This document shows positions 1 through 64,000 of a stretch of 64,000 nucleotides of DNA, piece by piece; position 1 is the stretch's first letter, and every line of letters begins with the position of its first letter. Below the pieces are notes generated by a model that was given only the letters and a program-made list of their open reading frames with translations, did not search any database and had not been told where the DNA came from. Origin of the DNA: Promethearchaeota archaeon (GTDB lineage Archaea; Asgardarchaeota; Lokiarchaeia; Sigyniarchaeales; SOKP01). The position numbers and the translations under genes were made by a program. Location: contig JAUVXW010000003.1 of NCBI GenBank assembly GCA_030603385.1, positions 124,001-188,000 of the forward strand. Reading direction: 5' to 3'.

Positions 1-212
1 GTAATCTATGTGCTCATAGGGTGGATAAAGGACTTGAACCCTTCTGTGTTCTTTGTTGTGAAGGACAAGCATTACATTTTGGAGATTTAAATGATCCTGA
101 GAGTAATATTGCAAAATTACTCTCTAAAGATGATGTTTTTCAACTAAAACCAGACGAAGGAACAAAACCTAAGGTCTATTATATTCCTCCTAGACCTAAA
201 AAAAGATTATAA
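1..212 (+). CDS. C-terminal part of a DmsB-like 4Fe-4S electron-transfer subunit (partial)
   Basis: The frame is open to the first base of the window, so only the last ~69 residues are present. They read NLCAHRVDKGLEPFCVLCC, then ALHFGDLNDP and a basic tail ending in PRPKKRL. This is the fourth-cluster region and the conserved GDLNDP segment of the ferredoxin-type subunit of molybdopterin oxidoreductases (DmsB/NrfC/PhsB family), which passes electrons to or from the catalytic subunit. Its partner would lie upstream, outside the window. Fe-S family membership is fairly sure; the enzyme it serves cannot be told. Confidence 0.8.
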   Translation, partial: NLCAHRVDKGLEPFCVLCCEGQALHFGDLNDPESNIAKLLSKDDVFQLKPDEGTKPKVYYIPPRPKKRL

Positions 213-339
213 ATCTCCTTTTTTCTAATAATTAGAAAAAATTATTATTTTATTTATGCCGTATTATTTGGTGAAAATTTAAGAATTGAAAAAAATCAAA
301 AAAATAAGAATTGAAATTATTAGGCAAAAATTTGTGAGA

Positions 340-750
340 TTATAATGCTCTTGGTATTTTATCTGCTTCAGATATACCAATAAATAGTAGACCGATTACA
401 ATAATAGCAGATAAGATTAAAAAGTATAGATCTAATGATAAAACTGTTAGTAAAATAATTATTATCATACTAAATGAATAACTAATCCAAAGAAAAGATC
501 GTGTCATTGATGTTCTTTGAAATCTATCTCCAGAAATTAAACCTACTATCCCTAATACTGCTGGTGGGATAAAGTATAGAATAACATAAATGTAAAATAT
601 TAAAGTTTCCTTCTGAATAATTATATCTAGTGATTCATTTGATATACTTTGAAAAACTATAAAAATTAATGATGAAAATAAAAATCCAATGACGAAAAGT
701 GATAGACTTATTATAGAATATGCATTATATTTTTCTATTTTTGTTAACAA
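340..750 (-). CDS. Small four-helix membrane protein, unknown function
   Basis: A 136-residue protein with four strongly hydrophobic stretches at about residues 11-35, 48-75, 83-105 and 107-126, separated by short polar loops, ending in a short charged tail (SEADKIPRAL). No catalytic motif or family signature is visible. It stands alone between a + strand Fe-S gene and the - strand thiolase cluster, with AT-rich spacers of ~130 bases on each side. I do not recognise the family. Confidence 0.6.
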   Translation of the reverse strand: MLTKIEKYNAYSIISLSLFVIGFLFSSLIFIVFQSISNESLDIIIQKETLIFYIYVILYFIPPAVLGIVGLISGDRFQRTSMTRSFLWISYSFSMIIIILLTVLSLDLYFLILSAIIVIGLLFIGISEADKIPRAL

Positions 751-884
751 TGTCGTTCCTCCATTTTTTTGTTATATATGTTTTTTCTTTTGATATATAA
801 ATATTAAATAATGAATAATTAATAAAATGTTAGGATAACTAATTATTTTTCTAATTTTAATTAAAAAATTTTTTTTAAATATTA

Positions 885-2189
885 TTAAGCATCTGTATTT
901 TCAATTATCATTGCAGTTCCTTGTCCACCGCCACAACACATTGTAGCGAGACCATATTTCGCGTTTTTCTCTTTTAAAATTCTTGCCAATGTACCAACTA
1001 TTCTGGGGCCTGTTGCTGCTATTGGGTGCCCTATTGAAATGGCACCACCTTTAATATTAATATCGTCAATTTTATCATCTAACCCAACTTCATGAACCCA
1101 ATTAAGTCCTACACTACCAAACGCCTCATTAATTTCCCAAAAGTCGATATCATCTATAGTTAAGCCCGCATGCTTTAACGCCATCCAAGTTGCAGGAACA
1201 GGACCTCTTCCCATAACTGTGGGATCCACCGCACCATATCCATTCGAAACAATACGAGCTAATGGATCAAGATCATGTTTTTTCATTGCATCTTCTGACA
1301 TTAATAACAAGGTAGCAGCTCCTGCATTAATTGGGCATGAATTTCCCGCAGTTACTAGGCCCAGTTCTGTCCCAAACTCTTTAACATATTCATCTTTACT
1401 CATGAGTGGTCTATAGTATCCACCATCCCAACCAGGTTTACTTAGAGCTCTTAAATCCTTTGTTCCTTCATAGGTGGCATTTTTCCTGACAGAAAGATCA
1501 TGCTCAATTAACATAGGAGTATCCTCATCACCTTCAGCATGAGCCATTACAGGGGCAATTTCTCCCTTGAAAAACCCTTCTTCTTGACCTTTAGCAGCTA
1601 ATTGATGACTGCGAACTGAAAATCTATCATAGTCTTCTTTAGTGAAAATACCAGCATTCATTTCTGAGAGTTTTTGAGCTGTTTGTAGCATTGAGTACGA
1701 GCAACGGAAATCAACGACATCATCAACAAAAAGCTCATGTCCTACCCTCATAGCAGGGGGTGTTTCTCTTACCGTTGGACGTTTTGATCGTGACATAGTA
1801 GCATTATTTTTCCCAGTCGCTATCACTACATCAGAATACCCCATTGCAATATTATTATATCCTATGGAAGCGCAGGTCATTCCTGAACCACATTGCCTAT
1901 CTAATGCGATAGACGATATTTTTGCTGGAAATTTCGCTAAAAACAGGGAATATCTTCCTCCAAAGGCTATATTTTCATAATTAAAATGAGTAGCTCCTAC
2001 ATAAAACTCATCTACATCTTCAGGTTTTACTTTATCTTTTAGACGGTTGTCAAACATATCTATTAATGTTAGAGCAGTCAATTCATCAGGACGTAAGGTT
2101 CCAAACGCATCTCTTGCTGGTTCTCTTGGTCGAGATCTTGAAAAAGGAGTTCTTACATAATCAGTAATATATACATCTCTTATTTTCAT
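885..2189 (-). CDS. Thiolase (acetyl-CoA acetyltransferase family), intact active site
   Basis: Family role: thiolytic cleavage or condensation of 3-ketoacyl-CoA in the cytoplasm. The 434-residue protein has all three thiolase residues: nucleophile Cys100 in DRQCGSGMT, His388 in GGAISIGHPIAATG, and the acid/base Cys418 in TMCCGGGQG; the NEAF motif is at about 354-357. The ATG is preceded by GAGGT. It lies 40 bases downstream of a degenerate paralogue (2230-3564) and is probably co-transcribed with it and with the crotonase at 3698-4480. Its closest relative in the window is the thiolase at 13746-15023 (shared YxRTxFSRSRP N-terminus). Direction (degradative or biosynthetic) and chain length are not readable; context favours degradation. 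Confidence 0.93.
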   Translation of the reverse strand: MKIRDVYITDYVRTPFSRSRPREPARDAFGTLRPDELTALTLIDMFDNRLKDKVKPEDVDEFYVGATHFNYENIAFGGRYSLFLAKFPAKISSIALDRQCGSGMTCASIGYNNIAMGYSDVVIATGKNNATMSRSKRPTVRETPPAMRVGHELFVDDVVDFRCSYSMLQTAQKLSEMNAGIFTKEDYDRFSVRSHQLAAKGQEEGFFKGEIAPVMAHAEGDEDTPMLIEHDLSVRKNATYEGTKDLRALSKPGWDGGYYRPLMSKDEYVKEFGTELGLVTAGNSCPINAGAATLLLMSEDAMKKHDLDPLARIVSNGYGAVDPTVMGRGPVPATWMALKHAGLTIDDIDFWEINEAFGSVGLNWVHEVGLDDKIDDINIKGGAISIGHPIAATGPRIVGTLARILKEKNAKYGLATMCCGGGQGTAMIIENTDA

Positions 2190-2229
2190 ATTTTTTAAAC
2201 CTCTTTTTATTTTTTACCTCATATTATAC

Positions 2230-3564
2230 TCACATATCTATATTCTCAATTACTACAGCTGTTCCCTGACCCCCCGCACATGACATAGCAGCAAGACCAT
2301 ATTTTGCACTCTTCTCTTTAAGAATTCTAGCTAATGTTGTCGTGATTCTCAGACCCGTAGCGGATGCTGGATTTCCTATCGCTATTGCTCCTCCATGAAT
2401 ATTCATTTTATTTTCCCAATCAATACCTAATTTATTAGCAGCATTAAGTGCTACAACACTAAAGGATTCATTAATTTCCCAAAAATCAATATCTCCCACT
2501 TTTAAACCTGCATGCTCTAAAGCCATTTTGGATGCCGGTACTACACCTCGTCCCCATACAGTTGGATCTACCCCCGCAAAACCAATTGATATAACCTTCG
2601 CCATGGGTTTCAAGTTGTATTCTTCAAGTGCATTTTTAGATGCTAATAAGCAAAGTGAAGCTCCATTACTTATTGGAGAACTATTTCCTGTTGTAATAAT
2701 ACCCTTCTCTGTTCCAAATTTTGCAATATATGCCTCTTTAGAAAGTACAGGATTATTATAGCCACCTGCCCATCCTGGAGTGCCTATGGAAGGCATATTT
2801 GCAATATTTTCCAAAGTAATCGCCTTTTTGATAGATTGATCTATTTCAACCTCAATTTGGGTATCAGGTTCACCTTCTTTATGCCCTTTAAGAGACATAA
2901 TTTCTTCTTTGAAATATCCATTTTCCAAAGCCTTCGCTGCTAAATTATGGCTACGTGTACTTAATTTATCCATTTCATCCTTTGTGAGAAGCTCTGCTTC
3001 TTCCTCAGCAAGTTTTTGAGCTGCTTGAAACAATAACCGACTCGTTTTCCAATCATATAAATCATCATTATACCATTTGCTATCTGGATCAAGCATAAGT
3101 TTATCTGGCGGCATCCCATATACTGTTACTTTTCCATCGTAACTATGCATTGGTACTCGAGTAAATTGATCAAAACCTAAGGATACCACCACATCGGAAT
3201 AACCCATTGAAATATTGCCAAAACCAACATGTAAAGTTGTCATGCCGGAACCGTCTTGTTTGTCAAATATCGTTGCAGGCACATGAAAGGGAAATTTTGC
3301 CATAAATATAGGAATCCTTCCCCCAAATGTCCCATGCTCATGTTGTAATAAAGTACTGCCAATCAAAACCTCAGAAACATTCTCACGTTTGAGTGTGCTT
3401 CCCTTGTTTGGTATACGTTTGTCAAACATATCTATCAAAACATGAGCTGCAAATTCTAATCCCTGCTTATTACTAAAAACATCATCAGCAGGATCCAGAG
3501 GATTTGCTTGAGAAAATGGTGTCCTTACATGGTCTACTAAATATACTTCTCTTGCTTCCTTCAT
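2230..3564 (-). CDS. Thiolase paralogue lacking all three catalytic residues
   Basis: A full-length (444 residue) thiolase-fold protein aligned end to end with its downstream neighbour. The nucleophilic Cys is Asp104 (FDKQDGSGMT), the catalytic His is Asn398 (GGAIAIGNPASATG), and the position of the second catalytic Cys is Ser428 (AAMSCAGGQG). I checked all three codons on the reverse strand: GAC, AAT and TCA. The fold-determining glycines and the WEINESF segment remain, and the reading frame is intact, so it does not look like a decaying gene. Thiolase-fold proteins without the Cys are known to act as retro-aldolases (Ltp2 type) or non-catalytic subunits; either is possible here. No DUF35 partner gene is nearby. 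Confidence 0.85.
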   Translation of the reverse strand: MKEAREVYLVDHVRTPFSQANPLDPADDVFSNKQGLEFAAHVLIDMFDKRIPNKGSTLKRENVSEVLIGSTLLQHEHGTFGGRIPIFMAKFPFHVPATIFDKQDGSGMTTLHVGFGNISMGYSDVVVSLGFDQFTRVPMHSYDGKVTVYGMPPDKLMLDPDSKWYNDDLYDWKTSRLLFQAAQKLAEEEAELLTKDEMDKLSTRSHNLAAKALENGYFKEEIMSLKGHKEGEPDTQIEVEIDQSIKKAITLENIANMPSIGTPGWAGGYNNPVLSKEAYIAKFGTEKGIITTGNSSPISNGASLCLLASKNALEEYNLKPMAKVISIGFAGVDPTVWGRGVVPASKMALEHAGLKVGDIDFWEINESFSVVALNAANKLGIDWENKMNIHGGAIAIGNPASATGLRITTTLARILKEKSAKYGLAAMSCAGGQGTAVVIENIDM

Positions 3565-3697
3565 ATTTTATGTTCTCTTTTTATTTAAAATATAAGATTA
3601 TAATGTTGAAATTTAACGATAAATAAATATTTTCATATCATTAAAAATAATTATACTAGTTAAAACTAAAAAAAATAAAAAAGAAGTATATTAATTT

Positions 3698-4480
3698 TTA
3701 CCTTCCCTTAAAGATGGGTTTACGTTTTTCTACAAAAGAGGTAGCAGCTTCCTTATGGTCTTCAGAAGCATAACATTTGGCATTAAATTCTCCTTCAATC
3801 TTTAGCATTTCATCAAAAACCTTATCATAACCTCTATGTATCGCTTCCTTCGAAAGGGCCAAAGCAAGTGGTGCTTGTTCTGCTAGATGATTAGCAAACT
3901 CCAACGTTTTAGGTAATAACTCTTCATGAGGAAATACTGCATTAACCAACCCAATCTTATAAGCTTCATCAGCAAATATACGTTTACCACTAAATATAAG
4001 CTCTTTTGCTTTATGAACACCAATAAATTTAGGTAGTAAAAAACTACCATTCATATCTGGAATTAATCCCATGCGAATGAAGAATTCTCCAAAACTAGCT
4101 TTCTCTGATGCGTAAATAATGTCGCAACTTAATGTTAAATTGGTTCCAAACCCAACTGCTACACCATTTACCGCAGCAATAATTGGCTTGTATAATCGAA
4201 AAAAATCATAAGGGTGAATAGTTACAGCACCACCTGAAGTTTCTTCCCTAAATTTCCCGCTAGCAAACTCTTGAACATCTGCTCCTGCACAAAATGCTTT
4301 CCCTGCTCCCGTTATGACAATTACTCTCACGTCAGAATCTTCTTTAGCAGCCTTTAGTGAATTTTTCAAATCTGCATTCATTTGTACATTGATAGCATTC
4401 ATTCTCTCAGGACGATTAAGTGTAATAACCGCCACCATACCTTTTTTCTCGTATAGAATAGTTTCATATTCTGGACTCAT
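3698..4480 (-). CDS. Crotonase-superfamily protein, PaaG-like isomerase type
   Basis: 260 residues from the ATG at 4480, chosen because AAGGTG lies about 9 bases upstream; a TTG at 4498 would add six residues. It shows the crotonase oxyanion-hole segments (AFCAGAD; AAVNGVAVGFG). The two Glu residues of a true enoyl-CoA hydratase are replaced (Asn114, Phe134), while an Asp is present in GLIPDMNG (Asp142), as in PaaG-type 2-(1,2-epoxy-1,2-dihydrophenyl)acetyl-CoA or enoyl-CoA isomerases. It is therefore more likely an isomerase than a hydratase. It is the first gene of the - strand group with the two thiolases; the spacer of ~130 bases leaves open whether they share a promoter. Confidence 0.85.
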   Translation of the reverse strand: MSPEYETILYEKKGMVAVITLNRPERMNAINVQMNADLKNSLKAAKEDSDVRVIVITGAGKAFCAGADVQEFASGKFREETSGGAVTIHPYDFFRLYKPIIAAVNGVAVGFGTNLTLSCDIIYASEKASFGEFFIRMGLIPDMNGSFLLPKFIGVHKAKELIFSGKRIFADEAYKIGLVNAVFPHEELLPKTLEFANHLAEQAPLALALSKEAIHRGYDKVFDEMLKIEGEFNAKCYASEDHKEAATSFVEKRKPIFKGR

Positions 4481-4709
4481 AAACAATAACACCTTCAAAT
4501 AAAAACTATTAAAATTCTGTAATTTGTTAGTTTTTAGTTTGTATTAAATAAAATTGATTCTTGTACTATTTAATTTTTTTACTTTTTACATTTAGAAGAA
4601 ACAGCACTAAAATTATCAAGATAAAAAATAAAACTTTATTATCATACCAATTTAAATAAAATATTGAATGAATATTAACCTAAAAAAAAGTATTATTTGA
4701 TGATAAAAA

Positions 4710-5840
4710 ATGAGTAGTAAAGCTGAATATGAAAAAGCTCTTAAAACTTTATTTAAAGCAGGAGGATTTCAATTCCCATTTTCAGAAACTATACATGAAA
4801 TTCTAAAAATAACTATCAAAGATGAAAATCTAGATTTCATAATAGCTTTTGAAAACCAGACCTCTCAAACAATGGAGCAATTAAAAGAGAGTAGTGGATT
4901 ATCTGAAGAAGAAATTCTAGAAAAAGCAGACGCTTTAGCAAAAATGGGGGTAATAATCAACCAACCTAATCGTAGTGGGGTAATGGTATATCAATTATTC
5001 CCTTTTCATAGGCAATTTGAATATATTTTTATGCAAAACCTTGAAAAAACGGAAGAGAATTATAAGATAGCACGGTTATTCGGTAAATTGAATGAAGAAC
5101 ATAGCGATATTGTCCAATCTCAATATGACGGATATAGTGCTGCATTGAATCGTATGCCCGCAATGGATCGTACGGTTCCGATATTGGAGGATTTGGAAAC
5201 AGGTGAAGAAATTAATGTTATTGTAAATGAAGAAATAGAAGTGCCAAAAGAAAAAATATTACCGACTCAACAAATTAGAGAACTTATTGAAAAATATGAT
5301 GATATCGCTGTAGGTAATTGCTACTGTCGTCAACATCAAGAATTTCTAGGTAATCCCTGCAAACAAATCGAACTTACACCAAGTTGTATGACCTTAGGTA
5401 AATCTGCAAGGCATACTTCTAATCATGGTTTCTCTAAATTGGTGTCTAAGGAAGAAGCTTTGAAAATTCTTAAAAAATGTGAAGATGCAGGATTAGTCCA
5501 TAAAGCCTATCATAAATACGGTAATTCATCAGCAGAGGAAGTCGCAATCTGTAATTGCTGTAACTGTTGTTGCATGACTGCCCGAGATTGCTTAATTTTT
5601 CCTGTAGTCAATGAGACAAATTATTTAGCTAGCATCGATGAAGATTTATGCACAGGATGTGGTACCTGCGTAGATTTATGCTATAATAAAGCGATTGAAT
5701 TAAATGATGACAATAAAGCGGAAAGAATAGAAGAATTCTGTGCAGGATGTGGTGTGTGTGCTTATCATTGCCCTGAAAATGCAATTTCTCTTATCGAAGG
5801 ACCGAGAATGGTAAGAATGCTCCCTCCACGTAAAAATTAA
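4710..5840 (+). CDS. Cys-rich ferredoxin-like protein with N-terminal helical/HTH region
   Basis: 376 residues. The N-terminal half holds a winged-helix-like segment at about 52-98 (MEQLKESSGLSEEEILEKAD, then a wing-like NQPNRSG). The middle has a Cys module: C204-x-C206-R, C217, C226 (CMTLG) and a C281-C288 cluster reading CNCCNCCC. The C-terminus has two canonical [4Fe-4S] motifs, C314/317/320/324 and C344/347/350/354 followed by PENAI. It is cytoplasmic, with no signal or membrane segment. A clear paralogue is at 29455-30573 and a more distant one at 37445-38308. Likely role: electron carrier or redox sensor for the neighbouring CoA or Mo enzymes. The partner is unknown, and the middle Cys module may bind an extra cofactor. 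Confidence 0.8.
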   Translation: MSSKAEYEKALKTLFKAGGFQFPFSETIHEILKITIKDENLDFIIAFENQTSQTMEQLKESSGLSEEEILEKADALAKMGVIINQPNRSGVMVYQLFPFHRQFEYIFMQNLEKTEENYKIARLFGKLNEEHSDIVQSQYDGYSAALNRMPAMDRTVPILEDLETGEEINVIVNEEIEVPKEKILPTQQIRELIEKYDDIAVGNCYCRQHQEFLGNPCKQIELTPSCMTLGKSARHTSNHGFSKLVSKEEALKILKKCEDAGLVHKAYHKYGNSSAEEVAICNCCNCCCMTARDCLIFPVVNETNYLASIDEDLCTGCGTCVDLCYNKAIELNDDNKAERIEEFCAGCGVCAYHCPENAISLIEGPRMVRMLPPRKN

Positions 5841-6106
5841 ATTTTTTCTTTATTCGTTTTTTTTTAATTGAATGATTCTTATGTATTCTCAAGTCATCGT
5901 GAGAGGCTTGCCTTAATCAAATAAATTGAATTTTATTGAGAATTACACTTGAAGCATGAGAATAGATTTAAATTTTAATTTTTAGATTAAAAGTTCAAAT
6001 ATGTTTTCTAAGACAATATCTATTCGGGAAGATGGATTTAATATGAATAATTATAAATGTATATAAAAAATATAATACTTAATATATAAATGATGGTAAT
6101 ACCAAT

Positions 6107-6865
6107 TTGACTATTATTAATTTTAAAGTGGATGAAGGGAAAAAGAAGAAAATCGAAGAAATTGCTAAGTTTAAAGGGTATAAAAGTGTCAGCGAATTCA
6201 TTCGGGAAGCTATTGATGAAAAAATGAATTTGCAAAAATTAATTGACGACTTTAAAGAAAAAAATCCTCCTATCGATTTAGATAAAATTGACATACCTGA
6301 TTTCATACCAGATGGAAAGTATTTAGGAATCTCTAGAAATACAATTGTAGTTATTGGAGATACATTGCAAGAAGTAATGAAAACGCTTTATGAAAAGTTC
6401 CCAGAAGCGTCTGCAGGGATTCTACGTAAAGGTAAAGAAATGGAGCAGTTTGAGACACTATTTTCACAATTTTCTACTGAAAATACCAAATGTTTCCAGC
6501 AAGCTGAAATTGCTAAAAGATTTTTTCCTATTTTAGAAATTTTCATATCACTTAATGGAGATAAAAAGTCTTTACTTGGATTAGTTGATACTGGAGCATC
6601 GATCATGGCCCTTGATAGAAAGTTCATTGAAAATTTTGAATTAAAACCTATTAGAAAAAGTAAAATATTAACTGCGAATGGAATTATTGAAGCACCAATC
6701 TATAAAAGCATGTTCCAATATGAAAATCTCTCATATGAATTAGAATTCACATCATCTGATACTAGTGGATTACCAATTCAAGTACTAATCGGAAAAAATT
6801 TTATTGATAAGTTTAATATACTTTTCCTAGGGAGAGAAAAATTGTTTTGTATCCAGGCGCTATAA
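6107..6865 (+). CDS. RHH DNA-binding domain fused to a retropepsin-like aspartic protease
   Basis: 252 residues from a TTG start; no in-frame ATG exists upstream. Residues 1-40 form a ribbon-helix-helix domain (one beta strand with IINFKVDE, then two helices, SVSEFIREAIDEKM). Residues ~69-103 (GKYLGISRNTIVVIGDTLQE) resemble the short DUF5678-type unit. Residues ~140-250 resemble a single-chain retropepsin: FISL strand, catalytic DTGAS at 161-165, and the second hydrophobic-GK motif PIQVLIGKNFIDKF. Retropepsins act as dimers, and RHH domains also dimerise. It is placed just before a HepT/MntA pair. The combination suggests a DNA-bound or self-cleaving regulator; substrate unknown. Confidence 0.75.
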   Translation: MTIINFKVDEGKKKKIEEIAKFKGYKSVSEFIREAIDEKMNLQKLIDDFKEKNPPIDLDKIDIPDFIPDGKYLGISRNTIVVIGDTLQEVMKTLYEKFPEASAGILRKGKEMEQFETLFSQFSTENTKCFQQAEIAKRFFPILEIFISLNGDKKSLLGLVDTGASIMALDRKFIENFELKPIRKSKILTANGIIEAPIYKSMFQYENLSYELEFTSSDTSGLPIQVLIGKNFIDKFNILFLGREKLFCIQAL

Positions 6866-7065
6866 ATAATTCTATTTTTGGAAATTCATCGAATATTGAA
6901 CTAGACATTTGATTCTATCTCATCTTAATTTTTTAATTGTTTTTTTTTAAATTGAATAATTCTTGTGTTAAAAGTTGTTTAAAAAAATCTTAATACATGT
7001 AAATAATATAAATAATAGAAAAGAGATTTAATAATTAAAGAAGTGAAATTTAGCTAAGAATTCTA

Positions 7066-7470
7066 ATGGATAATTTAAGAATTAAGCGATATCATGATAA
7101 AATAAACCATGTAATAGATTATATAAAGGATTTACCAATAGAACCAAAAAACGAACTTGAAAAACGTGGGATATTTTATTCCTTACAAACATCCATTGAA
7201 GCAATTGTAGATTTAATTGCAATGCTTATTAAAGATTTAGGAATTCAAGTTAAAGATGATGTTGCCAATATTTCGGAAATTGTCAAAGTTAGAAAACTAA
7301 AATCAGAGTTAGGAGAAAACTTAAAAAAAGCTAATGGTATGCGAAATATTATAGTCCATCGTTATAATAATTTTGAAGAACAAATAATCCTAAATTCTGT
7401 CGAAGAAATAAAAGATCTTTTATATCAATGGATAAAAATTGTGGAGGAAATATTAAATGAAACTATATAA
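7066..7470 (+). CDS. hepT: HEPN-domain toxin, HepT family
   Basis: 134 residues, all-helical, with the HEPN motif RX4HXY at Arg93-Asn94...His98-Arg-Tyr100 (GMRNIIVHRY). HepT proteins are RNases of the type VII HEPN/MNT toxin-antitoxin system and are silenced by AMPylation near the HXY tyrosine by their MntA partner. The gene overlaps its downstream partner by 14 bases, with the partner's ribosome site inside its end. Length and motif match the family well. Confidence 0.88.
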   Translation: MDNLRIKRYHDKINHVIDYIKDLPIEPKNELEKRGIFYSLQTSIEAIVDLIAMLIKDLGIQVKDDVANISEIVKVRKLKSELGENLKKANGMRNIIVHRYNNFEEQIILNSVEEIKDLLYQWIKIVEEILNETI

Positions 7471-7855
7471 GATAGCGGAATTAAGGGAAAATTTAAGATC
7501 ACTAAAGCAGAATTATGACGTGATTATATTTGGATCCCAAGTGGAAGGTGGAGCACGCCCAAATTCAGACATTGACATTGCTGTGATTTCACGTGAAAAT
7601 GTTATAGAAAAAAATATTAACTTGCAAAAAGAACTTTTAGGAAAATTTTCTTCAAAATTTGACGTTCGCGTATTTGAATTATTTCCAATCTATATTCAAA
7701 TTTCTATTATTGACCACTATGAAGTTATTTTTGGAGATATTTTAGAGATTTCTGAATATTTTTATACTTTTCGCAAAAAATGGGACGATTGTAAACACCG
7801 GATATTATCAAATCAGTTTTCAAGTTATCAAGAGCGTCTTTCTTTAATTAAATAA
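7457..7855 (+). CDS. mntA: MNT-type nucleotidyltransferase antitoxin, MntA family
   Basis: 132 residues with the minimal nucleotidyltransferase motif GSX10DXD: Gly26-Ser27, then Asp38 and Asp40 (FGSQVEGGARPNSDIDIAV). In characterised pairs MntA transfers AMP to HepT and thereby blocks its RNase activity. The start ATG lies inside hepT with GGAGG 9 bases upstream, so translation is coupled. The third acidic residue expected on a later strand is probably in KFDVRVFEL (~74). It is in the same + strand group as the RHH-retropepsin gene. Confidence 0.88.
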   Translation: MKLYKIAELRENLRSLKQNYDVIIFGSQVEGGARPNSDIDIAVISRENVIEKNINLQKELLGKFSSKFDVRVFELFPIYIQISIIDHYEVIFGDILEISEYFYTFRKKWDDCKHRILSNQFSSYQERLSLIK

Positions 7856-7944
7856 AGATTGAGAATTACTTTCCAAATGAATGTGGGTTACTAATTAATT
7901 TTAATAAAAAGATGATAAAAAGAAAAAAAGAATGATTTTTTAAA

Positions 7945-8775
7945 TTACTCTACAATGGCGTAGGCATTACCAAGTACAACTGGGCCTCGGTCAGTTCGTA
8001 CTTGAATGATATGACGACCGTTATCCTTCCAACCTTCTGTTGTGAGGGTCTCTCCAGGAAACACGACATCTTTAAATCTTGCACTGAATTCTTTAAAACG
8101 AGAAACATCCCCATTACATAGTCCATTTACAATAGCACGTGTAGCAATCCCATATGTACATAAACCATGAAGGATTGGTTTTGGTTGACCTGCCATTTTA
8201 GCAAAATTCGGATCTATATGTAGTGGATTAAAATCTCCATTTAGTCTATAAAATGCTGCTTGATTTGTACTGGTCTGATAAGAAATGCTAAAATCTGGTT
8301 CTACTCCTTCGGGAGGAATTATGGGCTCAGTTTTTGGCCCTGGGTCCCCACCGAAACCTCCTGAACCACCAACGAAAAAGCCATACCTTGTATCAAATAT
8401 ATGCTCACCTTCTGACGAATATCCGGATATTTTTGTATGTATGACAGCAGCTTTACCTTTATCGTATATATGTTCTATAACGGCTTTTGTATTTATTGTT
8501 CCATTTGGTTTAAAAGGTACATAAAGACGGATTAATTGCTCACCATGTAATAATCGGACAAAATCAGTTCCCTTTGGGAAAAGTAGTCCGCTACCTGCTA
8601 CTATCGTTGCAAAACTCGGAAACACTTTCATACCGCCTTTTACTCTTTCATAAACAAAGGATAAATCTTCTGCTTGTGCACCAATTCCCAAATTATACAA
8701 GGCACTCATTTTCCAATCATACTTAAATGTTCCCTCTCTTGTTTGTCCTACTGAATTTAAATCTATTTTTGACAT
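7945..8775 (-). CDS. MaoC-like enoyl-CoA hydratase 2 (double hot-dog)
   Basis: 276 residues, the length of the two-repeat hot-dog hydratase 2 of peroxisomal multifunctional enzyme type 2. The C-terminal half carries the hydratase-2 motif YRLNGDFNPLHIDP with catalytic Asp181, Asn183 and His186, followed by PILHGLCTYG. The family hydrates trans-2-enoyl-CoA to (R)-3-hydroxyacyl-CoA. It is the last of three tandem paralogues (with 8896-9735 and 9909-10742), downstream of two short-chain dehydrogenases and a thiolase on the same strand. Together they give hydration, oxidation and thiolysis. A shared end motif (NGRxIIQVRT...LGNAxAxVE) marks the three as recent duplicates. Confidence 0.9.
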   Translation of the reverse strand: MSKIDLNSVGQTREGTFKYDWKMSALYNLGIGAQAEDLSFVYERVKGGMKVFPSFATIVAGSGLLFPKGTDFVRLLHGEQLIRLYVPFKPNGTINTKAVIEHIYDKGKAAVIHTKISGYSSEGEHIFDTRYGFFVGGSGGFGGDPGPKTEPIIPPEGVEPDFSISYQTSTNQAAFYRLNGDFNPLHIDPNFAKMAGQPKPILHGLCTYGIATRAIVNGLCNGDVSRFKEFSARFKDVVFPGETLTTEGWKDNGRHIIQVRTDRGPVVLGNAYAIVE

Positions 8776-8895
8776 TCCGATTTTTCACTTATTTTTATAA
8801 GTTGAATTCTTTGAGTAATTATACTAAATACAGATCAAATTAAAAATAATTTCTAAAAAAAGGTAAATAAAAGGGATTTGAAATGCAAATTTATT

Positions 8896-9735
8896 TTACT
8901 CTACAACAGCGTATGCATTACCTAAAACTGTTGATCTTTCAGTTTTTACTTGGATTATATAGCGTCCGTTATCTTTCCAGCCTTCTGTTGTCAAAGTTTC
9001 ACCAGGATATACCTCGCTAGTAAATCTTGCTTTAAATTCTTTAAAACGTGAAACATCTCCATCACAAAGACCATAAACTATAGACCTTGTGGCATAGCCA
9101 TAGGTACATAATCCGTGAAGGATCGGTCTGTCAAATCTTCCACTTCTCTTAGCAAATACAGGATCTAAATGTAACGGGTTGTAATCGCCACTTAATCTAT
9201 ATATAGCTGCTTGATTTATATTGGTTTTATATGATAAACTAAAATCTGGTTCTTTTCCCTCAGGAGGATCTAACGGTTCAGCTTTGGGACCACGATCTCC
9301 ACCCCAACCACCTTCACCAATATAGAAATGAACATATTTGGCGTCGAAAATATGTTCGCCATCAGGAGTTCTACCCGACATTCTAGTATGAATAACAGCA
9401 GCTTTCCCCTTATCAAACATATTTTCGCATACACCTTTGACTTTTAATTCCCCTTCAGATGGAAAAGGCTTAACAAGTTTTATCATTTGTTCTCCATGGA
9501 TAAATCGCGCACCATCAACTGGCTTACTACTAAATCTTGGGAATCCTGCTCCCGCGAGAATACAGGCATAACTAGGAAAGACTTGCACACCTCCAGGTGT
9601 TCGCTCATAAACAAACTTAAGTTCATCTGGTTGAGCACCAATCCCGAGATTATAGAGTATTACGTCTTTCCAAGTATATTTAATGGTTCTTTCTTCAGTT
9701 TCTTTACCAATAATATCTAAATTTAAACTTGTCAT
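8896..9735 (-). CDS. MaoC-like enoyl-CoA hydratase 2 (double hot-dog), second copy
   Basis: 279 residues. The hydratase-2 motif YRLSGDYNPLHLDP is intact (Asp184, Asn186, His189), followed by RPILHGLCTYGYATR. The N-terminal hot-dog half (LGIGAQPDEL, then FVYERTPGG) normally forms the acyl-binding tunnel. It differs from its neighbours mainly in the loop at about 64-77 and around 140-150, as expected if the copies prefer different acyl chains. It lies between the other two copies with AT-rich spacers of 120-170 bases, so each copy may have its own promoter. Confidence 0.9.
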   Translation of the reverse strand: MTSLNLDIIGKETEERTIKYTWKDVILYNLGIGAQPDELKFVYERTPGGVQVFPSYACILAGAGFPRFSSKPVDGARFIHGEQMIKLVKPFPSEGELKVKGVCENMFDKGKAAVIHTRMSGRTPDGEHIFDAKYVHFYIGEGGWGGDRGPKAEPLDPPEGKEPDFSLSYKTNINQAAIYRLSGDYNPLHLDPVFAKRSGRFDRPILHGLCTYGYATRSIVYGLCDGDVSRFKEFKARFTSEVYPGETLTTEGWKDNGRYIIQVKTERSTVLGNAYAVVE

Positions 9736-9908
9736 TTTTACTACTCACTAATTTTTAGATTTTTTTTAATTAATTTATATTTCGAATAATTAATTAATCA
9801 TTTCAATTAAACATTATTTCTGCTTAATTTCTCTGGAGTTAAGTTACAATGAAAGAAACAACATAAAAATAGAAAAAAAAGAAAAAATTGTTAATATTTT
9901 TTTAGAAA

Positions 9909-10742
9909 TTACTCAACAATTGCATGAGCGTTGCTGAGGACTACTGTATCTCCTTTTCGAACTTGAATTATATAACGCCCGTTATCCTTCCAGCCTTCAG
10001 TAATGAGTGTTTCTCCGGGATAAACGACATTTGTAAATCTTGCTTTAAATTCCTTGAAACGAGACACATCTCCATCACAAAGACCATATATTATAGCTCG
10101 AGTTGCATGGCCATAAGTACATAACCCATGGAGTATTGGTTTCTCTTGACCACCTTGACGTGCCAATACAGGATCTATATGTAAAGGGTTCAAATCACCA
10201 TTAAGTCTGTAAAGAACTGCTTGATTTTCAGTAGTTTTGTATGTTATACTAAAATCTGGTTCTACACCTTCAGGGGGTGTTAAAGTTTCACTTTTAGGAC
10301 CTCGTTCTCCTCCAAATCCACCTGCCCCCAGGTAAAAGAAAGCTGATTTGACATCAAATAAGGGTTCTCTCTCTTTGGTAAGAGCGGTGAATTTAACATG
10401 AATAACCGCTGCTTTACCTTTATCAAAAATATCGGTGACCTCACTGAAACAGATTACTTCTCCTGAAGAAGGAAAAGGTTTATGCAAATGGATTAATTCC
10501 TCTCCATGTATGAACCTGGGAAAAAAAACATTTCCCATGTTGCGTGGAAACGCAATTCCTCTAGCGATGGTTGCAAAACTGGGGAATACTTTAATTCCCC
10601 CTGGAGTATTCTCATAAACAAAGGGGAGTTCATCTGCCTGAGCACCAATTCCTAGAGCATAAAGTACTGCATCCCTCCAAGTATATTTAAAAGTCACTTC
10701 TGGGTTCTTAACACCAACGCAATTTAAATCTAATCCAGACAT
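9909..10742 (-). CDS. MaoC-like enoyl-CoA hydratase 2 (double hot-dog), third copy
   Basis: 277 residues with motif YRLNGDLNPLHIDP (Asp183, Asn185, His188) and the double hot-dog layout of the other two copies. It is the most upstream copy. In the acyl-pocket half it has LTKEREPLFDVKS where the others have a DGEHIFD-like segment, a possible specificity difference. Function as for the family: formation or removal of (R)-3-hydroxyacyl-CoA. It is adjacent to the metallo-hydrolase at 10852. Confidence 0.9.
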   Translation of the reverse strand: MSGLDLNCVGVKNPEVTFKYTWRDAVLYALGIGAQADELPFVYENTPGGIKVFPSFATIARGIAFPRNMGNVFFPRFIHGEELIHLHKPFPSSGEVICFSEVTDIFDKGKAAVIHVKFTALTKEREPLFDVKSAFFYLGAGGFGGERGPKSETLTPPEGVEPDFSITYKTTENQAVLYRLNGDLNPLHIDPVLARQGGQEKPILHGLCTYGHATRAIIYGLCDGDVSRFKEFKARFTNVVYPGETLITEGWKDNGRYIIQVRKGDTVVLSNAHAIVE

Positions 10743-10851
10743 TTTTAACCATTTTTTAATTTTTATTTTTTTTAATTATTTTTTATTTCTGATAATATAT
10801 TAATCATTACGATTGTATGTTTTTCATTATTAGTCTTTTTATTCATTCATT

Positions 10852-11736
10852 CTAAATAAAACCACTTAATTTCAAACCTTCTATTAACCATTTTATATTC
10901 ATTTCTAAATCATCTAATAATCCATATTCTACCATTTTAGAATTAGGAATAAAAGTCTTAAAATATTTAAGAGCAATTTCTCTGCTGGAGAGATTCTTAT
11001 TGTACCATTGAATTATTGCATTTTTTGTTTTAAAGTGAAATTCTTCCATCTCATCAAGAATTGTTTCAAAATCTGCATCTGTCCATACTCCGAAATGAGC
11101 CAAAGTAATAGAATTTAACTTACCTTTCATATCTCTAAGTTTTTGAAAGGTTTTAAGTAATTCTGATTCATTGAACTCAGGAGGCATAAAAGTTGGTTGA
11201 ACATACGTATATCCTGATTTATTCATAATTGCATCCCCAGTAAAAATATTTCTGTTTTTCTCATCGAAAAGTGCAATGGAATCCATTGTATGACCAAAGA
11301 AATTAAATACTTCTAATTTCAGACCATTTAGATCGATTATATCACCTTCTTTTAACGGAGTTACTTCCTCTATAGGTTCCACAATAGCTTCAAATACATC
11401 ATTCATGGCAGCGGGTTCCTTTAAGTTATCTATTGCATTTTCAGAAGCTAATACTTCAATATCAACCTCCGGCATTAATGCTTTTAACTCATTCACTCCA
11501 GCCGTATGGTCCCAATGTGCATGAGTAAGTAAAATCTTATGGATAGGGTAAATTTGGTACATTTTTAACTTTTTAATAATTCCTTTTGCCTGATCTGCTG
11601 TTGATGTATCAATTAGCATTCTAGTTCCTTCATTTTCAACTACATAAAGGGCTAAACTTCTTGACGCCCCAAATAAAAAACCATCAATTAAAAAACTGTT
11701 ATCATTAAATTTCCCTTCTTTATGGATAAAAACCAA
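10852..11736 (-). CDS. Metallo-beta-lactamase-fold hydrolase
   Basis: 294 residues from a TTG at 11736, chosen because GTGA lies five bases upstream; a GTG at 11760 would add eight residues. Metal ligands are visible: H72-x-H74-x-D76-H77 (LTHAHWDH), His149 (FFGHTMD), Asp168 (FTGDAIM) and His214 (LAHFGVW), as in glyoxalase II-type binuclear zinc or iron hydrolases. The helical C-terminal segment (~215-294) is of the kind that caps the active site in thioesterase-like members. In this setting it might hydrolyse a CoA thioester or lactone; this is inference from neighbours only. Confidence 0.85.
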   Translation of the reverse strand: MVFIHKEGKFNDNSFLIDGFLFGASRSLALYVVENEGTRMLIDTSTADQAKGIIKKLKMYQIYPIHKILLTHAHWDHTAGVNELKALMPEVDIEVLASENAIDNLKEPAAMNDVFEAIVEPIEEVTPLKEGDIIDLNGLKLEVFNFFGHTMDSIALFDEKNRNIFTGDAIMNKSGYTYVQPTFMPPEFNESELLKTFQKLRDMKGKLNSITLAHFGVWTDADFETILDEMEEFHFKTKNAIIQWYNKNLSSREIALKYFKTFIPNSKMVEYGLLDDLEMNIKWLIEGLKLSGFI

Positions 11737-11825
11737 TTTGATCACTCTTTTAATATACACTTAAGATTCTAAGAATTTAATAAACATGCAAATAAAATAT
11801 AAAAAAAAATGAAGTATGTCTTTTA

Positions 11826-12764
11826 TTATTTCATTAACTCATCTTGAGAAACGGCACCTTCTCGTTTAGAAGGTAAGTCTTTCATTAATTCTGGAAATCT
11901 TTCCGCTAACTTTTGAGGAGTAAATGGTTGCCAATCATTTGATATTTTCTTTACAGCCCTCCATCCTCTGTATACCCAGACTTTATCAGCGATCGCTCTA
12001 AAGACCTCTCCATTGATACCTTTAGCCTCATCTGTAGCGAGATAGGCTACCAATGGTGCGAAATGTGAAGGATGAAAGATATCAAAACCATCCGGAGTTT
12101 TTGCTTTCATATAATCTCCCATTCTTGGAGTTAAATCAGTTGTCATACGTGTCCTAGCACTTGGTACAACACAGTTTACGGTTGCGTATTTAGCAACCTC
12201 TCGAGAAATTATTACTGTGAAAGTAGCTATACCAGATTTAGCGGCACCATAATTTGATTGACCTACATTACCATATAGACCAGAATCAGAAGCAGTATTG
12301 ATTATTCTGCCAAAATTTCCTAAAGACTCATCCGCTTTTCCTTTTTCCCTGAAATAAGCAGCAGCGTGTCTAGTCAAATTAAATGTCCCCTTCATATGAA
12401 CAGCAATAACAAGATCAAACTCTTCTTCTGACATATTAAATATCATTCTATCTCGCAAAATACCTGCATTATTCACAACGATATCGATTTTACCAAATTC
12501 AGAAATTGCTTGGTCGATCATTCCTTTTGTCTTGTTAAAATCAACTACAGAGTCATAATTTGCTATTGCTTTGACTCCAAGGTTTTTACACTCTTCAACA
12601 ACGCTATCCGCGATTTTAACATCTTTATCCAAATGAGTAGCCCCACCACCTATATCATTAATAACTAAATTACAACCTTCTTTTGCCATAATTAAGGCTT
12701 CTTCGCGACCTACACCACGACCCGCCCCAGTAATTAAGGCAACTTTTCCGTCTAACATTCCCAT
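11826..12764 (-). CDS. Short-chain dehydrogenase, (R)-3-hydroxyacyl-CoA dehydrogenase-like (MFE-2 type)
   Basis: 312 residues. The Rossmann motif TGAGRGVGREEAL near residue 12, NNAG at 98-101 and catalytic Ser159, Tyr172 and Lys176 (SNYGAAK) are all present. An acidic residue after the second strand (INDIGGG) suggests NAD(H). The wording NNAGILRDRMIFNMSEEEFD is typical of the dehydrogenase part of multifunctional enzyme 2, which oxidises the (R)-3-hydroxyacyl-CoA made by hydratase 2. Three hydratase-2 genes lie downstream on the same strand. The C-terminal extension beyond ~250 is longer than in FabG. Cytoplasmic. Confidence 0.88.
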   Translation of the reverse strand: MGMLDGKVALITGAGRGVGREEALIMAKEGCNLVINDIGGGATHLDKDVKIADSVVEECKNLGVKAIANYDSVVDFNKTKGMIDQAISEFGKIDIVVNNAGILRDRMIFNMSEEEFDLVIAVHMKGTFNLTRHAAAYFREKGKADESLGNFGRIINTASDSGLYGNVGQSNYGAAKSGIATFTVIISREVAKYATVNCVVPSARTRMTTDLTPRMGDYMKAKTPDGFDIFHPSHFAPLVAYLATDEAKGINGEVFRAIADKVWVYRGWRAVKKISNDWQPFTPQKLAERFPELMKDLPSKREGAVSQDELMK

Positions 12765-12845
12765 ATTTTATCACTTAAAGTTTGTGTAAATTATTTTAGG
12801 GGAAGAAATTTTCCTTAAACTTTAAATCTTTCATATTATTAAGAT

Positions 12846-13646
12846 CTAAATTCCAGCATTAATAGTAAAACCACCATCAACAACTATTTTTGCACCTGAA
12901 ATATAACTTCCTGCTTTTGATGCCAAAAAGACAATTGTTCCCTTAATGTCATCTCCTTTGCCGAATCGCTTCATTGGTATTAGGTTCAATAAAGGTATTC
13001 CAATCATTTTGTACATTGGTCCATTTTTATCTTGAAGAAATTCCATCATACCCTCTTCCATATTACCTGGAAGAATAGCATTTACCCTAATATTATGTTT
13101 ACCCCATTCTACTGCTAAAGATCTCGAAAGACCTATAACTCCTATTTTAGAGGTAGCATAAGCAGTCATCCCACTTGAAAACCCTACTTGTCCATTTTCA
13201 CTTGAAAAATTGATAATACATCCGTTTTTTTGTCTAATCATCATTTTTCCTATTTCGCGGCAACATAGAAAGGTTCCTGTTATATTTGTACTGATGATAC
13301 TATTCCATCGTTCCAAACTATATGTTTTGGATTGTGCCATATCTGATATTCCAGCATTATTCACTAATATATCGCATTTTCCGTAGTGGTCTTTCATAAT
13401 ATTTGCCATTTGCTTTACATCATCTTCCTTTGTTATATCACATTTTATTGAAATGCTATTACTGCCAATTTTTTTCAACTTTTCAACTGCATCCTCTAAT
13501 TTTCCATGAATATCTCTGCCACAAATCGCAACATCTGCTCCCGCTTCAGCTAATCCTTCAGCTGAAAAGAATCCTAATCCTCTACCTCCACCAGTGACAA
13601 GAGCAATTTGATTATCTAATTTAAACAAATCTTTTATATGCGTCAT
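12846..13646 (-). CDS. Short-chain dehydrogenase/reductase (FabG-like)
   Basis: 266 residues with a complete SDR set: TGGGRGLG at 18-25, NNAG at 96-99, Ser149 region (NFSSENGQ), Tyr163 and Lys167 (YATSK), and the C-terminal ISGAKIVVDGGF. Arg after the second strand (CGRD) suggests NADP(H) preference, unlike its neighbour at 11826. The likely reaction is 3-ketoacyl/3-hydroxyacyl-CoA or alcohol/ketone interconversion. It sits between the thiolase at 13746 and the MFE-2-like dehydrogenase on the same strand. GTGA lies four bases before the ATG. Confidence 0.87.
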   Translation of the reverse strand: MTHIKDLFKLDNQIALVTGGGRGLGFFSAEGLAEAGADVAICGRDIHGKLEDAVEKLKKIGSNSISIKCDITKEDDVKQMANIMKDHYGKCDILVNNAGISDMAQSKTYSLERWNSIISTNITGTFLCCREIGKMMIRQKNGCIINFSSENGQVGFSSGMTAYATSKIGVIGLSRSLAVEWGKHNIRVNAILPGNMEEGMMEFLQDKNGPMYKMIGIPLLNLIPMKRFGKGDDIKGTIVFLASKAGSYISGAKIVVDGGFTINAGI

Positions 13647-13745
13647 AAAATCACTTTGAGTATTGATTTTATTAAAAAATAGTATATAATAGTAAAAAAA
13701 AAGAATGTGTTTATTCTTATTAAACTAGAAATAAATAAAAAACAG

Positions 13746-15023
13746 TTAGGCGTCAAGATTTTCAATTATTGTTGCTACTCCCTGTCCGCCTCCAACACAG
13801 GCGTTGGCTATACCGTACTTAGCTTTCTTATCTTTCAAAATCCTTGCTAAGGTTCCTGTAAGTCGAATCATAGTTGACCCTAAAGGATGCCCAATAGCAG
13901 TAGAACCTCCCATAACATTGACTTTTTCCCAGGGAAGGTTGAATTTGTCCATGCAATTCAATGCAACAATACAAAATGCTTCATTTATTTCCCAATAATC
14001 AATATCTTCCGCTTTCATGCCAGCGATATCTAAAGCTCGTTTGGTAGCAGGAACTGGCCCTCTACCCATTGTTGAGGGATGTACTGCTGCCCAACCAATA
14101 GATATAATTCTCGCCATAGGATCAAGACCTCTCTTCTTTGCTTCTTCAGCTTCCATACAAACGGCGGTTGTAGCACCAGCATTTAGTGGTGAGGAATTTC
14201 CTACAGTGATTACACCTTGGTCTGTCCCTTCTCTCTTTACATAACCATCTTTACCGCCATTTTTTTCTAAATAAAATGGGCGAGATAATCTTGGTAATTT
14301 GGCATGACTTTCCATACTCGATGGTCTTACGTTCATATCTCTATCTACCATTAATGGAGTGCCAACATCTCCTTCTACGTGTCCTTCAATTGGTATGATT
14401 TCACCTTTAAACCACCCTTCTTCATGACTTTTAACAGCTAAATTATGAGCTCGTACTCCAAACTTATCTAAGTCTTCTTTAGTAAATATAGGTACTTCTT
14501 GTTCATATAATTTTTGAGCTGTTTGAAGCATGTTAAACGATGTCTGCATTTCTAAATCAGGACGAAAATATTTACTGTTTTTATCTATCAATTTTAAATT
14601 AGGTTCAGTACCTCTACCTCTAACTCGAGTCATATGTTCAAAGCCACTTGCCAATACACATTTAGCGTTTCCAGTCATAATTTCCATAATTCCAATATGC
14701 ATTCCTGAACCTGCTGAACCACATTGTCTGTCAATCGAAAATCCTGGAACACTTTCAGGAAAACCTGCTAAAAAAAGGGGAATTCTCCCTCCATATGACC
14801 AGTTTTCCAAAGTCCCATTTGCAACTCCAAGAGAGGCTTCTTCAATATCTTTTCTTTCTACGCCTTTATCAGCTAATTTCTCATCAAAGAATTTTATCAA
14901 CAATTCAGCAACCAATTCGTCTCCTCTAATTTCACCAAAAACATCTCTTTCAGGTTGTTTTGGTCTAGAGCGCGAAAATGCAGTTCGAGCATAATCAATC
15001 AACCAAACTTCTTTTAAATCCAA
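13746..15023 (-). CDS. Thiolase (acetyl-CoA acetyltransferase family), intact active site
   Basis: 425 residues from a TTG start. Nucleophile Cys101 (DRQCGSAGSG), His379 (STAIGHPLGST) and Cys409 (NACVGGGQG) are present, with WEINEAF at 344-350. It is a paralogue of the thiolases at 885 and 2230 and shares YARTAFSRSRP. It is the first gene of the - strand series thiolase, SDR, SDR, metallo-hydrolase, hydratase-2 x3, which together cover hydration, oxidation and thiolysis in the second half of a beta-oxidation cycle. Confidence 0.92.
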   Translation of the reverse strand: MDLKEVWLIDYARTAFSRSRPKQPERDVFGEIRGDELVAELLIKFFDEKLADKGVERKDIEEASLGVANGTLENWSYGGRIPLFLAGFPESVPGFSIDRQCGSAGSGMHIGIMEIMTGNAKCVLASGFEHMTRVRGRGTEPNLKLIDKNSKYFRPDLEMQTSFNMLQTAQKLYEQEVPIFTKEDLDKFGVRAHNLAVKSHEEGWFKGEIIPIEGHVEGDVGTPLMVDRDMNVRPSSMESHAKLPRLSRPFYLEKNGGKDGYVKREGTDQGVITVGNSSPLNAGATTAVCMEAEEAKKRGLDPMARIISIGWAAVHPSTMGRGPVPATKRALDIAGMKAEDIDYWEINEAFCIVALNCMDKFNLPWEKVNVMGGSTAIGHPLGSTMIRLTGTLARILKDKKAKYGIANACVGGGQGVATIIENLDA

Positions 15024-15144
15024 TATTTTTACACTTTTTTGTAGTTTATTTTATTTTGAAATGAAATTGTAAATTAACAATAAAAATTAAAGATATCATA
15101 TTAACAATTTTAATTTAAAATTTTAATTTAGTATACTTTAGAAG

Positions 15145-15258
15145 ATGCCTAAAAAAAGTATATTTGTAGGGTACTATAACCTTATAGCTATGACACTTAA
15201 CACCCTTGGTGTTCAATTAGAAGGTATGAATAAATCCGAAAAAAATCTAGTAGAATAG
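15145..15258 (+). CDS. Possible 37-residue small protein
   Basis: ATG at 15145, TAG at 15256-15258, in the gap between a thiolase and an MFS gene. The peptide begins MPKKSIFVGYYNLIAM and ends KNLVE. Its base composition is less AT-biased than the surrounding spacer, which is the only hint that it is coding. No Shine-Dalgarno site is evident, and I recognise no family. It could equally be a remnant or chance. Confidence 0.25.
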   Translation: MPKKSIFVGYYNLIAMTLNTLGVQLEGMNKSEKNLVE

Positions 15259-15269
15259 AATAATTTTAA

Positions 15270-16544
15270 TTATAGCCATAACACAAATACTAATCCAACT
15301 AGGGGAATTAATGCCGCATAGGGTAAAACCAGTGTAGGTGAAAAAATAACCCATAAAAATGCGAATACTAAGTAAGAAATTATTTTGGCAACCTGAAGAT
15401 CTGTAATCCAAATACCCATATAGAAAGCTCTGTCCAAAGGTGCCCGATTTACTATATATTTCACTGCTCCAGTATAAATACATCCCCACGCAAAACCAAG
15501 ACATATCTGACCCATTATGAAAAAGATAATATTACCTGTAGCTGAACCTCCTGCATAGCAGAACAAAGTTAAAGCTGATAAGATAAATCCAACAGCAAGC
15601 ATTATTTTTTCTGAAATTTTAGGGTTATCAATAATTCTTCCACTAAGAACCATTGCTAGTATTTGTAAAATTGGGTTGAGAGCAATAATAAAACCTGCTA
15701 ACCCTATAGATATCCCCGCGTCTGTTAATATAAGGCTTATTATTTGGAGGAATGCTATTAGACCAAATTGACGGAAAAAGACACTGATAAAGAGAATAGA
15801 TTTTACTTTTGCTCTTTTTCTTTTGGTTTCTGATTTTCCTTTTACTGACTCTTGGACTATTAGTTCTTCCTTAGTTCGTTCAATATCACTTTCTTTTTCT
15901 ATAATTTCTCCTTTCTTTATATCTTGTACTGGAATAGCAAAGATTAATGATATTGTGGTTGTAATTATCAAGAAAAGAACTAGTGATCCTATTCCAAATA
16001 TAGTAATGACAAAACTTGATCCTAGGACCCCAATGGCCCAACCAGTGCTTTTAACTGCGCTAAGGAGTGATAGCTGGGTTCCACTAACCTCAGTTGTTCC
16101 CAAATTTGCTCTTATTTCCTTCTTTTTATTTGATTTTTCCACAATATCAGCAAATAAAGCATCTGATGCAGGCATTCTCATTCCTAATAAAGAACCCCTA
16201 ATAAAATTTAGAATACAATGATAGATGATATTATTATTTAGATTTAACAGCATAAATACGATAATTTGAGAGAAGAGGGCTACAATAAAAAATAATTTTC
16301 TACGACCTGTTCTATCACTTATTCTTCCAAAAAACCATGAAAAGACTGCCATCCCGACTCCCATCCACATCAGTGTAAATATTATTTCCCCATCAGAGAA
16401 TCCTTTTGAATATAAAAATACTGGTAAAAATGCAAAATACGCGTACCCCGCTATTCCTGCAAAAAATACCGCAGTAATAAGGAAGAATTTATTTACAGAG
16501 AGCCTTTGTTCATCGGATTTGTATTGTAGCTTCAGTGTTTTCAT
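15270..16544 (-). CDS. Major facilitator superfamily transporter
   Basis: 424 residues with about 12 membrane segments and a charged central loop (~205-245, rich in Glu/Lys). The first half carries the MFS loop signature between helices 2 and 3 (FGRISDRTGRRKLFF). It resembles drug/metabolite exporters or sugar-type MFS permeases; the substrate cannot be read. It lies downstream (same strand) of the serine-hydrolase intergenic region and next to the CoA-catabolic cluster, so it could import or export an intermediate (inference). Confidence 0.85.
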   Translation of the reverse strand: MKTLKLQYKSDEQRLSVNKFFLITAVFFAGIAGYAYFAFLPVFLYSKGFSDGEIIFTLMWMGVGMAVFSWFFGRISDRTGRRKLFFIVALFSQIIVFMLLNLNNNIIYHCILNFIRGSLLGMRMPASDALFADIVEKSNKKKEIRANLGTTEVSGTQLSLLSAVKSTGWAIGVLGSSFVITIFGIGSLVLFLIITTTISLIFAIPVQDIKKGEIIEKESDIERTKEELIVQESVKGKSETKRKRAKVKSILFISVFFRQFGLIAFLQIISLILTDAGISIGLAGFIIALNPILQILAMVLSGRIIDNPKISEKIMLAVGFILSALTLFCYAGGSATGNIIFFIMGQICLGFAWGCIYTGAVKYIVNRAPLDRAFYMGIWITDLQVAKIISYLVFAFLWVIFSPTLVLPYAALIPLVGLVFVLWL

Positions 16545-16751
16545 AATATTTAAATTTTATATCGGTATCATAATCAGCTTTGGTTCATTAAATTAAATAA
16601 ATCAAAAAAAGGTTTTCAGATAAGTAAAAGTATAATATTTTGCACATAAAGGTCTATACCTAGAACGTTAAAAAAAAGAATTATTAAAAGAGAAATTTGA
16701 TTTTTATTATCATCAATATAGTTTTTTAGAACTAATGAGGAGATAAATGGA

Positions 16752-17897
16752 ATGAAAAAAAAAATTGAAATTCATGGCTTTTGTGATGACCAATTCGAAA
16801 ATGTAAAGGAAGTTTTCGCTGAAAACTTTAAACCCGATTTGGATGTAGGTGCTTCACTTGCACTAACAATTAATGGTAAATTTGTAATTGATATTTGGGC
16901 TGGCTATGCTGATGAGGCTCAAACTAAACCATGGGAAAAAGATACAATAGTTAATGTATATTCAACTACGAAAGTAATGACAGCCCTTTGCGTGCTCATG
17001 CTAGTTGATAGAGGTCTTCTTGATCTTGATGCCCCCGTAGCACAATTTTGGCCTGAATTTGCTCAAGCAGGTAAAGAAAATTTACCTGTACGTTATCTTC
17101 TTAGTCACACAGCAGGTATTCCTGGTTTCGATAAACGTATACAGGCTGAGACGCTCTACGATTGGGATGCAATAGTTAACATACTTGCTGCACAGAAATC
17201 CTGGTGGAAACCTGGAACTAAAAGTGGATATCATTCAATTACATTTGGGTATCTTCTAGGTGAATTGGTTAGGCGGATAACAGGTAAAACGCTTGGTACT
17301 TTTTTTAAAGAAGAGGTGGCAGAGCCCCTTAAAGCAGACTTTCATATAGGGCTATCTGCAGAACATGATTCCCGCGTTGGAGAATTAATTCCTCCTTCTC
17401 CAGCAGATCTTCAAAATGTGGGGGATATTGATCCAAATTCAATTCCGATAAAAGTTCTATTGAACCCTATTCTAACAGCTAGAGAAACTCTAACTCGTGA
17501 ATGGCGAGCAGCAGAAATCCCTGCTTCAAATGGTCATGGGAATGCTAGATCAGTGGCTCGAGTAGGAGCAGCATTAGCTTGTGGTGGAGAGATTGATGGA
17601 GTAAGGCTGTTGTCTTTAAAAACTATTGAGAAAGCTTTAGAAGAACAATCATATGGTACTGATTTAGTTCTTACTGTGCCCACGCGTTTTGGTTTAGGTT
17701 TTGGTCTTGTTAGTAAAGATATGCCAATAAGTCCAAATCCGCGTGCATTTTATTGGGGTGGATGGGGGGGATCACATGTTACTATGGATCTTGATGCTAA
17801 GTTAAGCTGGGCATATGTTATGAATAGAATGATGATGTCCCTAACTGGAGACCCTCGTACTATGAATATACGAGAAGCTATATATAAAGCTTTATAA
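16752..17897 (+). CDS. Serine hydrolase of the class C beta-lactamase/EstB esterase family
   Basis: 381 residues, no signal peptide. Catalytic SxxK at Ser71-Thr-Thr-Lys74 (NVYSTTKVM) and the Tyr general base at Tyr160 (SGYHS) are visible; the third motif near the end is WGGSH rather than KTG, as in EstB-type esterases. Such enzymes hydrolyse short esters or lactones rather than antibiotics. GAGGAG lies before the ATG. It has a near-identical-layout paralogue at 59118-60272; both lie close to molybdopterin oxidoreductase genes. Confidence 0.88.
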   Translation: MKKKIEIHGFCDDQFENVKEVFAENFKPDLDVGASLALTINGKFVIDIWAGYADEAQTKPWEKDTIVNVYSTTKVMTALCVLMLVDRGLLDLDAPVAQFWPEFAQAGKENLPVRYLLSHTAGIPGFDKRIQAETLYDWDAIVNILAAQKSWWKPGTKSGYHSITFGYLLGELVRRITGKTLGTFFKEEVAEPLKADFHIGLSAEHDSRVGELIPPSPADLQNVGDIDPNSIPIKVLLNPILTARETLTREWRAAEIPASNGHGNARSVARVGAALACGGEIDGVRLLSLKTIEKALEEQSYGTDLVLTVPTRFGLGFGLVSKDMPISPNPRAFYWGGWGGSHVTMDLDAKLSWAYVMNRMMMSLTGDPRTMNIREAIYKAL

Positions 17898-17947
17898 TTT
17901 TAATCTTTATTATTTCAAAAAAGAAAATTAAAAAAAAGTAATAATTC

Positions 17948-18775
17948 TTATTTACCTTGAAATATTGGAGGTCTTTTTTGATTAAACGCCATGACCCCTT
18001 CAGTAGAATCCTTTGATAAAGCGTTGAGGGCATAACCCCAGTGTTCAAATTGTAATCCTACATTTAAAGGTACTTGAGTTCCATATTGAATGCATTTTTT
18101 TATGACGAATAGCGAATTTGTAGCAGCATTTCCCAACCATGAGGCTTTTTCATGTACAAAATCTTCAAACTTATCATCATCTACTAAGAAAGATATAAAT
18201 CCCCATTCATTCATCTGTTCTGCAGTGAAATGTTCACCAAAATACATCATTCTGTTTACTCCCATTTTTCCAAGTTGCCTAATCATGCGTTGTGTGCCCC
18301 CATTGCCAGGAAAAATCCCTCGCTTAATTTCGGGGAAACCGAATTGTGATCTTTTTGATGCTATAACAAGATCACATACTAAAACTAATTCTAATCCACC
18401 CCCCAAAGCATACCCATCAACTGCTGCTATTAAAGGTTTTGGAAATTCTTCAATTAAATCATAATACTTATGTCTTAGATACATTGCGTGACTTCGATGG
18501 CGTATATTACTCATATCAAGCGTAGGGCCTCCTCGAGCGGATAGGTCAGCACCCGCAGAGAACGCAGGTCTTTTAGTATATTCTTTAACTCCTCGTAAAA
18601 CTACACAGCGGACATTCTGATCGACCTCTACGGTTTCTAACGCTTCTGCAATCTCTTTGAGTGTTTGATTTTGAAGGGCATTTAATTTATTAGGACGTAT
18701 TATTGATACAACTGCATAATTGCCTTCTTCTACTTTTTCAATTTTTACATGTTCAAACTTTTTTGGTTCAGACAT
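17948..18775 (-). CDS. Enoyl-CoA hydratase/isomerase, both catalytic Glu present
   Basis: 275 residues. Oxyanion-hole segments are AFSAGADLS and GYALGGG; the two catalytic glutamates of rat enoyl-CoA hydratase correspond to Glu129 (GGGLELVLVCD) and Glu149 (FPEIKRG). It should therefore be a competent hydratase of the (S)-specific type, unlike the crotonases at 3698 and 38528. It is the last gene of the - strand group with a carboxylesterase and a molybdopterin oxidoreductase. Confidence 0.9.
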   Translation of the reverse strand: MSEPKKFEHVKIEKVEEGNYAVVSIIRPNKLNALQNQTLKEIAEALETVEVDQNVRCVVLRGVKEYTKRPAFSAGADLSARGGPTLDMSNIRHRSHAMYLRHKYYDLIEEFPKPLIAAVDGYALGGGLELVLVCDLVIASKRSQFGFPEIKRGIFPGNGGTQRMIRQLGKMGVNRMMYFGEHFTAEQMNEWGFISFLVDDDKFEDFVHEKASWLGNAATNSLFVIKKCIQYGTQVPLNVGLQFEHWGYALNALSKDSTEGVMAFNQKRPPIFQGK

Positions 18776-18911
18776 ATTATCTAACCTTTTTTTTAATGTG
18801 TATAGTATAATAATTAAAGGATTAATTATGAAAAAGAATTTCTATTAGTAGAAAATGGGTCATAAAAAAAAATATAAAAAAATTAGATTGTTGTATTAAA
18901 ACTTAAACTAA

Positions 18912-20411
18912 TTACAAAATATCTTCCCAGGCCATCCTCTCATTTCCATAAGGATCTTGTTCTATAGTAATCTCTTTGTCAAAAATTATCGTAGCTCGTT
19001 TTTCTATTTCATATGGAGGTAATTTAGGCATGTTCTCATGATTCGGATTTCCGGTTTGAGCAAATGAAATCCAAGCATCCATCATTTTTTCTGATAACCT
19101 TTGCGTTTCTTCAGTTCTACATGGAAAAATTCCAATATCTTTATCCCCTAGAAGACCGAATACAAATGGAAGCTCAAGAGCATGCATTGCCCCAAATTTT
19201 CCCCCTTGGATTGGGCTTTTCCAGATAAACAAATACATAAAAGTATTGGGTTGATGTTTACTTTGAACTTCTGCTAGACGAACAGAAGGGATGCGAAACA
19301 TATAATCAGTTAAAATAGCATCCAATATATCTCTTGGAGTTTTTCTTAATTGCCTATAAATATTTATTATCTCTTTAGATTTGCCTTCTTCTTGTCTTGC
19401 GATTTTCATAATAGTTTTTACATTCTTCTCTAATCTCTCTTCAGTAAGATCAAAAGCTTTAGGTGTCCACATTAACCATAATTTGTTTTCGTCTAAGTTT
19501 GATCCTATAAATAAGTCAATATCCTTAGCAAAACCATTCCTAACTGCTTCAAGGGGGTGTTCTGGTAATGTTTTCTCATCAACAACAGGTCCTACTCTTA
19601 ATACACCTTCTTGTAACCTCAAAGTATTTTCCTGAGGTACAATAAACTTTTCAGCAGGAAGTTTCCGCAATGCCTCGATATCTCCTTTTTCTATTCCTAA
19701 TTTCTGAATCAATTCTTCATAAACTCTTATTCCTACTATTGGATTGAAACTTAACTTATGAGCTGATCCAGAATGAGGAATTGCTCGATGGAATAATCGT
19801 TTAGCGGCAGGCATGGCAAGCAAACTTGCCACAGCAAAACCACCTGCGGATTCACCGAATATTGTTACATTGTCTGGATCACCCCCATACTTAGAGATAT
19901 TATTTTTGACCCATTTAAGCGCTGCAACCATATCAAGTAAACCCGCATTCGCAGTTGCATCCTTCTCATCAGGCATGTAAAGAAAACCCAAATACCCTAG
20001 ACGATAATTGATACTTACCACCACCACATCTCCCCTTAGTGCTAGTCGTGCTCCATCTAAAGCTGCACCATTTCCTGTTATGAATCCTCCTCCATGTATC
20101 CAAAACATAACGGGCCTCTTACCATTATCTAATCCAGTGGTCCATATATTTAAAGTTAAACAATCGGCTTCACTCTGTGGCATTGGTTCTCCAAATTGTG
20201 CTTCGAGAGCTGAAGGTGGCTGAATTGAAATAGGGCTATATTTTGTTGCATCAAACACACCACTCCAAGGCTCAACTGGAGCTGGAGGTTTGAAGCGGAG
20301 ATTTCCTATAGGTGGTGCAGCATAAGGGATACCCTTAAATTTTATAATACCTCTTCTGCTGTATCCACGTACTTTACCATGAGTAGTCTCTACAATAACA
20401 TTATTTTCCAT
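18912..20411 (-). CDS. Type B carboxylesterase
   Basis: 499 residues from the ATG at 20411, which has GTGA five bases upstream; a GTG at 20420 would add three residues. The alpha/beta-hydrolase esterase set is complete: oxyanion HGGGF at 106-110, nucleophile Ser188 in FGESAGG, a Glu in GSNLDENKLW and a His in GAMHALELPFVFG. No signal peptide, so probably cytoplasmic, unlike many relatives. It starts 21 bases after the Fe-S gene at 20433 and is likely co-transcribed with the Mo-enzyme genes, possibly freeing an acid or alcohol substrate for the pathway. Confidence 0.9.
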   Translation of the reverse strand: MENNVIVETTHGKVRGYSRRGIIKFKGIPYAAPPIGNLRFKPPAPVEPWSGVFDATKYSPISIQPPSALEAQFGEPMPQSEADCLTLNIWTTGLDNGKRPVMFWIHGGGFITGNGAALDGARLALRGDVVVVSINYRLGYLGFLYMPDEKDATANAGLLDMVAALKWVKNNISKYGGDPDNVTIFGESAGGFAVASLLAMPAAKRLFHRAIPHSGSAHKLSFNPIVGIRVYEELIQKLGIEKGDIEALRKLPAEKFIVPQENTLRLQEGVLRVGPVVDEKTLPEHPLEAVRNGFAKDIDLFIGSNLDENKLWLMWTPKAFDLTEERLEKNVKTIMKIARQEEGKSKEIINIYRQLRKTPRDILDAILTDYMFRIPSVRLAEVQSKHQPNTFMYLFIWKSPIQGGKFGAMHALELPFVFGLLGDKDIGIFPCRTEETQRLSEKMMDAWISFAQTGNPNHENMPKLPPYEIEKRATIIFDKEITIEQDPYGNERMAWEDIL

Positions 20412-20432
20412 TATAATCACTTATTTTTTGTT

Positions 20433-20990
20433 TTACAATTTTGATTTATAAATTACCGAAGGTTTTATTTTTTTATTATTTTGAAATCCTATGGCTTGAG
20501 TATTAGATCCATATTTTTTTCTCAATTGTTCCATCGTACCTACATCTAAAGCATACATTGGACAAGCCTCTACGCATATTGTTTGTTGACCTTTTTCCAA
20601 TCTCTCTACACATAGATCACATTTTCTCATTTTAGCATTAATAGTTGAATTAAATTGCGGCACATCCCATGGACAAACTTTTAAACATTTAGCTCCACAT
20701 TCTTCTTTACCTAGGCACAGTTCTTGATCCACTACAATAATTCCATCAAATTCTCTTTTTATAATTGCATTTGTAGGACATGCTTTTACACATGGAGGAT
20801 CAGCACAGTGATTGCATGCTAATGCGAGGTAAGAAAGAGATAAATTAGGAAACTTCCCCTTTTCAATTACTATTATACGCATCCAATTTTCAGGTCCCGC
20901 ATCAATATCATTCCAGTCTTTACAGGCAACTGAGCATGTATAACAACCTGTACATCTTGTTTGATCAAAGTAAAATCCCATTTGTTTCAT
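20433..20990 (-). CDS. DmsB-like iron-sulfur subunit of a molybdopterin oxidoreductase
   Basis: 185 residues with sixteen cluster cysteines in the four-[4Fe-4S] order of DmsB-type subunits: C13/16/19/23, C59/62/67/71, C92/98/102/106 and C124/127/139/143. It carries electrons between the catalytic subunit and an unknown carrier. The ATG overlaps the stop of the catalytic gene by four bases (20987-20990), so the two are translationally coupled. There is no membrane anchor gene next to it. It is the plain form of the subunit; compare the much longer version at 57034-59040. Confidence 0.93.
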   Translation of the reverse strand: MKQMGFYFDQTRCTGCYTCSVACKDWNDIDAGPENWMRIIVIEKGKFPNLSLSYLALACNHCADPPCVKACPTNAIIKREFDGIIVVDQELCLGKEECGAKCLKVCPWDVPQFNSTINAKMRKCDLCVERLEKGQQTICVEACPMYALDVGTMEQLRKKYGSNTQAIGFQNNKKIKPSVIYKSKL

Positions 20991-23284
20991 GAAGATCCCT
21001 CCGATTCTTTTTTTGAATATAGTTCTACTTGAACTAGGGCGCTATTCATGGGAAAAGCTCCTCCAGGAGAACGCGAATCTTTTGTCAGAACGTTCCCGCA
21101 CCCTCCAACATCAACACCCTCTTCGTTTGGATTATACCATGCTCCTTGATAGATCACTACTGCCCCAGGTATCACACGTTCTGTAACATTAGCAGGGATA
21201 CGAACTCGTCCCCTATCGTTAAAAATGTCGACTAAATCTCCGTGCTCAATCTTTCTTAATTCAGCATCTACGGGATTTATCCATACCATATGAGGTTCTA
21301 CTTCCTCAAGCCATGGAATCATGTTTATACTTGAGTGAGTTCTTCTTTTATTATGGGATGTGAGTAGTTGCAAGGGATATTTTTTTGCTAAAGGAGCATC
21401 ATAATGTTCTTCATGACTTAGATATTTAGGAATCGGTGGCATATTTGGGATATTTAATTCTGCAATATGTTCACAATATATCTCAATTTTACCCGATAAT
21501 GTAGGGAAGGGATTATTCTCTGGATCCGCTATTTGTTCTTTAAAAGCAACGAATGTCTCATCGACTTTTACTTTGTAAAATCCATCTCTTTTCATTTCGT
21601 CATAACTTTTTATGTCTTTACGAGGGGATGTAAATATTCGTAAGATTTGATCTTCTGATAAATTCAATAGACCTGGTTCAATACCTAATTTTTTAGATAA
21701 TTCCTTGCATATCTCCAGATCCGATTTCGATTCATATAAAGAATCAATCGCTTTATTTAAGTAAATGTAATAAGGTGAACCAAGCCAAGGTACTGCAATA
21801 TCATTACGTTCCATAAAAGTATTAACTGGTAATAAGATATCCGCAAATTTAGCTGTTGGTGTCATAAATTGTTCATGAACTACAATAAATTCAAGAGATT
21901 TTAAAGCTTTTACGCCTTTGTTAACATTGCTATATTGATTTAAACGATTTTCTGCTGCTATATAAGCCATTTTCAAATCCGCGGGATATCCTCCTTTTCG
22001 TCCCTGTAATATAGCATCATAATATTCATTAAAATGAATACGAGTACTTGCTGGATTAGTCCCTCCTCTTAATTTATGTAAAGCATCTATTCGAGGAGGC
22101 GCTCTAAAGTCAACAGGATTACCTCTTGGAGTTTGTTTCTTTTCGACTTCTTTTTTTTCTTCTTGTTTAATAGGTCCTGTCTTTTTTTTCCTTGTTGATG
22201 AAACTGTCTCCCGACTATAATATGCCCGCATGAAACCAGAGGCATATCCACCATCAATACCGATATTTCCAGTAATAACACAAAGCACATTAGCAGCTCT
22301 AGAATATTGTTCTCCCAATGCAGTTCGAGCAGGACCCCATCCTGCCATAAGAGCTGCTGGTTTATTAAGAGCGTACTCTTTAGCTAGACTTATAATTGTT
22401 TCTGCTGGCACTTTAGTAATTTCTTCCGCCCATTGTGGTGTCTTTGGGATTCCATCTGCTTGTCCCATTATATAAGCCTTATATTTATCATACCCAACTG
22501 TATATTTATCAATGAAATTCTGATCTTGAAGGTTGCCAGTGATAATTACATATGCCATAGCTATTAACATAGCAGTATCAGTACCTGGTCGAATAGGTAT
22601 CCACTGATCCGCTAAGACCGCTGCTGAATCAGTAAAAATTGGATCAATATTTATGATCTTGATACCTTTTTCTCTTCCTTTAGCTAACATTAAAGGTGTA
22701 CCGGGGTCCCATATTGTATTAGCTGGATTCCAACCCCACATGATGATAAGTTTAGAGTTGAATAAATCCTCACGAGCATTTCCAGTCATCATGGTTCCAT
22801 AGGTGGCCATAGACGCAAAAAGAGCGCCTTCATAGGAAGGTGCGCCCCACATTCGAGTATACCCTCCAAATTGATTAAGCATTAAACCTACAGGCACAAC
22901 ACCATGGAGCATACCCTGATTTCCGGAACCGGGAACAAATAAAATAGAAGAATTTCCATATTTTTCCTTAATTTCTTTCATTTTATTTGCTACTATATCT
23001 AATGCCTCATCCCAAGATATTCTTTCAAATCTACCCTCACCTCGTTCTCCAATACGACGCATGGGATATTTTAACCTATCTGGATGATATACTTTTTGTC
23101 GATATGCCCTTCCACGTAAACAAGCTCGTAATTGGGGGTCTTCACCATTATCTGTTTCAAAACGTATTATCTTACCGTCTTTAACATGAGCTTTAAGAGT
23201 ACAGCGACCTCCGCAATCATGACAACAACCAGTATTAATTATTTTAATATCGCTTTTTTCTATTTCGATATTATCTTTATTCAT
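20987..23284 (-). CDS. Molybdopterin/tungstopterin oxidoreductase catalytic subunit (DMSO reductase family)
   Basis: 765 residues. The N-terminal [4Fe-4S] motif is complete: C21-x2-C24-x3-C28 and C55 (RACLRGRA). The family layout follows, with FERISWDEA, the P-loop-like cofactor segments (GWNPANTIWD; IPIRPGTDTAMLIAM) and a C-terminal molybdopterin-dinucleotide-binding domain (~630-760, with NDRGRVRIPA). By alignment to DmsA, Ser150 (WGAPSYEG) is the probable metal ligand. No Tat signal, so the enzyme is cytoplasmic. A low-complexity charged insert rich in Lys/Glu lies at about 365-385. Substrate unknown; relatives handle S/N-oxides, ring reduction or C-H hydroxylation. Confidence 0.92.
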   Translation of the reverse strand: MNKDNIEIEKSDIKIINTGCCHDCGGRCTLKAHVKDGKIIRFETDNGEDPQLRACLRGRAYRQKVYHPDRLKYPMRRIGERGEGRFERISWDEALDIVANKMKEIKEKYGNSSILFVPGSGNQGMLHGVVPVGLMLNQFGGYTRMWGAPSYEGALFASMATYGTMMTGNAREDLFNSKLIIMWGWNPANTIWDPGTPLMLAKGREKGIKIINIDPIFTDSAAVLADQWIPIRPGTDTAMLIAMAYVIITGNLQDQNFIDKYTVGYDKYKAYIMGQADGIPKTPQWAEEITKVPAETIISLAKEYALNKPAALMAGWGPARTALGEQYSRAANVLCVITGNIGIDGGYASGFMRAYYSRETVSSTRKKKTGPIKQEEKKEVEKKQTPRGNPVDFRAPPRIDALHKLRGGTNPASTRIHFNEYYDAILQGRKGGYPADLKMAYIAAENRLNQYSNVNKGVKALKSLEFIVVHEQFMTPTAKFADILLPVNTFMERNDIAVPWLGSPYYIYLNKAIDSLYESKSDLEICKELSKKLGIEPGLLNLSEDQILRIFTSPRKDIKSYDEMKRDGFYKVKVDETFVAFKEQIADPENNPFPTLSGKIEIYCEHIAELNIPNMPPIPKYLSHEEHYDAPLAKKYPLQLLTSHNKRRTHSSINMIPWLEEVEPHMVWINPVDAELRKIEHGDLVDIFNDRGRVRIPANVTERVIPGAVVIYQGAWYNPNEEGVDVGGCGNVLTKDSRSPGGAFPMNSALVQVELYSKKESEGSS

Positions 23285-23369
23285 AATCTTAAATCATTCT
23301 CAAAAAATTATTAATTACATAAAAATTTGGTATTATTTTAATTTTTATCGAGAAATTCTAAAATTAAGA

Positions 23370-24671
23370 TTAAGAACCTATTAGATAAATTAATCCTTCG
23401 GGAAGGTGTTCTCGCCAAGCAATATATTCATGTCCACCAGGATATTCTTCATAATTATGTGTATATCCTTTATCTTGGAGCATATTACGAAATCGATGGA
23501 CTGAAGGCATAGTTCGAGTTTCAAGGCTTCCAACATTTACATAAAACTTTAATGGTAATTTTTCACTTCGTAAAAGTTGCTTAATTAGCCAATAATTTTC
23601 TTTTTCGTCTTCCTTGGTCCACCAGCGAACATAATCTTTTCCATAATAATTAAGTAATCGCTGGAAAAATATGTTTCCTGGTGACCATCCATAGAAACCT
23701 GATTGTGATAAAATTTTTCTAAAAGTTTCTGGATATTTATATCCAATAAAAGCAGCTGCTAATGCACCAGAACTACTTCCCATTAGTACTGATTCATCGG
23801 GATCAGAGGAAATATGATAATTTTCTCTAGCCCATGATACTAGTTCTTTGGCAATAAAATCTGCGAATGGAGGGTAGCAATCTAAATCTTTTCCTCTTTG
23901 GAAACCACTGTAATTATGAATAAAAACAGCCACTAAAGGTGGAATTTTATTTTTTGCGATTAAATTATCAAACATTATTGGGGGGTGTGTAAAGTCAAGA
24001 AATGCCTTTCCATCAAAAATCACTAAGAAATGATACTTTTTTCCAGTCTTGGTAAAATTAGGAGGAGTATATATCCAAATCTTACGATTCATATTGAGTA
24101 TTTTGCTATAAAAATCAATTTCTTCTACTTTTCCCGATGGCACATTATCATCTTTTAATGTCCATATTCGTGGTTTAGTATCTGGCATTTCTAAAACTGA
24201 ATATTCAATTTCAATGCGTTGACCTTCTCTCCGATATCTTTGATAGAACTTTTTTGAGTTGAAAGGATCAGGGGAACAAGTATGCCAATTAAGAATTATA
24301 TTATCATAAAACCTATTATACCTTAGATTGTTATTCTTACTTATTGTATATATCGTACGAGTTCCATTAAGCACTTTAAAAGTCTTATAGAAAATATTTG
24401 TATTTTCAATCCGTTCACATATATTATTCGTGAGGACATCATCTTGATTTGCTAACGCAGTTATAATTACAGCATTCTTAGTTTCTTTTGCTCCGGGAAC
24501 AACAAAGGTTACAAGCTTATAGTTCTCATCAACTTCGAACGGTTCAATTATAGGAGCACCTGTCCGTTCAACCTTTTTCCAAAATTCATCCAGTGCGGAT
24601 TTTTTCCCTCCAATTAAATCCTGTTCGAGTTTAGATATAATAAGGCTTGTAAAGTGTTTTTTTCTTAACAT
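23370..24671 (-). CDS. Enterochelin esterase-like (Fes/esterase D type) alpha/beta-hydrolase
   Basis: 433 residues with an N-terminal ~170-residue domain as in Fes-type esterases, then an alpha/beta-hydrolase domain. The nucleophile motif is MGSSSGALAAA, followed by QSGFYGW; a C-terminal catalytic His is in PGGHEYIAWREHLP. No signal peptide. Family members cleave ester bonds of siderophores, sugars or lipids. It lies upstream of the molybdopterin operon on the same strand (spacer 85 bases), and divergently from the acyl-CoA ligase at 24779. A CoA-pathway esterase is more likely from context than siderophore use. Confidence 0.83.
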   Translation of the reverse strand: MLRKKHFTSLIISKLEQDLIGGKKSALDEFWKKVERTGAPIIEPFEVDENYKLVTFVVPGAKETKNAVIITALANQDDVLTNNICERIENTNIFYKTFKVLNGTRTIYTISKNNNLRYNRFYDNIILNWHTCSPDPFNSKKFYQRYRREGQRIEIEYSVLEMPDTKPRIWTLKDDNVPSGKVEEIDFYSKILNMNRKIWIYTPPNFTKTGKKYHFLVIFDGKAFLDFTHPPIMFDNLIAKNKIPPLVAVFIHNYSGFQRGKDLDCYPPFADFIAKELVSWARENYHISSDPDESVLMGSSSGALAAAFIGYKYPETFRKILSQSGFYGWSPGNIFFQRLLNYYGKDYVRWWTKEDEKENYWLIKQLLRSEKLPLKFYVNVGSLETRTMPSVHRFRNMLQDKGYTHNYEEYPGGHEYIAWREHLPEGLIYLIGS

Positions 24672-24711
24672 GTTATTTTACTATATGAATTATCAAAACG
24701 AATACTTTAGT

Positions 24712-24725
24712 AATGTAATTACATT
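24712..24725. promoter_or_regulatory. Perfect 14-base palindrome between divergent genes
   Basis: AATGTAATTACATT lies in the 107-base gap between the divergent esterase (23370) and acyl-CoA synthetase (24779) genes. A perfect palindrome of this size in a divergent promoter region is a typical operator position. No regulator is identified, and AT-rich sequence makes short palindromes less rare. Confidence 0.35.
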
Positions 24726-24778
24726 TCTTTAATTCAATCGTAATGATAAACTTTTCTAATTATGAGGTTTGATTAATA

Positions 24779-27034
24779 TTGATACAAGAAGATTTAATTG
24801 ACAAATTAGATAACGGGATATTATCCACATCAGATTTAAATGAATATTATGAAATCTATATTAAAATTGCTAATGAATCTGATTATATTCAAGAATTCTG
24901 CAAAGACTGGAACGTTATAATTTTTTTTAATACAGAAAGCGAAGCAGATCATTGGATTAAAGTCGAAAACAGCCTTTTTTCCTTTGGAATGGGTCAAATT
25001 GATAAACCTGATGTAACTTATAAAATTACTGCAAATGAATTTTTAGGTATTTTATCATGGCAAAATGATTATATCTTCACACTTTTTAACGCTAGGTTGA
25101 CAATTGAGGGTAATATTTCAGATTCGGATAAATTTATTTGGATAGATTCAAAAATTCGGGGCAATATGTTAAGTATCATTAATAAAATCAAATCTAATCA
25201 CGAAGTTAAGGATAAATATACTTTATCTTATGAAGATTATCTTTTATTGCAACAAAGACTTCGGTTAAAACTCGAGAAACTGAGTAAATTCAGAGAAGAA
25301 CCCTGGTATAGTGCTAGTCGAGAAAGCAAAGATTCCATTGGACTTCGCATAGAACAACGAGCAAGGGAATATCCTGATAGAATGGTAATGTACTATGAAG
25401 AAGAAAAATACACTAATAAAGAATTTAATGAATGGATAAACAAGTACGCAAATTATTTTTTGAATGAAGTAGGATTAAAGAAAGGTGATGTAGCTGTTGT
25501 TTTTCTTGAAAACCGATCAGAAATAATGTTTATTATTATTGCGATGGCTAAAATCGGTGTTATATCTTCATTGATTAATACAAGGCAACGGGATCAAACC
25601 TTAATTCATTCTATAAATCATGCTCCAGGAAAAATTTTTATTATTGGAGAAGAGTTAATTGATCCTTTCTTAGAAATTCAATCAAGATTAAACCTATCAC
25701 AAGATCAATTACAACACCTGTTTTTCGTTCCTGATAAAGGAAAAATAAACACACCAGAAGGATTTATTAATTTAGAGAACATAATTGCAGATTCTCCAAT
25801 GATTAACCCTTCAACAACACCAAGGATACGGTTAAAACTTCCTTATTCATACATATTTACTTCGGGAACAACTGGTTTGCCCAAAGCTGCAATAATCACC
25901 AATGCTCATACTATAGGATCTGCTTTCTACTGGGCATACATTGTTATGGATATGACACCAGACGACATAACTTATATAACTACGCCAATCTTTCATTCAA
26001 ACGCCATCAACATAGGTTTTGCATCAGTACTAGGTGGTGGTGGGGCAATGGTTATCAGAAGAAAGTTTTCAGCAAGTAATTTCCTAAAGGATGCACGAAA
26101 GTATGGCTGTACTGCTTTTAATTACGTTGGTGAGATATGCCGCTATTTGTATAACCAACCTCCTCGGGAAGATGATAAAGACCATCCTATAGTAAAATGT
26201 GCTGGAAATGGTATTAAACCAGAATTTTGGATGGATTTTAAGAATAGGTTTGGGATCGAAAGAATTCATGAACAGTATGGCGCGACTGAAAGGTTTATCC
26301 CAAATTTTGCTAATATTTTTAATCTTGATAAAACTGTTGGAATTTCCTCATCACCCTATGCAATCGTTAAATATGATGTCGAGAATGATGAACCCAGGCG
26401 GGACAAAAATAATCATATGATTAAAGTAGAACCCGGAGAGATTGGTTTATTACTTGGACAGGTTGATCCAAAGTCGTTCTATATGTATAAAGATAAAAAA
26501 GCTACTGAGAAGAAAGTTTTTAGAGATGTTTTTTATGATGGGGATGCGTGGGTAACTTCTGGAGATTTATTACGAGATATAGGATTTAGGCATGCGATGT
26601 TCGCAGATCGATTAGGAGATACTTATAGATGGAAAGGGGAAAATGTTTCAACAGAAGAAATGGAAATTATTATTAATACTTTCGATCAGATTGAATACTC
26701 ATGTGCATACGGTGTTTTAATCCCCGGAACTGAAGGTCGTGCTGGGATGATTTCATTTATTAAGAAAGGAGATGAAGAATTTGATTTTGATAAGTTTTCA
26801 AAGTTCATCAACAATAAAATACCTGCCTATGCTATCCCTATTTTCATCCGGATTAAAAAAGAATTTGTGACCACAGCAACCGATAAGATTCAGAAAGTCC
26901 AGTTAAAGCAAGAAGGATATTCTATTAATAAAATTGAAGATCCTACCTATATTTTACTCCCAAGGGCTTCTAAGTATATTCCACTAACAAAAGAAATTTA
27001 TGAAGGAGTAATAGCTGGTAAGTATAGATATTAA
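24779..27034 (+). CDS. SCP2 domain fused to a FATP-type acyl-CoA synthetase
   Basis: 751 residues from a TTG start. Residues ~35-135 resemble the SCP2 sterol/lipid-carrier fold: DWNVIIFFNTESEADHWIKV, then DKPDVTYKIT and ARLTIEGN. From ~190 onwards it is an adenylate-forming enzyme: P-loop TSGTTGLPKA at 361-370, EQYGATERF, and DRLGDTYRWKGENVST, the FATP/very-long-chain ligase signature. The family converts a fatty or bulky acid to acyl-CoA with ATP. The fused SCP2 part could deliver the hydrophobic acid to the active site. It is upstream of a paralogous ligase with a different N-terminus; both lead a long + strand series. Confidence 0.88.
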   Translation: MIQEDLIDKLDNGILSTSDLNEYYEIYIKIANESDYIQEFCKDWNVIIFFNTESEADHWIKVENSLFSFGMGQIDKPDVTYKITANEFLGILSWQNDYIFTLFNARLTIEGNISDSDKFIWIDSKIRGNMLSIINKIKSNHEVKDKYTLSYEDYLLLQQRLRLKLEKLSKFREEPWYSASRESKDSIGLRIEQRAREYPDRMVMYYEEEKYTNKEFNEWINKYANYFLNEVGLKKGDVAVVFLENRSEIMFIIIAMAKIGVISSLINTRQRDQTLIHSINHAPGKIFIIGEELIDPFLEIQSRLNLSQDQLQHLFFVPDKGKINTPEGFINLENIIADSPMINPSTTPRIRLKLPYSYIFTSGTTGLPKAAIITNAHTIGSAFYWAYIVMDMTPDDITYITTPIFHSNAINIGFASVLGGGGAMVIRRKFSASNFLKDARKYGCTAFNYVGEICRYLYNQPPREDDKDHPIVKCAGNGIKPEFWMDFKNRFGIERIHEQYGATERFIPNFANIFNLDKTVGISSSPYAIVKYDVENDEPRRDKNNHMIKVEPGEIGLLLGQVDPKSFYMYKDKKATEKKVFRDVFYDGDAWVTSGDLLRDIGFRHAMFADRLGDTYRWKGENVSTEEMEIIINTFDQIEYSCAYGVLIPGTEGRAGMISFIKKGDEEFDFDKFSKFINNKIPAYAIPIFIRIKKEFVTTATDKIQKVQLKQEGYSINKIEDPTYILLPRASKYIPLTKEIYEGVIAGKYRY

Positions 27035-27146
27035 AATTTTTACATATTTGCAAGGAAAACACCGAATAATATAATTACGATTCATAATTTTAACTTAACA
27101 AAATTAGTCAAATTAATTTTTTACACAATAAAAAATCTTTCTACAA

Positions 27147-29336
27147 ATGATTGCAACCATTCCAGATAAAATTCCTAAGCAAATTTTAAAAAATATTAAG
27201 AAGGAACAATATGATAAGGTAATTCTATTTACCCTCGCGGTTTTTGGCACTCATAAATTGAATGAATTTGTCAATGATCCTAAAAACTCTATTAATAACA
27301 GGATGGACGAAACCAAATTTATAGAGTGGACTGACCAATTAAAAAAGAAGCAATACATTAAAGAATATGAATTAGATGATGAAATATACTATAGAATTAC
27401 ATCTAAAGGGGGAGATGAAATATTAGATTACCTGAAAGATCTGAAGATTTTTAAAATCCTTGAATCCTCTTTCATGGAATACTTCGATCCAACTGAAAAG
27501 AAGGATATACCTTCAAAATCTATATCTAGCTATACTATAAGCTATAAAGATTTCATTTTCGGCCTTTTTTCAATCTATTGGCGATTAAACTCCTTTCTAA
27601 TACCAAAAGAATTTGAAAAAATCGGACCAGATATAAAGGGGTCACTTGGGATGGTGTTAGAGCGGAATGCTATAAAATTTGCTAATAATAAAGCTCTATT
27701 CTTTGAGGATGAAGTATATACACATAAAGAATTTAATGAATGGGTCAATCGCTATGCAAATTTCTTCCTTTCTTTAGGAGTAGAAAAAGGCGAAGTCATC
27801 AATGTATTTTTGGAAAATAGACCCGATTTAATGTTTATAATGGGGGCAATGTCTAAAATTGGCACAATTGGTTCTTTGATAAATACAAGGCAGAGAGCAA
27901 CCACACTTCGGCATAGCTTGAAATTAAATCATGTAAGATTCTATTTTATTGGAGAAGAACTTATTGATGCGTTTGAGGAAGTTAAAGGAGATCTGGAATT
28001 GTCGGAAAAAGATAAACTTTATTTTCTAAAAGAAAACGATGAATCTGTTATACCTGAGGGGTATATTGATATTCGGGAAGAAATACAGCATCAAAGCATT
28101 AAAAATCCCCCTACTACTAATCAAATGTTCGGAAGGGATACATATGTTTTTATTTTTACTTCAGGAACTACAGGACTTTCAAAAGCAGCTCACATACGTA
28201 ATGTACATACTCTTGGAGCTATTTTAGGCTGGGGTAAAATGGCACTGAATATGCAACCTGATGACATTTACTACATATCTCTTCCAATGTATCATAGTAA
28301 TTCTTTACATATTGCATGGTCAGCCACTCTTGCTAATGGTTCTGCAGTAGCATTGGCACGAAGGTTTAGCGTATCTAATTTTTGGAAGGATATAAGAAAA
28401 TTCAAAGCCACTTGTTTCAACTATATCGGTGAAATCTGCCGGTATCTCTATAATCAACCACCTAACCCGAATGACAGGAAGCATACGGTAACTAAAATTG
28501 CGGGAAATGGACTTAGACCTGAGATGTGGAAGGCATTTAAAGAAAGATTCGGAATTAGAAAAGTTGCCGAACATTACGGGATGACTGAAATGCGGGGGAT
28601 GTTCTGTAATTATCTAAACTTAGATTGTACAATCGGTATTTGTTTAAGCCCTCATACTATAGTGAAATATGATATTGTTAATGATGAGCCAATCCGAGGG
28701 AAGGATGGCTTTCTTCAAAGGGTTGAAGAAGGTGAAATAGGGCTATTTCTTATGGAAATTCAAGATCCATATACGTTTGCCGGATATACAAATAAAGCTG
28801 CAAGTAAACAAAAAATACTTGAAAATGGATTTGAAGAAGGTGATATGTGGTTATATTCAGGTGATTTAATTAGATATATAGGGTATAATCATGCTCAATT
28901 CGTAGATCGTCTTGGGGATACATTTCGGTGGAAAGGGGAGAATGTGTCTACATCTGAAGTTGAAGATGTAATATCTTCTTTTGAAGAAGTTGACCATTCA
29001 TCTGTTTATGGTGTTCAAATACTTGGTACTGAAGGAAGAGCCGGAATGGCTTCAATCTTCTCCAATAAGAAACCTGATGAGTTTGATTTTAACGGAGTTT
29101 TAAAAATATTAAATGAAAATCTACCCAAGTATGCTATCCCCGTTTTCATCCGCTTTTTATCAGAATTATCTACAACAGCTACCTATAAAATCCAGAAATC
29201 CGATATGAAAGAGGTTGGCTTTGATATTAGAAAGACAAATGATCCTATTTACATACTTTTACCTGATAATTCAGAATACAAACTTCTTACGGATGAGATT
29301 CATTTAAATATTATCAATGAAAAATATAGATTTTAA
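27147..29336 (+). CDS. FATP-type acyl-CoA synthetase with a winged-helix-like N-terminus
   Basis: 729 residues. The ligase part (from ~165) matches its neighbour closely: TSGTTGLSKA at 338-347, EHYGMTEMRG, DRLGDTFRWKGENVST. The first ~100 residues are different: a helical region followed by KKQYIKEYELDDEIYYRITS and KGGDEILDYL, which reads like the recognition helix and wing of a MarR/PadR-type winged-helix domain. Residues ~125-160 include a hydrophobic stretch (FIFGLFSIYWRLNSFLI) that might touch the membrane. Function: CoA activation of a long-chain or bulky acid. The N-terminal assignment is less certain than the ligase. Confidence 0.87.
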   Translation: MIATIPDKIPKQILKNIKKEQYDKVILFTLAVFGTHKLNEFVNDPKNSINNRMDETKFIEWTDQLKKKQYIKEYELDDEIYYRITSKGGDEILDYLKDLKIFKILESSFMEYFDPTEKKDIPSKSISSYTISYKDFIFGLFSIYWRLNSFLIPKEFEKIGPDIKGSLGMVLERNAIKFANNKALFFEDEVYTHKEFNEWVNRYANFFLSLGVEKGEVINVFLENRPDLMFIMGAMSKIGTIGSLINTRQRATTLRHSLKLNHVRFYFIGEELIDAFEEVKGDLELSEKDKLYFLKENDESVIPEGYIDIREEIQHQSIKNPPTTNQMFGRDTYVFIFTSGTTGLSKAAHIRNVHTLGAILGWGKMALNMQPDDIYYISLPMYHSNSLHIAWSATLANGSAVALARRFSVSNFWKDIRKFKATCFNYIGEICRYLYNQPPNPNDRKHTVTKIAGNGLRPEMWKAFKERFGIRKVAEHYGMTEMRGMFCNYLNLDCTIGICLSPHTIVKYDIVNDEPIRGKDGFLQRVEEGEIGLFLMEIQDPYTFAGYTNKAASKQKILENGFEEGDMWLYSGDLIRYIGYNHAQFVDRLGDTFRWKGENVSTSEVEDVISSFEEVDHSSVYGVQILGTEGRAGMASIFSNKKPDEFDFNGVLKILNENLPKYAIPVFIRFLSELSTTATYKIQKSDMKEVGFDIRKTNDPIYILLPDNSEYKLLTDEIHLNIINEKYRF

Positions 29337-29454
29337 GGAGAATATTACAAACATTAACGAGAAATTTTTAATTTAATACTTATTTAAACTCTAATATTAC
29401 TTATTGGATTAAATTACAGTAAAAAAATAAAACAAAAAACATAATGTGAAAAAA

Positions 29455-30573
29455 ATGTCTGAAGCTTTAGACAACAAATATAAAAAAACAGCTCAAACAA
29501 TTGGTGCCACATTCGGTGTAAGCGACACTTTAGTAGCTATATTGAAGCATCTAATCGAAGAAAAATATTTAGATTTTATTTTAGCATTTAAAAGTAAAAA
29601 ATCTCAAACGTTGGAGCAATTAAAAGAAAGTAGTGGTCTTTCTGAAGGAGAAATCTTGAAAAATGTTGAAGTGCTTGCTAAAATCGGATTAATTTTTAAT
29701 CAACCAAATAGAACTGGTTTGATGGTATTTCGATTAATGCCCTTCGTTAATGTTGGGATTTTTGAATATACTTACATGAAGGCATTAGAAGAAACTGAGG
29801 AAAATAAGGAAATAGCAAGATTATTTCAAATATTAAAGGAAGAAGGTAAACAACGTCTTCAAGCTAATTATGATGCGTTTCTTGGATACATTAAACAAAT
29901 GCGTCCAATTGATAGAACTATACCATACACTGTTAACAAAGAATCTGGAAAAGAGATCGAAGTTCTTGTTAATGAAGAAATGGAAGTACCTGAAGAAAAG
30001 GTATTACCGACTCAAACCGTAGAGGAAATAATTAACAAATTTGATGAAATTGCTGTAGGTCATTGTTTTTGCCGACATCATAAAGATCTAATAGGAGAAC
30101 CATGTAAACAAACAGATGTAAGAGAAAATTGTTTTACATTTGGAAAGTCTGCTCGTTATACCACTGAACAAGGATTTGCAAGGATGGTATCAAAAGAAGA
30201 AGCTTTAAAGATTATAAAAAAAGCTGAAGAAGATGGATTGGTACATAAAGCTTATCATCCTAATTTTGATATTACCAAAGACGAAACTAGTATATGCAAC
30301 TGTTGTACATGTTGTTGCGGACAGGTAGGAGGACCTACAGCTAATGCAACCAACTTTATCTCTCAAGTTGACCATGATAAGTGTGTCGGTTGTGGAACTT
30401 GCGTCGAAAATTGTCACACTGGTACAATGCAATTAAATGATGAAGGAAAGGCTGAAAGAGTAGGTGAATACTGTATAGGTTGCGGTGTTTGTGCCGCTTT
30501 TTGTCCTGAAAATGCAATCTCTTTAGTAGAAAACAAAAGAGTTGTTAGAATAGCACCAGCTAGAGCAAATTAA
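29455..30573 (+). CDS. Cys-rich ferredoxin-like protein, paralogue of the 4710 gene
   Basis: 372 residues from the ATG at 29455, which has GTGA five bases upstream; a GTG at 29446 adds three residues. Same order as the protein at 4710: HTH-like segment (LEQLKESSGLSEGEIL), HCFCRHHKD and GEPCKQ, NCFTFGKSAR, CNCCTCCCGQ, then two [4Fe-4S] motifs (CVGCGTCVENC and CIGCGVCAAFCPENAI). It directly follows the two acyl-CoA ligases and precedes an NPD flavoenzyme, so it may be the electron carrier for that flavoenzyme (inference). Confidence 0.82.
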   Translation: MSEALDNKYKKTAQTIGATFGVSDTLVAILKHLIEEKYLDFILAFKSKKSQTLEQLKESSGLSEGEILKNVEVLAKIGLIFNQPNRTGLMVFRLMPFVNVGIFEYTYMKALEETEENKEIARLFQILKEEGKQRLQANYDAFLGYIKQMRPIDRTIPYTVNKESGKEIEVLVNEEMEVPEEKVLPTQTVEEIINKFDEIAVGHCFCRHHKDLIGEPCKQTDVRENCFTFGKSARYTTEQGFARMVSKEEALKIIKKAEEDGLVHKAYHPNFDITKDETSICNCCTCCCGQVGGPTANATNFISQVDHDKCVGCGTCVENCHTGTMQLNDEGKAERVGEYCIGCGVCAAFCPENAISLVENKRVVRIAPARAN

Positions 30574-30682
30574 AAAAAAAATTACTCTTTATTTTTCAAA
30601 TAAATCTTTTTATCGAAAAATTATTTTATCATAATTATTATACTAAGATACTTTAAATTCAATTTTAAGAAGTTGAGATTTA

Positions 30683-31717
30683 ATGTTAAAAACAAATATA
30701 ACTGAAATGTTTGGGATAAAATTTCCGATTTTTTCTGCCCCAATGGGGCCTTTCCATACCGAAAAAGTCGCTGCTGCTGTCTCAGAAGCAGGAGGATTAG
30801 GTGTACTAGCTCATGTTGGGCTTATTGGGGAGAATCCTGTATCTGTAATGAAAGAGAATATGAAATATGTTGTGGAGCACACAGATAAACCTTTTGGGTT
30901 TAACATACGTACAGGTAGAATAGAACAATACTGGTACGATAAGTTAGTAACCGAAATCCCAGAATTTATAATGGACAATCCTAAAATAAAAGAACAATGT
31001 ATATATGCTGTGACAAGTGCAGGTTCATCAAGAATCCTCCCTCAATCTAAAGCCTTTCAAAAATTAAAAAATGTATCTCCGATTAAACATTTTCATGTTG
31101 CTCCAGCTTTTTGGCTAGCTGAGAAATGTGTAAAGTATGGAGTTGATGGATTATGCGTTACGGGTTATGAAGGAGGAGGACATCAGTCTTATGAAGGTGT
31201 TGGAGGTATTGTACTGTTAAATCAAGTTCAACAAGCGTTTCCAGACATACCTAAAATTGCTGCTGGAGGTATTGCTACGGGTATTCAATTAGCTGCTGTT
31301 TTATCTATGGGTTATGGAGGTGTGGTTATGGGTACTCGCTTTATTGCCTCAGAAGAGTGTGGATTTCCTCAAGAATATAAACAGCTTACTATTGATGCTC
31401 AAGCAAAGGATACTGTTATATTGAGAGGGCAATTAGCTAATATACGGTTATATAATAATGACTATGCGAAATCTCATCAGGTTATAGTTACCAAAGAAGA
31501 AAAAATAGCATATGAACAAAGTTTGAGCCAAGAACAAGCTATAGAAAATGCATTAGCCTATGATAAGTTGTATGAAGGAGATATTGTAAACACAGCTATA
31601 CCTATGGGTCAAAGTACTGGCTTAATTCATGATATTAAAGAAGTTACATCTATCATAGAAACTGTTATGAAAGATGCTGAAAATTCAATTAAGAATACTA
31701 TAAAACTATTTAGGTAG
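30683..31717 (+). CDS. NPD-family flavoprotein (nitronate monooxygenase/FabK/IpdC-like)
   Basis: 344 residues, an FMN-binding TIM barrel: FPIFSAPMGPF at the N-terminus, EAGGLGVL, the conserved His167 in EGGGHQSY, and phosphate-binding AAGGIATG and VVMGTRF. The family includes nitronate monooxygenases, enoyl-ACP reductase FabK and the steroid-ring reductase IpdC. The gene is followed after 8 bases by two enoyl-CoA hydratases, which favours a CoA-ester reductase or dehydrogenase over a nitronate enzyme. Paralogues are at 53489 and 61741. Confidence 0.87.
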   Translation: MLKTNITEMFGIKFPIFSAPMGPFHTEKVAAAVSEAGGLGVLAHVGLIGENPVSVMKENMKYVVEHTDKPFGFNIRTGRIEQYWYDKLVTEIPEFIMDNPKIKEQCIYAVTSAGSSRILPQSKAFQKLKNVSPIKHFHVAPAFWLAEKCVKYGVDGLCVTGYEGGGHQSYEGVGGIVLLNQVQQAFPDIPKIAAGGIATGIQLAAVLSMGYGGVVMGTRFIASEECGFPQEYKQLTIDAQAKDTVILRGQLANIRLYNNDYAKSHQVIVTKEEKIAYEQSLSQEQAIENALAYDKLYEGDIVNTAIPMGQSTGLIHDIKEVTSIIETVMKDAENSIKNTIKLFR

Positions 31718-31725
31718 ATAATACA

Positions 31726-32523
31726 ATGGATTATAAATATATTATTGTTGAAAAGAAAGAACATATTACAATTGTTCGCCTTAACAGGCCAGAAGTAAGA
31801 AATGCAATCAATCCATACGTAAGCCTTGAGTTAGAAGATGCGTTTCATGAGTTTGAAAATGATTCAAATGCATGGATTGCAATCGTGACGGGAGTTGGTG
31901 ATAAAGCATTTTCTGCTGGATTTGATTTAAAATGGGGTGCTACTGCTAGTGTCGAAGAACAAAGAGAAGCCTTTGGTAAACTTAAATACAAGGCAGTTAC
32001 TGGAGGTCTAACCTTTAATCCCAATATTACTAAACCAGTCATAGCTGCTGTAAATGGTTTTGCCTTTGGTGGGGGATTCGAACTTGCATTAGGCTGTGAT
32101 CTTATCATTGCTGCTGAACATGCTGTTTTTTCATTGCCTGAACCATTAGTGGGGCGGGTTCCTACTGAAGGAGGTGTTCATAGATTAGTAAGACAAATTC
32201 CATATCACCTAGCAATGGAAATCCTCTTTACTTATAAACGTATTTCCGCTCAAGAAGGCGTACAACTTGGTTTTGTAAATAAGGTAGTCCCATTAGACCA
32301 GTTAATGGCTGAAACAGAGAAAATGGCAAATGTTATAATGGAGGGTTCACCATTAGCGATTCGAGCGATAAAGCAAATGGCAAATGATGGACTTGAGACA
32401 ACATTGAGAACAGCCTTTTCTACAACGTTCCCTCTATATAGAAAATTTACCCAGTCTCATGATTTCATAGAAGGTCCGAAAGCTTTCTCAGAAAAAAGAA
32501 AACCGAAATGGAAAGGAATCTAA
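31726..32523 (+). CDS. Enoyl-CoA hydratase/isomerase, both catalytic Glu present
   Basis: 265 residues. Oxyanion segments AFSAGFDLKW and NGFAFGGG; catalytic glutamates Glu119 (GGGFELALGCD) and Glu139 (SLPEPLVG) present. The ribosome site (AGGTAG) lies in the end of the NPD gene, so the two are coupled. A tandem duplicate follows at 32559. Typical hydratase of a CoA-degradation pathway; the substrate is unknown. Confidence 0.9.
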   Translation: MDYKYIIVEKKEHITIVRLNRPEVRNAINPYVSLELEDAFHEFENDSNAWIAIVTGVGDKAFSAGFDLKWGATASVEEQREAFGKLKYKAVTGGLTFNPNITKPVIAAVNGFAFGGGFELALGCDLIIAAEHAVFSLPEPLVGRVPTEGGVHRLVRQIPYHLAMEILFTYKRISAQEGVQLGFVNKVVPLDQLMAETEKMANVIMEGSPLAIRAIKQMANDGLETTLRTAFSTTFPLYRKFTQSHDFIEGPKAFSEKRKPKWKGI

Positions 32524-32558
32524 ATTAGATAGACGTTAAAAAAAGGATGTGAACAAAA

Positions 32559-33350
32559 ATGGATTACAAACATATAATTGTGGAAAAAAAAGAACATCTT
32601 ACAATTGTCACCCTAAATCGACCAGAAGTATTAAATGCACTTCACCCTTATATACAATTAGAACTTGGGCAAGTATTTAATGAATTTGAGGATGATCCAA
32701 ATGCGTGGATTGCCATCTTAACAGGTGTAGGAGAAAAAGCATTTTCTGCTGGTGCTGATTTAAAGTGGGCAGCAACAACTAGTGCCAAAGAACAGAGAGA
32801 AGCTTATGCAAAGGTTAGAAATCAAGCAGGTTACCTTATAAGAAATTTTAGAATTACAAAACCTTTAATCGCTGCCGTAAATGGTCTTGCATTTGGTGGA
32901 GGTTTTGAACTTGCTTTGAGCTGTGATCTTATTATTGCTGCTGAAAACGCTACTTTTTGTCTGCCCGAACCTTTAGTAGGGAGAGTTCCTTCGGGCGGGG
33001 GGATTCATCGATTAGTACGACAAATTCCGTATCATATAGCCATGGACATCCTCTTTACTCGTAAACGCATGTCTGCTCAAGAAGGTGTACAGCTTGATTT
33101 TGTAAGAAAAGTGGTTCCATTCAATCAATTGATTTCTGAAGCTGAGAAAACTGCAAATATAATAATGGAAGGCTCACCTCTATCGATTCGAACAATAAAA
33201 CAAATGGCTAATGATGGACTTGAAATGACATTAAGAGAAGCACTCTTTGCAAATTTTCCACTGTTTACGAAATTTCTCCAATCCCACGATTTCATAGAAG
33301 GACCAAAAGCTTTCTCAGAAAAAAGAAAACCGGTTTGGAAAGGTATTTAA
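32559..33350 (+). CDS. Enoyl-CoA hydratase/isomerase, tandem duplicate
   Basis: 263 residues, very similar to the preceding gene (same MDYKxIIVEKKEH start and KAFSEKRKP end). Glu117 and Glu137 are in the catalytic positions (GGGFELALSCD; CLPEPLVG). The main difference is the loop at about 77-100 over the active site, so substrate range may differ. AAGGATG lies upstream of the ATG. The pair most likely arose by local duplication. Confidence 0.9.
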   Translation: MDYKHIIVEKKEHLTIVTLNRPEVLNALHPYIQLELGQVFNEFEDDPNAWIAILTGVGEKAFSAGADLKWAATTSAKEQREAYAKVRNQAGYLIRNFRITKPLIAAVNGLAFGGGFELALSCDLIIAAENATFCLPEPLVGRVPSGGGIHRLVRQIPYHIAMDILFTRKRMSAQEGVQLDFVRKVVPFNQLISEAEKTANIIMEGSPLSIRTIKQMANDGLEMTLREALFANFPLFTKFLQSHDFIEGPKAFSEKRKPVWKGI

Positions 33351-33466
33351 TTATAATGACGTACTTTGTGTAATTATAAAAAGTAAAAGTAGGGTAGCAA
33401 ACTTAACTAAAATTTTTATTTATGAAAATATAAAACTAAAATTAAAAAAAGAAAAGTAAAATTCTT

Positions 33467-34648
33467 ATGACTTTATCTAAACGAGAGAGAATAATACGTT
33501 TTTTAGAACTTGATGATGAACCTGATAAATGCCCAATCTTTACATTTGGCTTTGAAACATCAGGTTGGGGTATGCAACAATATTATAACTCAGAGGAATA
33601 TAAAAAAATCTTGATAAAACCAGAAGAAATAGATTTTGGTCCAGAGAGATTTCGAACCAGAATTGCATGGTTGATTACTCAGATGAACTTTTGGAATGCT
33701 GATTTAGTTATGAGTGACCCCTTTAAAAAGTATCAGAGAAACATTTATCCTATGCCCGAAGGGTATCCTGACGCAGAAAAACATAATTGGAATTGCATTA
33801 GCGGAAGGATTATGAGTGTTGGAATATCTCCTAGAACGGGGAGAGCTCATGAATGGTATGTAGATGGATTTTTTAAAACCAAAGAGAAACTTCATGAGGT
33901 TTGGGATGAATATGGAAAACCCATCGATCGTCTTACTGAAGGGGAGCTTTCTCCTAAATTATGGAAAGAATATGTTGATGGTTTAAGCCCTTATGTATAT
34001 CCTATGGCAAATCTTAGTTTAGCTATGTCAGAATATTTATGTGAAGGTCACACTCATGGTTATGCTATGTATTTAATGCGTAAGGATCCCAAACATATTC
34101 ATTATGTTATGAATGAGTATACTAAAGCTAATGTAGAAACTATAAAGAGATTAGCTGATGCTGGAGTTGAAATCGTTATGTTCCTAGATGATTTAGGTTA
34201 TAAAGGGCGAGGAATTTTTTCACCAAAAAATTTTAAGGAATTTGTTCTTCCTTATTATACACGTCTTTATCAAGCTGCTCGAAAGAGAGGGATGTTTATG
34301 GTTCAGCATAGTTGCGGATACCTACATGATTACCTCCCTCTTATGGCAGATGCTGGATTAAATTGTATTCAAGCAGTACAACCAACCGCAGAAAATGATT
34401 TAGCTTATTTAGTTGATTCACTAGGTGATAAGCTTTCGTTTATGGATTGCCTTGATGATACTCGTGTTTTAGAATTCGGAACACCGAAGGATGTTGAAGA
34501 AGATGTTAAAAAATATATCAGAATTGCTGGACCAACAGGAAATTTCTGCCCTGGACCCACAAATACCGTATTGGACCCTCCATGGGAGAATGTCCTTGCA
34601 TTAATTGCTGCTTTAGAAAAACATCGGAGTTATCCACTAACAGTATAG
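33467..34648 (+). CDS. URO-D/MtaA superfamily protein (methyltransferase-like)
   Basis: 393 residues. The TIM-barrel of the uroporphyrinogen decarboxylase superfamily is visible, with the zinc-type motif H281-S-C283-G (MVQHSCGYLHDYLP) of corrinoid methyltransferases MtaA/CmuA, an Asp pair (FLDDLGYKG) and a closing PGPTNTVLDPPWEN. These features favour a methyltransferase-like enzyme over haem synthesis. No corrinoid protein gene is in the window. A second member lies at 39809. Its substrate is unknown. Confidence 0.82.
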   Translation: MTLSKRERIIRFLELDDEPDKCPIFTFGFETSGWGMQQYYNSEEYKKILIKPEEIDFGPERFRTRIAWLITQMNFWNADLVMSDPFKKYQRNIYPMPEGYPDAEKHNWNCISGRIMSVGISPRTGRAHEWYVDGFFKTKEKLHEVWDEYGKPIDRLTEGELSPKLWKEYVDGLSPYVYPMANLSLAMSEYLCEGHTHGYAMYLMRKDPKHIHYVMNEYTKANVETIKRLADAGVEIVMFLDDLGYKGRGIFSPKNFKEFVLPYYTRLYQAARKRGMFMVQHSCGYLHDYLPLMADAGLNCIQAVQPTAENDLAYLVDSLGDKLSFMDCLDDTRVLEFGTPKDVEEDVKKYIRIAGPTGNFCPGPTNTVLDPPWENVLALIAALEKHRSYPLTV

Positions 34649-34752
34649 ATTTCTTTTAGGCTATTTTTAACCTCATAAGATTTTTTTCTCACTTGATCAA
34701 TCTTCCTGATAAATATATTTCAAATAAGAAAACAAAAATAAAAGAATTAAGT

Positions 34753-36423
34753 TTATTTTTCCTGAATTGGAATATAAAGATCTAATTCAGAATAATCAGA
34801 TTTTAAACTAAATCGCTGGTCATACCATTCAAATTCAGGAGCAAATGGCGATCGATCGTAATTGGGGTTGTTAGGAAGCCAATCTCCGATTATATATCTG
34901 TAAGTTTCACCTAAATTGTTCAATTTTCCAATTAATGTAAAAACAGCATACTTTTGAGCAGGAAATGTTTCAGTTATCATTCCTTCAGGCACATCTTCAA
35001 CTTTGGATACTTCATTACAAACAATAAAACGATTTTCTCCTTTTTCAGCGAGTTCTTTAGTAATTATAGAAATTGCTAATGCATGGGATTGATCTTTGTG
35101 AGGGACTTTAGTAATGAGCCCTTGAAACTTTGGCCATATAGTTGCGGGGTTACGCGTTTCTCTTTTGCCAATGTCGTCTACACCTACCACCTGGAACTTT
35201 TCTTTATCTACAAATGATGGTCCTCTCAAAAATAATTTAAATACGCTTGAAATTTCTTGTTTTTCACCTAAAACTAAATGAACTTTTTCCAGTTCAGTCG
35301 GAATATCGATCATCTGAGGGCACTTTTCAAGGCATTCACCACACTTTATACAAAGAGAAGCATTCCCTTCATCCTCCATCGTTTTTAACTCTTCTTCAGA
35401 TGTTGCTAATGTGTTATATTTGGCTATCTGTTCCTCTTTATTTTCAATCCAAAGAAGTTCGTTTAATAACCTAAAATTTTGAGGGATATTAACTCCAGAG
35501 GGACATGGTTGGCAGTACAAGCAAAATGTACAAGGGATTATTGATTTTTTTCTATAGCGAATAGCCATATCGGAAATTAAATCCAAATCTTCTTGACTTA
35601 AAGTATTAATCCCTGAATTATTTGCACTCTCTATGTTTTCTTTAACCATTTGCATTGAACCCATCCCGGACAATACCACAGAGACACCAGGATGATTCCA
35701 TACATACTGAAGGGCCCAATCTGCCGGAGTTCTTTTTTCAGGGGCTCTTTCGATTAATTCTTCAATCTCCTTTGTTGGGGTTGCTAATTTCCCCCCTTTA
35801 ATCGGCTCCATCACAACAACTGCAATGCCCTTGCCAACAGCATACTCTAATCCTTTTGTAGTTGCTTGAGTGTTATGATCGACAAAATTCCACTGAATTT
35901 GTGACATATCCCAATTATAGTAATCAATGATTTCTTTGAAAACATCAAAGGAGTCATGAAAAGAAAATCCAATTCCTTTAATTTTTCCTTTTGCTTTGGC
36001 TTCTTCCATTTTTTTAATTAAATCCAGTTTTTTCACAAGCTTAAATGTTTGTTTATTTAATCCATGAAAGAGATAGATATCAACATATTCAGTTTGTAGT
36101 TTTTTCAGTTGAATATTTAAAAATTTATCAAAATCCTCAGTTTTGGTTACTCGACCCATTGGTAACTTAGTTACCAGTTTTATTTTCTCACGATACCCAT
36201 CTTGCAATGCTTTTCCGACGATTACTTCACTCATTTCACTATGGTACGGAAAAGCAGTATCAAAGTAATTAACACCATTATCGATTGCATATCGAATCAT
36301 GTTAATTGCGTTTTCTTCATCTACCACTTCATTCCCATTTACTTTCTTCGTGAGGAATCTCATGCATCCAAAACCTAATGCCGAGACTTCCCAATCCAAG
36401 GATCCCATTTGTCGATACTTCAT
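34753..36423 (-). CDS. Aldo/keto reductase fused to two [4Fe-4S] clusters and a GyrI-like domain
   Basis: 556 residues from the ATG at 36423 (GTGA five bases upstream; a GTG at 36432 adds three; numbering here counts from the GTG). Residues 1-290 are an aldo/keto reductase barrel with the tetrad Asp58, Tyr63, Lys89 and His123. Then come two 4Cys motifs: C301/304/307/310 (CTFCLYCQPCP) and C361/364/367/371 (CIKCGECLEKCP). Ferredoxin-linked AKRs are known. The last ~150 residues (411-559) look like a GyrI/AraC effector-binding domain: YAVFTLIGKL, GDWLPNN, FEWYD, LYIPIQEK. The three-part layout suggests an electron-linked reductase with a small-molecule-binding tail. Confidence 0.85.
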   Translation of the reverse strand: MKYRQMGSLDWEVSALGFGCMRFLTKKVNGNEVVDEENAINMIRYAIDNGVNYFDTAFPYHSEMSEVIVGKALQDGYREKIKLVTKLPMGRVTKTEDFDKFLNIQLKKLQTEYVDIYLFHGLNKQTFKLVKKLDLIKKMEEAKAKGKIKGIGFSFHDSFDVFKEIIDYYNWDMSQIQWNFVDHNTQATTKGLEYAVGKGIAVVVMEPIKGGKLATPTKEIEELIERAPEKRTPADWALQYVWNHPGVSVVLSGMGSMQMVKENIESANNSGINTLSQEDLDLISDMAIRYRKKSIIPCTFCLYCQPCPSGVNIPQNFRLLNELLWIENKEEQIAKYNTLATSEEELKTMEDEGNASLCIKCGECLEKCPQMIDIPTELEKVHLVLGEKQEISSVFKLFLRGPSFVDKEKFQVVGVDDIGKRETRNPATIWPKFQGLITKVPHKDQSHALAISIITKELAEKGENRFIVCNEVSKVEDVPEGMITETFPAQKYAVFTLIGKLNNLGETYRYIIGDWLPNNPNYDRSPFAPEFEWYDQRFSLKSDYSELDLYIPIQEK

Positions 36424-36482
36424 ATAATTCACTTCTTAAATTTATTTGTATTTAATAATAATAAAAATAGATTAAAAAAAAA

Positions 36483-37028
36483 TTATTTTCTTTGAGCTAA
36501 AAAGGTACACATTCCATCATTAGGCATCTCCTGAGTCTGACTAAACTCAACATCATCCATTTTAAGAATATTAAAGATTGTTTTCCAAGCTGTTACACAT
36601 CCACTTTTACAGGGTAGCGATTTCAATTCCTCTTCTGACAATGTTTCTTTTAGTTTATTATGAACTGAACACGTTCCTTCTTCAATTGAGAAACTAAATT
36701 CTTTATTATATGCAGTTTGGATTAACACAACACTCATTAAATGAACTGATAAGCATGCAATTTCAATAAACCTTTGAGCTTCATGAGGAAATCTTACCTC
36801 ACCTGTTTTTTCAGCAACTAATTTGACCATTTCATACATGTGATCATTATATTCTGGTTTTATTCCTAATTCATAGGTTCTTTCCATGAGCCTTTTTCCC
36901 CATTCCTCAAAAACCGAAGCATTTTTCGATTCCAGATATTGTTCAGCAACTTTAGCTCCAGCAAATTCTTCTTCTATTGTTTTAAATAGTTTTTCAGGGA
37001 TGTTATAATCATATTTTGGTTGCATCAT
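36483..37028 (-). CDS. Cys-containing protein of unknown function in a ferredoxin operon
   Basis: 181 residues, mostly helical. Conserved-looking cysteines cluster towards the C-terminus: CSVHNKL, LPCKSGCVTAWKTIF and a final GMCTFLAQ. The spacing may bind a metal or FeS cluster, but I do not recognise the family. Its ATG overlaps the stop of the upstream ferredoxin by four bases, so the products are made together with the proteins at 37025 and 37445. Confidence 0.65.
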   Translation of the reverse strand: MMQPKYDYNIPEKLFKTIEEEFAGAKVAEQYLESKNASVFEEWGKRLMERTYELGIKPEYNDHMYEMVKLVAEKTGEVRFPHEAQRFIEIACLSVHLMSVVLIQTAYNKEFSFSIEEGTCSVHNKLKETLSEEELKSLPCKSGCVTAWKTIFNILKMDDVEFSQTQEMPNDGMCTFLAQRK

Positions 37029-37432
37029 ATTTTTTTCAACCCCTTATATGTTGAATCTAATTCTTCAATACGTTTTTGATTTTCCATCGCAACTTCTATT
37101 GAGTCAAATGGATGTTTATATGGATTTTCTCCTTCCTTTACTTCAGGAACTTTAATTTCAATAGTGATTGCATCCTCTGGACAATGTTTAGTACATTCCA
37201 TGCATCCAATACACTTTGGTGCAGCAGATCCTGCCACTAGATAATGTTTTGGACTATTTGGATCAGGTTTCATGAAAGCCCCAGACACATTTGGGTATGA
37301 ATGGACATGAAAAACACCTTGAGGACATTTAGTATAGCATTTATAATCACAAATCATTGGTAATTGACATTTTTCTCTATCTACTTTTACTCTTATAGTT
37401 GGTATATCTAAATTTTTTATTTGTATTGCCAT
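37025..37432 (-). CDS. Two-cluster ferredoxin
   Basis: 135 residues. The second motif is canonical, CIGCMECTKHCPEDAI. The first is unusual: CQLPMICDYKCYTKCPQG, with Cys spaced C-x5-C-x3-C-x3-CP and a ~35-residue insert before the second cluster. A strong ribosome site GGAGGTG (37438-37444) precedes the ATG. It probably shuttles electrons for the aldo/keto reductase or the larger ferredoxin beside it (inference). Confidence 0.88.
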   Translation of the reverse strand: MAIQIKNLDIPTIRVKVDREKCQLPMICDYKCYTKCPQGVFHVHSYPNVSGAFMKPDPNSPKHYLVAGSAAPKCIGCMECTKHCPEDAITIEIKVPEVKEGENPYKHPFDSIEVAMENQKRIEELDSTYKGLKKI

Positions 37433-37444
37433 TTATTCCACCTC

Positions 37445-38308
37445 CTACCAATCATACCTTAGAATTGGGAAATCACGCCTATTTCTCAGTTCAATAGCGT
37501 CAAATTCGCAAACACTCTCACAGAGACCACATCCAAAACACATCTGAGCATCGATCTGCGCTTTTCCCTTGCGAATATCTGCAGCTATAGCACCAAATTG
37601 ACATCTCTGAATACATTTAAAGCATCCTGTGCATTTTTCTTCATTATGGATTGCAACTCTTTCTCCTTTAATTAGTTGTCTTTGTCCATAGCGTAATCTA
37701 TTTTCAATTGAAGCACAATCAGGTCGCGAACAATTGCATAGACCTCCAATATATGGACCTCCATTTCTCATACCAAAATTCATCAGGTTTTGAACTAATC
37801 CTTTTTTATTCCATTTGATGACCCATTCTCGAGCTTCATCATGGTCTACCCATTCTGCACCAGCAACATATCTTGCGGGTGTTTTTTGCCATCTCATCAT
37901 ACCAATTCCCAGACCTAAGCAAGTCATTTTGGAACGATCTCTCTCCACATAACCATACTTAAATTTCCTACACTCACAATGAATAAAACAAATCGGCGAG
38001 CTTATATCAATTAGATCTAGTGAATCTTGAAGCGTGAGTGTCTGAGCACCCTGAACCTGAACATGAAATCTGTTTGCAGCTCGCATTAGATCAGGAAATC
38101 TATCTTCTTTAAGATTATAGGCATCTATTGCTTGAGCGATGAGAGGTCCGGCGGCGGCTTCAATAGCTGCAGTTCCACCTTTTATACGCTTTGTATTTTT
38201 TTTCGCTAAATCTACACGATTTCGATGATACATGAAACGAGCATATCTCTTCGCATCTTTAAACCATATTTTTGCACTTTCGTTATGAGTAAAACATATA
38301 TCACACAT
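37445..38308 (-). CDS. Cys-rich ferredoxin-like protein, distant relative of the 4710 family
   Basis: 287 residues. An N-terminal CDICFTH, a middle Cys module (ICFIHCECRKFKYG, MTCLGLGIGMM, GLCNCSRPDCA) and two C-terminal [4Fe-4S] motifs (CTGCFKCIQRCQFGAI; CFGCGLCESVCEFDAI). Order and spacing (CxCR, then CxxLG, then CNC, then two ferredoxin motifs) parallel the proteins at 4710 and 29455, but it lacks their HTH-like part. It is the first gene of the four-gene - strand group ending in the aldo/keto reductase. Confidence 0.82.
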   Translation of the reverse strand: MCDICFTHNESAKIWFKDAKRYARFMYHRNRVDLAKKNTKRIKGGTAAIEAAAGPLIAQAIDAYNLKEDRFPDLMRAANRFHVQVQGAQTLTLQDSLDLIDISSPICFIHCECRKFKYGYVERDRSKMTCLGLGIGMMRWQKTPARYVAGAEWVDHDEAREWVIKWNKKGLVQNLMNFGMRNGGPYIGGLCNCSRPDCASIENRLRYGQRQLIKGERVAIHNEEKCTGCFKCIQRCQFGAIAADIRKGKAQIDAQMCFGCGLCESVCEFDAIELRNRRDFPILRYDW

Positions 38309-38527
38309 TTTTTATTTTCTCCAAAATTTTTTCAAAAGAAGTTTATTTGTATTTTATTAAATTTTTTGTGATTTTGGTTATATATAATATTTTTGATTTA
38401 TTCCAATATCAATTTCCTTTATAACTACTTTAATGTAATTTATGATAACATTTTTAGTAGTATTAAAGTTTTAAATATTTTGTGAGATAAAATCAGTTAA
38501 TAACAAAAAAAAATAAAAGGTGAAAAG

Positions 38528-39283
38528 ATGGAATTTGAAACCGTTCTTTATGAAAGTAAAAATAAAATAGGTTATATTACTTTAAATAGACCTGAAAAAC
38601 ATAATGCATTAAGTTATCAGCTACTTGACGATATTGATGCCGTTTTTGATCATGCGGAAGAAGATGACAGTGTAAATGTTATCGTGTTAAAAGGTGCAGG
38701 TAAGAGTTTTTGTTCTGGTTTTGACCTTAAGGGATCCTACTATTTAACAGCCCCAGAGGGGGGATGGAAATATAAAAATTCCTATGATATCTTAAATAAA
38801 AAGATATATGCGAAATATCCGCGCATATTTAATTTTCCAAAGCCAACAATTGCTCAAATTCACGGATACTGTACTGATGCTGGATGTTACCTCCAACTCA
38901 TCTGTGATATCTCAGTTGCAGCAGAAGATGCAGTTTTAGGACATCCCGCTCAATTATGGGGCGGATCACAGAGTATGCCTTTATGGCAATTTTATTTAGG
39001 TGTTAAAAAAGCACGGTATCTTTTGATGAGTGGTCGAAGAATTTCCGGAAAAGAAGCAGCAGAAATGGGGCTTGTGAGCATAAGTGTTCCTCGAGATAAA
39101 CTCGAAGAAGAAGTGAATAAATTAGCCACTGAAATCGCCAATATACCCGTCGCGGGGGCTTTACATAATAAGATTTGCCTTAATACTGCCCTTAAAATAC
39201 GAGGTGTTGATGCTTTATTTGACTACTATGGCCAGATGAATAGGTTCTGGAGATTTATGCCTGGGAGACCACCTAGAGAATAG
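38528..39283 (+). CDS. Crotonase-fold protein without the hydratase glutamates
   Basis: 251 residues. The crotonase fold is clear (SFCSGFDLKG; IHGYCTDAGC; CDISVAAEDA), but the two hydratase glutamates are replaced by Tyr121 (AGCYLQLICD) and Ala141 (HPAQLWGG). It is therefore unlikely to be a normal enoyl-CoA hydratase; crotonase-fold hydrolases, decarboxylases and isomerases use other residues. Clear GGTGA four bases before the ATG. It starts the + strand group with an SCP2-like protein and a URO-D protein. Confidence 0.83.
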   Translation: MEFETVLYESKNKIGYITLNRPEKHNALSYQLLDDIDAVFDHAEEDDSVNVIVLKGAGKSFCSGFDLKGSYYLTAPEGGWKYKNSYDILNKKIYAKYPRIFNFPKPTIAQIHGYCTDAGCYLQLICDISVAAEDAVLGHPAQLWGGSQSMPLWQFYLGVKKARYLLMSGRRISGKEAAEMGLVSISVPRDKLEEEVNKLATEIANIPVAGALHNKICLNTALKIRGVDALFDYYGQMNRFWRFMPGRPPRE

Positions 39284-39434
39284 CCAATATTAGATTGAAA
39301 CATTAGTTTTATCAGCTTGATGGTATAAAATAATTTAAATTTAAAATTAATTTTTTCTATAAAAAGAATTCTTATGATTGAAAATAAAAAGTTCCTGAAT
39401 AAATTAGAAATCTTTCCTTTAGAGTGATGTTACC

Positions 39435-39791
39435 ATGTGTGCAAAATTTAGAGGAATCCCCGCTTTAATATATTCAGGTTTATGGAGACGTCAAATATTT
39501 GGAAGATTAAAGAAGGACTTTCCAGGTAAAACCAAACTAGTAGTTTATATAACTGATTATCCTCCAGCTGTTTCTATTAAAATTGATAGGGGAAATTTTG
39601 AGATGGAAAAATTAGAGGAAGTTAAAGAGATTTCAGAGTTAGAAAATATAGATTGTGATGGGTATTTTGCTGCACCCCAAGGGTATGTGTTTGGAGGTCC
39701 TACTGCTCTAATGAAAGGGGTTGAGGAGGGAAAAGTTAAGATGAAAAATGAATCAATTATCTTTTCAATTTTACTTAGAATTAGAACTTAA
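39435..39791 (+). CDS. Small SCP2-like lipid-binding protein (tentative)
   Basis: 118 residues. The order of a lipid-carrier SCP2 fold can be traced: GKTKLVVYITD strand, a short helix, DGYFAAPQGYVFGG, then ALMKGVEEGKVKMKN, which resembles the conserved end of SCP2 domains. The match is weaker than for the N-terminus of the ligase at 24779. The URO-D gene at 39809 follows after 17 bases. Alternatively an uncharacterised fold. Confidence 0.5.
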   Translation: MCAKFRGIPALIYSGLWRRQIFGRLKKDFPGKTKLVVYITDYPPAVSIKIDRGNFEMEKLEEVKEISELENIDCDGYFAAPQGYVFGGPTALMKGVEEGKVKMKNESIIFSILLRIRT

Positions 39792-39808
39792 ATGTAGGCT
39801 TGATAACT

Positions 39809-40966
39809 ATGACTAAAGTTGAAAAAATGTCTGCACTTGAAAGAATAACAACGGTTCTGGAGGGAAAAATCCCAGATCGCGTTCCTAGTTTTATCTTAGG
39901 GGGAGATTGTGATTTTGTATATAGATTCATGAATTCTCCCTATAAGCTTACAGAAGAAGATATGATACAGTTAGATAAGGATAGAGTTTCTTTTATGATT
40001 CCCTTTATTCATTCAATAGTTGCTAAATTTTCTCCTCCTGATATATTTCCTGGAGGTTTGGATGCAAAAATCGATATGTGTTGGAGCACAACTGGTGGGG
40101 GATTTATACAATTGGGCTTCACCGATAGGGTCTTAAATAATAACGGAGGTACGTTTGATGCGGTGGTAAAGGAAGATGGGATACCACACTTCTGGTATAC
40201 GGGACCGGCACTTTTAAAAAAAGAATATATTCAAGAATATTGGGAAAAGGAAAAGGAATTGAAACCAAATCCTGCAGCGTTTCGAAATTTATCACGAATT
40301 AGAAAAACCATGTTGGAAAAATATGATATTGTAGTTTCACAGGGGATAACTGGTCCATTTGAGAATTGTGTGTTTGGCATTGGACTTGCCAATTTTGCTC
40401 GCTTTGCAAGAAAGGAACCAAGTTTCCTTCAACAACATATAGATTTCCAATGGGAAACAATTGAAGAACCCTCATTAAAGTTATTAATGAATCAAAAACC
40501 TGATGTAGTGATGTGTGGGGATGATTATGGATTTAATGCGGGTTTACAAATGAATGTGAAAAACTGGCGTAAATATATTAAACCTAAATTGGCGGAATAT
40601 GTTAAAATTGCACATGACGGCGGTGCTAAATTTGTTATCCATAGTTGTGGTAATATAGGTGAGATTTTCCCAGACTTTGTCGAGATTGGCATTGATGGGG
40701 TAGAATCTTTGAAACCCAAAAACAATGATTTAAAAATGTATAGAGAAAAGTATCCAGAAATTACTCTTATTGGAACAATTGATGATTCAGAAATGTTGAT
40801 ATATGAATCTCCCGAGTATATAAGAAACAATGTAAAAGATAATATAAATTCACTTGGAAAAAAAGGAGGGTATATTCCTGGCCCCACAAATTTCCTGTTA
40901 GATCACCCCCCCGAAAATATAGTTTCTCTCTATAAAGCAATACAAGACTTTGGGGCTATATATTAA
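39809..40966 (+). CDS. URO-D/MtaA superfamily protein, second copy
   Basis: 385 residues from the ATG at 39809; a TTG at 39800 is possible. The superfamily motif HSCG is present (FVIHSCGNIGEIF, about residue 280), with a metal/substrate-site Asp pair (MCGDDYGFNAG) and a closing PGPTNFLLDHPPEN as in the copy at 33467. The two differ in the N-terminal half. As there, a methyltransferase-type role is more likely than haem synthesis. No corrinoid partner is near. Confidence 0.82.
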   Translation: MTKVEKMSALERITTVLEGKIPDRVPSFILGGDCDFVYRFMNSPYKLTEEDMIQLDKDRVSFMIPFIHSIVAKFSPPDIFPGGLDAKIDMCWSTTGGGFIQLGFTDRVLNNNGGTFDAVVKEDGIPHFWYTGPALLKKEYIQEYWEKEKELKPNPAAFRNLSRIRKTMLEKYDIVVSQGITGPFENCVFGIGLANFARFARKEPSFLQQHIDFQWETIEEPSLKLLMNQKPDVVMCGDDYGFNAGLQMNVKNWRKYIKPKLAEYVKIAHDGGAKFVIHSCGNIGEIFPDFVEIGIDGVESLKPKNNDLKMYREKYPEITLIGTIDDSEMLIYESPEYIRNNVKDNINSLGKKGGYIPGPTNFLLDHPPENIVSLYKAIQDFGAIY

Positions 40967-41112
40967 ATTCAATTTTTTTTATTTTTTTAGAAATTATATT
41001 TTGCACAGAATTATTAAAAGATCAAAACAAACCATAATTCAAAGAGAAAATCATAATCTTAACTATAAATATTAGATTATAATTACTCAAACTAAATATC
41101 AAAATTAACCAG

Positions 41113-41907
41113 ATGTGTTCAGAAGTTACTAATACGAAAGTTGATAAAAAAGAGAAATTTAACCATCTTCCCTCTTACGAAATAGTAAATAAGGCATACT
41201 GGTTTCAATGGCTGATTGTATTTCTATTAATTGCTTTAGTAGCAATTATAACTTTTCAATTTATAATAATTGAACTATCAAGAAGTTTAATTATAGCTAT
41301 ATACGTTTTCGATGGGTTCTTACTCTTTTTTCCTTTTTTTTTTGGATTTTTCCTTAAAAAAACTATTCGAACCTTCATAATTGAAGAGAGTAATCCTTTA
41401 AAGAATGAAGGCAACAATAGCCAATTAATATATAGGGTTCAAATGAGAAAATTAAAAATATCATCAAAATCTTTTCACTTAAATGAAATAAAGAGGTTTG
41501 AAGTTATTCAGCAAATGAAAAGAAATAATTTAAAATGGTATTGTGCTTTAGTTTTTAATTCGGGAGAGTATTTGACTATTACAACTACTTTAGATGAGCC
41601 ATTAACGTTCCATTATGCTAAAGAACTAAATAAATTCTTAGCGTTAAATACTTCTTTAGATAAGAATTTGTTGAAACAAGAATTAGCTCCTTATATTCCC
41701 TCAAAAGAACAAACAAAGATTATATTGTTTAGATCTTTAAAAATATTGGTATTTATCATTACTATGGTTTTTTTAGGCATACTTTCCATCATATTTTGGA
41801 TCGGGAATATTGAGCTCCTCCCTGGTTTTATAATTCTTTCCGTTGGTCTATGTATCAATGTTTTTTTAATAATTGCTTTAAATGGCGCCACTTTCGATAG
41901 TCTTTGA
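41113..41907 (+). CDS. Membrane protein with a central soluble domain, unknown function
   Basis: 264 residues. Two membrane segments at about 30-52 and 58-85, a soluble middle of ~110 residues (~90-205) rich in beta-like segments (WYCALVFNSGEYLTITTT, like a small PH-type fold), then two more membrane segments at about 207-230 and 235-258. I recognise no family. It stands alone after the URO-D gene, convergent with the MFS gene at 42008. Confidence 0.6.
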   Translation: MCSEVTNTKVDKKEKFNHLPSYEIVNKAYWFQWLIVFLLIALVAIITFQFIIIELSRSLIIAIYVFDGFLLFFPFFFGFFLKKTIRTFIIEESNPLKNEGNNSQLIYRVQMRKLKISSKSFHLNEIKRFEVIQQMKRNNLKWYCALVFNSGEYLTITTTLDEPLTFHYAKELNKFLALNTSLDKNLLKQELAPYIPSKEQTKIILFRSLKILVFIITMVFLGILSIIFWIGNIELLPGFIILSVGLCINVFLIIALNGATFDSL

Positions 41908-41946
41908 GGAATAAGATATTTGTCGAACCATTAATAAAGGGGCTAC

Positions 41947-41981
41947 ATTACAAATGAATGTGAAATTACAAATGAATGCGA
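41947..41981. repeat. Two-copy tandem repeat, 18-base period
   Basis: ATTACAAATGAATGTGA is followed one base later by ATTACAAATGAATGCGA (one mismatch), in the short gap between two convergent genes. Its role is not known; it may simply be local duplication. Confidence 0.6.
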
Positions 41982-42007
41982 TAAACAAGATTCTAATAAA
42001 CCTTTAA

Positions 42008-43443
42008 TTATCTATGGAAATTCTCTGTCAACTGTTCTGTTCTTTTATTGATTATGACCTGAATTCTTTCTTTATCCTTTTGATAAAATTTTAAAGCGAG
42101 AATCCATGCTAAAACTCCTGGTAGTGCTATTATTATTGAAATTAATGCAGCTAATTGAAAATTATGATTTAAAAGAGATAATATAAGACCCCCTAATAGC
42201 GGTCCGAAGCCATTACCTAAAGATTCCAAAAACTGGTTCCATGCCCTTATTTGCCCTTGAGCTTCGGGAAGATTAATTTCTTGTAATATTGGTGGTTGGT
42301 TTATGTTATAAATTCCCCTAATGGATCGTTGACTAAAAATCAGTATTCCAGCAATCCAAATGAGTGGGAATTTAAAAATGATCGCAATGTTAGAACCTTC
42401 ATCTGGCATTAATTGAGGAAATGGAAGAAAAAAATAGATGAATACAATAAAAAAACATGCAATTAGACTAATAATTATAAATTTAATACGAATAATTGGT
42501 TTCTTTTTTCCAATTTTATCGGTTTTTTTTGCCAATAATAATTGGCTCATTAACGCACCTGGAAAGCCAAACCCTATTAAAATTATCATTGTATTAAAAG
42601 GAGATATGTTATGGGGAGGTGTTTGAATATATGGTATTATTAAATTTTCAGTCATTTTAAAAAAAATACATGTAAATAATCCCTCAATTAGTGCAACAAG
42701 GTTGGTTTTACTCAACATTGTAGAGCGAAGAGTTTCCTTATTAATTTGATACTGATATGTTATTTCACTCGTTTGGATTATTTGTTTAATTCCCTCCGTT
42801 TGAGCAGCTCTTTTAGGTTCTGTTAATGAAAATCCAGTATAGATTACAGATGCGAAAATGATAATACCAAAAATCATAAAGAATTGGCTCCAATACCCTA
42901 AGGGTATGAGAAAAGAGCTTAAAAAAGGGCAGATGAGATATGAAATCATATCAATTGTACCTAATACTCCAAAAAATTGAGACCTTTGATCACTTTCTAA
43001 AACATCATTCGAAAGTGAATGGATTGCAGGGCGAATTAATCCACCAGAACTTCCCAAACCTATAATGGTAATAAAAACCAACCAAAAACTTAAATAACCC
43101 TTACCATAGGTATGAGTGCGAGGATTATCAGGAGAATCACTTTTATTAAATAGCTTCCTAAGATTATTTTTTTTCGAGAATATTTATCAACCATCTTCCC
43201 TAGAAAGAGCCCGGTTATAGAAACTGACCAGAATAGGGCTGCTAAGATAAGACCAATTTCAAAAGCATGATATTGTTCACCAGGCCATATTAGATATGAG
43301 ATAGGGACGATATTCACAACAAACGAGGTTACAATCATCTCGTAAAATCCTCTAACTAGAAATATACCACTAAAACCCTTTCTTATATTTGATTTTTTAG
43401 ATTTAGCGTTCTGCATTGGATTAGTTTTCAGATGTTTTTTCAC
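42008..43443 (-). pseudogene. MFS transporter gene with one frameshift near 43100-43107
   Basis: Two consecutive frames together make one MFS protein. Codons from 43443 to 43090 give ~117 residues with the first three membrane helices and the MFS loop motif GKMVDKYSRKKII, ending IPMVRVI-stop. The frame used from 43081 to 42008 gives the rest (~357 residues, 9 or so helices, second-half loop AKKTDKIGKKKP). Read backwards in its own frame, the second part extends to GKGYLSFWLVFITIIGLG, which joins naturally after LIPM. A single missing G in ATGGTAAG at 43100-43107 would explain the break. It may be a true mutation or a sequencing error. Confidence 0.8.
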
Positions 43444-43549
43444 AAATTATCAAGAATATTTGAAGGAATCTTTTAAATTATTCTATAGAAGAATTAAAAT
43501 AGTACAAATAATTAGAACTAAAAATTTCTCTGTTTAATTTTTTTTCTAA

Positions 43550-44914
43550 TTATAGTAAATAAGATGATTCACTTGGAAGAACAAGACCGACAGGTGGATT
43601 AACACACCAGATATAATGACCATCATCTATTTTCATTTTGTGAGGATTCATGTTCTCACATTCAGGTGTACGCGCATCTGAGGAACATCTAGGATTAAAA
43701 TAGCAACCACTAGGAGGAAAAACAGGACTCGGTACTTCTCCTTTAAGAATTATCTTCTCTCTTCTATGTTCTGGATCGATTGTAGAGCGAGCTGAGAGTA
43801 AAGCTATTGAATATGGATGTGTTGTATTTTCAAAAATTTGATCAAGATTTCCAGTTTCGACAAATTTCCCTAGGTACATAACAGCAACACGGTCTGCAAT
43901 ATGATGGATCACAGATAAATCATGAGTGATGAATAAATAAGTATAACCATACGTTCTTTGGAGATCCTTAAGTAAATTGAGAATTTGCGCCTGCACTGAC
44001 ACATCTAATGCTGAAGTAGGTTCATCAAGTATGATTAATTTTGGGTTACAAGCGAGAGCACGAGCAATTATTATTCGCTGCTTTTGTCCCCCCGAAAATT
44101 CATGTGGAAAACGATCCAAATGCTCCCTTTTCATAGAGACTATCTTCAGCAGTTCAAGTACTCTTTGACGGAGTATAATATTATTAGTTATTCCCATTAA
44201 ATTTCTAAGTGGTTCAGAAATAATATCAATGATTTTCTTTCTTGGATTAAGGGATGCGTCTGGATCTTGAAATATTACTTGAATTTTTTGGCGTTGTAGT
44301 TGCGTAAATCGATGAGATAAGGGTTTACCCTCAAAGAATATTTGTCCTGATTTTTTTTTCACTAGCCCTAAGATTGTTCGAGCAATAGTAGTTTTACCAC
44401 ATCCACTTTCACCTACTAATCCAAGCGTTTCACCACTTTCTAATTCAAATGATACACCATTTACAGCTTTAACGTCTGCGAAATGCCTTTTGAATAAACC
44501 TTTATAAATTGGATAATATGTTCTAAGATCTTCCACCTTTAAAAGGGTTATTCCTTTCTCTATTGGCTTTTGACTTCGGATTTCCATATACGGTATAGTT
44601 TTGTAAGTAAAAATCTTTATTATATAATTAAGTAGAAATGTGAGGATAGCCAACGGAAACCAATATACTGGTGCCATAACTCCGAAATTTTGACCTAAAC
44701 GGAAATATTCAAGGATAATATAAAAATATACCGGAAAAATAGTTATAACTACTGTAAGTAAATAGATCATTGGTTTTAGCAATTGGGACTTATCCCCCCA
44801 ACTTGTAAAAAAAAGAACCAGTGCTAAGAAGAGAATTAGAGATGCACCTAATAATAATATCGATAGTAATAAAGGATCAATTGCTTCAATAACTTGAAAT
44901 ACGATGTATATCAT
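43550..44914 (-). CDS. Opp/Dpp-type ABC ATPase with an N-terminal membrane region (OppF position)
   Basis: 454 residues. Residues ~13-37, 45-69 and 80-101 are hydrophobic helices, a ~105-residue N-terminal membrane part not found in normal Opp ATPases. The ATPase follows: Walker A GESGCGKTT at 168-176, Q-loop IFQDP, signature SGGQKQRI, Walker B LIILDEPTSALD and switch His (FITHDLS). The Opp/Dpp C-terminal extension with Cys (GCYFNPRC) is present. It is the last gene of the five-gene transporter operon 49452 to 43550 and probably pairs with the ATPase upstream. Confidence 0.9.
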   Translation of the reverse strand: MIYIVFQVIEAIDPLLLSILLLGASLILFLALVLFFTSWGDKSQLLKPMIYLLTVVITIFPVYFYIILEYFRLGQNFGVMAPVYWFPLAILTFLLNYIIKIFTYKTIPYMEIRSQKPIEKGITLLKVEDLRTYYPIYKGLFKRHFADVKAVNGVSFELESGETLGLVGESGCGKTTIARTILGLVKKKSGQIFFEGKPLSHRFTQLQRQKIQVIFQDPDASLNPRKKIIDIISEPLRNLMGITNNIILRQRVLELLKIVSMKREHLDRFPHEFSGGQKQRIIIARALACNPKLIILDEPTSALDVSVQAQILNLLKDLQRTYGYTYLFITHDLSVIHHIADRVAVMYLGKFVETGNLDQIFENTTHPYSIALLSARSTIDPEHRREKIILKGEVPSPVFPPSGCYFNPRCSSDARTPECENMNPHKMKIDDGHYIWCVNPPVGLVLPSESSYLL

Positions 44915-44916
44915 TA

Positions 44917-46596
44917 TTATAATCCCTCTTCTTTAATTTTTTTTTGTTGTTCAAATACTGGTGGAACAAGATCTTTATATGCTGGGTCGTAAAGATGGCA
45001 TGCCACAAAATATCCTGGTTCGACTTCTAATTGCTTGGGATTGATTGTGGGACAAGGTTCAAAACAGTATTCACACCTGGGATGAAATCGACAACCACCC
45101 GGTGGATATATCAAGTTGGGGACCATACCAGGAATGGTTAATAGGTTTTCTACCTTTTTTTCTACACGAGGGATTGCTTTGATTAAACCTTGTGTGTATG
45201 GATGATAAGGTTTTTTAAATAATTGAAAAATTGTTCCATATTCTACGATATAACCACTATACATCACTGCCACTCGGTCGCAAATTTCGGAAATTAGCCC
45301 AAGATCGTGAGTTATCATTAAAATCGAAGTTTTAAAACCCTTTTGGAGGCGTTTTATTAATTGTAGAATCTGAGCTTGAATCGTGACATCTAAAGCTGTG
45401 GTAGGTTCATCCGCAATAAGCAGTTTTGGACTACATGATAATGCTATCGCAATCATGACTCGTTGACGCATACCACCGCTGAGTTCGTGTGGGTAACGAT
45501 CTAAAATCGCGTCTGGATCAGCAATTCCTACATCTTTGATGACTTTAGCAGCCCATTTTCTTGCAATTGCGAAGATATTAATATATTTTTCAATCTCTTT
45601 TAATTCTTCTTTTAATACTTTCTCTTCACTTAAAAGACTCAATAGTTCATCTTCTTCTAGTTCAATTTTTTCAAGATTCTTTGAACTATCTTTTATATTT
45701 GGGTCTTCTGACTTAATTGTAATTGTAGTAATTTTCTCCTTAATCAGATCCATTAATCCCTTTTTTGAAGCAAGATCTGTTTTAATTACATCGTTTTTTA
45801 GGGCAGATTTGCCTGCTTCAGCATATAACTCATCCATCTTATGATTTAGATAGACCTCTATAATCTGATCACCAACTTTCATTACAGGATTTAGTGAATT
45901 TAATGGATCTTGAAAAATCATTGTAATTTGATCTCCTCGGTATGTTCGCATTTCTTCCCCAGATAATTTTAATAGATCAACTCCTTGGAATAGGACTTTG
46001 CCCCCTACTATTTCACCAGGAGATCTGATTAATTGAAGAATAGATAATGCTGTAACAGATTTACCGCACCCTGTCTCACCAACTAATCCAAGAACTTCAT
46101 CTTCATAAATCTGAAAGGTTACTCCTTCCACAGCTCTAACAATTCCCTCTTCTGTGTAAAAATACGTGACTAAACCTTGCACATCTAAAAGCACTTTTTC
46201 TTTTTTTAAACTTTCTTCAATCCGTTTTCGCTCCTCGTCTTTTTCCTTTAATCGATCTTCTAAGCCAATAAGACTTTTTTTGGTTTCATCTCGAACAAAT
46301 TTCTTTGTAAAAATCCAATTTATAACAAAGAATAGGATAACTAAGATAATATGCCAAATTAATGGAATAAAAAATCCTAAACCCATCCCCAGAATGAAGA
46401 ATTGAAGCGTCCAAATACCATAAGAAATAGCAGCAGCTATTAAACTGCTCTTTAATAATATATCTTCGGAAACTCTTTTGGTGAATGATATTATTGAGTT
46501 AATTAGACGGGATAAAAAAAATGAAATTACGATTAGTAATCCTGGAAATACAAGGCTATTTACTAGATATGAGACCGTCACAACAACGAACATCAT
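44917..46596 (-). CDS. Opp/Dpp-type ABC ATPase with N-terminal membrane region and helical insert (OppD position)
   Basis: 559 residues, against ~330 for usual OppD. Hydrophobic segments at ~5-28, 48-70 and 72-96 precede a charged coiled linker (~100-133). ATPase motifs: Walker A GETGCGKS at 173-180, Q-loop IFQDPLNSLNP, signature LSGGM at 382-386, Walker B LLIADEPTTALD, switch His (MITHDLG). A charged helical insert of about 85 residues (~264-350) lies between the Q-loop and the signature, where other OppD proteins have a short link. The Cys-rich C-terminus (GCRFHPRCEYC) is of the type that can bind Fe-S in some DppD proteins. Only 2 bases separate it from the next ATPase gene. Confidence 0.9.
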   Translation of the reverse strand: MMFVVVTVSYLVNSLVFPGLLIVISFFLSRLINSIISFTKRVSEDILLKSSLIAAAISYGIWTLQFFILGMGLGFFIPLIWHIILVILFFVINWIFTKKFVRDETKKSLIGLEDRLKEKDEERKRIEESLKKEKVLLDVQGLVTYFYTEEGIVRAVEGVTFQIYEDEVLGLVGETGCGKSVTALSILQLIRSPGEIVGGKVLFQGVDLLKLSGEEMRTYRGDQITMIFQDPLNSLNPVMKVGDQIIEVYLNHKMDELYAEAGKSALKNDVIKTDLASKKGLMDLIKEKITTITIKSEDPNIKDSSKNLEKIELEEDELLSLLSEEKVLKEELKEIEKYINIFAIARKWAAKVIKDVGIADPDAILDRYPHELSGGMRQRVMIAIALSCSPKLLIADEPTTALDVTIQAQILQLIKRLQKGFKTSILMITHDLGLISEICDRVAVMYSGYIVEYGTIFQLFKKPYHPYTQGLIKAIPRVEKKVENLLTIPGMVPNLIYPPGGCRFHPRCEYCFEPCPTINPKQLEVEPGYFVACHLYDPAYKDLVPPVFEQQKKIKEEGL

Positions 46597-46601
46597 TTAT
46601 A

Positions 46602-47606
46602 TCATCCCTTCAACAATTTTTTCAATTTTGGATCTAGGGAATCCCGCAAACCATCACCTATAAGTTGAAAACCAAGAGCTGTGATTACAATCCACATACC
46701 TGGCCAAAACATTGCATATGGATCTCGGTACATATGGCCCGATGCTTGATTGATATCCCAGCCCCATGTTGGTATATCCGAAACTGCAAATCCTAGAAAC
46801 GCTAATCCTCCAACAGTCAACGTAGCGACCGCGATATGGAAAGAAACCCTCACAATAAGAGGTGAAGCGGCATTTGGGAGGATATGTTTAAACATAATTT
46901 TAAATCTCGAAGCTCCTGAGGTTTTAGCAGCATCAACATACAATTTTGACTTTTCCTGTAATGTTGAAGCGCGAGAGATACGGGCATATGAAGGTATAGC
47001 GGCAAGTCCGATCCCTATCATTATAACATTCATTTGATTTCCCCACATTGCAATAAAAATAAATGCAAGAATTAAAGATGGAAAAACCGAAAAAATATCC
47101 ACTACTCGCATTAATATATTATCAACCCACCCGCCAGCATAAGCCGAAATTATACCAACTATAGTTCCTAAAACGAACGAGATTACTACAGCCAAAAAGG
47201 CAACTTGTAATGAATACCTAGTCCCCCATATATTCCTAGCAAGGATATCCCATCCTGATTCGCCAATTCCGAGAGGATGATTGGGTGAAGGTGGAGTATA
47301 GGGAATTTCATCAGTATTAACCCATACAGCAATATCATCGAAAGTGTATTTAGAAGCCCAATCGGGAAATATAGCACACCAAAGTATAAATAAAATACAT
47401 GCCATTCCTAATATGGTTAATGGTGAAAGAAATCTTCTGAAAAACGTTCGTTTGGATTGAATTTTACCAAGTTCATATTCTACCTTGTTTATCTCACGAG
47501 CACGAAAACATGGAAGTAAAAAGAACTTTAAATACCGGATCAATTTTTTTTTCTTTGTTTCACCTTCCAATTTTATGACATTTTCAAATGTTTTTAATTT
47601 TTTCAT
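46602..47606 (-). CDS. Opp/Dpp-type ABC permease (OppC position)
   Basis: 334 residues. A ~60-residue basic N-terminus (KKKKLIRYLKFF) precedes the first membrane helix (FLSPLTILGMACILFILWCA), followed by HPLGIGESGWDILARNIWG and the permease EAA loop (DAAKTSGASRFKIMFKHILPN). These are hallmarks of the OppC/DppC subunit. It forms the channel with the OppB-type gene upstream. AGTGA lies before the ATG. Confidence 0.92.
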   Translation of the reverse strand: MKKLKTFENVIKLEGETKKKKLIRYLKFFLLPCFRAREINKVEYELGKIQSKRTFFRRFLSPLTILGMACILFILWCAIFPDWASKYTFDDIAVWVNTDEIPYTPPSPNHPLGIGESGWDILARNIWGTRYSLQVAFLAVVISFVLGTIVGIISAYAGGWVDNILMRVVDIFSVFPSLILAFIFIAMWGNQMNVIMIGIGLAAIPSYARISRASTLQEKSKLYVDAAKTSGASRFKIMFKHILPNAASPLIVRVSFHIAVATLTVGGLAFLGFAVSDIPTWGWDINQASGHMYRDPYAMFWPGMWIVITALGFQLIGDGLRDSLDPKLKKLLKG

Positions 47607-47624
47607 ATTTTTTTCACTCTCCTC

Positions 47625-48833
47625 CTACTTATAGACGATTCGCGGATCGAGCACTGCGTATAGTACATCAACTACTATATTTATAATTATAACAATAAGG
47701 CAGAAAATTACAACACAACCCCGTATCATAAAGTAATCTACTTCTTGAAATGCGTTAACCATAGCCTTACCTATTCCATTAAAGTCAAATATATATTCAA
47801 TATAGGCGGCTCCAGCCACAAAGAACCCAACATTAAATCCAACGAAAGTTGAATACGGAATTAAAGCATTCCGGTATGCATGTTTGTTTATGACATCTTT
47901 TTCCGGACTCCCTTTTGCTCTAGCTGTTCGAATATAATCCTCTTCGATCACATCTAACATGCACGATCTACTAAAACGGAGTGTATGCCCAAAAACTGTC
48001 ATAAAAAATACTATTGAAGGTAGTATCAGATGCAAGAGGGTATCTATAAATAAATCCAACTGATTACTTAAAAGCGTATCAATTAACCGAAACCCAGTAA
48101 CAGTTGGGACGTTCCTATGAATATATCTAGTAGAATACAGTCCCACAACCGGAATATCGATTAGAGCTAATATTAGTATGAACATGCTAAAAAATAACAA
48201 AATATACAAACCAGAAAATAAAGGTTTCCTATATCTCCAATTCTCATTTATAAATTTCTTACTAAGTATAAATACGATTAATACGGAAATAAAAGAAACT
48301 AATAAAAACCCAATCAAATTGGGAATTACCGCTCTAAATAGATACTGCATTACGAGGGCAACCCAAAAAGCTGGTAGGGAAACCATCATAATTGCAGTTC
48401 CCCGGACTGCATGATCCCCTTTTTCACCTCTATGAGTTGCGGTATATTTTCCTAATTTTGCAGCCGTTACATTAACTATAATTATTGGAATAATTGCAAG
48501 TTCTAACGTATGAGGGAAATAAACCTTTATCAAATCAAACACATCAGTTCCTTGATGTTGCAGACTAATCGAAAGTCCCCATTCACCCCTAAAAATTCCT
48601 AGTAAAAAATCCCATAATTGCGCGAACCAGGGCTTATCAAACCCATATTGACGCATATAATCTAGTCTAATTATTTCTCTTTGGGATGGGTCTTCTGCAG
48701 TTACTCGAGCCATAAGTGCTTGTATCGGATCACCCGGAATAAATCCAATAAAAATCCAAAGCAAAGCTATTACTACAATAAACATTACAACAGCAATAAG
48801 AAGCCTTTTAATAATATAGGAAACCAAGCTCAT
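47625..48833 (-). CDS. Opp/Dpp-type ABC permease (OppB position) with extra membrane segments
   Basis: 402 residues, ~60-80 longer than usual OppB. The start IKRLLIAVVMFIVVIALLWI, the FIPGDPIQALM segment and the EAA loop (RTARAKGSPEKDVINKHAYR) are typical. Between ~170 and 245 an added hydrophobic stretch (LIGFLLVSFISVLIVFIL; GLYILLFFSMFILILALI) suggests two extra helices. It is cotranscribed with the other transporter genes; 4 bases separate it from the membrane protein upstream. GTGA lies four bases before the ATG. Confidence 0.9.
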   Translation of the reverse strand: MSLVSYIIKRLLIAVVMFIVVIALLWIFIGFIPGDPIQALMARVTAEDPSQREIIRLDYMRQYGFDKPWFAQLWDFLLGIFRGEWGLSISLQHQGTDVFDLIKVYFPHTLELAIIPIIIVNVTAAKLGKYTATHRGEKGDHAVRGTAIMMVSLPAFWVALVMQYLFRAVIPNLIGFLLVSFISVLIVFILSKKFINENWRYRKPLFSGLYILLFFSMFILILALIDIPVVGLYSTRYIHRNVPTVTGFRLIDTLLSNQLDLFIDTLLHLILPSIVFFMTVFGHTLRFSRSCMLDVIEEDYIRTARAKGSPEKDVINKHAYRNALIPYSTFVGFNVGFFVAGAAYIEYIFDFNGIGKAMVNAFQEVDYFMIRGCVVIFCLIVIIINIVVDVLYAVLDPRIVYK

Positions 48834-48837
48834 CTTA

Positions 48838-49452
48838 TCACACCCTTAATTTTTCCACTTCTTTTTTCTCCTCATTTTCTAACGTTTTCCCTAAAAAAGA
48901 TTCCTCCTTTTTAATATAAATCCTGACCAGTTCTTTTACTTGCCATCCAGTAAACGCTCCGGCTAAATTGATTGCAAATAATATCAAAATATTCACCCAT
49001 CCCTGCCAACTACCAAAAAGCAATATAAAAGGTGATATTGCATTCCAACTAGCATCAGCACTAGGTCTCCAATTATTAATATAAAAATACCAAAAAAATG
49101 AACATGAAATAATAAAGGGTACAAACCATATAGCATGTTTGAAACCGTATAAGTAGATGTCTTCTTTGTAAGTCAGTATGAAACAAGTAAAAAATAGTAT
49201 CAAAACCGGAATTATACCAAAATTTATCCAGTTCTCGGAGTTTGGTATTTGCAGGATCCCCGAAAAAAACCATTCATCTACCTTAGGAAAAGCCAAATAT
49301 AACCAGATTAACTCTTCATGGATCTCGCGCTTGAATGCTTCAGCAATTACTCCAAAAAATGCAAAAAAAATAATGAGAAGTGCTAAAAATAATTTCCCTT
49401 GCCTTCCGGAATCGAAAAAGAAATGATCCTCCTGTTTGGTATCAATTCTCAC
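48838..49452 (-). CDS. Membrane protein, first gene of the peptide-transporter operon
   Basis: 204 residues from a GTG start. Hydrophobic segments at about 19-37, 77-95, 105-123 and 140-168, with a charged C-terminal tail (KKEESFLGKTLENEEKKEVE). I recognise no family. Its tight linkage (4 bases) to the permease gene, and the extra membrane parts of both ATPases, suggest it is an accessory component of this transporter. That is inference. Confidence 0.65.
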   Translation of the reverse strand: MRIDTKQEDHFFFDSGRQGKLFLALLIIFFAFFGVIAEAFKREIHEELIWLYLAFPKVDEWFFSGILQIPNSENWINFGIIPVLILFFTCFILTYKEDIYLYGFKHAIWFVPFIISCSFFWYFYINNWRPSADASWNAISPFILLFGSWQGWVNILILFAINLAGAFTGWQVKELVRIYIKKEESFLGKTLENEEKKEVEKLRV

Positions 49453-49730
49453 AGTGATTTACTCTTTAAGATTCTTTAAAAACTGATTAAAATAGATAAT
49501 ATATACTAAGTATACTTTTTTTTTTAGTTTTATAATTTATTTTTACTTTTAGGTTTTATAATTTATAAATATTTTCAATATTGAACTGAACGATTTGATT
49601 TGCTTAATAATTGAATTCATTCATTAGATGATTTTTACTTGATTATTTTTTTCTATGAAACAAGAAGCTAAGGTTTCGCGGCATTTAATATTATGTGAAT
49701 AATTAAAAAAAAAAATTGTTATTAATATTT

Positions 49731-52142
49731 TTAGAACTTGCGTTTTAATGTTCTTCGTGTTTTTGTAATAATCGCTAGACTTACCATAGCAACAAGGCTA
49801 ATACTTACCATAATTCCTGTTGAGTATCCCGGAATTATCGCTTCTGTTGGTGCTTCTCCAACCATTGTAAAGTCAGCCCAAGGGTTCTGCCAATTTCCAC
49901 TAAAAACTCTGTTGTTACCAAATTCCCACAGTGAACTAATTCCAGAATATCCATTTGCGCTACAAACCCATATAGAGATGGCATCTTGGTATATTTGATC
50001 CAGAATAGAGTTATAATCGAGCATTAGTTGCGTTTTATTCTGCTGGAAATACAAAGAAAAAACCAAAGGTCGCATTTTATCAACTGTTGGTACATAACCT
50101 GGATAACCCTGTGATATTCCGAAGTCTGAGGTAATATTTACCTTAGTTGTCAAATATGTCCAGACATTCCAGGCTAGAGTGTGGTCAGTTGGATCCGTCA
50201 TATCAAATGCTGGTGTATCATCCATACTCCATTCAAGCCATTTAAATAAAGTAGGTTCTGGGTAGGTCATAGAATGAAAGCCAACATCTCTAAACCAACG
50301 ATTAGAATGTACTTCAAAGTTGTCATACTGCGCTTGAGTCATTGGTGAATTTGCATCTCGGATGACATTAATACCAATTTTTGACATATATGTTTTGAAA
50401 TTTTGGAATAAATGTGGCATCCAAGCCTGGTCCATACAAGTGATATTAGCGATCGGATTAGTAGCAGACATGATAACCCATGTTTCATCAGTATAGAGAT
50501 CGGTGGTTATATTTAATCCGCGATCTGTAGCTCGATTCAGAGGATCATCTGTAAGCAGGTAATACCGGGCTTCTGTCAAGTTATAGAAAAATCCAGGTTC
50601 TGTTTGACGAGGGAATGTTGGATAAAGATCATCAGTTAAATAATCGGTATATAATGCTTCTGCAAATGGACCTTGTTCTCGTACAGCTTCCCATCCTAAA
50701 ACATCTGGTAAAATAAAATGGTCGTAGTTAAATGCAAAGCTCATCGCATAACGAAGTGTGTAATCTACTTCGTTCGGATTAAAATAAAAGTGGGCATAAT
50801 TTTGCGTCGCCGAAGGTCCAAGAAGAGTGAGTAAAGGATCCGCCTCGATCTGAGCCCTCCAATCCAACCATCTTTCTGTGCAATCGAAGCCATCAAGTTC
50901 ATGGGCGAGGGCAGCCGTATACAATGCTGTATCAGTATCATAATATTTTAATATAAAAATATCCATTTCGGGGTCAACAGCATGCTCCCGATTTGTAACT
51001 TCCCAGTTTCCTCCCCAATAATCTTCATTTTTGTTAAGAACTAAATATTTCTCGGCTTCATTGTACTCATCAAAAGTAAAGGGTCCTGTCCCAATACATG
51101 TACTAGGAACATCTGCTTTGAGTATTAAGCCGTCATATTTAGTAGGATACCAATACGATGAATTCGCATATCCTGGACCACCGAGGTCCCAGAATTTCGT
51201 TGATGGGTTCCATGTTCCCGTTGGAAACATCATGCCCATTACGTACAGTCTTGAAGTTTTCATATGCTCCCATGAGGGTACATACAAATTAACGGTTAAT
51301 TTATATGGCTCGTCTGGGTAGAGTGTGACACTGTCAAAGGCATTCGTATTCCTGTTATTACCTGGTGCATTACCACTAACATTATCGGGAACATAATATG
51401 CTCGTCCAATACCAAGTTCACTCCAATCCCAATATCCCCATTCTTCATCATTCCAGACAGATCTACCAGCCCACTGATCTATATCAGCAGGCCAAGATAG
51501 AAAGGAGGCTGACCAATTAACTGACCCAGGTCCGTAATCCCCAGGTCCATACATTGCTGTTGTATTAGTCCCATCCCAATGTTCGGCTGGGTATCTGGAG
51601 TCGTCTTTATTCCACCATAGTTCAGGATACAGGGCTGAATCGTTGTATTCTGCATTATTAGGATCTGCTAAGAGAGCCTCAATTTCATACCACCAGCTCT
51701 GAATAACAGCTTGGAACGGATCCCCGTTCCACTCTCCATACCAGGATGTACCTACAGCTTTTTGCCTATCCCAGTTCCATTTAACGACGCTAGCATTTAA
51801 TTCTTGCCCGTTCCAGAATTTCACACCTTGATGTAGAGTCAGGTTAATATGCAACCCACTCGCATCGGCTGATTCTGATTCTACAAGCCATGGAGTTGAA
51901 TAAGGTACGGAGGCTAAAGGATCATTGTTTTCATAACGATAGAGCCCTTCATAACAAAGCTGAGTGAGCGTGTACTGATTATCGCCATTTGAAAGTAAGG
52001 GATCTAATTCAAGAATTTCGGACCTTGTTCCGTAAACGAAGATTACTGGTTCTTGAGCATGTGCGGTAGGTATTAGAAAGAAAGAATAGAATGGTGTTAT
52101 CAAAAATAAAGCAATTATTATTATAGTTGTTTTTCTTTTCAT
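49731..52142 (-). CDS. Membrane-anchored extracellular solute-binding protein (SBP_bac_5, peptide type)
   Basis: 803 residues from the ATG at 52142; 15 residues further upstream can be read but precede the signal peptide. N-terminal signal: basic start, hydrophobic core (TIIIIALFLI), probable cleavage after AHA (residue 29). The family opening motif FVYGTRSEILELDPL and blocks such as LHQGVKFWNGQELNASVVKWNWD are those of peptide/oligopeptide-binding proteins. The last ~30 residues form a membrane anchor (STGIMVSISLVAMVSLAII, then basic), as usual for cell-surface archaeal binding proteins. It feeds the transporter encoded downstream. It is longer than typical (500-600) because of aromatic/Trp-rich inserts at ~110-190. 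Confidence 0.93.
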   Translation of the reverse strand: MKRKTTIIIIALFLITPFYSFFLIPTAHAQEPVIFVYGTRSEILELDPLLSNGDNQYTLTQLCYEGLYRYENNDPLASVPYSTPWLVESESADASGLHINLTLHQGVKFWNGQELNASVVKWNWDRQKAVGTSWYGEWNGDPFQAVIQSWWYEIEALLADPNNAEYNDSALYPELWWNKDDSRYPAEHWDGTNTTAMYGPGDYGPGSVNWSASFLSWPADIDQWAGRSVWNDEEWGYWDWSELGIGRAYYVPDNVSGNAPGNNRNTNAFDSVTLYPDEPYKLTVNLYVPSWEHMKTSRLYVMGMMFPTGTWNPSTKFWDLGGPGYANSSYWYPTKYDGLILKADVPSTCIGTGPFTFDEYNEAEKYLVLNKNEDYWGGNWEVTNREHAVDPEMDIFILKYYDTDTALYTAALAHELDGFDCTERWLDWRAQIEADPLLTLLGPSATQNYAHFYFNPNEVDYTLRYAMSFAFNYDHFILPDVLGWEAVREQGPFAEALYTDYLTDDLYPTFPRQTEPGFFYNLTEARYYLLTDDPLNRATDRGLNITTDLYTDETWVIMSATNPIANITCMDQAWMPHLFQNFKTYMSKIGINVIRDANSPMTQAQYDNFEVHSNRWFRDVGFHSMTYPEPTLFKWLEWSMDDTPAFDMTDPTDHTLAWNVWTYLTTKVNITSDFGISQGYPGYVPTVDKMRPLVFSLYFQQNKTQLMLDYNSILDQIYQDAISIWVCSANGYSGISSLWEFGNNRVFSGNWQNPWADFTMVGEAPTEAIIPGYSTGIMVSISLVAMVSLAIITKTRRTLKRKF

Positions 52143-52182
52143 AGTATTCTCATTTTTTTTTTGTAAGATTTCTAAAAAAAAT

Positions 52183-52200
52183 AACACTTTTTTTAGTGTT
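52183..52200. promoter_or_regulatory. Inverted repeat AACACT-N6-AGTGTT upstream of the solute-binding protein
   Basis: A perfect 6-base inverted repeat with a 6-base spacer, 40 bases upstream of the ATG at 52142, on the downstream side of a TATA-like element. The same repeat at the same distance from a TATA-like element is upstream of the truncated paralogue (52650-52667). Position near the transcription start suggests a repressor operator. Confidence 0.6.
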
Positions 52201-52220
52201 AAGGGTAATTTATGTTCATG

Positions 52221-52235
52221 ATATATATAAATCTT
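52221..52235 (-). promoter_or_regulatory. TATA-like promoter element of the solute-binding protein gene
   Basis: On the - strand the sequence reads AAGATTTATATATAT, 79-93 bases upstream of the ATG. It begins 38 bases from the start of the inverted repeat at 52183, matching exactly the spacing of the paralogous promoter at 52688-52702. Predicted from sequence only. Confidence 0.5.
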
Positions 52236-52309
52236 ATTAGAAAAGATAATAAAAAAAAGAAAAAAATGACAATATGGATCTTTAAAACCCTATAACTTTC
52301 AAATCTCAG

Positions 52310-52402
52310 TCACATTTTTATTAGAGATAGATCGTGTTCATCTGGTTCTTCTTGTTTTTTTTTAATATATCCATAAACAAATCCAATTATTCCTCCAGTT
52401 TT
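52310..52402 (-). pseudogene. C-terminal remnant of a membrane protein like that at 52804
   Basis: A 30-codon open stretch after an in-frame TAG reads KTGGIIGFVYGYIKKKQEEP, then DEHDLSLIKM and a stop. This resembles the end of the intact membrane protein at 52804-53295 (GLIIGYLYVYYKKRQKEREE). No start codon or upstream part is present. It directly follows the truncated solute-binding protein, as if a deletion joined the two gene remnants. Confidence 0.4.
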
Positions 52403-52407
52403 CTATT

Positions 52408-52617
52408 TTATAGAAGGCATTCATAGCTCCACCTACGTAGTTGACTTGAAATTCCACCCTCACCAATTATTGGATCAAAATTAACGTAATTATCGAGGGT
52501 ACCAATTATAAATGTTGCGTCATCATCTTGACCATGTACAGTAGTAATAGGAATAAAACAGAAGAAAGGCATTGCTAAAAATAATGAGATAAACAATAGT
52601 GTTCTTGTTCTTTTCAT
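52408..52617 (-). pseudogene. Truncated solute-binding protein (signal peptide and first ~40 residues)
   Basis: 69 residues: signal peptide (MKRTRTLLFISLFLAMPFF) and FIIGTLDNYVNFDPIIGEGG, parallel to the start of the full-length protein at 49731 (MKRKTTIIII; FVYGTRSEILELDPLLSNGD). The frame then stops at WSYECLL. A complete protein would be ~500-800 residues, so this is a remnant of a second binding-protein gene that still has its promoter and inverted repeat. Confidence 0.8.
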
Positions 52618-52649
52618 ATTTTTATCATTTTTTTTTTTAAATTAGATAA

Positions 52650-52667
52650 AACACTAAATTTCGTGTT
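52650..52667. promoter_or_regulatory. Inverted repeat AACACT-N6-CGTGTT upstream of the truncated solute-binding protein
   Basis: Matches the 52183-52200 element in sequence (one mismatched arm base) and in distance to a TATA-like element (38 bases). It lies 32 bases upstream of the remnant's ATG. Conservation across the two promoters while the coding part has decayed supports a real operator. Confidence 0.55.
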
Positions 52668-52687
52668 ATTGATATTTTATGTAGATG

Positions 52688-52702
52688 TTATATTTAAGTC
52701 TT
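52688..52702 (-). promoter_or_regulatory. TATA-like promoter element of the truncated solute-binding protein gene
   Basis: On the - strand the sequence reads AAGACTTAAATATAA, aligned position by position with the element at 52221-52235. Predicted from the shared spacing, not tested. Confidence 0.45.
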
Positions 52703-52803
52703 TTGCGCAGTTTTTTATTTATAAACAAATATTCTGATGAAAAATTTGATAAAAGTTAATGAATAAGGAAAAAAAATTAGTGATAATTGTACAGAATTAT
52801 ACA

Positions 52804-53295
52804 TTACCCAAAAAAGGAGGGAGATTCTTCACGTTCTTTCTGTCTTTTCTTATAATACACATATAAATAGCCAATTATAAGACCGACAATTACTGCAAAG
52901 GGAGTAAAGTACAATATATATATTCCTAACACGTTGATATCAAAAGTATTAATAGAAATATATAGAACCCATTCAAATATGCTTATAAAAAGTGAGGATA
53001 TTGTCGTCCCACTTACTCCTACAATTATCCCTGTCTTAGTGAATGGCTGATCTGGTTTAAGAATTTTAAAAGTAAGAACAAGACCAAAAAGACTTCCTAT
53101 AGAATAATAAATATCACCATACCATATAACAAATAATCCAGGATATATGATAAATCCGGTAAAAGAAATAAGAATAGAAACCAATATTCCCGACACCATA
53201 TTGTATTGTTCATATATCAGTAAACTTACAACAGATAAAATGACAATAAAAGGTAATATTCCTATAATTAAAATTAATAAGATTGAAATTGCCAT
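52804..53295 (-). CDS. Membrane protein, unknown function
   Basis: 163 residues with five hydrophobic segments (about 4-28, 34-58, 64-82, 90-112, 123-150) and a basic-acidic cytoplasmic tail (YYKKRQKEREE). No motif that I recognise. Related to the short remnant at 52310-52402. It is the outermost gene of the - strand region around the peptide transporter, divergent from the NPD gene at 53489. Confidence 0.6.
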   Translation of the reverse strand: MAISILLILIIGILPFIVILSVVSLLIYEQYNMVSGILVSILISFTGFIIYPGLFVIWYGDIYYSIGSLFGLVLTFKILKPDQPFTKTGIIVGVSGTTISSLFISIFEWVLYISINTFDINVLGIYILYFTPFAVIVGLIIGYLYVYYKKRQKEREESPSFFG

Positions 53296-53419
53296 AATAA
53301 ATCTCCTTTTCTCAATTTTTATATTTATTTATAACTATTTGACTCATTTAATACTGATCTTTAAATTATTATTCAAATTTTTTATACAAGTTAATATTTA
53401 CTGAATAATCCAATTTTTA

Positions 53420-53458
53420 TTCAAAGTTAATAACTGAAGGAATCTAGAATTACTTTAA
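53420..53458 (+). promoter_or_regulatory. 39-base upstream element, copy 1
   Basis: AAGTTAATAACTGAAGGAAT continues into CTAGAATTACTTTAA and ends 30 bases before the ATG of the NPD flavoenzyme gene at 53489. 36 of 39 positions are identical to 54611-54649, which precedes the molybdopterin oxidoreductase operon. The CTTTAA at its end sits where an archaeal TATA box would be for a short-leader transcript. Confidence 0.6.
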
Positions 53459-53488
53459 AAAAAATATAATTTATTAAATTGATTATAT

Positions 53489-54541
53489 ATGGTTATTGAG
53501 ACGAGTATAACTAAGATGCTTGGGATTAAGCATCCTATAATTGCAGCTCCAATGGGTCCTTTTTTTACTACTGAACTCACAATAGCTGTTTCAGAAGCGG
53601 GAGGTTTAGGAGTACTGAGTCATACTGGTTTACTTAGCGAATTTCAAGCTCGTAGATTTCCTACAGAGATAATGAAAGAGAACATGTTAAAAGTTGTTGA
53701 ACAAACTGATAAACCTTTTGGTTTTAACATCAGAACTTCCCGAACCGAGCAAAGTGGTTCGAGAATTTGTAAAGAAATCCCAAAATTCATAATGGAAAAC
53801 CAAAGGATTCGAGAACAGTGCGTGTATGCTGTAACTAGTGCAGGGTCTTCAAGAATGTTACCTCAATCAAAATCTTTCCAAAAATTAAAGGAAAACGGTT
53901 CAAAAATTAAACATTTCCATGTTGCTCCCGCTTTATGGCTTGCAGATAAATGTGTTGCCTCAGGAGTAGATGGGTTGGTGATTACTGGGGGTGAAGGAGG
54001 TGGACATCAATCTTACGAAAGGGTGAGCAGTCTAGTTTTGCTACAACAGACAATACAGAAATATCCCGATTTTCCTATTGTGGCGTGTGGGGGATTTGCA
54101 ACTGGTCAAAGCCTAGCGGCTGCTTTAGCGATGGGTGCTGGAGCTGTTGCGATGGGCTCTCGATTTATAGCATCTAAAGAAAGTGAATTTCATGATTCTT
54201 ATAAAAATATAGTTCCCTCTGCGAAAGCTCAGGATACAGTATTAACTACTGGTGCGTTAGGGTTTATTCGTTTATGGAAAAACGAGTATTCACTCCATCA
54301 TGAACTTGTGGCAAATAAAGAAGAAAAAATGGCTCAAGAAGCAGCTATGACTCTAGAGGACGCTAATGAAGTAGCAGAAAAATACGAATTAGCTTACCAA
54401 GGTAATATAAATGATGGGGCTGTTCCTTTAGGACAGAGTATCGGAGCTATTAATAATATTGAAGGTGTGTCTGATATTATTGATACCATCATTAAAACTG
54501 CAGAAAAAAATCTGAAGAAATCTCATTCCTACTTAAAATAA
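53489..54541 (+). CDS. NPD-family flavoprotein, second copy
   Basis: 350 residues; FMN TIM barrel as in the 30683 gene: HPIIAAPMGPFF, EAGGLGVLSH, His173 in EGGGHQSY, ACGGFATG and AVAMGSRFIAS. Most similar to the copy at 30683, more distant from 61741. It shares a 39-base upstream element with the following molybdopterin oxidoreductase operon, so the two are probably regulated together. A role as a CoA-ester oxidoreductase fits the setting better than nitronate oxidation. Confidence 0.86.
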   Translation: MVIETSITKMLGIKHPIIAAPMGPFFTTELTIAVSEAGGLGVLSHTGLLSEFQARRFPTEIMKENMLKVVEQTDKPFGFNIRTSRTEQSGSRICKEIPKFIMENQRIREQCVYAVTSAGSSRMLPQSKSFQKLKENGSKIKHFHVAPALWLADKCVASGVDGLVITGGEGGGHQSYERVSSLVLLQQTIQKYPDFPIVACGGFATGQSLAAALAMGAGAVAMGSRFIASKESEFHDSYKNIVPSAKAQDTVLTTGALGFIRLWKNEYSLHHELVANKEEKMAQEAAMTLEDANEVAEKYELAYQGNINDGAVPLGQSIGAINNIEGVSDIIDTIIKTAEKNLKKSHSYLK

Positions 54542-54610
54542 ATCTTCTTTTTTCATTTTAATTAGTAGAAAATCTATTTTTTCTTATCAAATCTGACTTC
54601 AAATGATTTC

Positions 54611-54649
54611 TTTAAAGTTAATAACTAAAGGATTCTAGAATTACTTTAA
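54611..54649 (+). promoter_or_regulatory. 39-base upstream element, copy 2
   Basis: AAGTTAATAACTAAAGGATT continues into CTAGAATTACTTTAA, 36 of 39 bases identical to 53420-53458. It ends 75 bases before the ATG at 54725 of the molybdopterin oxidoreductase gene. Flanking bases are not conserved, which argues that the element itself is under selection or was copied recently. Confidence 0.6.
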
Positions 54650-54724
54650 TAAAACTATAAATTTTCAAATAACAAAATTATTTCTAAAAAATATAAAATT
54701 ATCAATAATCTAGTGGTAGATATT

Positions 54725-57031
54725 ATGGTAAGTCAAGAAGATGATGAAGGAGTAAAAATTGTAAGAACTACTTCTGCATTTGATTGTGGTGGTCGATGTC
54801 CCTTAAGGTTCCATATTAAGGATGGAAAGATTATACGAGTAGAAGGTGATGATTCTGCAGACTCTGACAAACAACTTAGGGCATGTTTAAGGTGTAGATC
54901 AATTAGACAGTATATTTATCATCCAGAAAGATTAAGATATCCCTTAAAAAGAGCTGGTCCTAAGGGTTCTGGCAAATTTGAAAGGATTTCATGGGATGAA
55001 GCTTATGATACTATCGTAAAGAAACTAAAGGAAACAATAGAGAAATATGGAAATCAAAGTATATTATATATTACAGGAGGAGGTTATTTTGGAGCATTAC
55101 ACGGTGCCGGAGTGGCTTATGCAAGATTATTGAATTCGCTTGGTGGATATTCAACATCATATGGTAATATTTCTTCCCAAGGAGCAATTTTTGGAACTCA
55201 AGCATCATATGGTTTTGGTCAGATCTTTGTTGGCAACAGCCGGGAAGATTGGATGAATACAAAATTAATTATATGCTGGGGTTGGGATCCTGCTCGTCAG
55301 ATTTCAGGGACAAATACATTATGGTGGTTAATAAAAGCTAAAGAAAATGGAGCTAAAGTTATTGTTATTGACCCGCGCTATTCGGATACTGCTTTAGTAG
55401 CCGCTGATCAATGGATCCCTATAATTCCAGGAACGGATACAGCTATGATGGCAGCGATGGCTAATGTTATCCTTAGAGAAAATTTACATGATCAAGAGTT
55501 TCTCGATAAATACACTCATGGTTTTGATAAATATAGAGAATATGTAATGGGAGAGGAAGATGGAATTCCCAAGACACCAGAGTGGGCTGAAAAAATATGC
55601 GGTGTGAAAGCTTCTGTTATTGCAGATTTAGCCCGTGAATATGCCACTACCAAACCTGCAGCATTAGAAGATTGCCAAGGTCCTGCTCGTTCAGCAATGG
55701 GCGGACAATACAATCGAGGAGCTATAACACTTTCTGCAATGACAGGAAATATCGGAAAACCAGGTGGAAGTGCTTGTGGTGGACTTCATGGGATTCCATA
55801 TGGTCATATGTTTAGAGGAATTATGATTCCTCCAGGTAGAAATACTGCTTGGCCAAAAGGTAAGTCTTTAAGGGGAAATATTAATCCCAGAGATCGTTTA
55901 GATACCAGAGTTCATGTAAATAAGATTTTTGATGCAATCCTTCATGGTAAATCTGGAGGTTATCCTTTTGACGTAAAATTTGCTTGGTTTGCGGTTTGTG
56001 ATTTCGTAAATCAAATAGGAAATGCAAATAAATCAGCAAAAGCTATGAGCCGAGAGGATTTATTTACAGTTGTTCCAGAACTATGGTTAACTCCCACAGC
56101 TCAATATGCTGATATTGTCCTTCCTGTGACAGGCTTTTCGTCAAGGAGTGACCTTACAAGACCTTGGCCTTCAGGACCTTATTTTGGTCATATGAATAAA
56201 GCTATTGAACCTATGGGTGAATGTAAGGATGATATACAAATAGCAGAAGAATTAGCTGAAAGACTAGGTATTAAAAACTTTAAAAGAGAGGAACTTATTG
56301 AACAATATTTAAAAAACCCCCAACTCGCTCCAATGAAAGGAATATTAGACAAATATGATGATATTAATGATAAATGGCTTCGCTTACTCGCTGTTATGGG
56401 ACAAGATGTTCGGGAAAATGTTAAAGATTATGACAAATATAAAAAGGAAGGGCTCCATAGAATTGAACTTAAAGAACCATACGTAGCATTCAAAAAGAAC
56501 ATAGACGATATAGAAAAAAATCCATTCCCAACACCCTCAGGGAAGATTGAAATCTATTCCGATCAAATTGCAAGCTGGAATAATCCTATTTGTCCACCTA
56601 TTGCGAAATATGTGCCAACGTGGGAGAATCGTGATGATCCTTTAGTAGAAAAATATCCACTTCAATTGATTTCACCTCATCCAAGACAAAGGGTGCATTC
56701 CGAACTATATAAAATCGAATGGCTCATGGAAGCAATACCTCATCGAATGTGGATAAATCCAGCTGATGCAGAACCTAGAGACATTAGAAACGGCGATATG
56801 TGTTTAGTCTCCAACGATAGAGGGACGGTAGCAATAGAAGCTTTTATCACAAGAAGAATTATTCCCGGAGTTGTTTGTATTTATGAAGGTGCATGGTATG
56901 ATCCTGATGAGAAAGGAATCGACAGAGGTGCATGTGCAAATACACTTACCAAGGATGCAATGAGTGAAGGAGGCGCTGCTGCATTAAAAACATGTCTGGT
57001 TCAAGTGAAATTGGAGAAAGGAGGTGCCTAA
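54725..57031 (+). CDS. Molybdopterin/tungstopterin oxidoreductase catalytic subunit, second copy
   Basis: 768 residues from the ATG at 54725; a GTG at 54713 would add four. DMSO reductase family layout like the gene at 20987: RACLRCRS, FERISWDEA, GWDPARQISG, IPIIPGTDTAMMAAM, and a C-terminal dinucleotide-binding domain. The probable metal ligand is Ser150 (GNISSQG). The N-terminal cluster motif has lost its first Cys: it reads TSAFDCGGRC (Ala18, then Cys21 and Cys25, Cys54), with one extra Cys57. No Tat signal, so cytoplasmic. It partners with the Fe-S/GltD fusion at 57034. Confidence 0.92.
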   Translation: MVSQEDDEGVKIVRTTSAFDCGGRCPLRFHIKDGKIIRVEGDDSADSDKQLRACLRCRSIRQYIYHPERLRYPLKRAGPKGSGKFERISWDEAYDTIVKKLKETIEKYGNQSILYITGGGYFGALHGAGVAYARLLNSLGGYSTSYGNISSQGAIFGTQASYGFGQIFVGNSREDWMNTKLIICWGWDPARQISGTNTLWWLIKAKENGAKVIVIDPRYSDTALVAADQWIPIIPGTDTAMMAAMANVILRENLHDQEFLDKYTHGFDKYREYVMGEEDGIPKTPEWAEKICGVKASVIADLAREYATTKPAALEDCQGPARSAMGGQYNRGAITLSAMTGNIGKPGGSACGGLHGIPYGHMFRGIMIPPGRNTAWPKGKSLRGNINPRDRLDTRVHVNKIFDAILHGKSGGYPFDVKFAWFAVCDFVNQIGNANKSAKAMSREDLFTVVPELWLTPTAQYADIVLPVTGFSSRSDLTRPWPSGPYFGHMNKAIEPMGECKDDIQIAEELAERLGIKNFKREELIEQYLKNPQLAPMKGILDKYDDINDKWLRLLAVMGQDVRENVKDYDKYKKEGLHRIELKEPYVAFKKNIDDIEKNPFPTPSGKIEIYSDQIASWNNPICPPIAKYVPTWENRDDPLVEKYPLQLISPHPRQRVHSELYKIEWLMEAIPHRMWINPADAEPRDIRNGDMCLVSNDRGTVAIEAFITRRIIPGVVCIYEGAWYDPDEKGIDRGACANTLTKDAMSEGGAAALKTCLVQVKLEKGGA
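57020..57026 (+). promoter_or_regulatory. Strong Shine-Dalgarno site that fixes the start of the Fe-S/GltD fusion
   Basis: GGAGGTG, 7 bases before the ATG at 57034. It lies at the very end of the catalytic-subunit gene, so the two genes are translated together, and it rules out the longer frame that begins at 56992. Confidence 0.85.
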
Positions 57032-57033
57032 AT

Positions 57034-59040
57034 ATGCAAGTAGGATTTTACTTTGACCAAACAAGGTGCACAGGTTGTAATGCTTGTAGAGTGGCATGTA
57101 AAGATTGGCATGACCAACCGTCAAGTCCCGCTTCATGGATGAGAATCAATTACCAAGAAGAAGGTCCATTTCCTAATGTCTTTGCTAGCTATCTTATCTC
57201 AAATTGTTATCATTGTGAAGAACCTGTTTGTGCTTTTGTTTGTCCGAATGAGGCAATAAGTAAAAGAGAGGAAGATGGGATTGTTGTAGTTGATAAAGAT
57301 AAATGTCGGGAAGAAGTTCCATGCGGCTTAATTTCAAAAGAAAAAATGGGCGCTAGTTACTCATATGGTGAATTACAAGCACCTTGTCAAATCGCATGCC
57401 CGGTTCATCTTCATATTCCTGCGTACACTGCTTTGATAGCTAAGGGTAAGTTTAAGGAATCTTTAGATTTAATTAGACAGAGGATGCCTTTACCTTCAGT
57501 ATGTGGTCGTGTTTGCCTTCATCCTTGCGAAGAGGTTTGTGCTCGAAAAGATGTGGATCAAGCAATTGCTATTGAAGCACTGAAAGGATTTGTAGCAGAT
57601 AACGTATCTGAAGAACCGCCAAAACGCTTACTGCAAACTCAATCAGAAAAAGTTGCGATAATTGGGTCTGGTCCTGCAGGTTTAGCAGCAGCTTACGACC
57701 TAATTAGAATGGGTTATGGTGTTACTATTTTTGAAGCGTCGTCCCGTGCTGGAGGTATGCTGGCCGTAGGAATTCCAGAACACAGGTTACCACGTGATGT
57801 TCTCAACAGGGATATTGATTATATTAAAGCACTTGGGGTTGAAATAAAGACTAATACTTTAATAGATCTAAATCAAGGTTTAGAGGATCTATTAAAACAG
57901 GGATATGGTGCTGTACTAGTTGCAATTGGGGCTCATAAAGGGAAGAAACTTGGTATTCCTGGGGCTGATCTAGACGGGGTTTTAGTAGGAACTTCATTTA
58001 TGCGAGATGTTAATCTTGGTAAAGAAGTTAAACTCGGTAAAAAAGTATTAATCATAGGCGGTGGAAATGTTGCGATGGATTGTGCACGCACTGCCCGTCG
58101 TCTTGGTACTACAGAAGTAGGTGTATCCTGTCTTGAATGTTGTGATGATATGCCTGCAGATATATTGGAAGTTGATCAAGCTCGTGAAGAAGGAATTCAG
58201 ATCTATGATTCTCGTTCTTTCACGAAAATTTTGAATAATAATGGAAAAGTAGCTGGAGTAGGATGTCTTGAGATTACAGGATGCACATTTGATGATGATG
58301 GAGAAGCTCACTTTGATGTAGTAAGTGATGAAGAACACACTTTAGAGGCTGATACAGTTATTTTTGCTATAGGTCAAGTTCCTGAAGTTAGCAATTCTAG
58401 TATAATAAAAATCAGTAAGAGGGGTACTATCACCGCAGATTCTGAAACTTTGATGCTTGTAACCAAGGGCTTGTTTGTTGCCGGAGATTGCTTTAGCGGT
58501 ATAGCAAGTATTATTGATGCAATCGCGAGTGGTCAAAAATCAGCATCTAAAATTCATCGTTATCTTCAAGGTGATGTACTTAGAGTTAGATCAAGTCCAG
58601 AAATTGCAGCAACCGAAATAATAGTCGACATCCCCCCAGAGACGGAGAAAAAAGAGCGCCAACCCATGCCACTTCTGTCAGCATCCGAGAGAGTTTCTAA
58701 TTTCAAGGAGGTCACTTTAGGTTTCAGTGAGGAAGCAGCTATAACTGAAGCCGAGAGATGTTTTAATTGTGCAGGGCATTTGTGTAAAGATGTCTGTCCT
58801 TATTCTGCACCTCAGTTTGTTGAAGAAGAAAAAGCTAGAATGCAAAAATGTAATTATTGTGTTGATCGATTTGATGTTGGAAAACAACCAATATGTGTTG
58901 AAGCTTGTTATGCGCGTGCTCTTGATTCGGGAACTTTAGAAGAATTAAAGTCAAAATATGGAGATATTCGAAAATCACCGGGTTTTTCTTATTCAATCAG
59001 TGTAAAACCAGCAATTTTATTTAAACCAAAAAAGAAATAA
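57034..59040 (+). CDS. DmsB-like Fe-S subunit with a nested GltD-type flavoprotein
   Basis: 668 residues. Residues 1-97 are the start of a DmsB-type ferredoxin (C12/15/18/22; C58/61/66/70; C91 and C97). There the sequence is interrupted by a ~480-residue GltD-like unit: its own Cys set (C118, C122, C157, C161, C165, C169), FAD motif GSGPAG at 211-216, NAD(P)H motif GGGNVA at 342-347, and GDCFSG near 484. The ferredoxin then resumes (C584, C588 with CPYSAPQF; C606, C609, C621, C625) and ends like the 185-residue subunit at 20433. The flavin unit would link NAD(P)H to the Mo/W enzyme encoded just upstream. GGAGGTG precedes the ATG. Confidence 0.9.
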   Translation: MQVGFYFDQTRCTGCNACRVACKDWHDQPSSPASWMRINYQEEGPFPNVFASYLISNCYHCEEPVCAFVCPNEAISKREEDGIVVVDKDKCREEVPCGLISKEKMGASYSYGELQAPCQIACPVHLHIPAYTALIAKGKFKESLDLIRQRMPLPSVCGRVCLHPCEEVCARKDVDQAIAIEALKGFVADNVSEEPPKRLLQTQSEKVAIIGSGPAGLAAAYDLIRMGYGVTIFEASSRAGGMLAVGIPEHRLPRDVLNRDIDYIKALGVEIKTNTLIDLNQGLEDLLKQGYGAVLVAIGAHKGKKLGIPGADLDGVLVGTSFMRDVNLGKEVKLGKKVLIIGGGNVAMDCARTARRLGTTEVGVSCLECCDDMPADILEVDQAREEGIQIYDSRSFTKILNNNGKVAGVGCLEITGCTFDDDGEAHFDVVSDEEHTLEADTVIFAIGQVPEVSNSSIIKISKRGTITADSETLMLVTKGLFVAGDCFSGIASIIDAIASGQKSASKIHRYLQGDVLRVRSSPEIAATEIIVDIPPETEKKERQPMPLLSASERVSNFKEVTLGFSEEAAITEAERCFNCAGHLCKDVCPYSAPQFVEEEKARMQKCNYCVDRFDVGKQPICVEACYARALDSGTLEELKSKYGDIRKSPGFSYSISVKPAILFKPKKK

Positions 59041-59117
59041 GCAATACAAAATTTTTTATTTTTTTTGTCTATTTAGTATACTAATATATTTTTAGATATT
59101 TAGAGGAATGTTTATAT

Positions 59118-60272
59118 ATGGATGAAGAAATCGAAATTCATGGTTTTTGTAATGAAAGATTCACGGCTGTAAAAAAGGCATTTGCGAAAAATTTTGAGAT
59201 AGACGGAGATATTGGGGCTAGTTTTGCTGCTACTCTAGACGGGAAGTTTGTTATCGATATATGGGGTGGTTATGCTGACAAAGCTAAATCGAGACCATGG
59301 GAAGAAAACACAATTGTAAATGTATATTCGACAACCAAAGTGATGACAATAATATGTGCACTCATGTTAGTCGATCGCGGACTACTCGATCTAGATGCTC
59401 TTGTAGCGAAATACTGGCCAGAATTCGCCCAAAATGGAAAAGAAAAAATTTTAGTTCGACAAATTTTCAGTCACTCTTCTGGTTTAGCCGGATGGGAAGA
59501 GAAAATAAGAGCCGAAGATCTTTACAATTGGGACAAAGTTGTGAATCTGCTTGCTGCTCAAAAACCATGGTGGGAACCAGGAACCAAGAGTGGATACCAT
59601 GCTATTACACACGGTTATCTTTTAGGGGAGTTAGTTAGACGTATTACTGGTAAATCTTTAGGTACTTTTTTTAAAGAAGAAGTGGCTGGACCACTTAATG
59701 CAGATTTCCATATTGGATTCGGACAAGAACACGATAGTAGAGTAGCCGATTTAATTCCCCCCTATGTACCTCAAAAAGGTGATCCAGGGTATGTTGAAAT
59801 GGATCCTAACTCCATTTTTAGTCGTGTTTTTTCTAATCCACTTTTAACGACAGACCATATAAAAACGCGAGAATGGCGCGCTGCTGAGATTCCTGCAGCA
59901 GGAGGGCATGGTAATGCAAGATCAGTAGCGAAAGTCGCATCAGCCATAGCATGTGGTGGTGAAGTAGATGATGTTCGGCTTTTAAAAATGGAGACAATCA
60001 AAAAAGCAATGGAAGAGCAAAGTTACATGCAAGATCTTGTTATGTTAATGCCAATTCGGTTTGGTGTGGGTTTTGGACTTCCGAGTAAAGAGCTCCCTTT
60101 TCCAAGCCCTAATACTCTATATTGGGGTGGAGCAGGAGGAAGTGTAATCGTAATGGACCTAGATAACAAACTTAGTGTATCCTATGTAATGAATCAAATG
60201 AAAATGACAACAACAGGAGATACACGATCTGCAAGACTAATAATGTCTCTGTATGCTGGGTTGAGTAAATAA
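59118..60272 (+). CDS. Serine hydrolase of the class C beta-lactamase/EstB esterase family, second copy
   Basis: 384 residues with SxxK at Ser71-Lys74 (VNVYSTTKVM), Tyr160 (SGYHA) and WGGAGGS near the C-terminus. It is collinear with the protein at 16752, no signal peptide. It directly follows the Fe-S/GltD gene, 77 bases apart; AGAGGA lies before the ATG. Expected to cleave an ester or lactone. Confidence 0.88.
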   Translation: MDEEIEIHGFCNERFTAVKKAFAKNFEIDGDIGASFAATLDGKFVIDIWGGYADKAKSRPWEENTIVNVYSTTKVMTIICALMLVDRGLLDLDALVAKYWPEFAQNGKEKILVRQIFSHSSGLAGWEEKIRAEDLYNWDKVVNLLAAQKPWWEPGTKSGYHAITHGYLLGELVRRITGKSLGTFFKEEVAGPLNADFHIGFGQEHDSRVADLIPPYVPQKGDPGYVEMDPNSIFSRVFSNPLLTTDHIKTREWRAAEIPAAGGHGNARSVAKVASAIACGGEVDDVRLLKMETIKKAMEEQSYMQDLVMLMPIRFGVGFGLPSKELPFPSPNTLYWGGAGGSVIVMDLDNKLSVSYVMNQMKMTTTGDTRSARLIMSLYAGLSK

Positions 60273-60420
60273 ATTTAGATCTAAAACCTTTAGAAAGAAG
60301 AATTTTTTTCTAATTTTTATATTTTATTAATAACCAATACTTTGTCTAATACTTCCCAAACTAATAAAAATAGTAAATAAAATTGATTTTGTAATTATTG
60401 GTTTAGAGTTATCGTATAAA

Positions 60421-61734
60421 TTAAAGAGCTTCAACTACAGTGGCAATTCCCACACCAAAACCGCCACACATTAATTGTACGCCATATTTCTTGTTGTTGT
60501 TCTTTAAATAGTGTACCATCTCACCAAAATAGATTACTCCACTTGCTCCAATAGGATGGCCTATAGCAATTGCACCCCCAGTAGGATTAACTCGAGGATC
60601 ATCAAATTCATAACCAAAATCTTTAGAAAACGCTAAGCATGGGCTTGCGAAAGCTTCATTAGGCTCTATTACATCCATATCATCTACTGTGAGATCTGCC
60701 CTTTCCAAAGCCTTTCTCATGGCGGGAATTGGTGCCAAAAGCATGATAATAGGCTCACCACCAGCCACTGCGGTTGAAAGTATTCTAGCCATTGGTTTTA
60801 TTCCCAGTTCATCAGCTTTTTCCCGAGACATTAATAGAGTTGCTGCTGCTCCATCGACTATTTGTGAAGAATTTCCTGCGGTTACTATACCACCTTTTTG
60901 AGCAGATCTGAATACTGGCTTCAAGCTTCTTATCATTTCCCAACCTTTTTCTGGATCATCTAAATATACACTCCGTACTGTTTGATCTTTAGTAACCGTA
61001 ACCTCTTCTACCTTTTGCTTACCTGTATTTTCATCCTTTATTGGTTTCATATTTTCGTCTGTGTATCTTTTTTGATAAGTAACTGGTACGACTCGTTTGA
61101 AATATTCATCTTCATTACGCATTGCTTTCGTGGCTTTTTGATGGCTCCAAACACCAAATTGATCCAATTCTTCTCGTGTAAAACCATATCTATCATTAAT
61201 CATCTCTGAAGAAACACCTTGAGGTACGATACTTCTCAAAGGTTCATTAGTCCATCCTGGAGACATTATCATTGGATAGTTCGGAATTCGACTGGTAATT
61301 TGCATATCTGAACCCATCGCATAATGTGTCATTGACTCAACTCCCGCTGCTAAACAAATGTCACCATCTCCAACTCGAATAGCATTAGCAACTGTGTTAA
61401 TGGCTTGAAGTCCAGCGTTACAATACCTATTGACAGTTGCGCCTGCTATTTCATCAGGTAATCCTGCTAACAGTAATGCAATCCTTGCGATATTACCACC
61501 TTGTTCTCCCAATTGTGATAAACAACCCACTTGCAAATCTTCAATCTCTTTAGGATCAAAATCTGGATATCTTTCTTTTGTTCTATCTACAACCGACCTT
61601 AAAACCGTTACTAATAGGTCTTGAGCTGAACATTCTCTAAACGAACCACCAAGTTTTTTCATCTGAGCACGCCCTGATTTACCAATTGGTGTTCGAACTG
61701 CATCAACAACTACACACTCTTTTAATTCTTTCAT
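60421..61734 (-). CDS. Thiolase, degradative type, intact active site
   Basis: 437 residues. Cys105 (NRYCNAGLQ), His393 (AIAIGHPIGASG) and Cys423 (LMCGGFGVG) are present. It belongs to a different branch from the thiolases at 885, 2230 and 13746: it starts VVVDAVRTPIGKSG, as in classic acetyl-CoA acyltransferases, and has an extra charged loop (~190-250, with DENMKPIKDENTGK). GTGA lies six bases before the ATG, overlapping the end of the NPD gene upstream, so the two are coupled. Confidence 0.93.
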   Translation of the reverse strand: MKELKECVVVDAVRTPIGKSGRAQMKKLGGSFRECSAQDLLVTVLRSVVDRTKERYPDFDPKEIEDLQVGCLSQLGEQGGNIARIALLLAGLPDEIAGATVNRYCNAGLQAINTVANAIRVGDGDICLAAGVESMTHYAMGSDMQITSRIPNYPMIMSPGWTNEPLRSIVPQGVSSEMINDRYGFTREELDQFGVWSHQKATKAMRNEDEYFKRVVPVTYQKRYTDENMKPIKDENTGKQKVEEVTVTKDQTVRSVYLDDPEKGWEMIRSLKPVFRSAQKGGIVTAGNSSQIVDGAAATLLMSREKADELGIKPMARILSTAVAGGEPIIMLLAPIPAMRKALERADLTVDDMDVIEPNEAFASPCLAFSKDFGYEFDDPRVNPTGGAIAIGHPIGASGVIYFGEMVHYLKNNNKKYGVQLMCGGFGVGIATVVEAL

Positions 61735-61740
61735 TTTTCA

Positions 61741-62895
61741 TCACTCTACTATTGGATTTTCTTTTTTTATTAAATTTTCTGTCATACTTAATATTATTTC
61801 TTCTGCTTCAGTCATTATACTTTGAATTAAATCATGGACCGTTGGTATTGAGTGAATTCTACCAGTAACAACACCCGCGTTCATAAGGCTTTCATTTTCG
61901 TCCTCATCTACTAGTTTCCTGAATCCTCGCTCTTCTAAGATACGAATTTCATCGGTTGATGGACAAGGTTTCCCACGATATAGATCCGAAGCACCCTTAA
62001 TAGTTTCATCTATAACCTCAAGAGAGGCAGGATTTATTAAGAATCTCATAGGGCCAAATATTCCTCTTCCAACAATGGTGTCAAATTCAGTAGCTTTGAC
62101 CAGTTGTTCTTTCCACATTTGTTCAAAATCACCCTCTTGAGTAGCGATGAATCGTGTGCCCATTTGAACTCCTATAGCCCCCAAAGCTAGTGCAGCAGCT
62201 AAAGATGCACCATCAGCAAAACCTCCAGCACCAACAACAGGTAAATTGACAGTTCTAACTACCTCTGGGAGTAGAACCATAGAAGACGTGTCTCTCCAAG
62301 CACAATGCGCTCCTCCTTCCCTTCCTGAAGCGATGATAATATCTACACCAGATCTCTCGGCTCTTTTTGACCCTCTCACATTTGGGCATACCTGACACCA
62401 AATTATTGAAGGCAATTCCTTCTTGACTTCAAGAAATGCCCTTTTAGATCCCTTCTCTCTTGCATCTATAGCCCAAGGAAGCGGATCTCCCGCGGATGTC
62501 ACCATAACATTTAACTGATTCTTAACTTCTGGTGTTTCTTCAAAAATCTCAATAACAGCTTTCATAAATTGTCTTGACACCATAGTGAATTCTTTAGCAA
62601 TTGGTATATTAACACCAAATTTTGCTTCGGGATAATCCTTGAGCTTTTCATAAACATATCTTATCGTCTGTTTGAGAACATTTTTGGGGCTGCCACCAAC
62701 TCCGAAATCAAGTTTTCGATCTTTCTCAGGTATAAAATTCACATCAGGACCTGCCATGCCAATTGTTGAGATCAAACCTAACCCACCTTCTTTTGCTACT
62801 GTGATACATAACTTTGTGGTCGCATATGGTCCCATCCCTGCTTGTATAATTGGATACTTCGTCCCAATTATCTCTTGGAATTTTGTTTGTATCAT
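61741..62895 (-). CDS. NPD-family flavoprotein, third and most divergent copy
   Basis: 384 residues. FMN barrel motifs: YPIIQAGMGPYA, EGGLGLIST, His197 in EGGAHCAW, GAGGFADG and GVQMGTRFIATQ. It is about 35 residues longer than the copies at 30683 and 53489, with an insert near 50-75, and diverges from them in sequence. Its stop lies 6 bases before the start of the thiolase gene, pointing to one step of the same pathway, possibly a double-bond reduction before thiolysis. Confidence 0.87.
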   Translation of the reverse strand: MIQTKFQEIIGTKYPIIQAGMGPYATTKLCITVAKEGGLGLISTIGMAGPDVNFIPEKDRKLDFGVGGSPKNVLKQTIRYVYEKLKDYPEAKFGVNIPIAKEFTMVSRQFMKAVIEIFEETPEVKNQLNVMVTSAGDPLPWAIDAREKGSKRAFLEVKKELPSIIWCQVCPNVRGSKRAERSGVDIIIASGREGGAHCAWRDTSSMVLLPEVVRTVNLPVVGAGGFADGASLAAALALGAIGVQMGTRFIATQEGDFEQMWKEQLVKATEFDTIVGRGIFGPMRFLINPASLEVIDETIKGASDLYRGKPCPSTDEIRILEERGFRKLVDEDENESLMNAGVVTGRIHSIPTVHDLIQSIMTEAEEIILSMTENLIKKENPIVE

Positions 62896-63099
62896 TTTAT
62901 TTCAGTTTTTTTTATTTATTTAGACATTTTACAACCTAAAATATAATTGTTGTATTAAATTTTACATTCTTTCTAAATAAAACTATCTAACTTTATAAAG
63001 AACTCATTCATGTTTCTCTACGTGCAATGTATATCTAATACTTAGGAATTATTTAAGATTACTTCCCTTCTTTTCGAAGTGCATTTTCTTTATATTAAT

Positions 63100-64000
63100 T
63101 TATCTAGTTATTCTTACGAGATTTTGTGCTTTTTCCTTTATTATTTTTTCTCCAATGTTGGCTATTCTCTGTGCTAATTCTGAAATTTTCCATTTTTCAT
63201 GACTTTTTACAAATGTAGAAAAAGTATCTTGTAAAGGATCCTTCCATTTTGCAGGAATTTTGTGAGCTCCATGTACAACGCCCATAAGTGCTCCAATATT
63301 CCCACAATTACAATCAGTATCATACCCCATCATCGCAGCGATACATATGGATCGTCCAAAGGGATCTTGTTTATCTTGAGCACCATATAGAAGTGAGAGT
63401 ATTATTATTCCGATATTTGGTAATGTATGAACTCCTCCTAAGCGAGTATTTAGCAAAATACTTCTTTCTATAGGAAAAACTGAAGATGATGCAAGTACTT
63501 TGCGTACCATTTTTTTGATCCAATATTCCTTAATTAAAATTTGCCTTGCGGTTCTAAAATCGGTAGGATTCTCCTCAAAGATTTCAATTGCCTTCATTAC
63601 AGTCTGAGTATATAAACTATCCTTTTTGGGTGGGAGGTGTTTGATTGCAGTATTAATGTTCTTCCTTATATCTGACTCAAAGAAGGCTTGAGAGATTAAA
63701 ACAGCAAGAAAAATCTCACCTTCTATCCCCACTCCCGCATGAGAAATAGAACCGTCCATTTGTGCGTATTCTCTGGCTAATTTTGGGCACCCTGGAGAAA
63801 TCTGACCCCAAATATCTGCTCGCATCTGAGCTCCTATGAAGTCATAATAGAAATTGTTAAGAACACCGGATTTAGGTGGCAATATCCCGGCTTTAAGATT
63901 ATTATATGCAATTTTTTCGGCAGTGAATATATTATCTTCTCTACTAAGAAGGTTTATCCATTCTTGAGCAATTTGTTGTGCAGTTAAATTAACACCGTAT
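63100..64000 (-). CDS. ADP-ribosylglycohydrolase family protein (5' end outside the window)
   Basis: The frame is open to the window edge; ~300 residues are visible. Before the TTG at 63882 the same frame continues to the edge with GVNLTAQQIAQEWI, KIAYNNLKAG and ILPPKSG, so that TTG is not the start. Family features: PPKSGVLNN, GAQMRADIWG, SPGCPKLAREYAQMDGSISH, and the metal motif GYDTDCNCGNIGALMG. These enzymes remove ADP-ribose from proteins or small molecules with two Mg ions. No ADP-ribosyltransferase gene is seen here. Nothing links it to the CoA genes. Confidence 0.9.
   Translation of the reverse strand, partial: YGVNLTAQQIAQEWINLLSREDNIFTAEKIAYNNLKAGILPPKSGVLNNFYYDFIGAQMRADIWGQISPGCPKLAREYAQMDGSISHAGVGIEGEIFLAVLISQAFFESDIRKNINTAIKHLPPKKDSLYTQTVMKAIEIFEENPTDFRTARQILIKEYWIKKMVRKVLASSSVFPIERSILLNTRLGGVHTLPNIGIIILSLLYGAQDKQDPFGRSICIAAMMGYDTDCNCGNIGALMGVVHGAHKIPAKWKDPLQDTFSTFVKSHEKWKISELAQRIANIGEKIIKEKAQNLVRITR

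Follow-up and report, generated by a model that had tools for sequence, protein, structure and literature searches.

What does a full-length thiolase-fold protein do when all of its catalytic residues have been exchanged and an intact paralogue is encoded directly after it? This question is raised by a locus of a Promethearchaeota archaeon (JAUVXW010000003.1). The window analyzed here is a 64,000-nt stretch of that contig, and all coordinates are positions within it. We refer to the product of 2230-3564 (minus strand) as B, to that of 885-2189 (minus strand) as A, and to that of 13746-15023 (minus strand) as C. The B-A region contains the following features:

2230..3564, minus strand: subunit B, thiolase-fold protein of 444 aa with Cys>Asp104, Ala>Ser367, His>Asn398, and Cys>Ser428
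3253..3255, minus strand: Asp104 codon of B, site of the nucleophilic Cys (computed from the residue number and gene start)
2464..2466, minus strand: Ser367 codon of B, in NESF (Ala in 42/42 outgroup thiolases; computed from the residue number)
2371..2373, minus strand: Asn398 codon of B, site of the catalytic His in GHP (computed from the residue number)
2281..2283, minus strand: Ser428 codon of B, site of the second catalytic Cys (computed from the residue number)
2190..2229, minus strand: 40-nt intergenic spacer in which AAAGAGGTTT, a possible ribosome-binding site, precedes the start of A
885..2189, minus strand: subunit A, sister paralogue of 434 aa with intact Cys/His/Cys, starting 40 nt past the end of B

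The sequence-only reading of this DNA had described a triple catalytic exchange in an intact 444-residue frame, next to an intact paralogue. Both claims held when the frame was re-read and aligned with A and C. The minus-strand frame of B begins with ATG and is uninterrupted, and D104 (KQDGSG), N398 (IGNP), and S428 (SCAGGQG) align exactly with the catalytic Cys, His, and Cys residues, all of which A retains. We also identified a fourth active-site exchange, missing from the earlier list, at Ala>Ser367, where NEAF has become NESF. Outgroup thiolases were uniform at the four exchanged positions, with C, A, H, and C in 42/42. In the same motif, the oxyanion-hole residue Asn365 is retained in B, and both it and Glu366 are invariant.

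B matched Pfam families PF00108 and PF02803 (Thiolase_N and Thiolase_C) above cut-off, and its AlphaFold2 model (pLDDT 92.8, pTM 0.92) aligned with PDB thiolases at Z ~55 over ~380 residues, with thiolase domains and fold across the full length of the protein. The pantetheine loop GNSSP was recognizable, and a positive residue was retained, with K246 replacing R. Nothing was found beyond the thiolase C-domain, as both the model and the Pfam matches end at residue 444. Searches of PDB sequences, PDB folds, and NCBIfam with B returned ordinary thiolases only. Because Cys/His/Cys is replaced, we describe B as a thiolase-fold protein and do not file it as a thiolase enzyme.

Orthologues of B with 79-99% identity were encoded in five more genomes of the same lokiarchaeal genus (G006, G008, G011, G014, and G017), giving six copies with that of the source genome. 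Asp104 was present in 6/6 copies, and Asn398, Ser428, and Ser367 in 5/5 full-length copies; the G014 copy is truncated where its contig ends. Since the same gene occurred with intact frames in five further MAGs, we rejected a sequencing or assembly artifact as its source. Profile searching across 65 family genomes yielded no further member of the A/B clade. When 227 phylum genomes were searched for the DNA pattern encoding D-K/R-Q-D-G/A-S-G/A-M, only the six genus members matched and 221 others did not, at zero mismatches allowed, a setting that a diverged orthologue beyond the family could escape. B was also absent from many species of the genus. With six genus members and none elsewhere in the profile and motif searches, the B clade is real but narrow. 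Almost all other thiolases in the fetched loci keep Cys/His/Cys, apart from one degenerate group in Jordarchaeia with different exchanges.

Using the Nei-Gojobori method, we obtained dN/dS values between orthologues of 0.13-0.20 for B, 0.08-0.15 for A, and 0.07-0.17 for C, with dS between B orthologues reaching 0.86. No stops or frameshifts were found within B in the six genomes. B is thus maintained by selection, under slightly looser constraint than A, and this whole-gene constraint together with the intact predicted fold indicates that it is functional. The invariance of the three exchanged residues is weak evidence by comparison, because orthologues are invariant at 64% of B columns and the chance of this outcome is about one in four; we therefore rejected it as proof of function. 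The sequence-only reading had proposed looking for conservation of the exchanged residues in an orthologous group and for relaxed selection among relatives. Wherever the sequence of an orthologue reaches an exchanged residue, that residue is retained, none of the five carries the usual Cys/His/Cys, and the dN/dS comparison showed purifying selection, with neither premature stops nor relaxed selection.

In phylogenetic analysis, A and B formed sister clades (bootstrap 99, SH-aLRT 96), joined next by a single thiolase of Lokiarchaeota Zod_Metabat.1389 (L041; support 99/93). When either the A clade or the B clade was omitted, the remaining clade still attached beside L041, and long-branch attraction was therefore rejected as the cause of the A+B join. 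The L041 thiolase, the closest relative outside A/B, resembles the pair in adjoining a MaoC-type hydratase and a short-chain dehydrogenase (SDR). Unlike A and B, it is single copy, keeps Cys/His/Cys, and shows the ancestral state at almost all of the positions inspected, including nearly all of those changed in A/B; it carries Thr at 42, as A does. Given the sisterhood of A and B and this single intact relative, the pair arose by tandem duplication of an intact thiolase, after which B lost the catalytic residues.

B lay directly before A, in the same direction, in 5/5 genomes where both fit on the contig, the G014 contig ending inside B. Among the searched genus and family genomes, A orthologues were confined to those having B, and apart from that truncated contig neither gene was found without its partner. 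G008 lacks the enoyl-CoA hydratase next to B, yet A and B are still together. The 40-nt gap with its possible ribosome-binding site suggests that the two genes may be co-transcribed. In most species pairs, dS of A and B was lower than that of most flanking genes: G006 gave 0.16 for A and 0.37 for B versus 0.75-2.05 for neighboring genes, and G008 gave 0.81 and 0.70 versus 1.22-1.75. G011 was mixed, with two hydratases and a ferredoxin-like gene lower still than A/B. This pattern suggests that the pair may have moved between species as a unit, by recombination or transfer, with codon bias as an alternative cause.

Tandem thiolases that are both intact were common in Lokiarchaea and Methanolliviera (L043, L047, L048, L052, L055, L061, L068, and L070). 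Since lokiarchaeal tandem thiolases are common and mostly both intact, adjacency alone proves little about an A:B complex.

We then compared substitutions in the two partners. Positions 78, 117, 132, 133, 134, 400, and 401, which hardly vary among other thiolases, were altered in both A and B. The change at 117 (E>N) was identical, while the partners differed at 78 (W>G in B, W>I/V in A) and in E132>D/N, H133>Q/N, M134>F/A, L400>A/I, and G401>S/A; a change at 136 (R/H>M) was seen in A only. By sequence counting from Cys126, not by structure, positions 78 and 136 correspond to Gly100 and Asn158 of human mitochondrial thiolase T2. Both T2 residues are listed among those of the dimer interface, and full function of a thiolase active site is stated to require dimer assembly (PMC6790690). 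The excess of shared changes was modest (hypergeometric P ~0.04 from approximate counts), and because A and B share ancestry, these changes may predate the duplication.

Further genes of the cluster lie on the same strand:

3698..4498, minus strand: crotonase-type enoyl-CoA hydratase, upstream of B and kept beside it except in G008
7945-8775, 8896-9735, and 9909-10742, minus strand: three tandem MFE-2-type 2-enoyl-CoA hydratases 2 (MaoC fold)
11826..12764, minus strand: 3-oxoacyl reductase-like short-chain dehydrogenase, probably a 3-hydroxyacyl-CoA dehydrogenase
12846..13646, minus strand: second short-chain dehydrogenase
13746..15023, minus strand: thiolase C, an intact third thiolase outside the A/B clade

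The predicted hydratases, dehydrogenases, crotonase, and thiolases make up a complete beta-oxidation set from enoyl-CoA to thiolysis. Inserted amid the catabolic genes is a pair encoding a HepT-like RNase and an MNT nucleotidyltransferase (toxin-antitoxin type, 7066-7855), which is present in G006 and G014 and missing from the corresponding stretch of G011 and G008. Traveling near this pair is an unusual fusion (6107-6865), a small protein with a CopG-like ribbon-helix-helix and a retropepsin-like aspartyl protease domain (DTGAS). In G008, a leucine-rich-repeat and TIR-domain protein is encoded within the catabolic cluster (L138 5148-7076).

We lean towards B being a non-catalytic subunit of an A:B heteromeric thiolase that would work like ketosynthase/chain-length-factor (KS/CLF) pairs. 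In this reading, one ancestral gene for a homomeric thiolase, part of a beta-oxidation cluster in Lokiarchaea, was duplicated in tandem; copy A retained Cys/His/Cys chemistry, and copy B lost the chemistry but kept the whole fold. A would perform thiolytic cleavage within an obligate A:B heteromer, whose active site B would complete across the dimer interface; B would probably also shape the substrate tunnel, as the chain-length factor does for the ketosynthase. Physical assembly, an inert B, and its tunnel role are inferred. Of the two readings offered from the sequence alone, an obligate partner of the A thiolase or a new activity (retro-aldol or decarboxylation), the first is indirectly supported by the invariant tandem pairing, the co-absence of the two genes, their sister phylogeny, and the parallel changes in both proteins. 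One point weighs against a partner role: plain decay would not be expected to leave four polar residues (Asp, Ser, Asn, Ser) at these sites.

A and B share with known pairs their arrangement as tandem sister paralogues with and without catalytic residues. KS-alpha and KS-beta of type II polyketide synthases are tandem thiolase-superfamily paralogues, one subunit being active and the other having lost the catalytic Cys. PqsB, too, is without the active-site Cys. In the Pseudomonas PqsBC complex, a FabH-like heterodimer, this Cys is on PqsC (PMC6204780), and in polyketide synthases the chain-length-factor partner shapes the substrate tunnel at the ketosynthase dimer interface (PMC7138838). The resemblance is one of working principle and not of membership: KS/CLF pairs carry out condensation on acyl-carrier-protein substrates, whereas B is a CoA-type homologue in a degradative cluster, with its Cys changed to Asp and the His and second Cys lost too. 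PqsBC likewise differs from A/B in superfamily branch and reaction.

The main alternative, which we consider possible but unlikely, is that B uses its thiolase fold for a new kind of catalysis, acting alone or inside an A:B complex. Asp104 would then serve as general base or carboxylate nucleophile, and Ser367, Asn398, Ser428, and Asn365 would polarize the CoA thioester, for retro-aldol cleavage of a 3-hydroxyacyl-CoA, decarboxylation, or thioester hydrolysis. In favor of this reading, the exchanges are coordinated, polar, and fixed in every orthologue, and the active-site motif windows of B are well conserved (33/42 columns versus 64% overall). MaoC-type hydratases that make 3-hydroxyacyl-CoA are a feature of steroid aldolase pathways, and genes for hydratases of this type, yielding that product, are found in the same cluster. 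In addition, Ser367 occupies the third NEAF position and by motif comparison may correspond to Cys304, the acid in the YDCY motif of the CtSal aldolase (PMC12329534).

The Ltp2 and Sal steroid aldolases and trypanosomal SLP resemble B in that, within a thiolase fold, the nucleophilic Cys is replaced and other active-site residues are repurposed (PMC12329534). However, they belong to an SCP2-type branch with YDHF/YDCY motifs, and Ltp2 and Sal work with DUF35 partners; in B, these features give way to NESF, Asp104, and a catalytically intact paralogue. As the motif is defined (PMC12329534), B carries neither YDHF/YDCY nor its catalytic Tyr, and the window contained no PF01796 (DUF35/OB hydratase partner) match, the closest one on this contig lying >60 kb away. 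Lacking both the Tyr base and a DUF35 partner, B was rejected as a member of the aldolase family; the comparison was retained as an analogy, although the earlier retro-aldol analogy with Ltp2 is weakened by the missing YDxF motif and the lack of a nearby DUF35 gene. Other evidence also counts against new chemistry: the dehydrogenases and intact thiolases of the cluster already cover ordinary thiolysis, a stand-alone enzyme need not travel with A in every genome, and B is somewhat less constrained than A. A narrower version, in which the Asp104/Ser367/Asn398/Ser428 site would perform a new C-C or thioester reaction within a two-activity A:B heteromer of the CoA-thiolase branch, is less likely still.

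A stand-alone CoA- or acyl-CoA-binding role for B, as a sensor, carrier, or sequestering protein with no catalysis and no obligate contact with A, appears improbable. The full fold, the GNSSP pantetheine loop, and K246 are compatible with binding, and there is a precedent in Mycobacterium smegmatis TLP1, a thiolase-like protein without catalytic residues that keeps the CoA groove and binds CoA weakly (PMC3406046). MsTLP1 is nevertheless monomeric with an extra C-terminal domain, whereas B has no MsTLP1-type C-terminal beta-barrel and does have a dedicated active paralogue. The strict pairing and sister relation with A also argue against this role, as do several changes in B at positions altered in A too and not in the pocket only. 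Finally, we rejected as very improbable a decaying duplicate becoming a pseudogene. All three catalytic residues are indeed lost, B shows slightly higher dN/dS than A, and the gene is missing from many species of the genus. Purifying selection over dS values of up to 0.86, frames free of premature stops in six genomes, retention of the same residues, and the confidently predicted fold nevertheless all speak against decay.

Active/inactive pairs are known among the condensing enzymes of polyketide and quinolone synthesis. For CoA-dependent degradative thiolases, we found no precedent for heteromeric or pseudoenzyme forms in a limited search of the open-licence literature. If true, the A/B pair and its surviving single-copy sister form would document either the conversion of a homomeric thiolase into an obligate heteromer or the remodeling of its site towards new chemistry.

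A further case was observed in two Jordarchaeia genomes (L097 5037-6278 and L102 5719-6894), where an intact thiolase is followed by a degenerate paralogue that is 56% identical to it. This paralogue has Cys>Gly, NELF, and Cys>Ala, and keeps the His of GHP. Since this pair is separate from A/B, loss of the catalytic Cys in one of two tandem thiolases has arisen at least two times.
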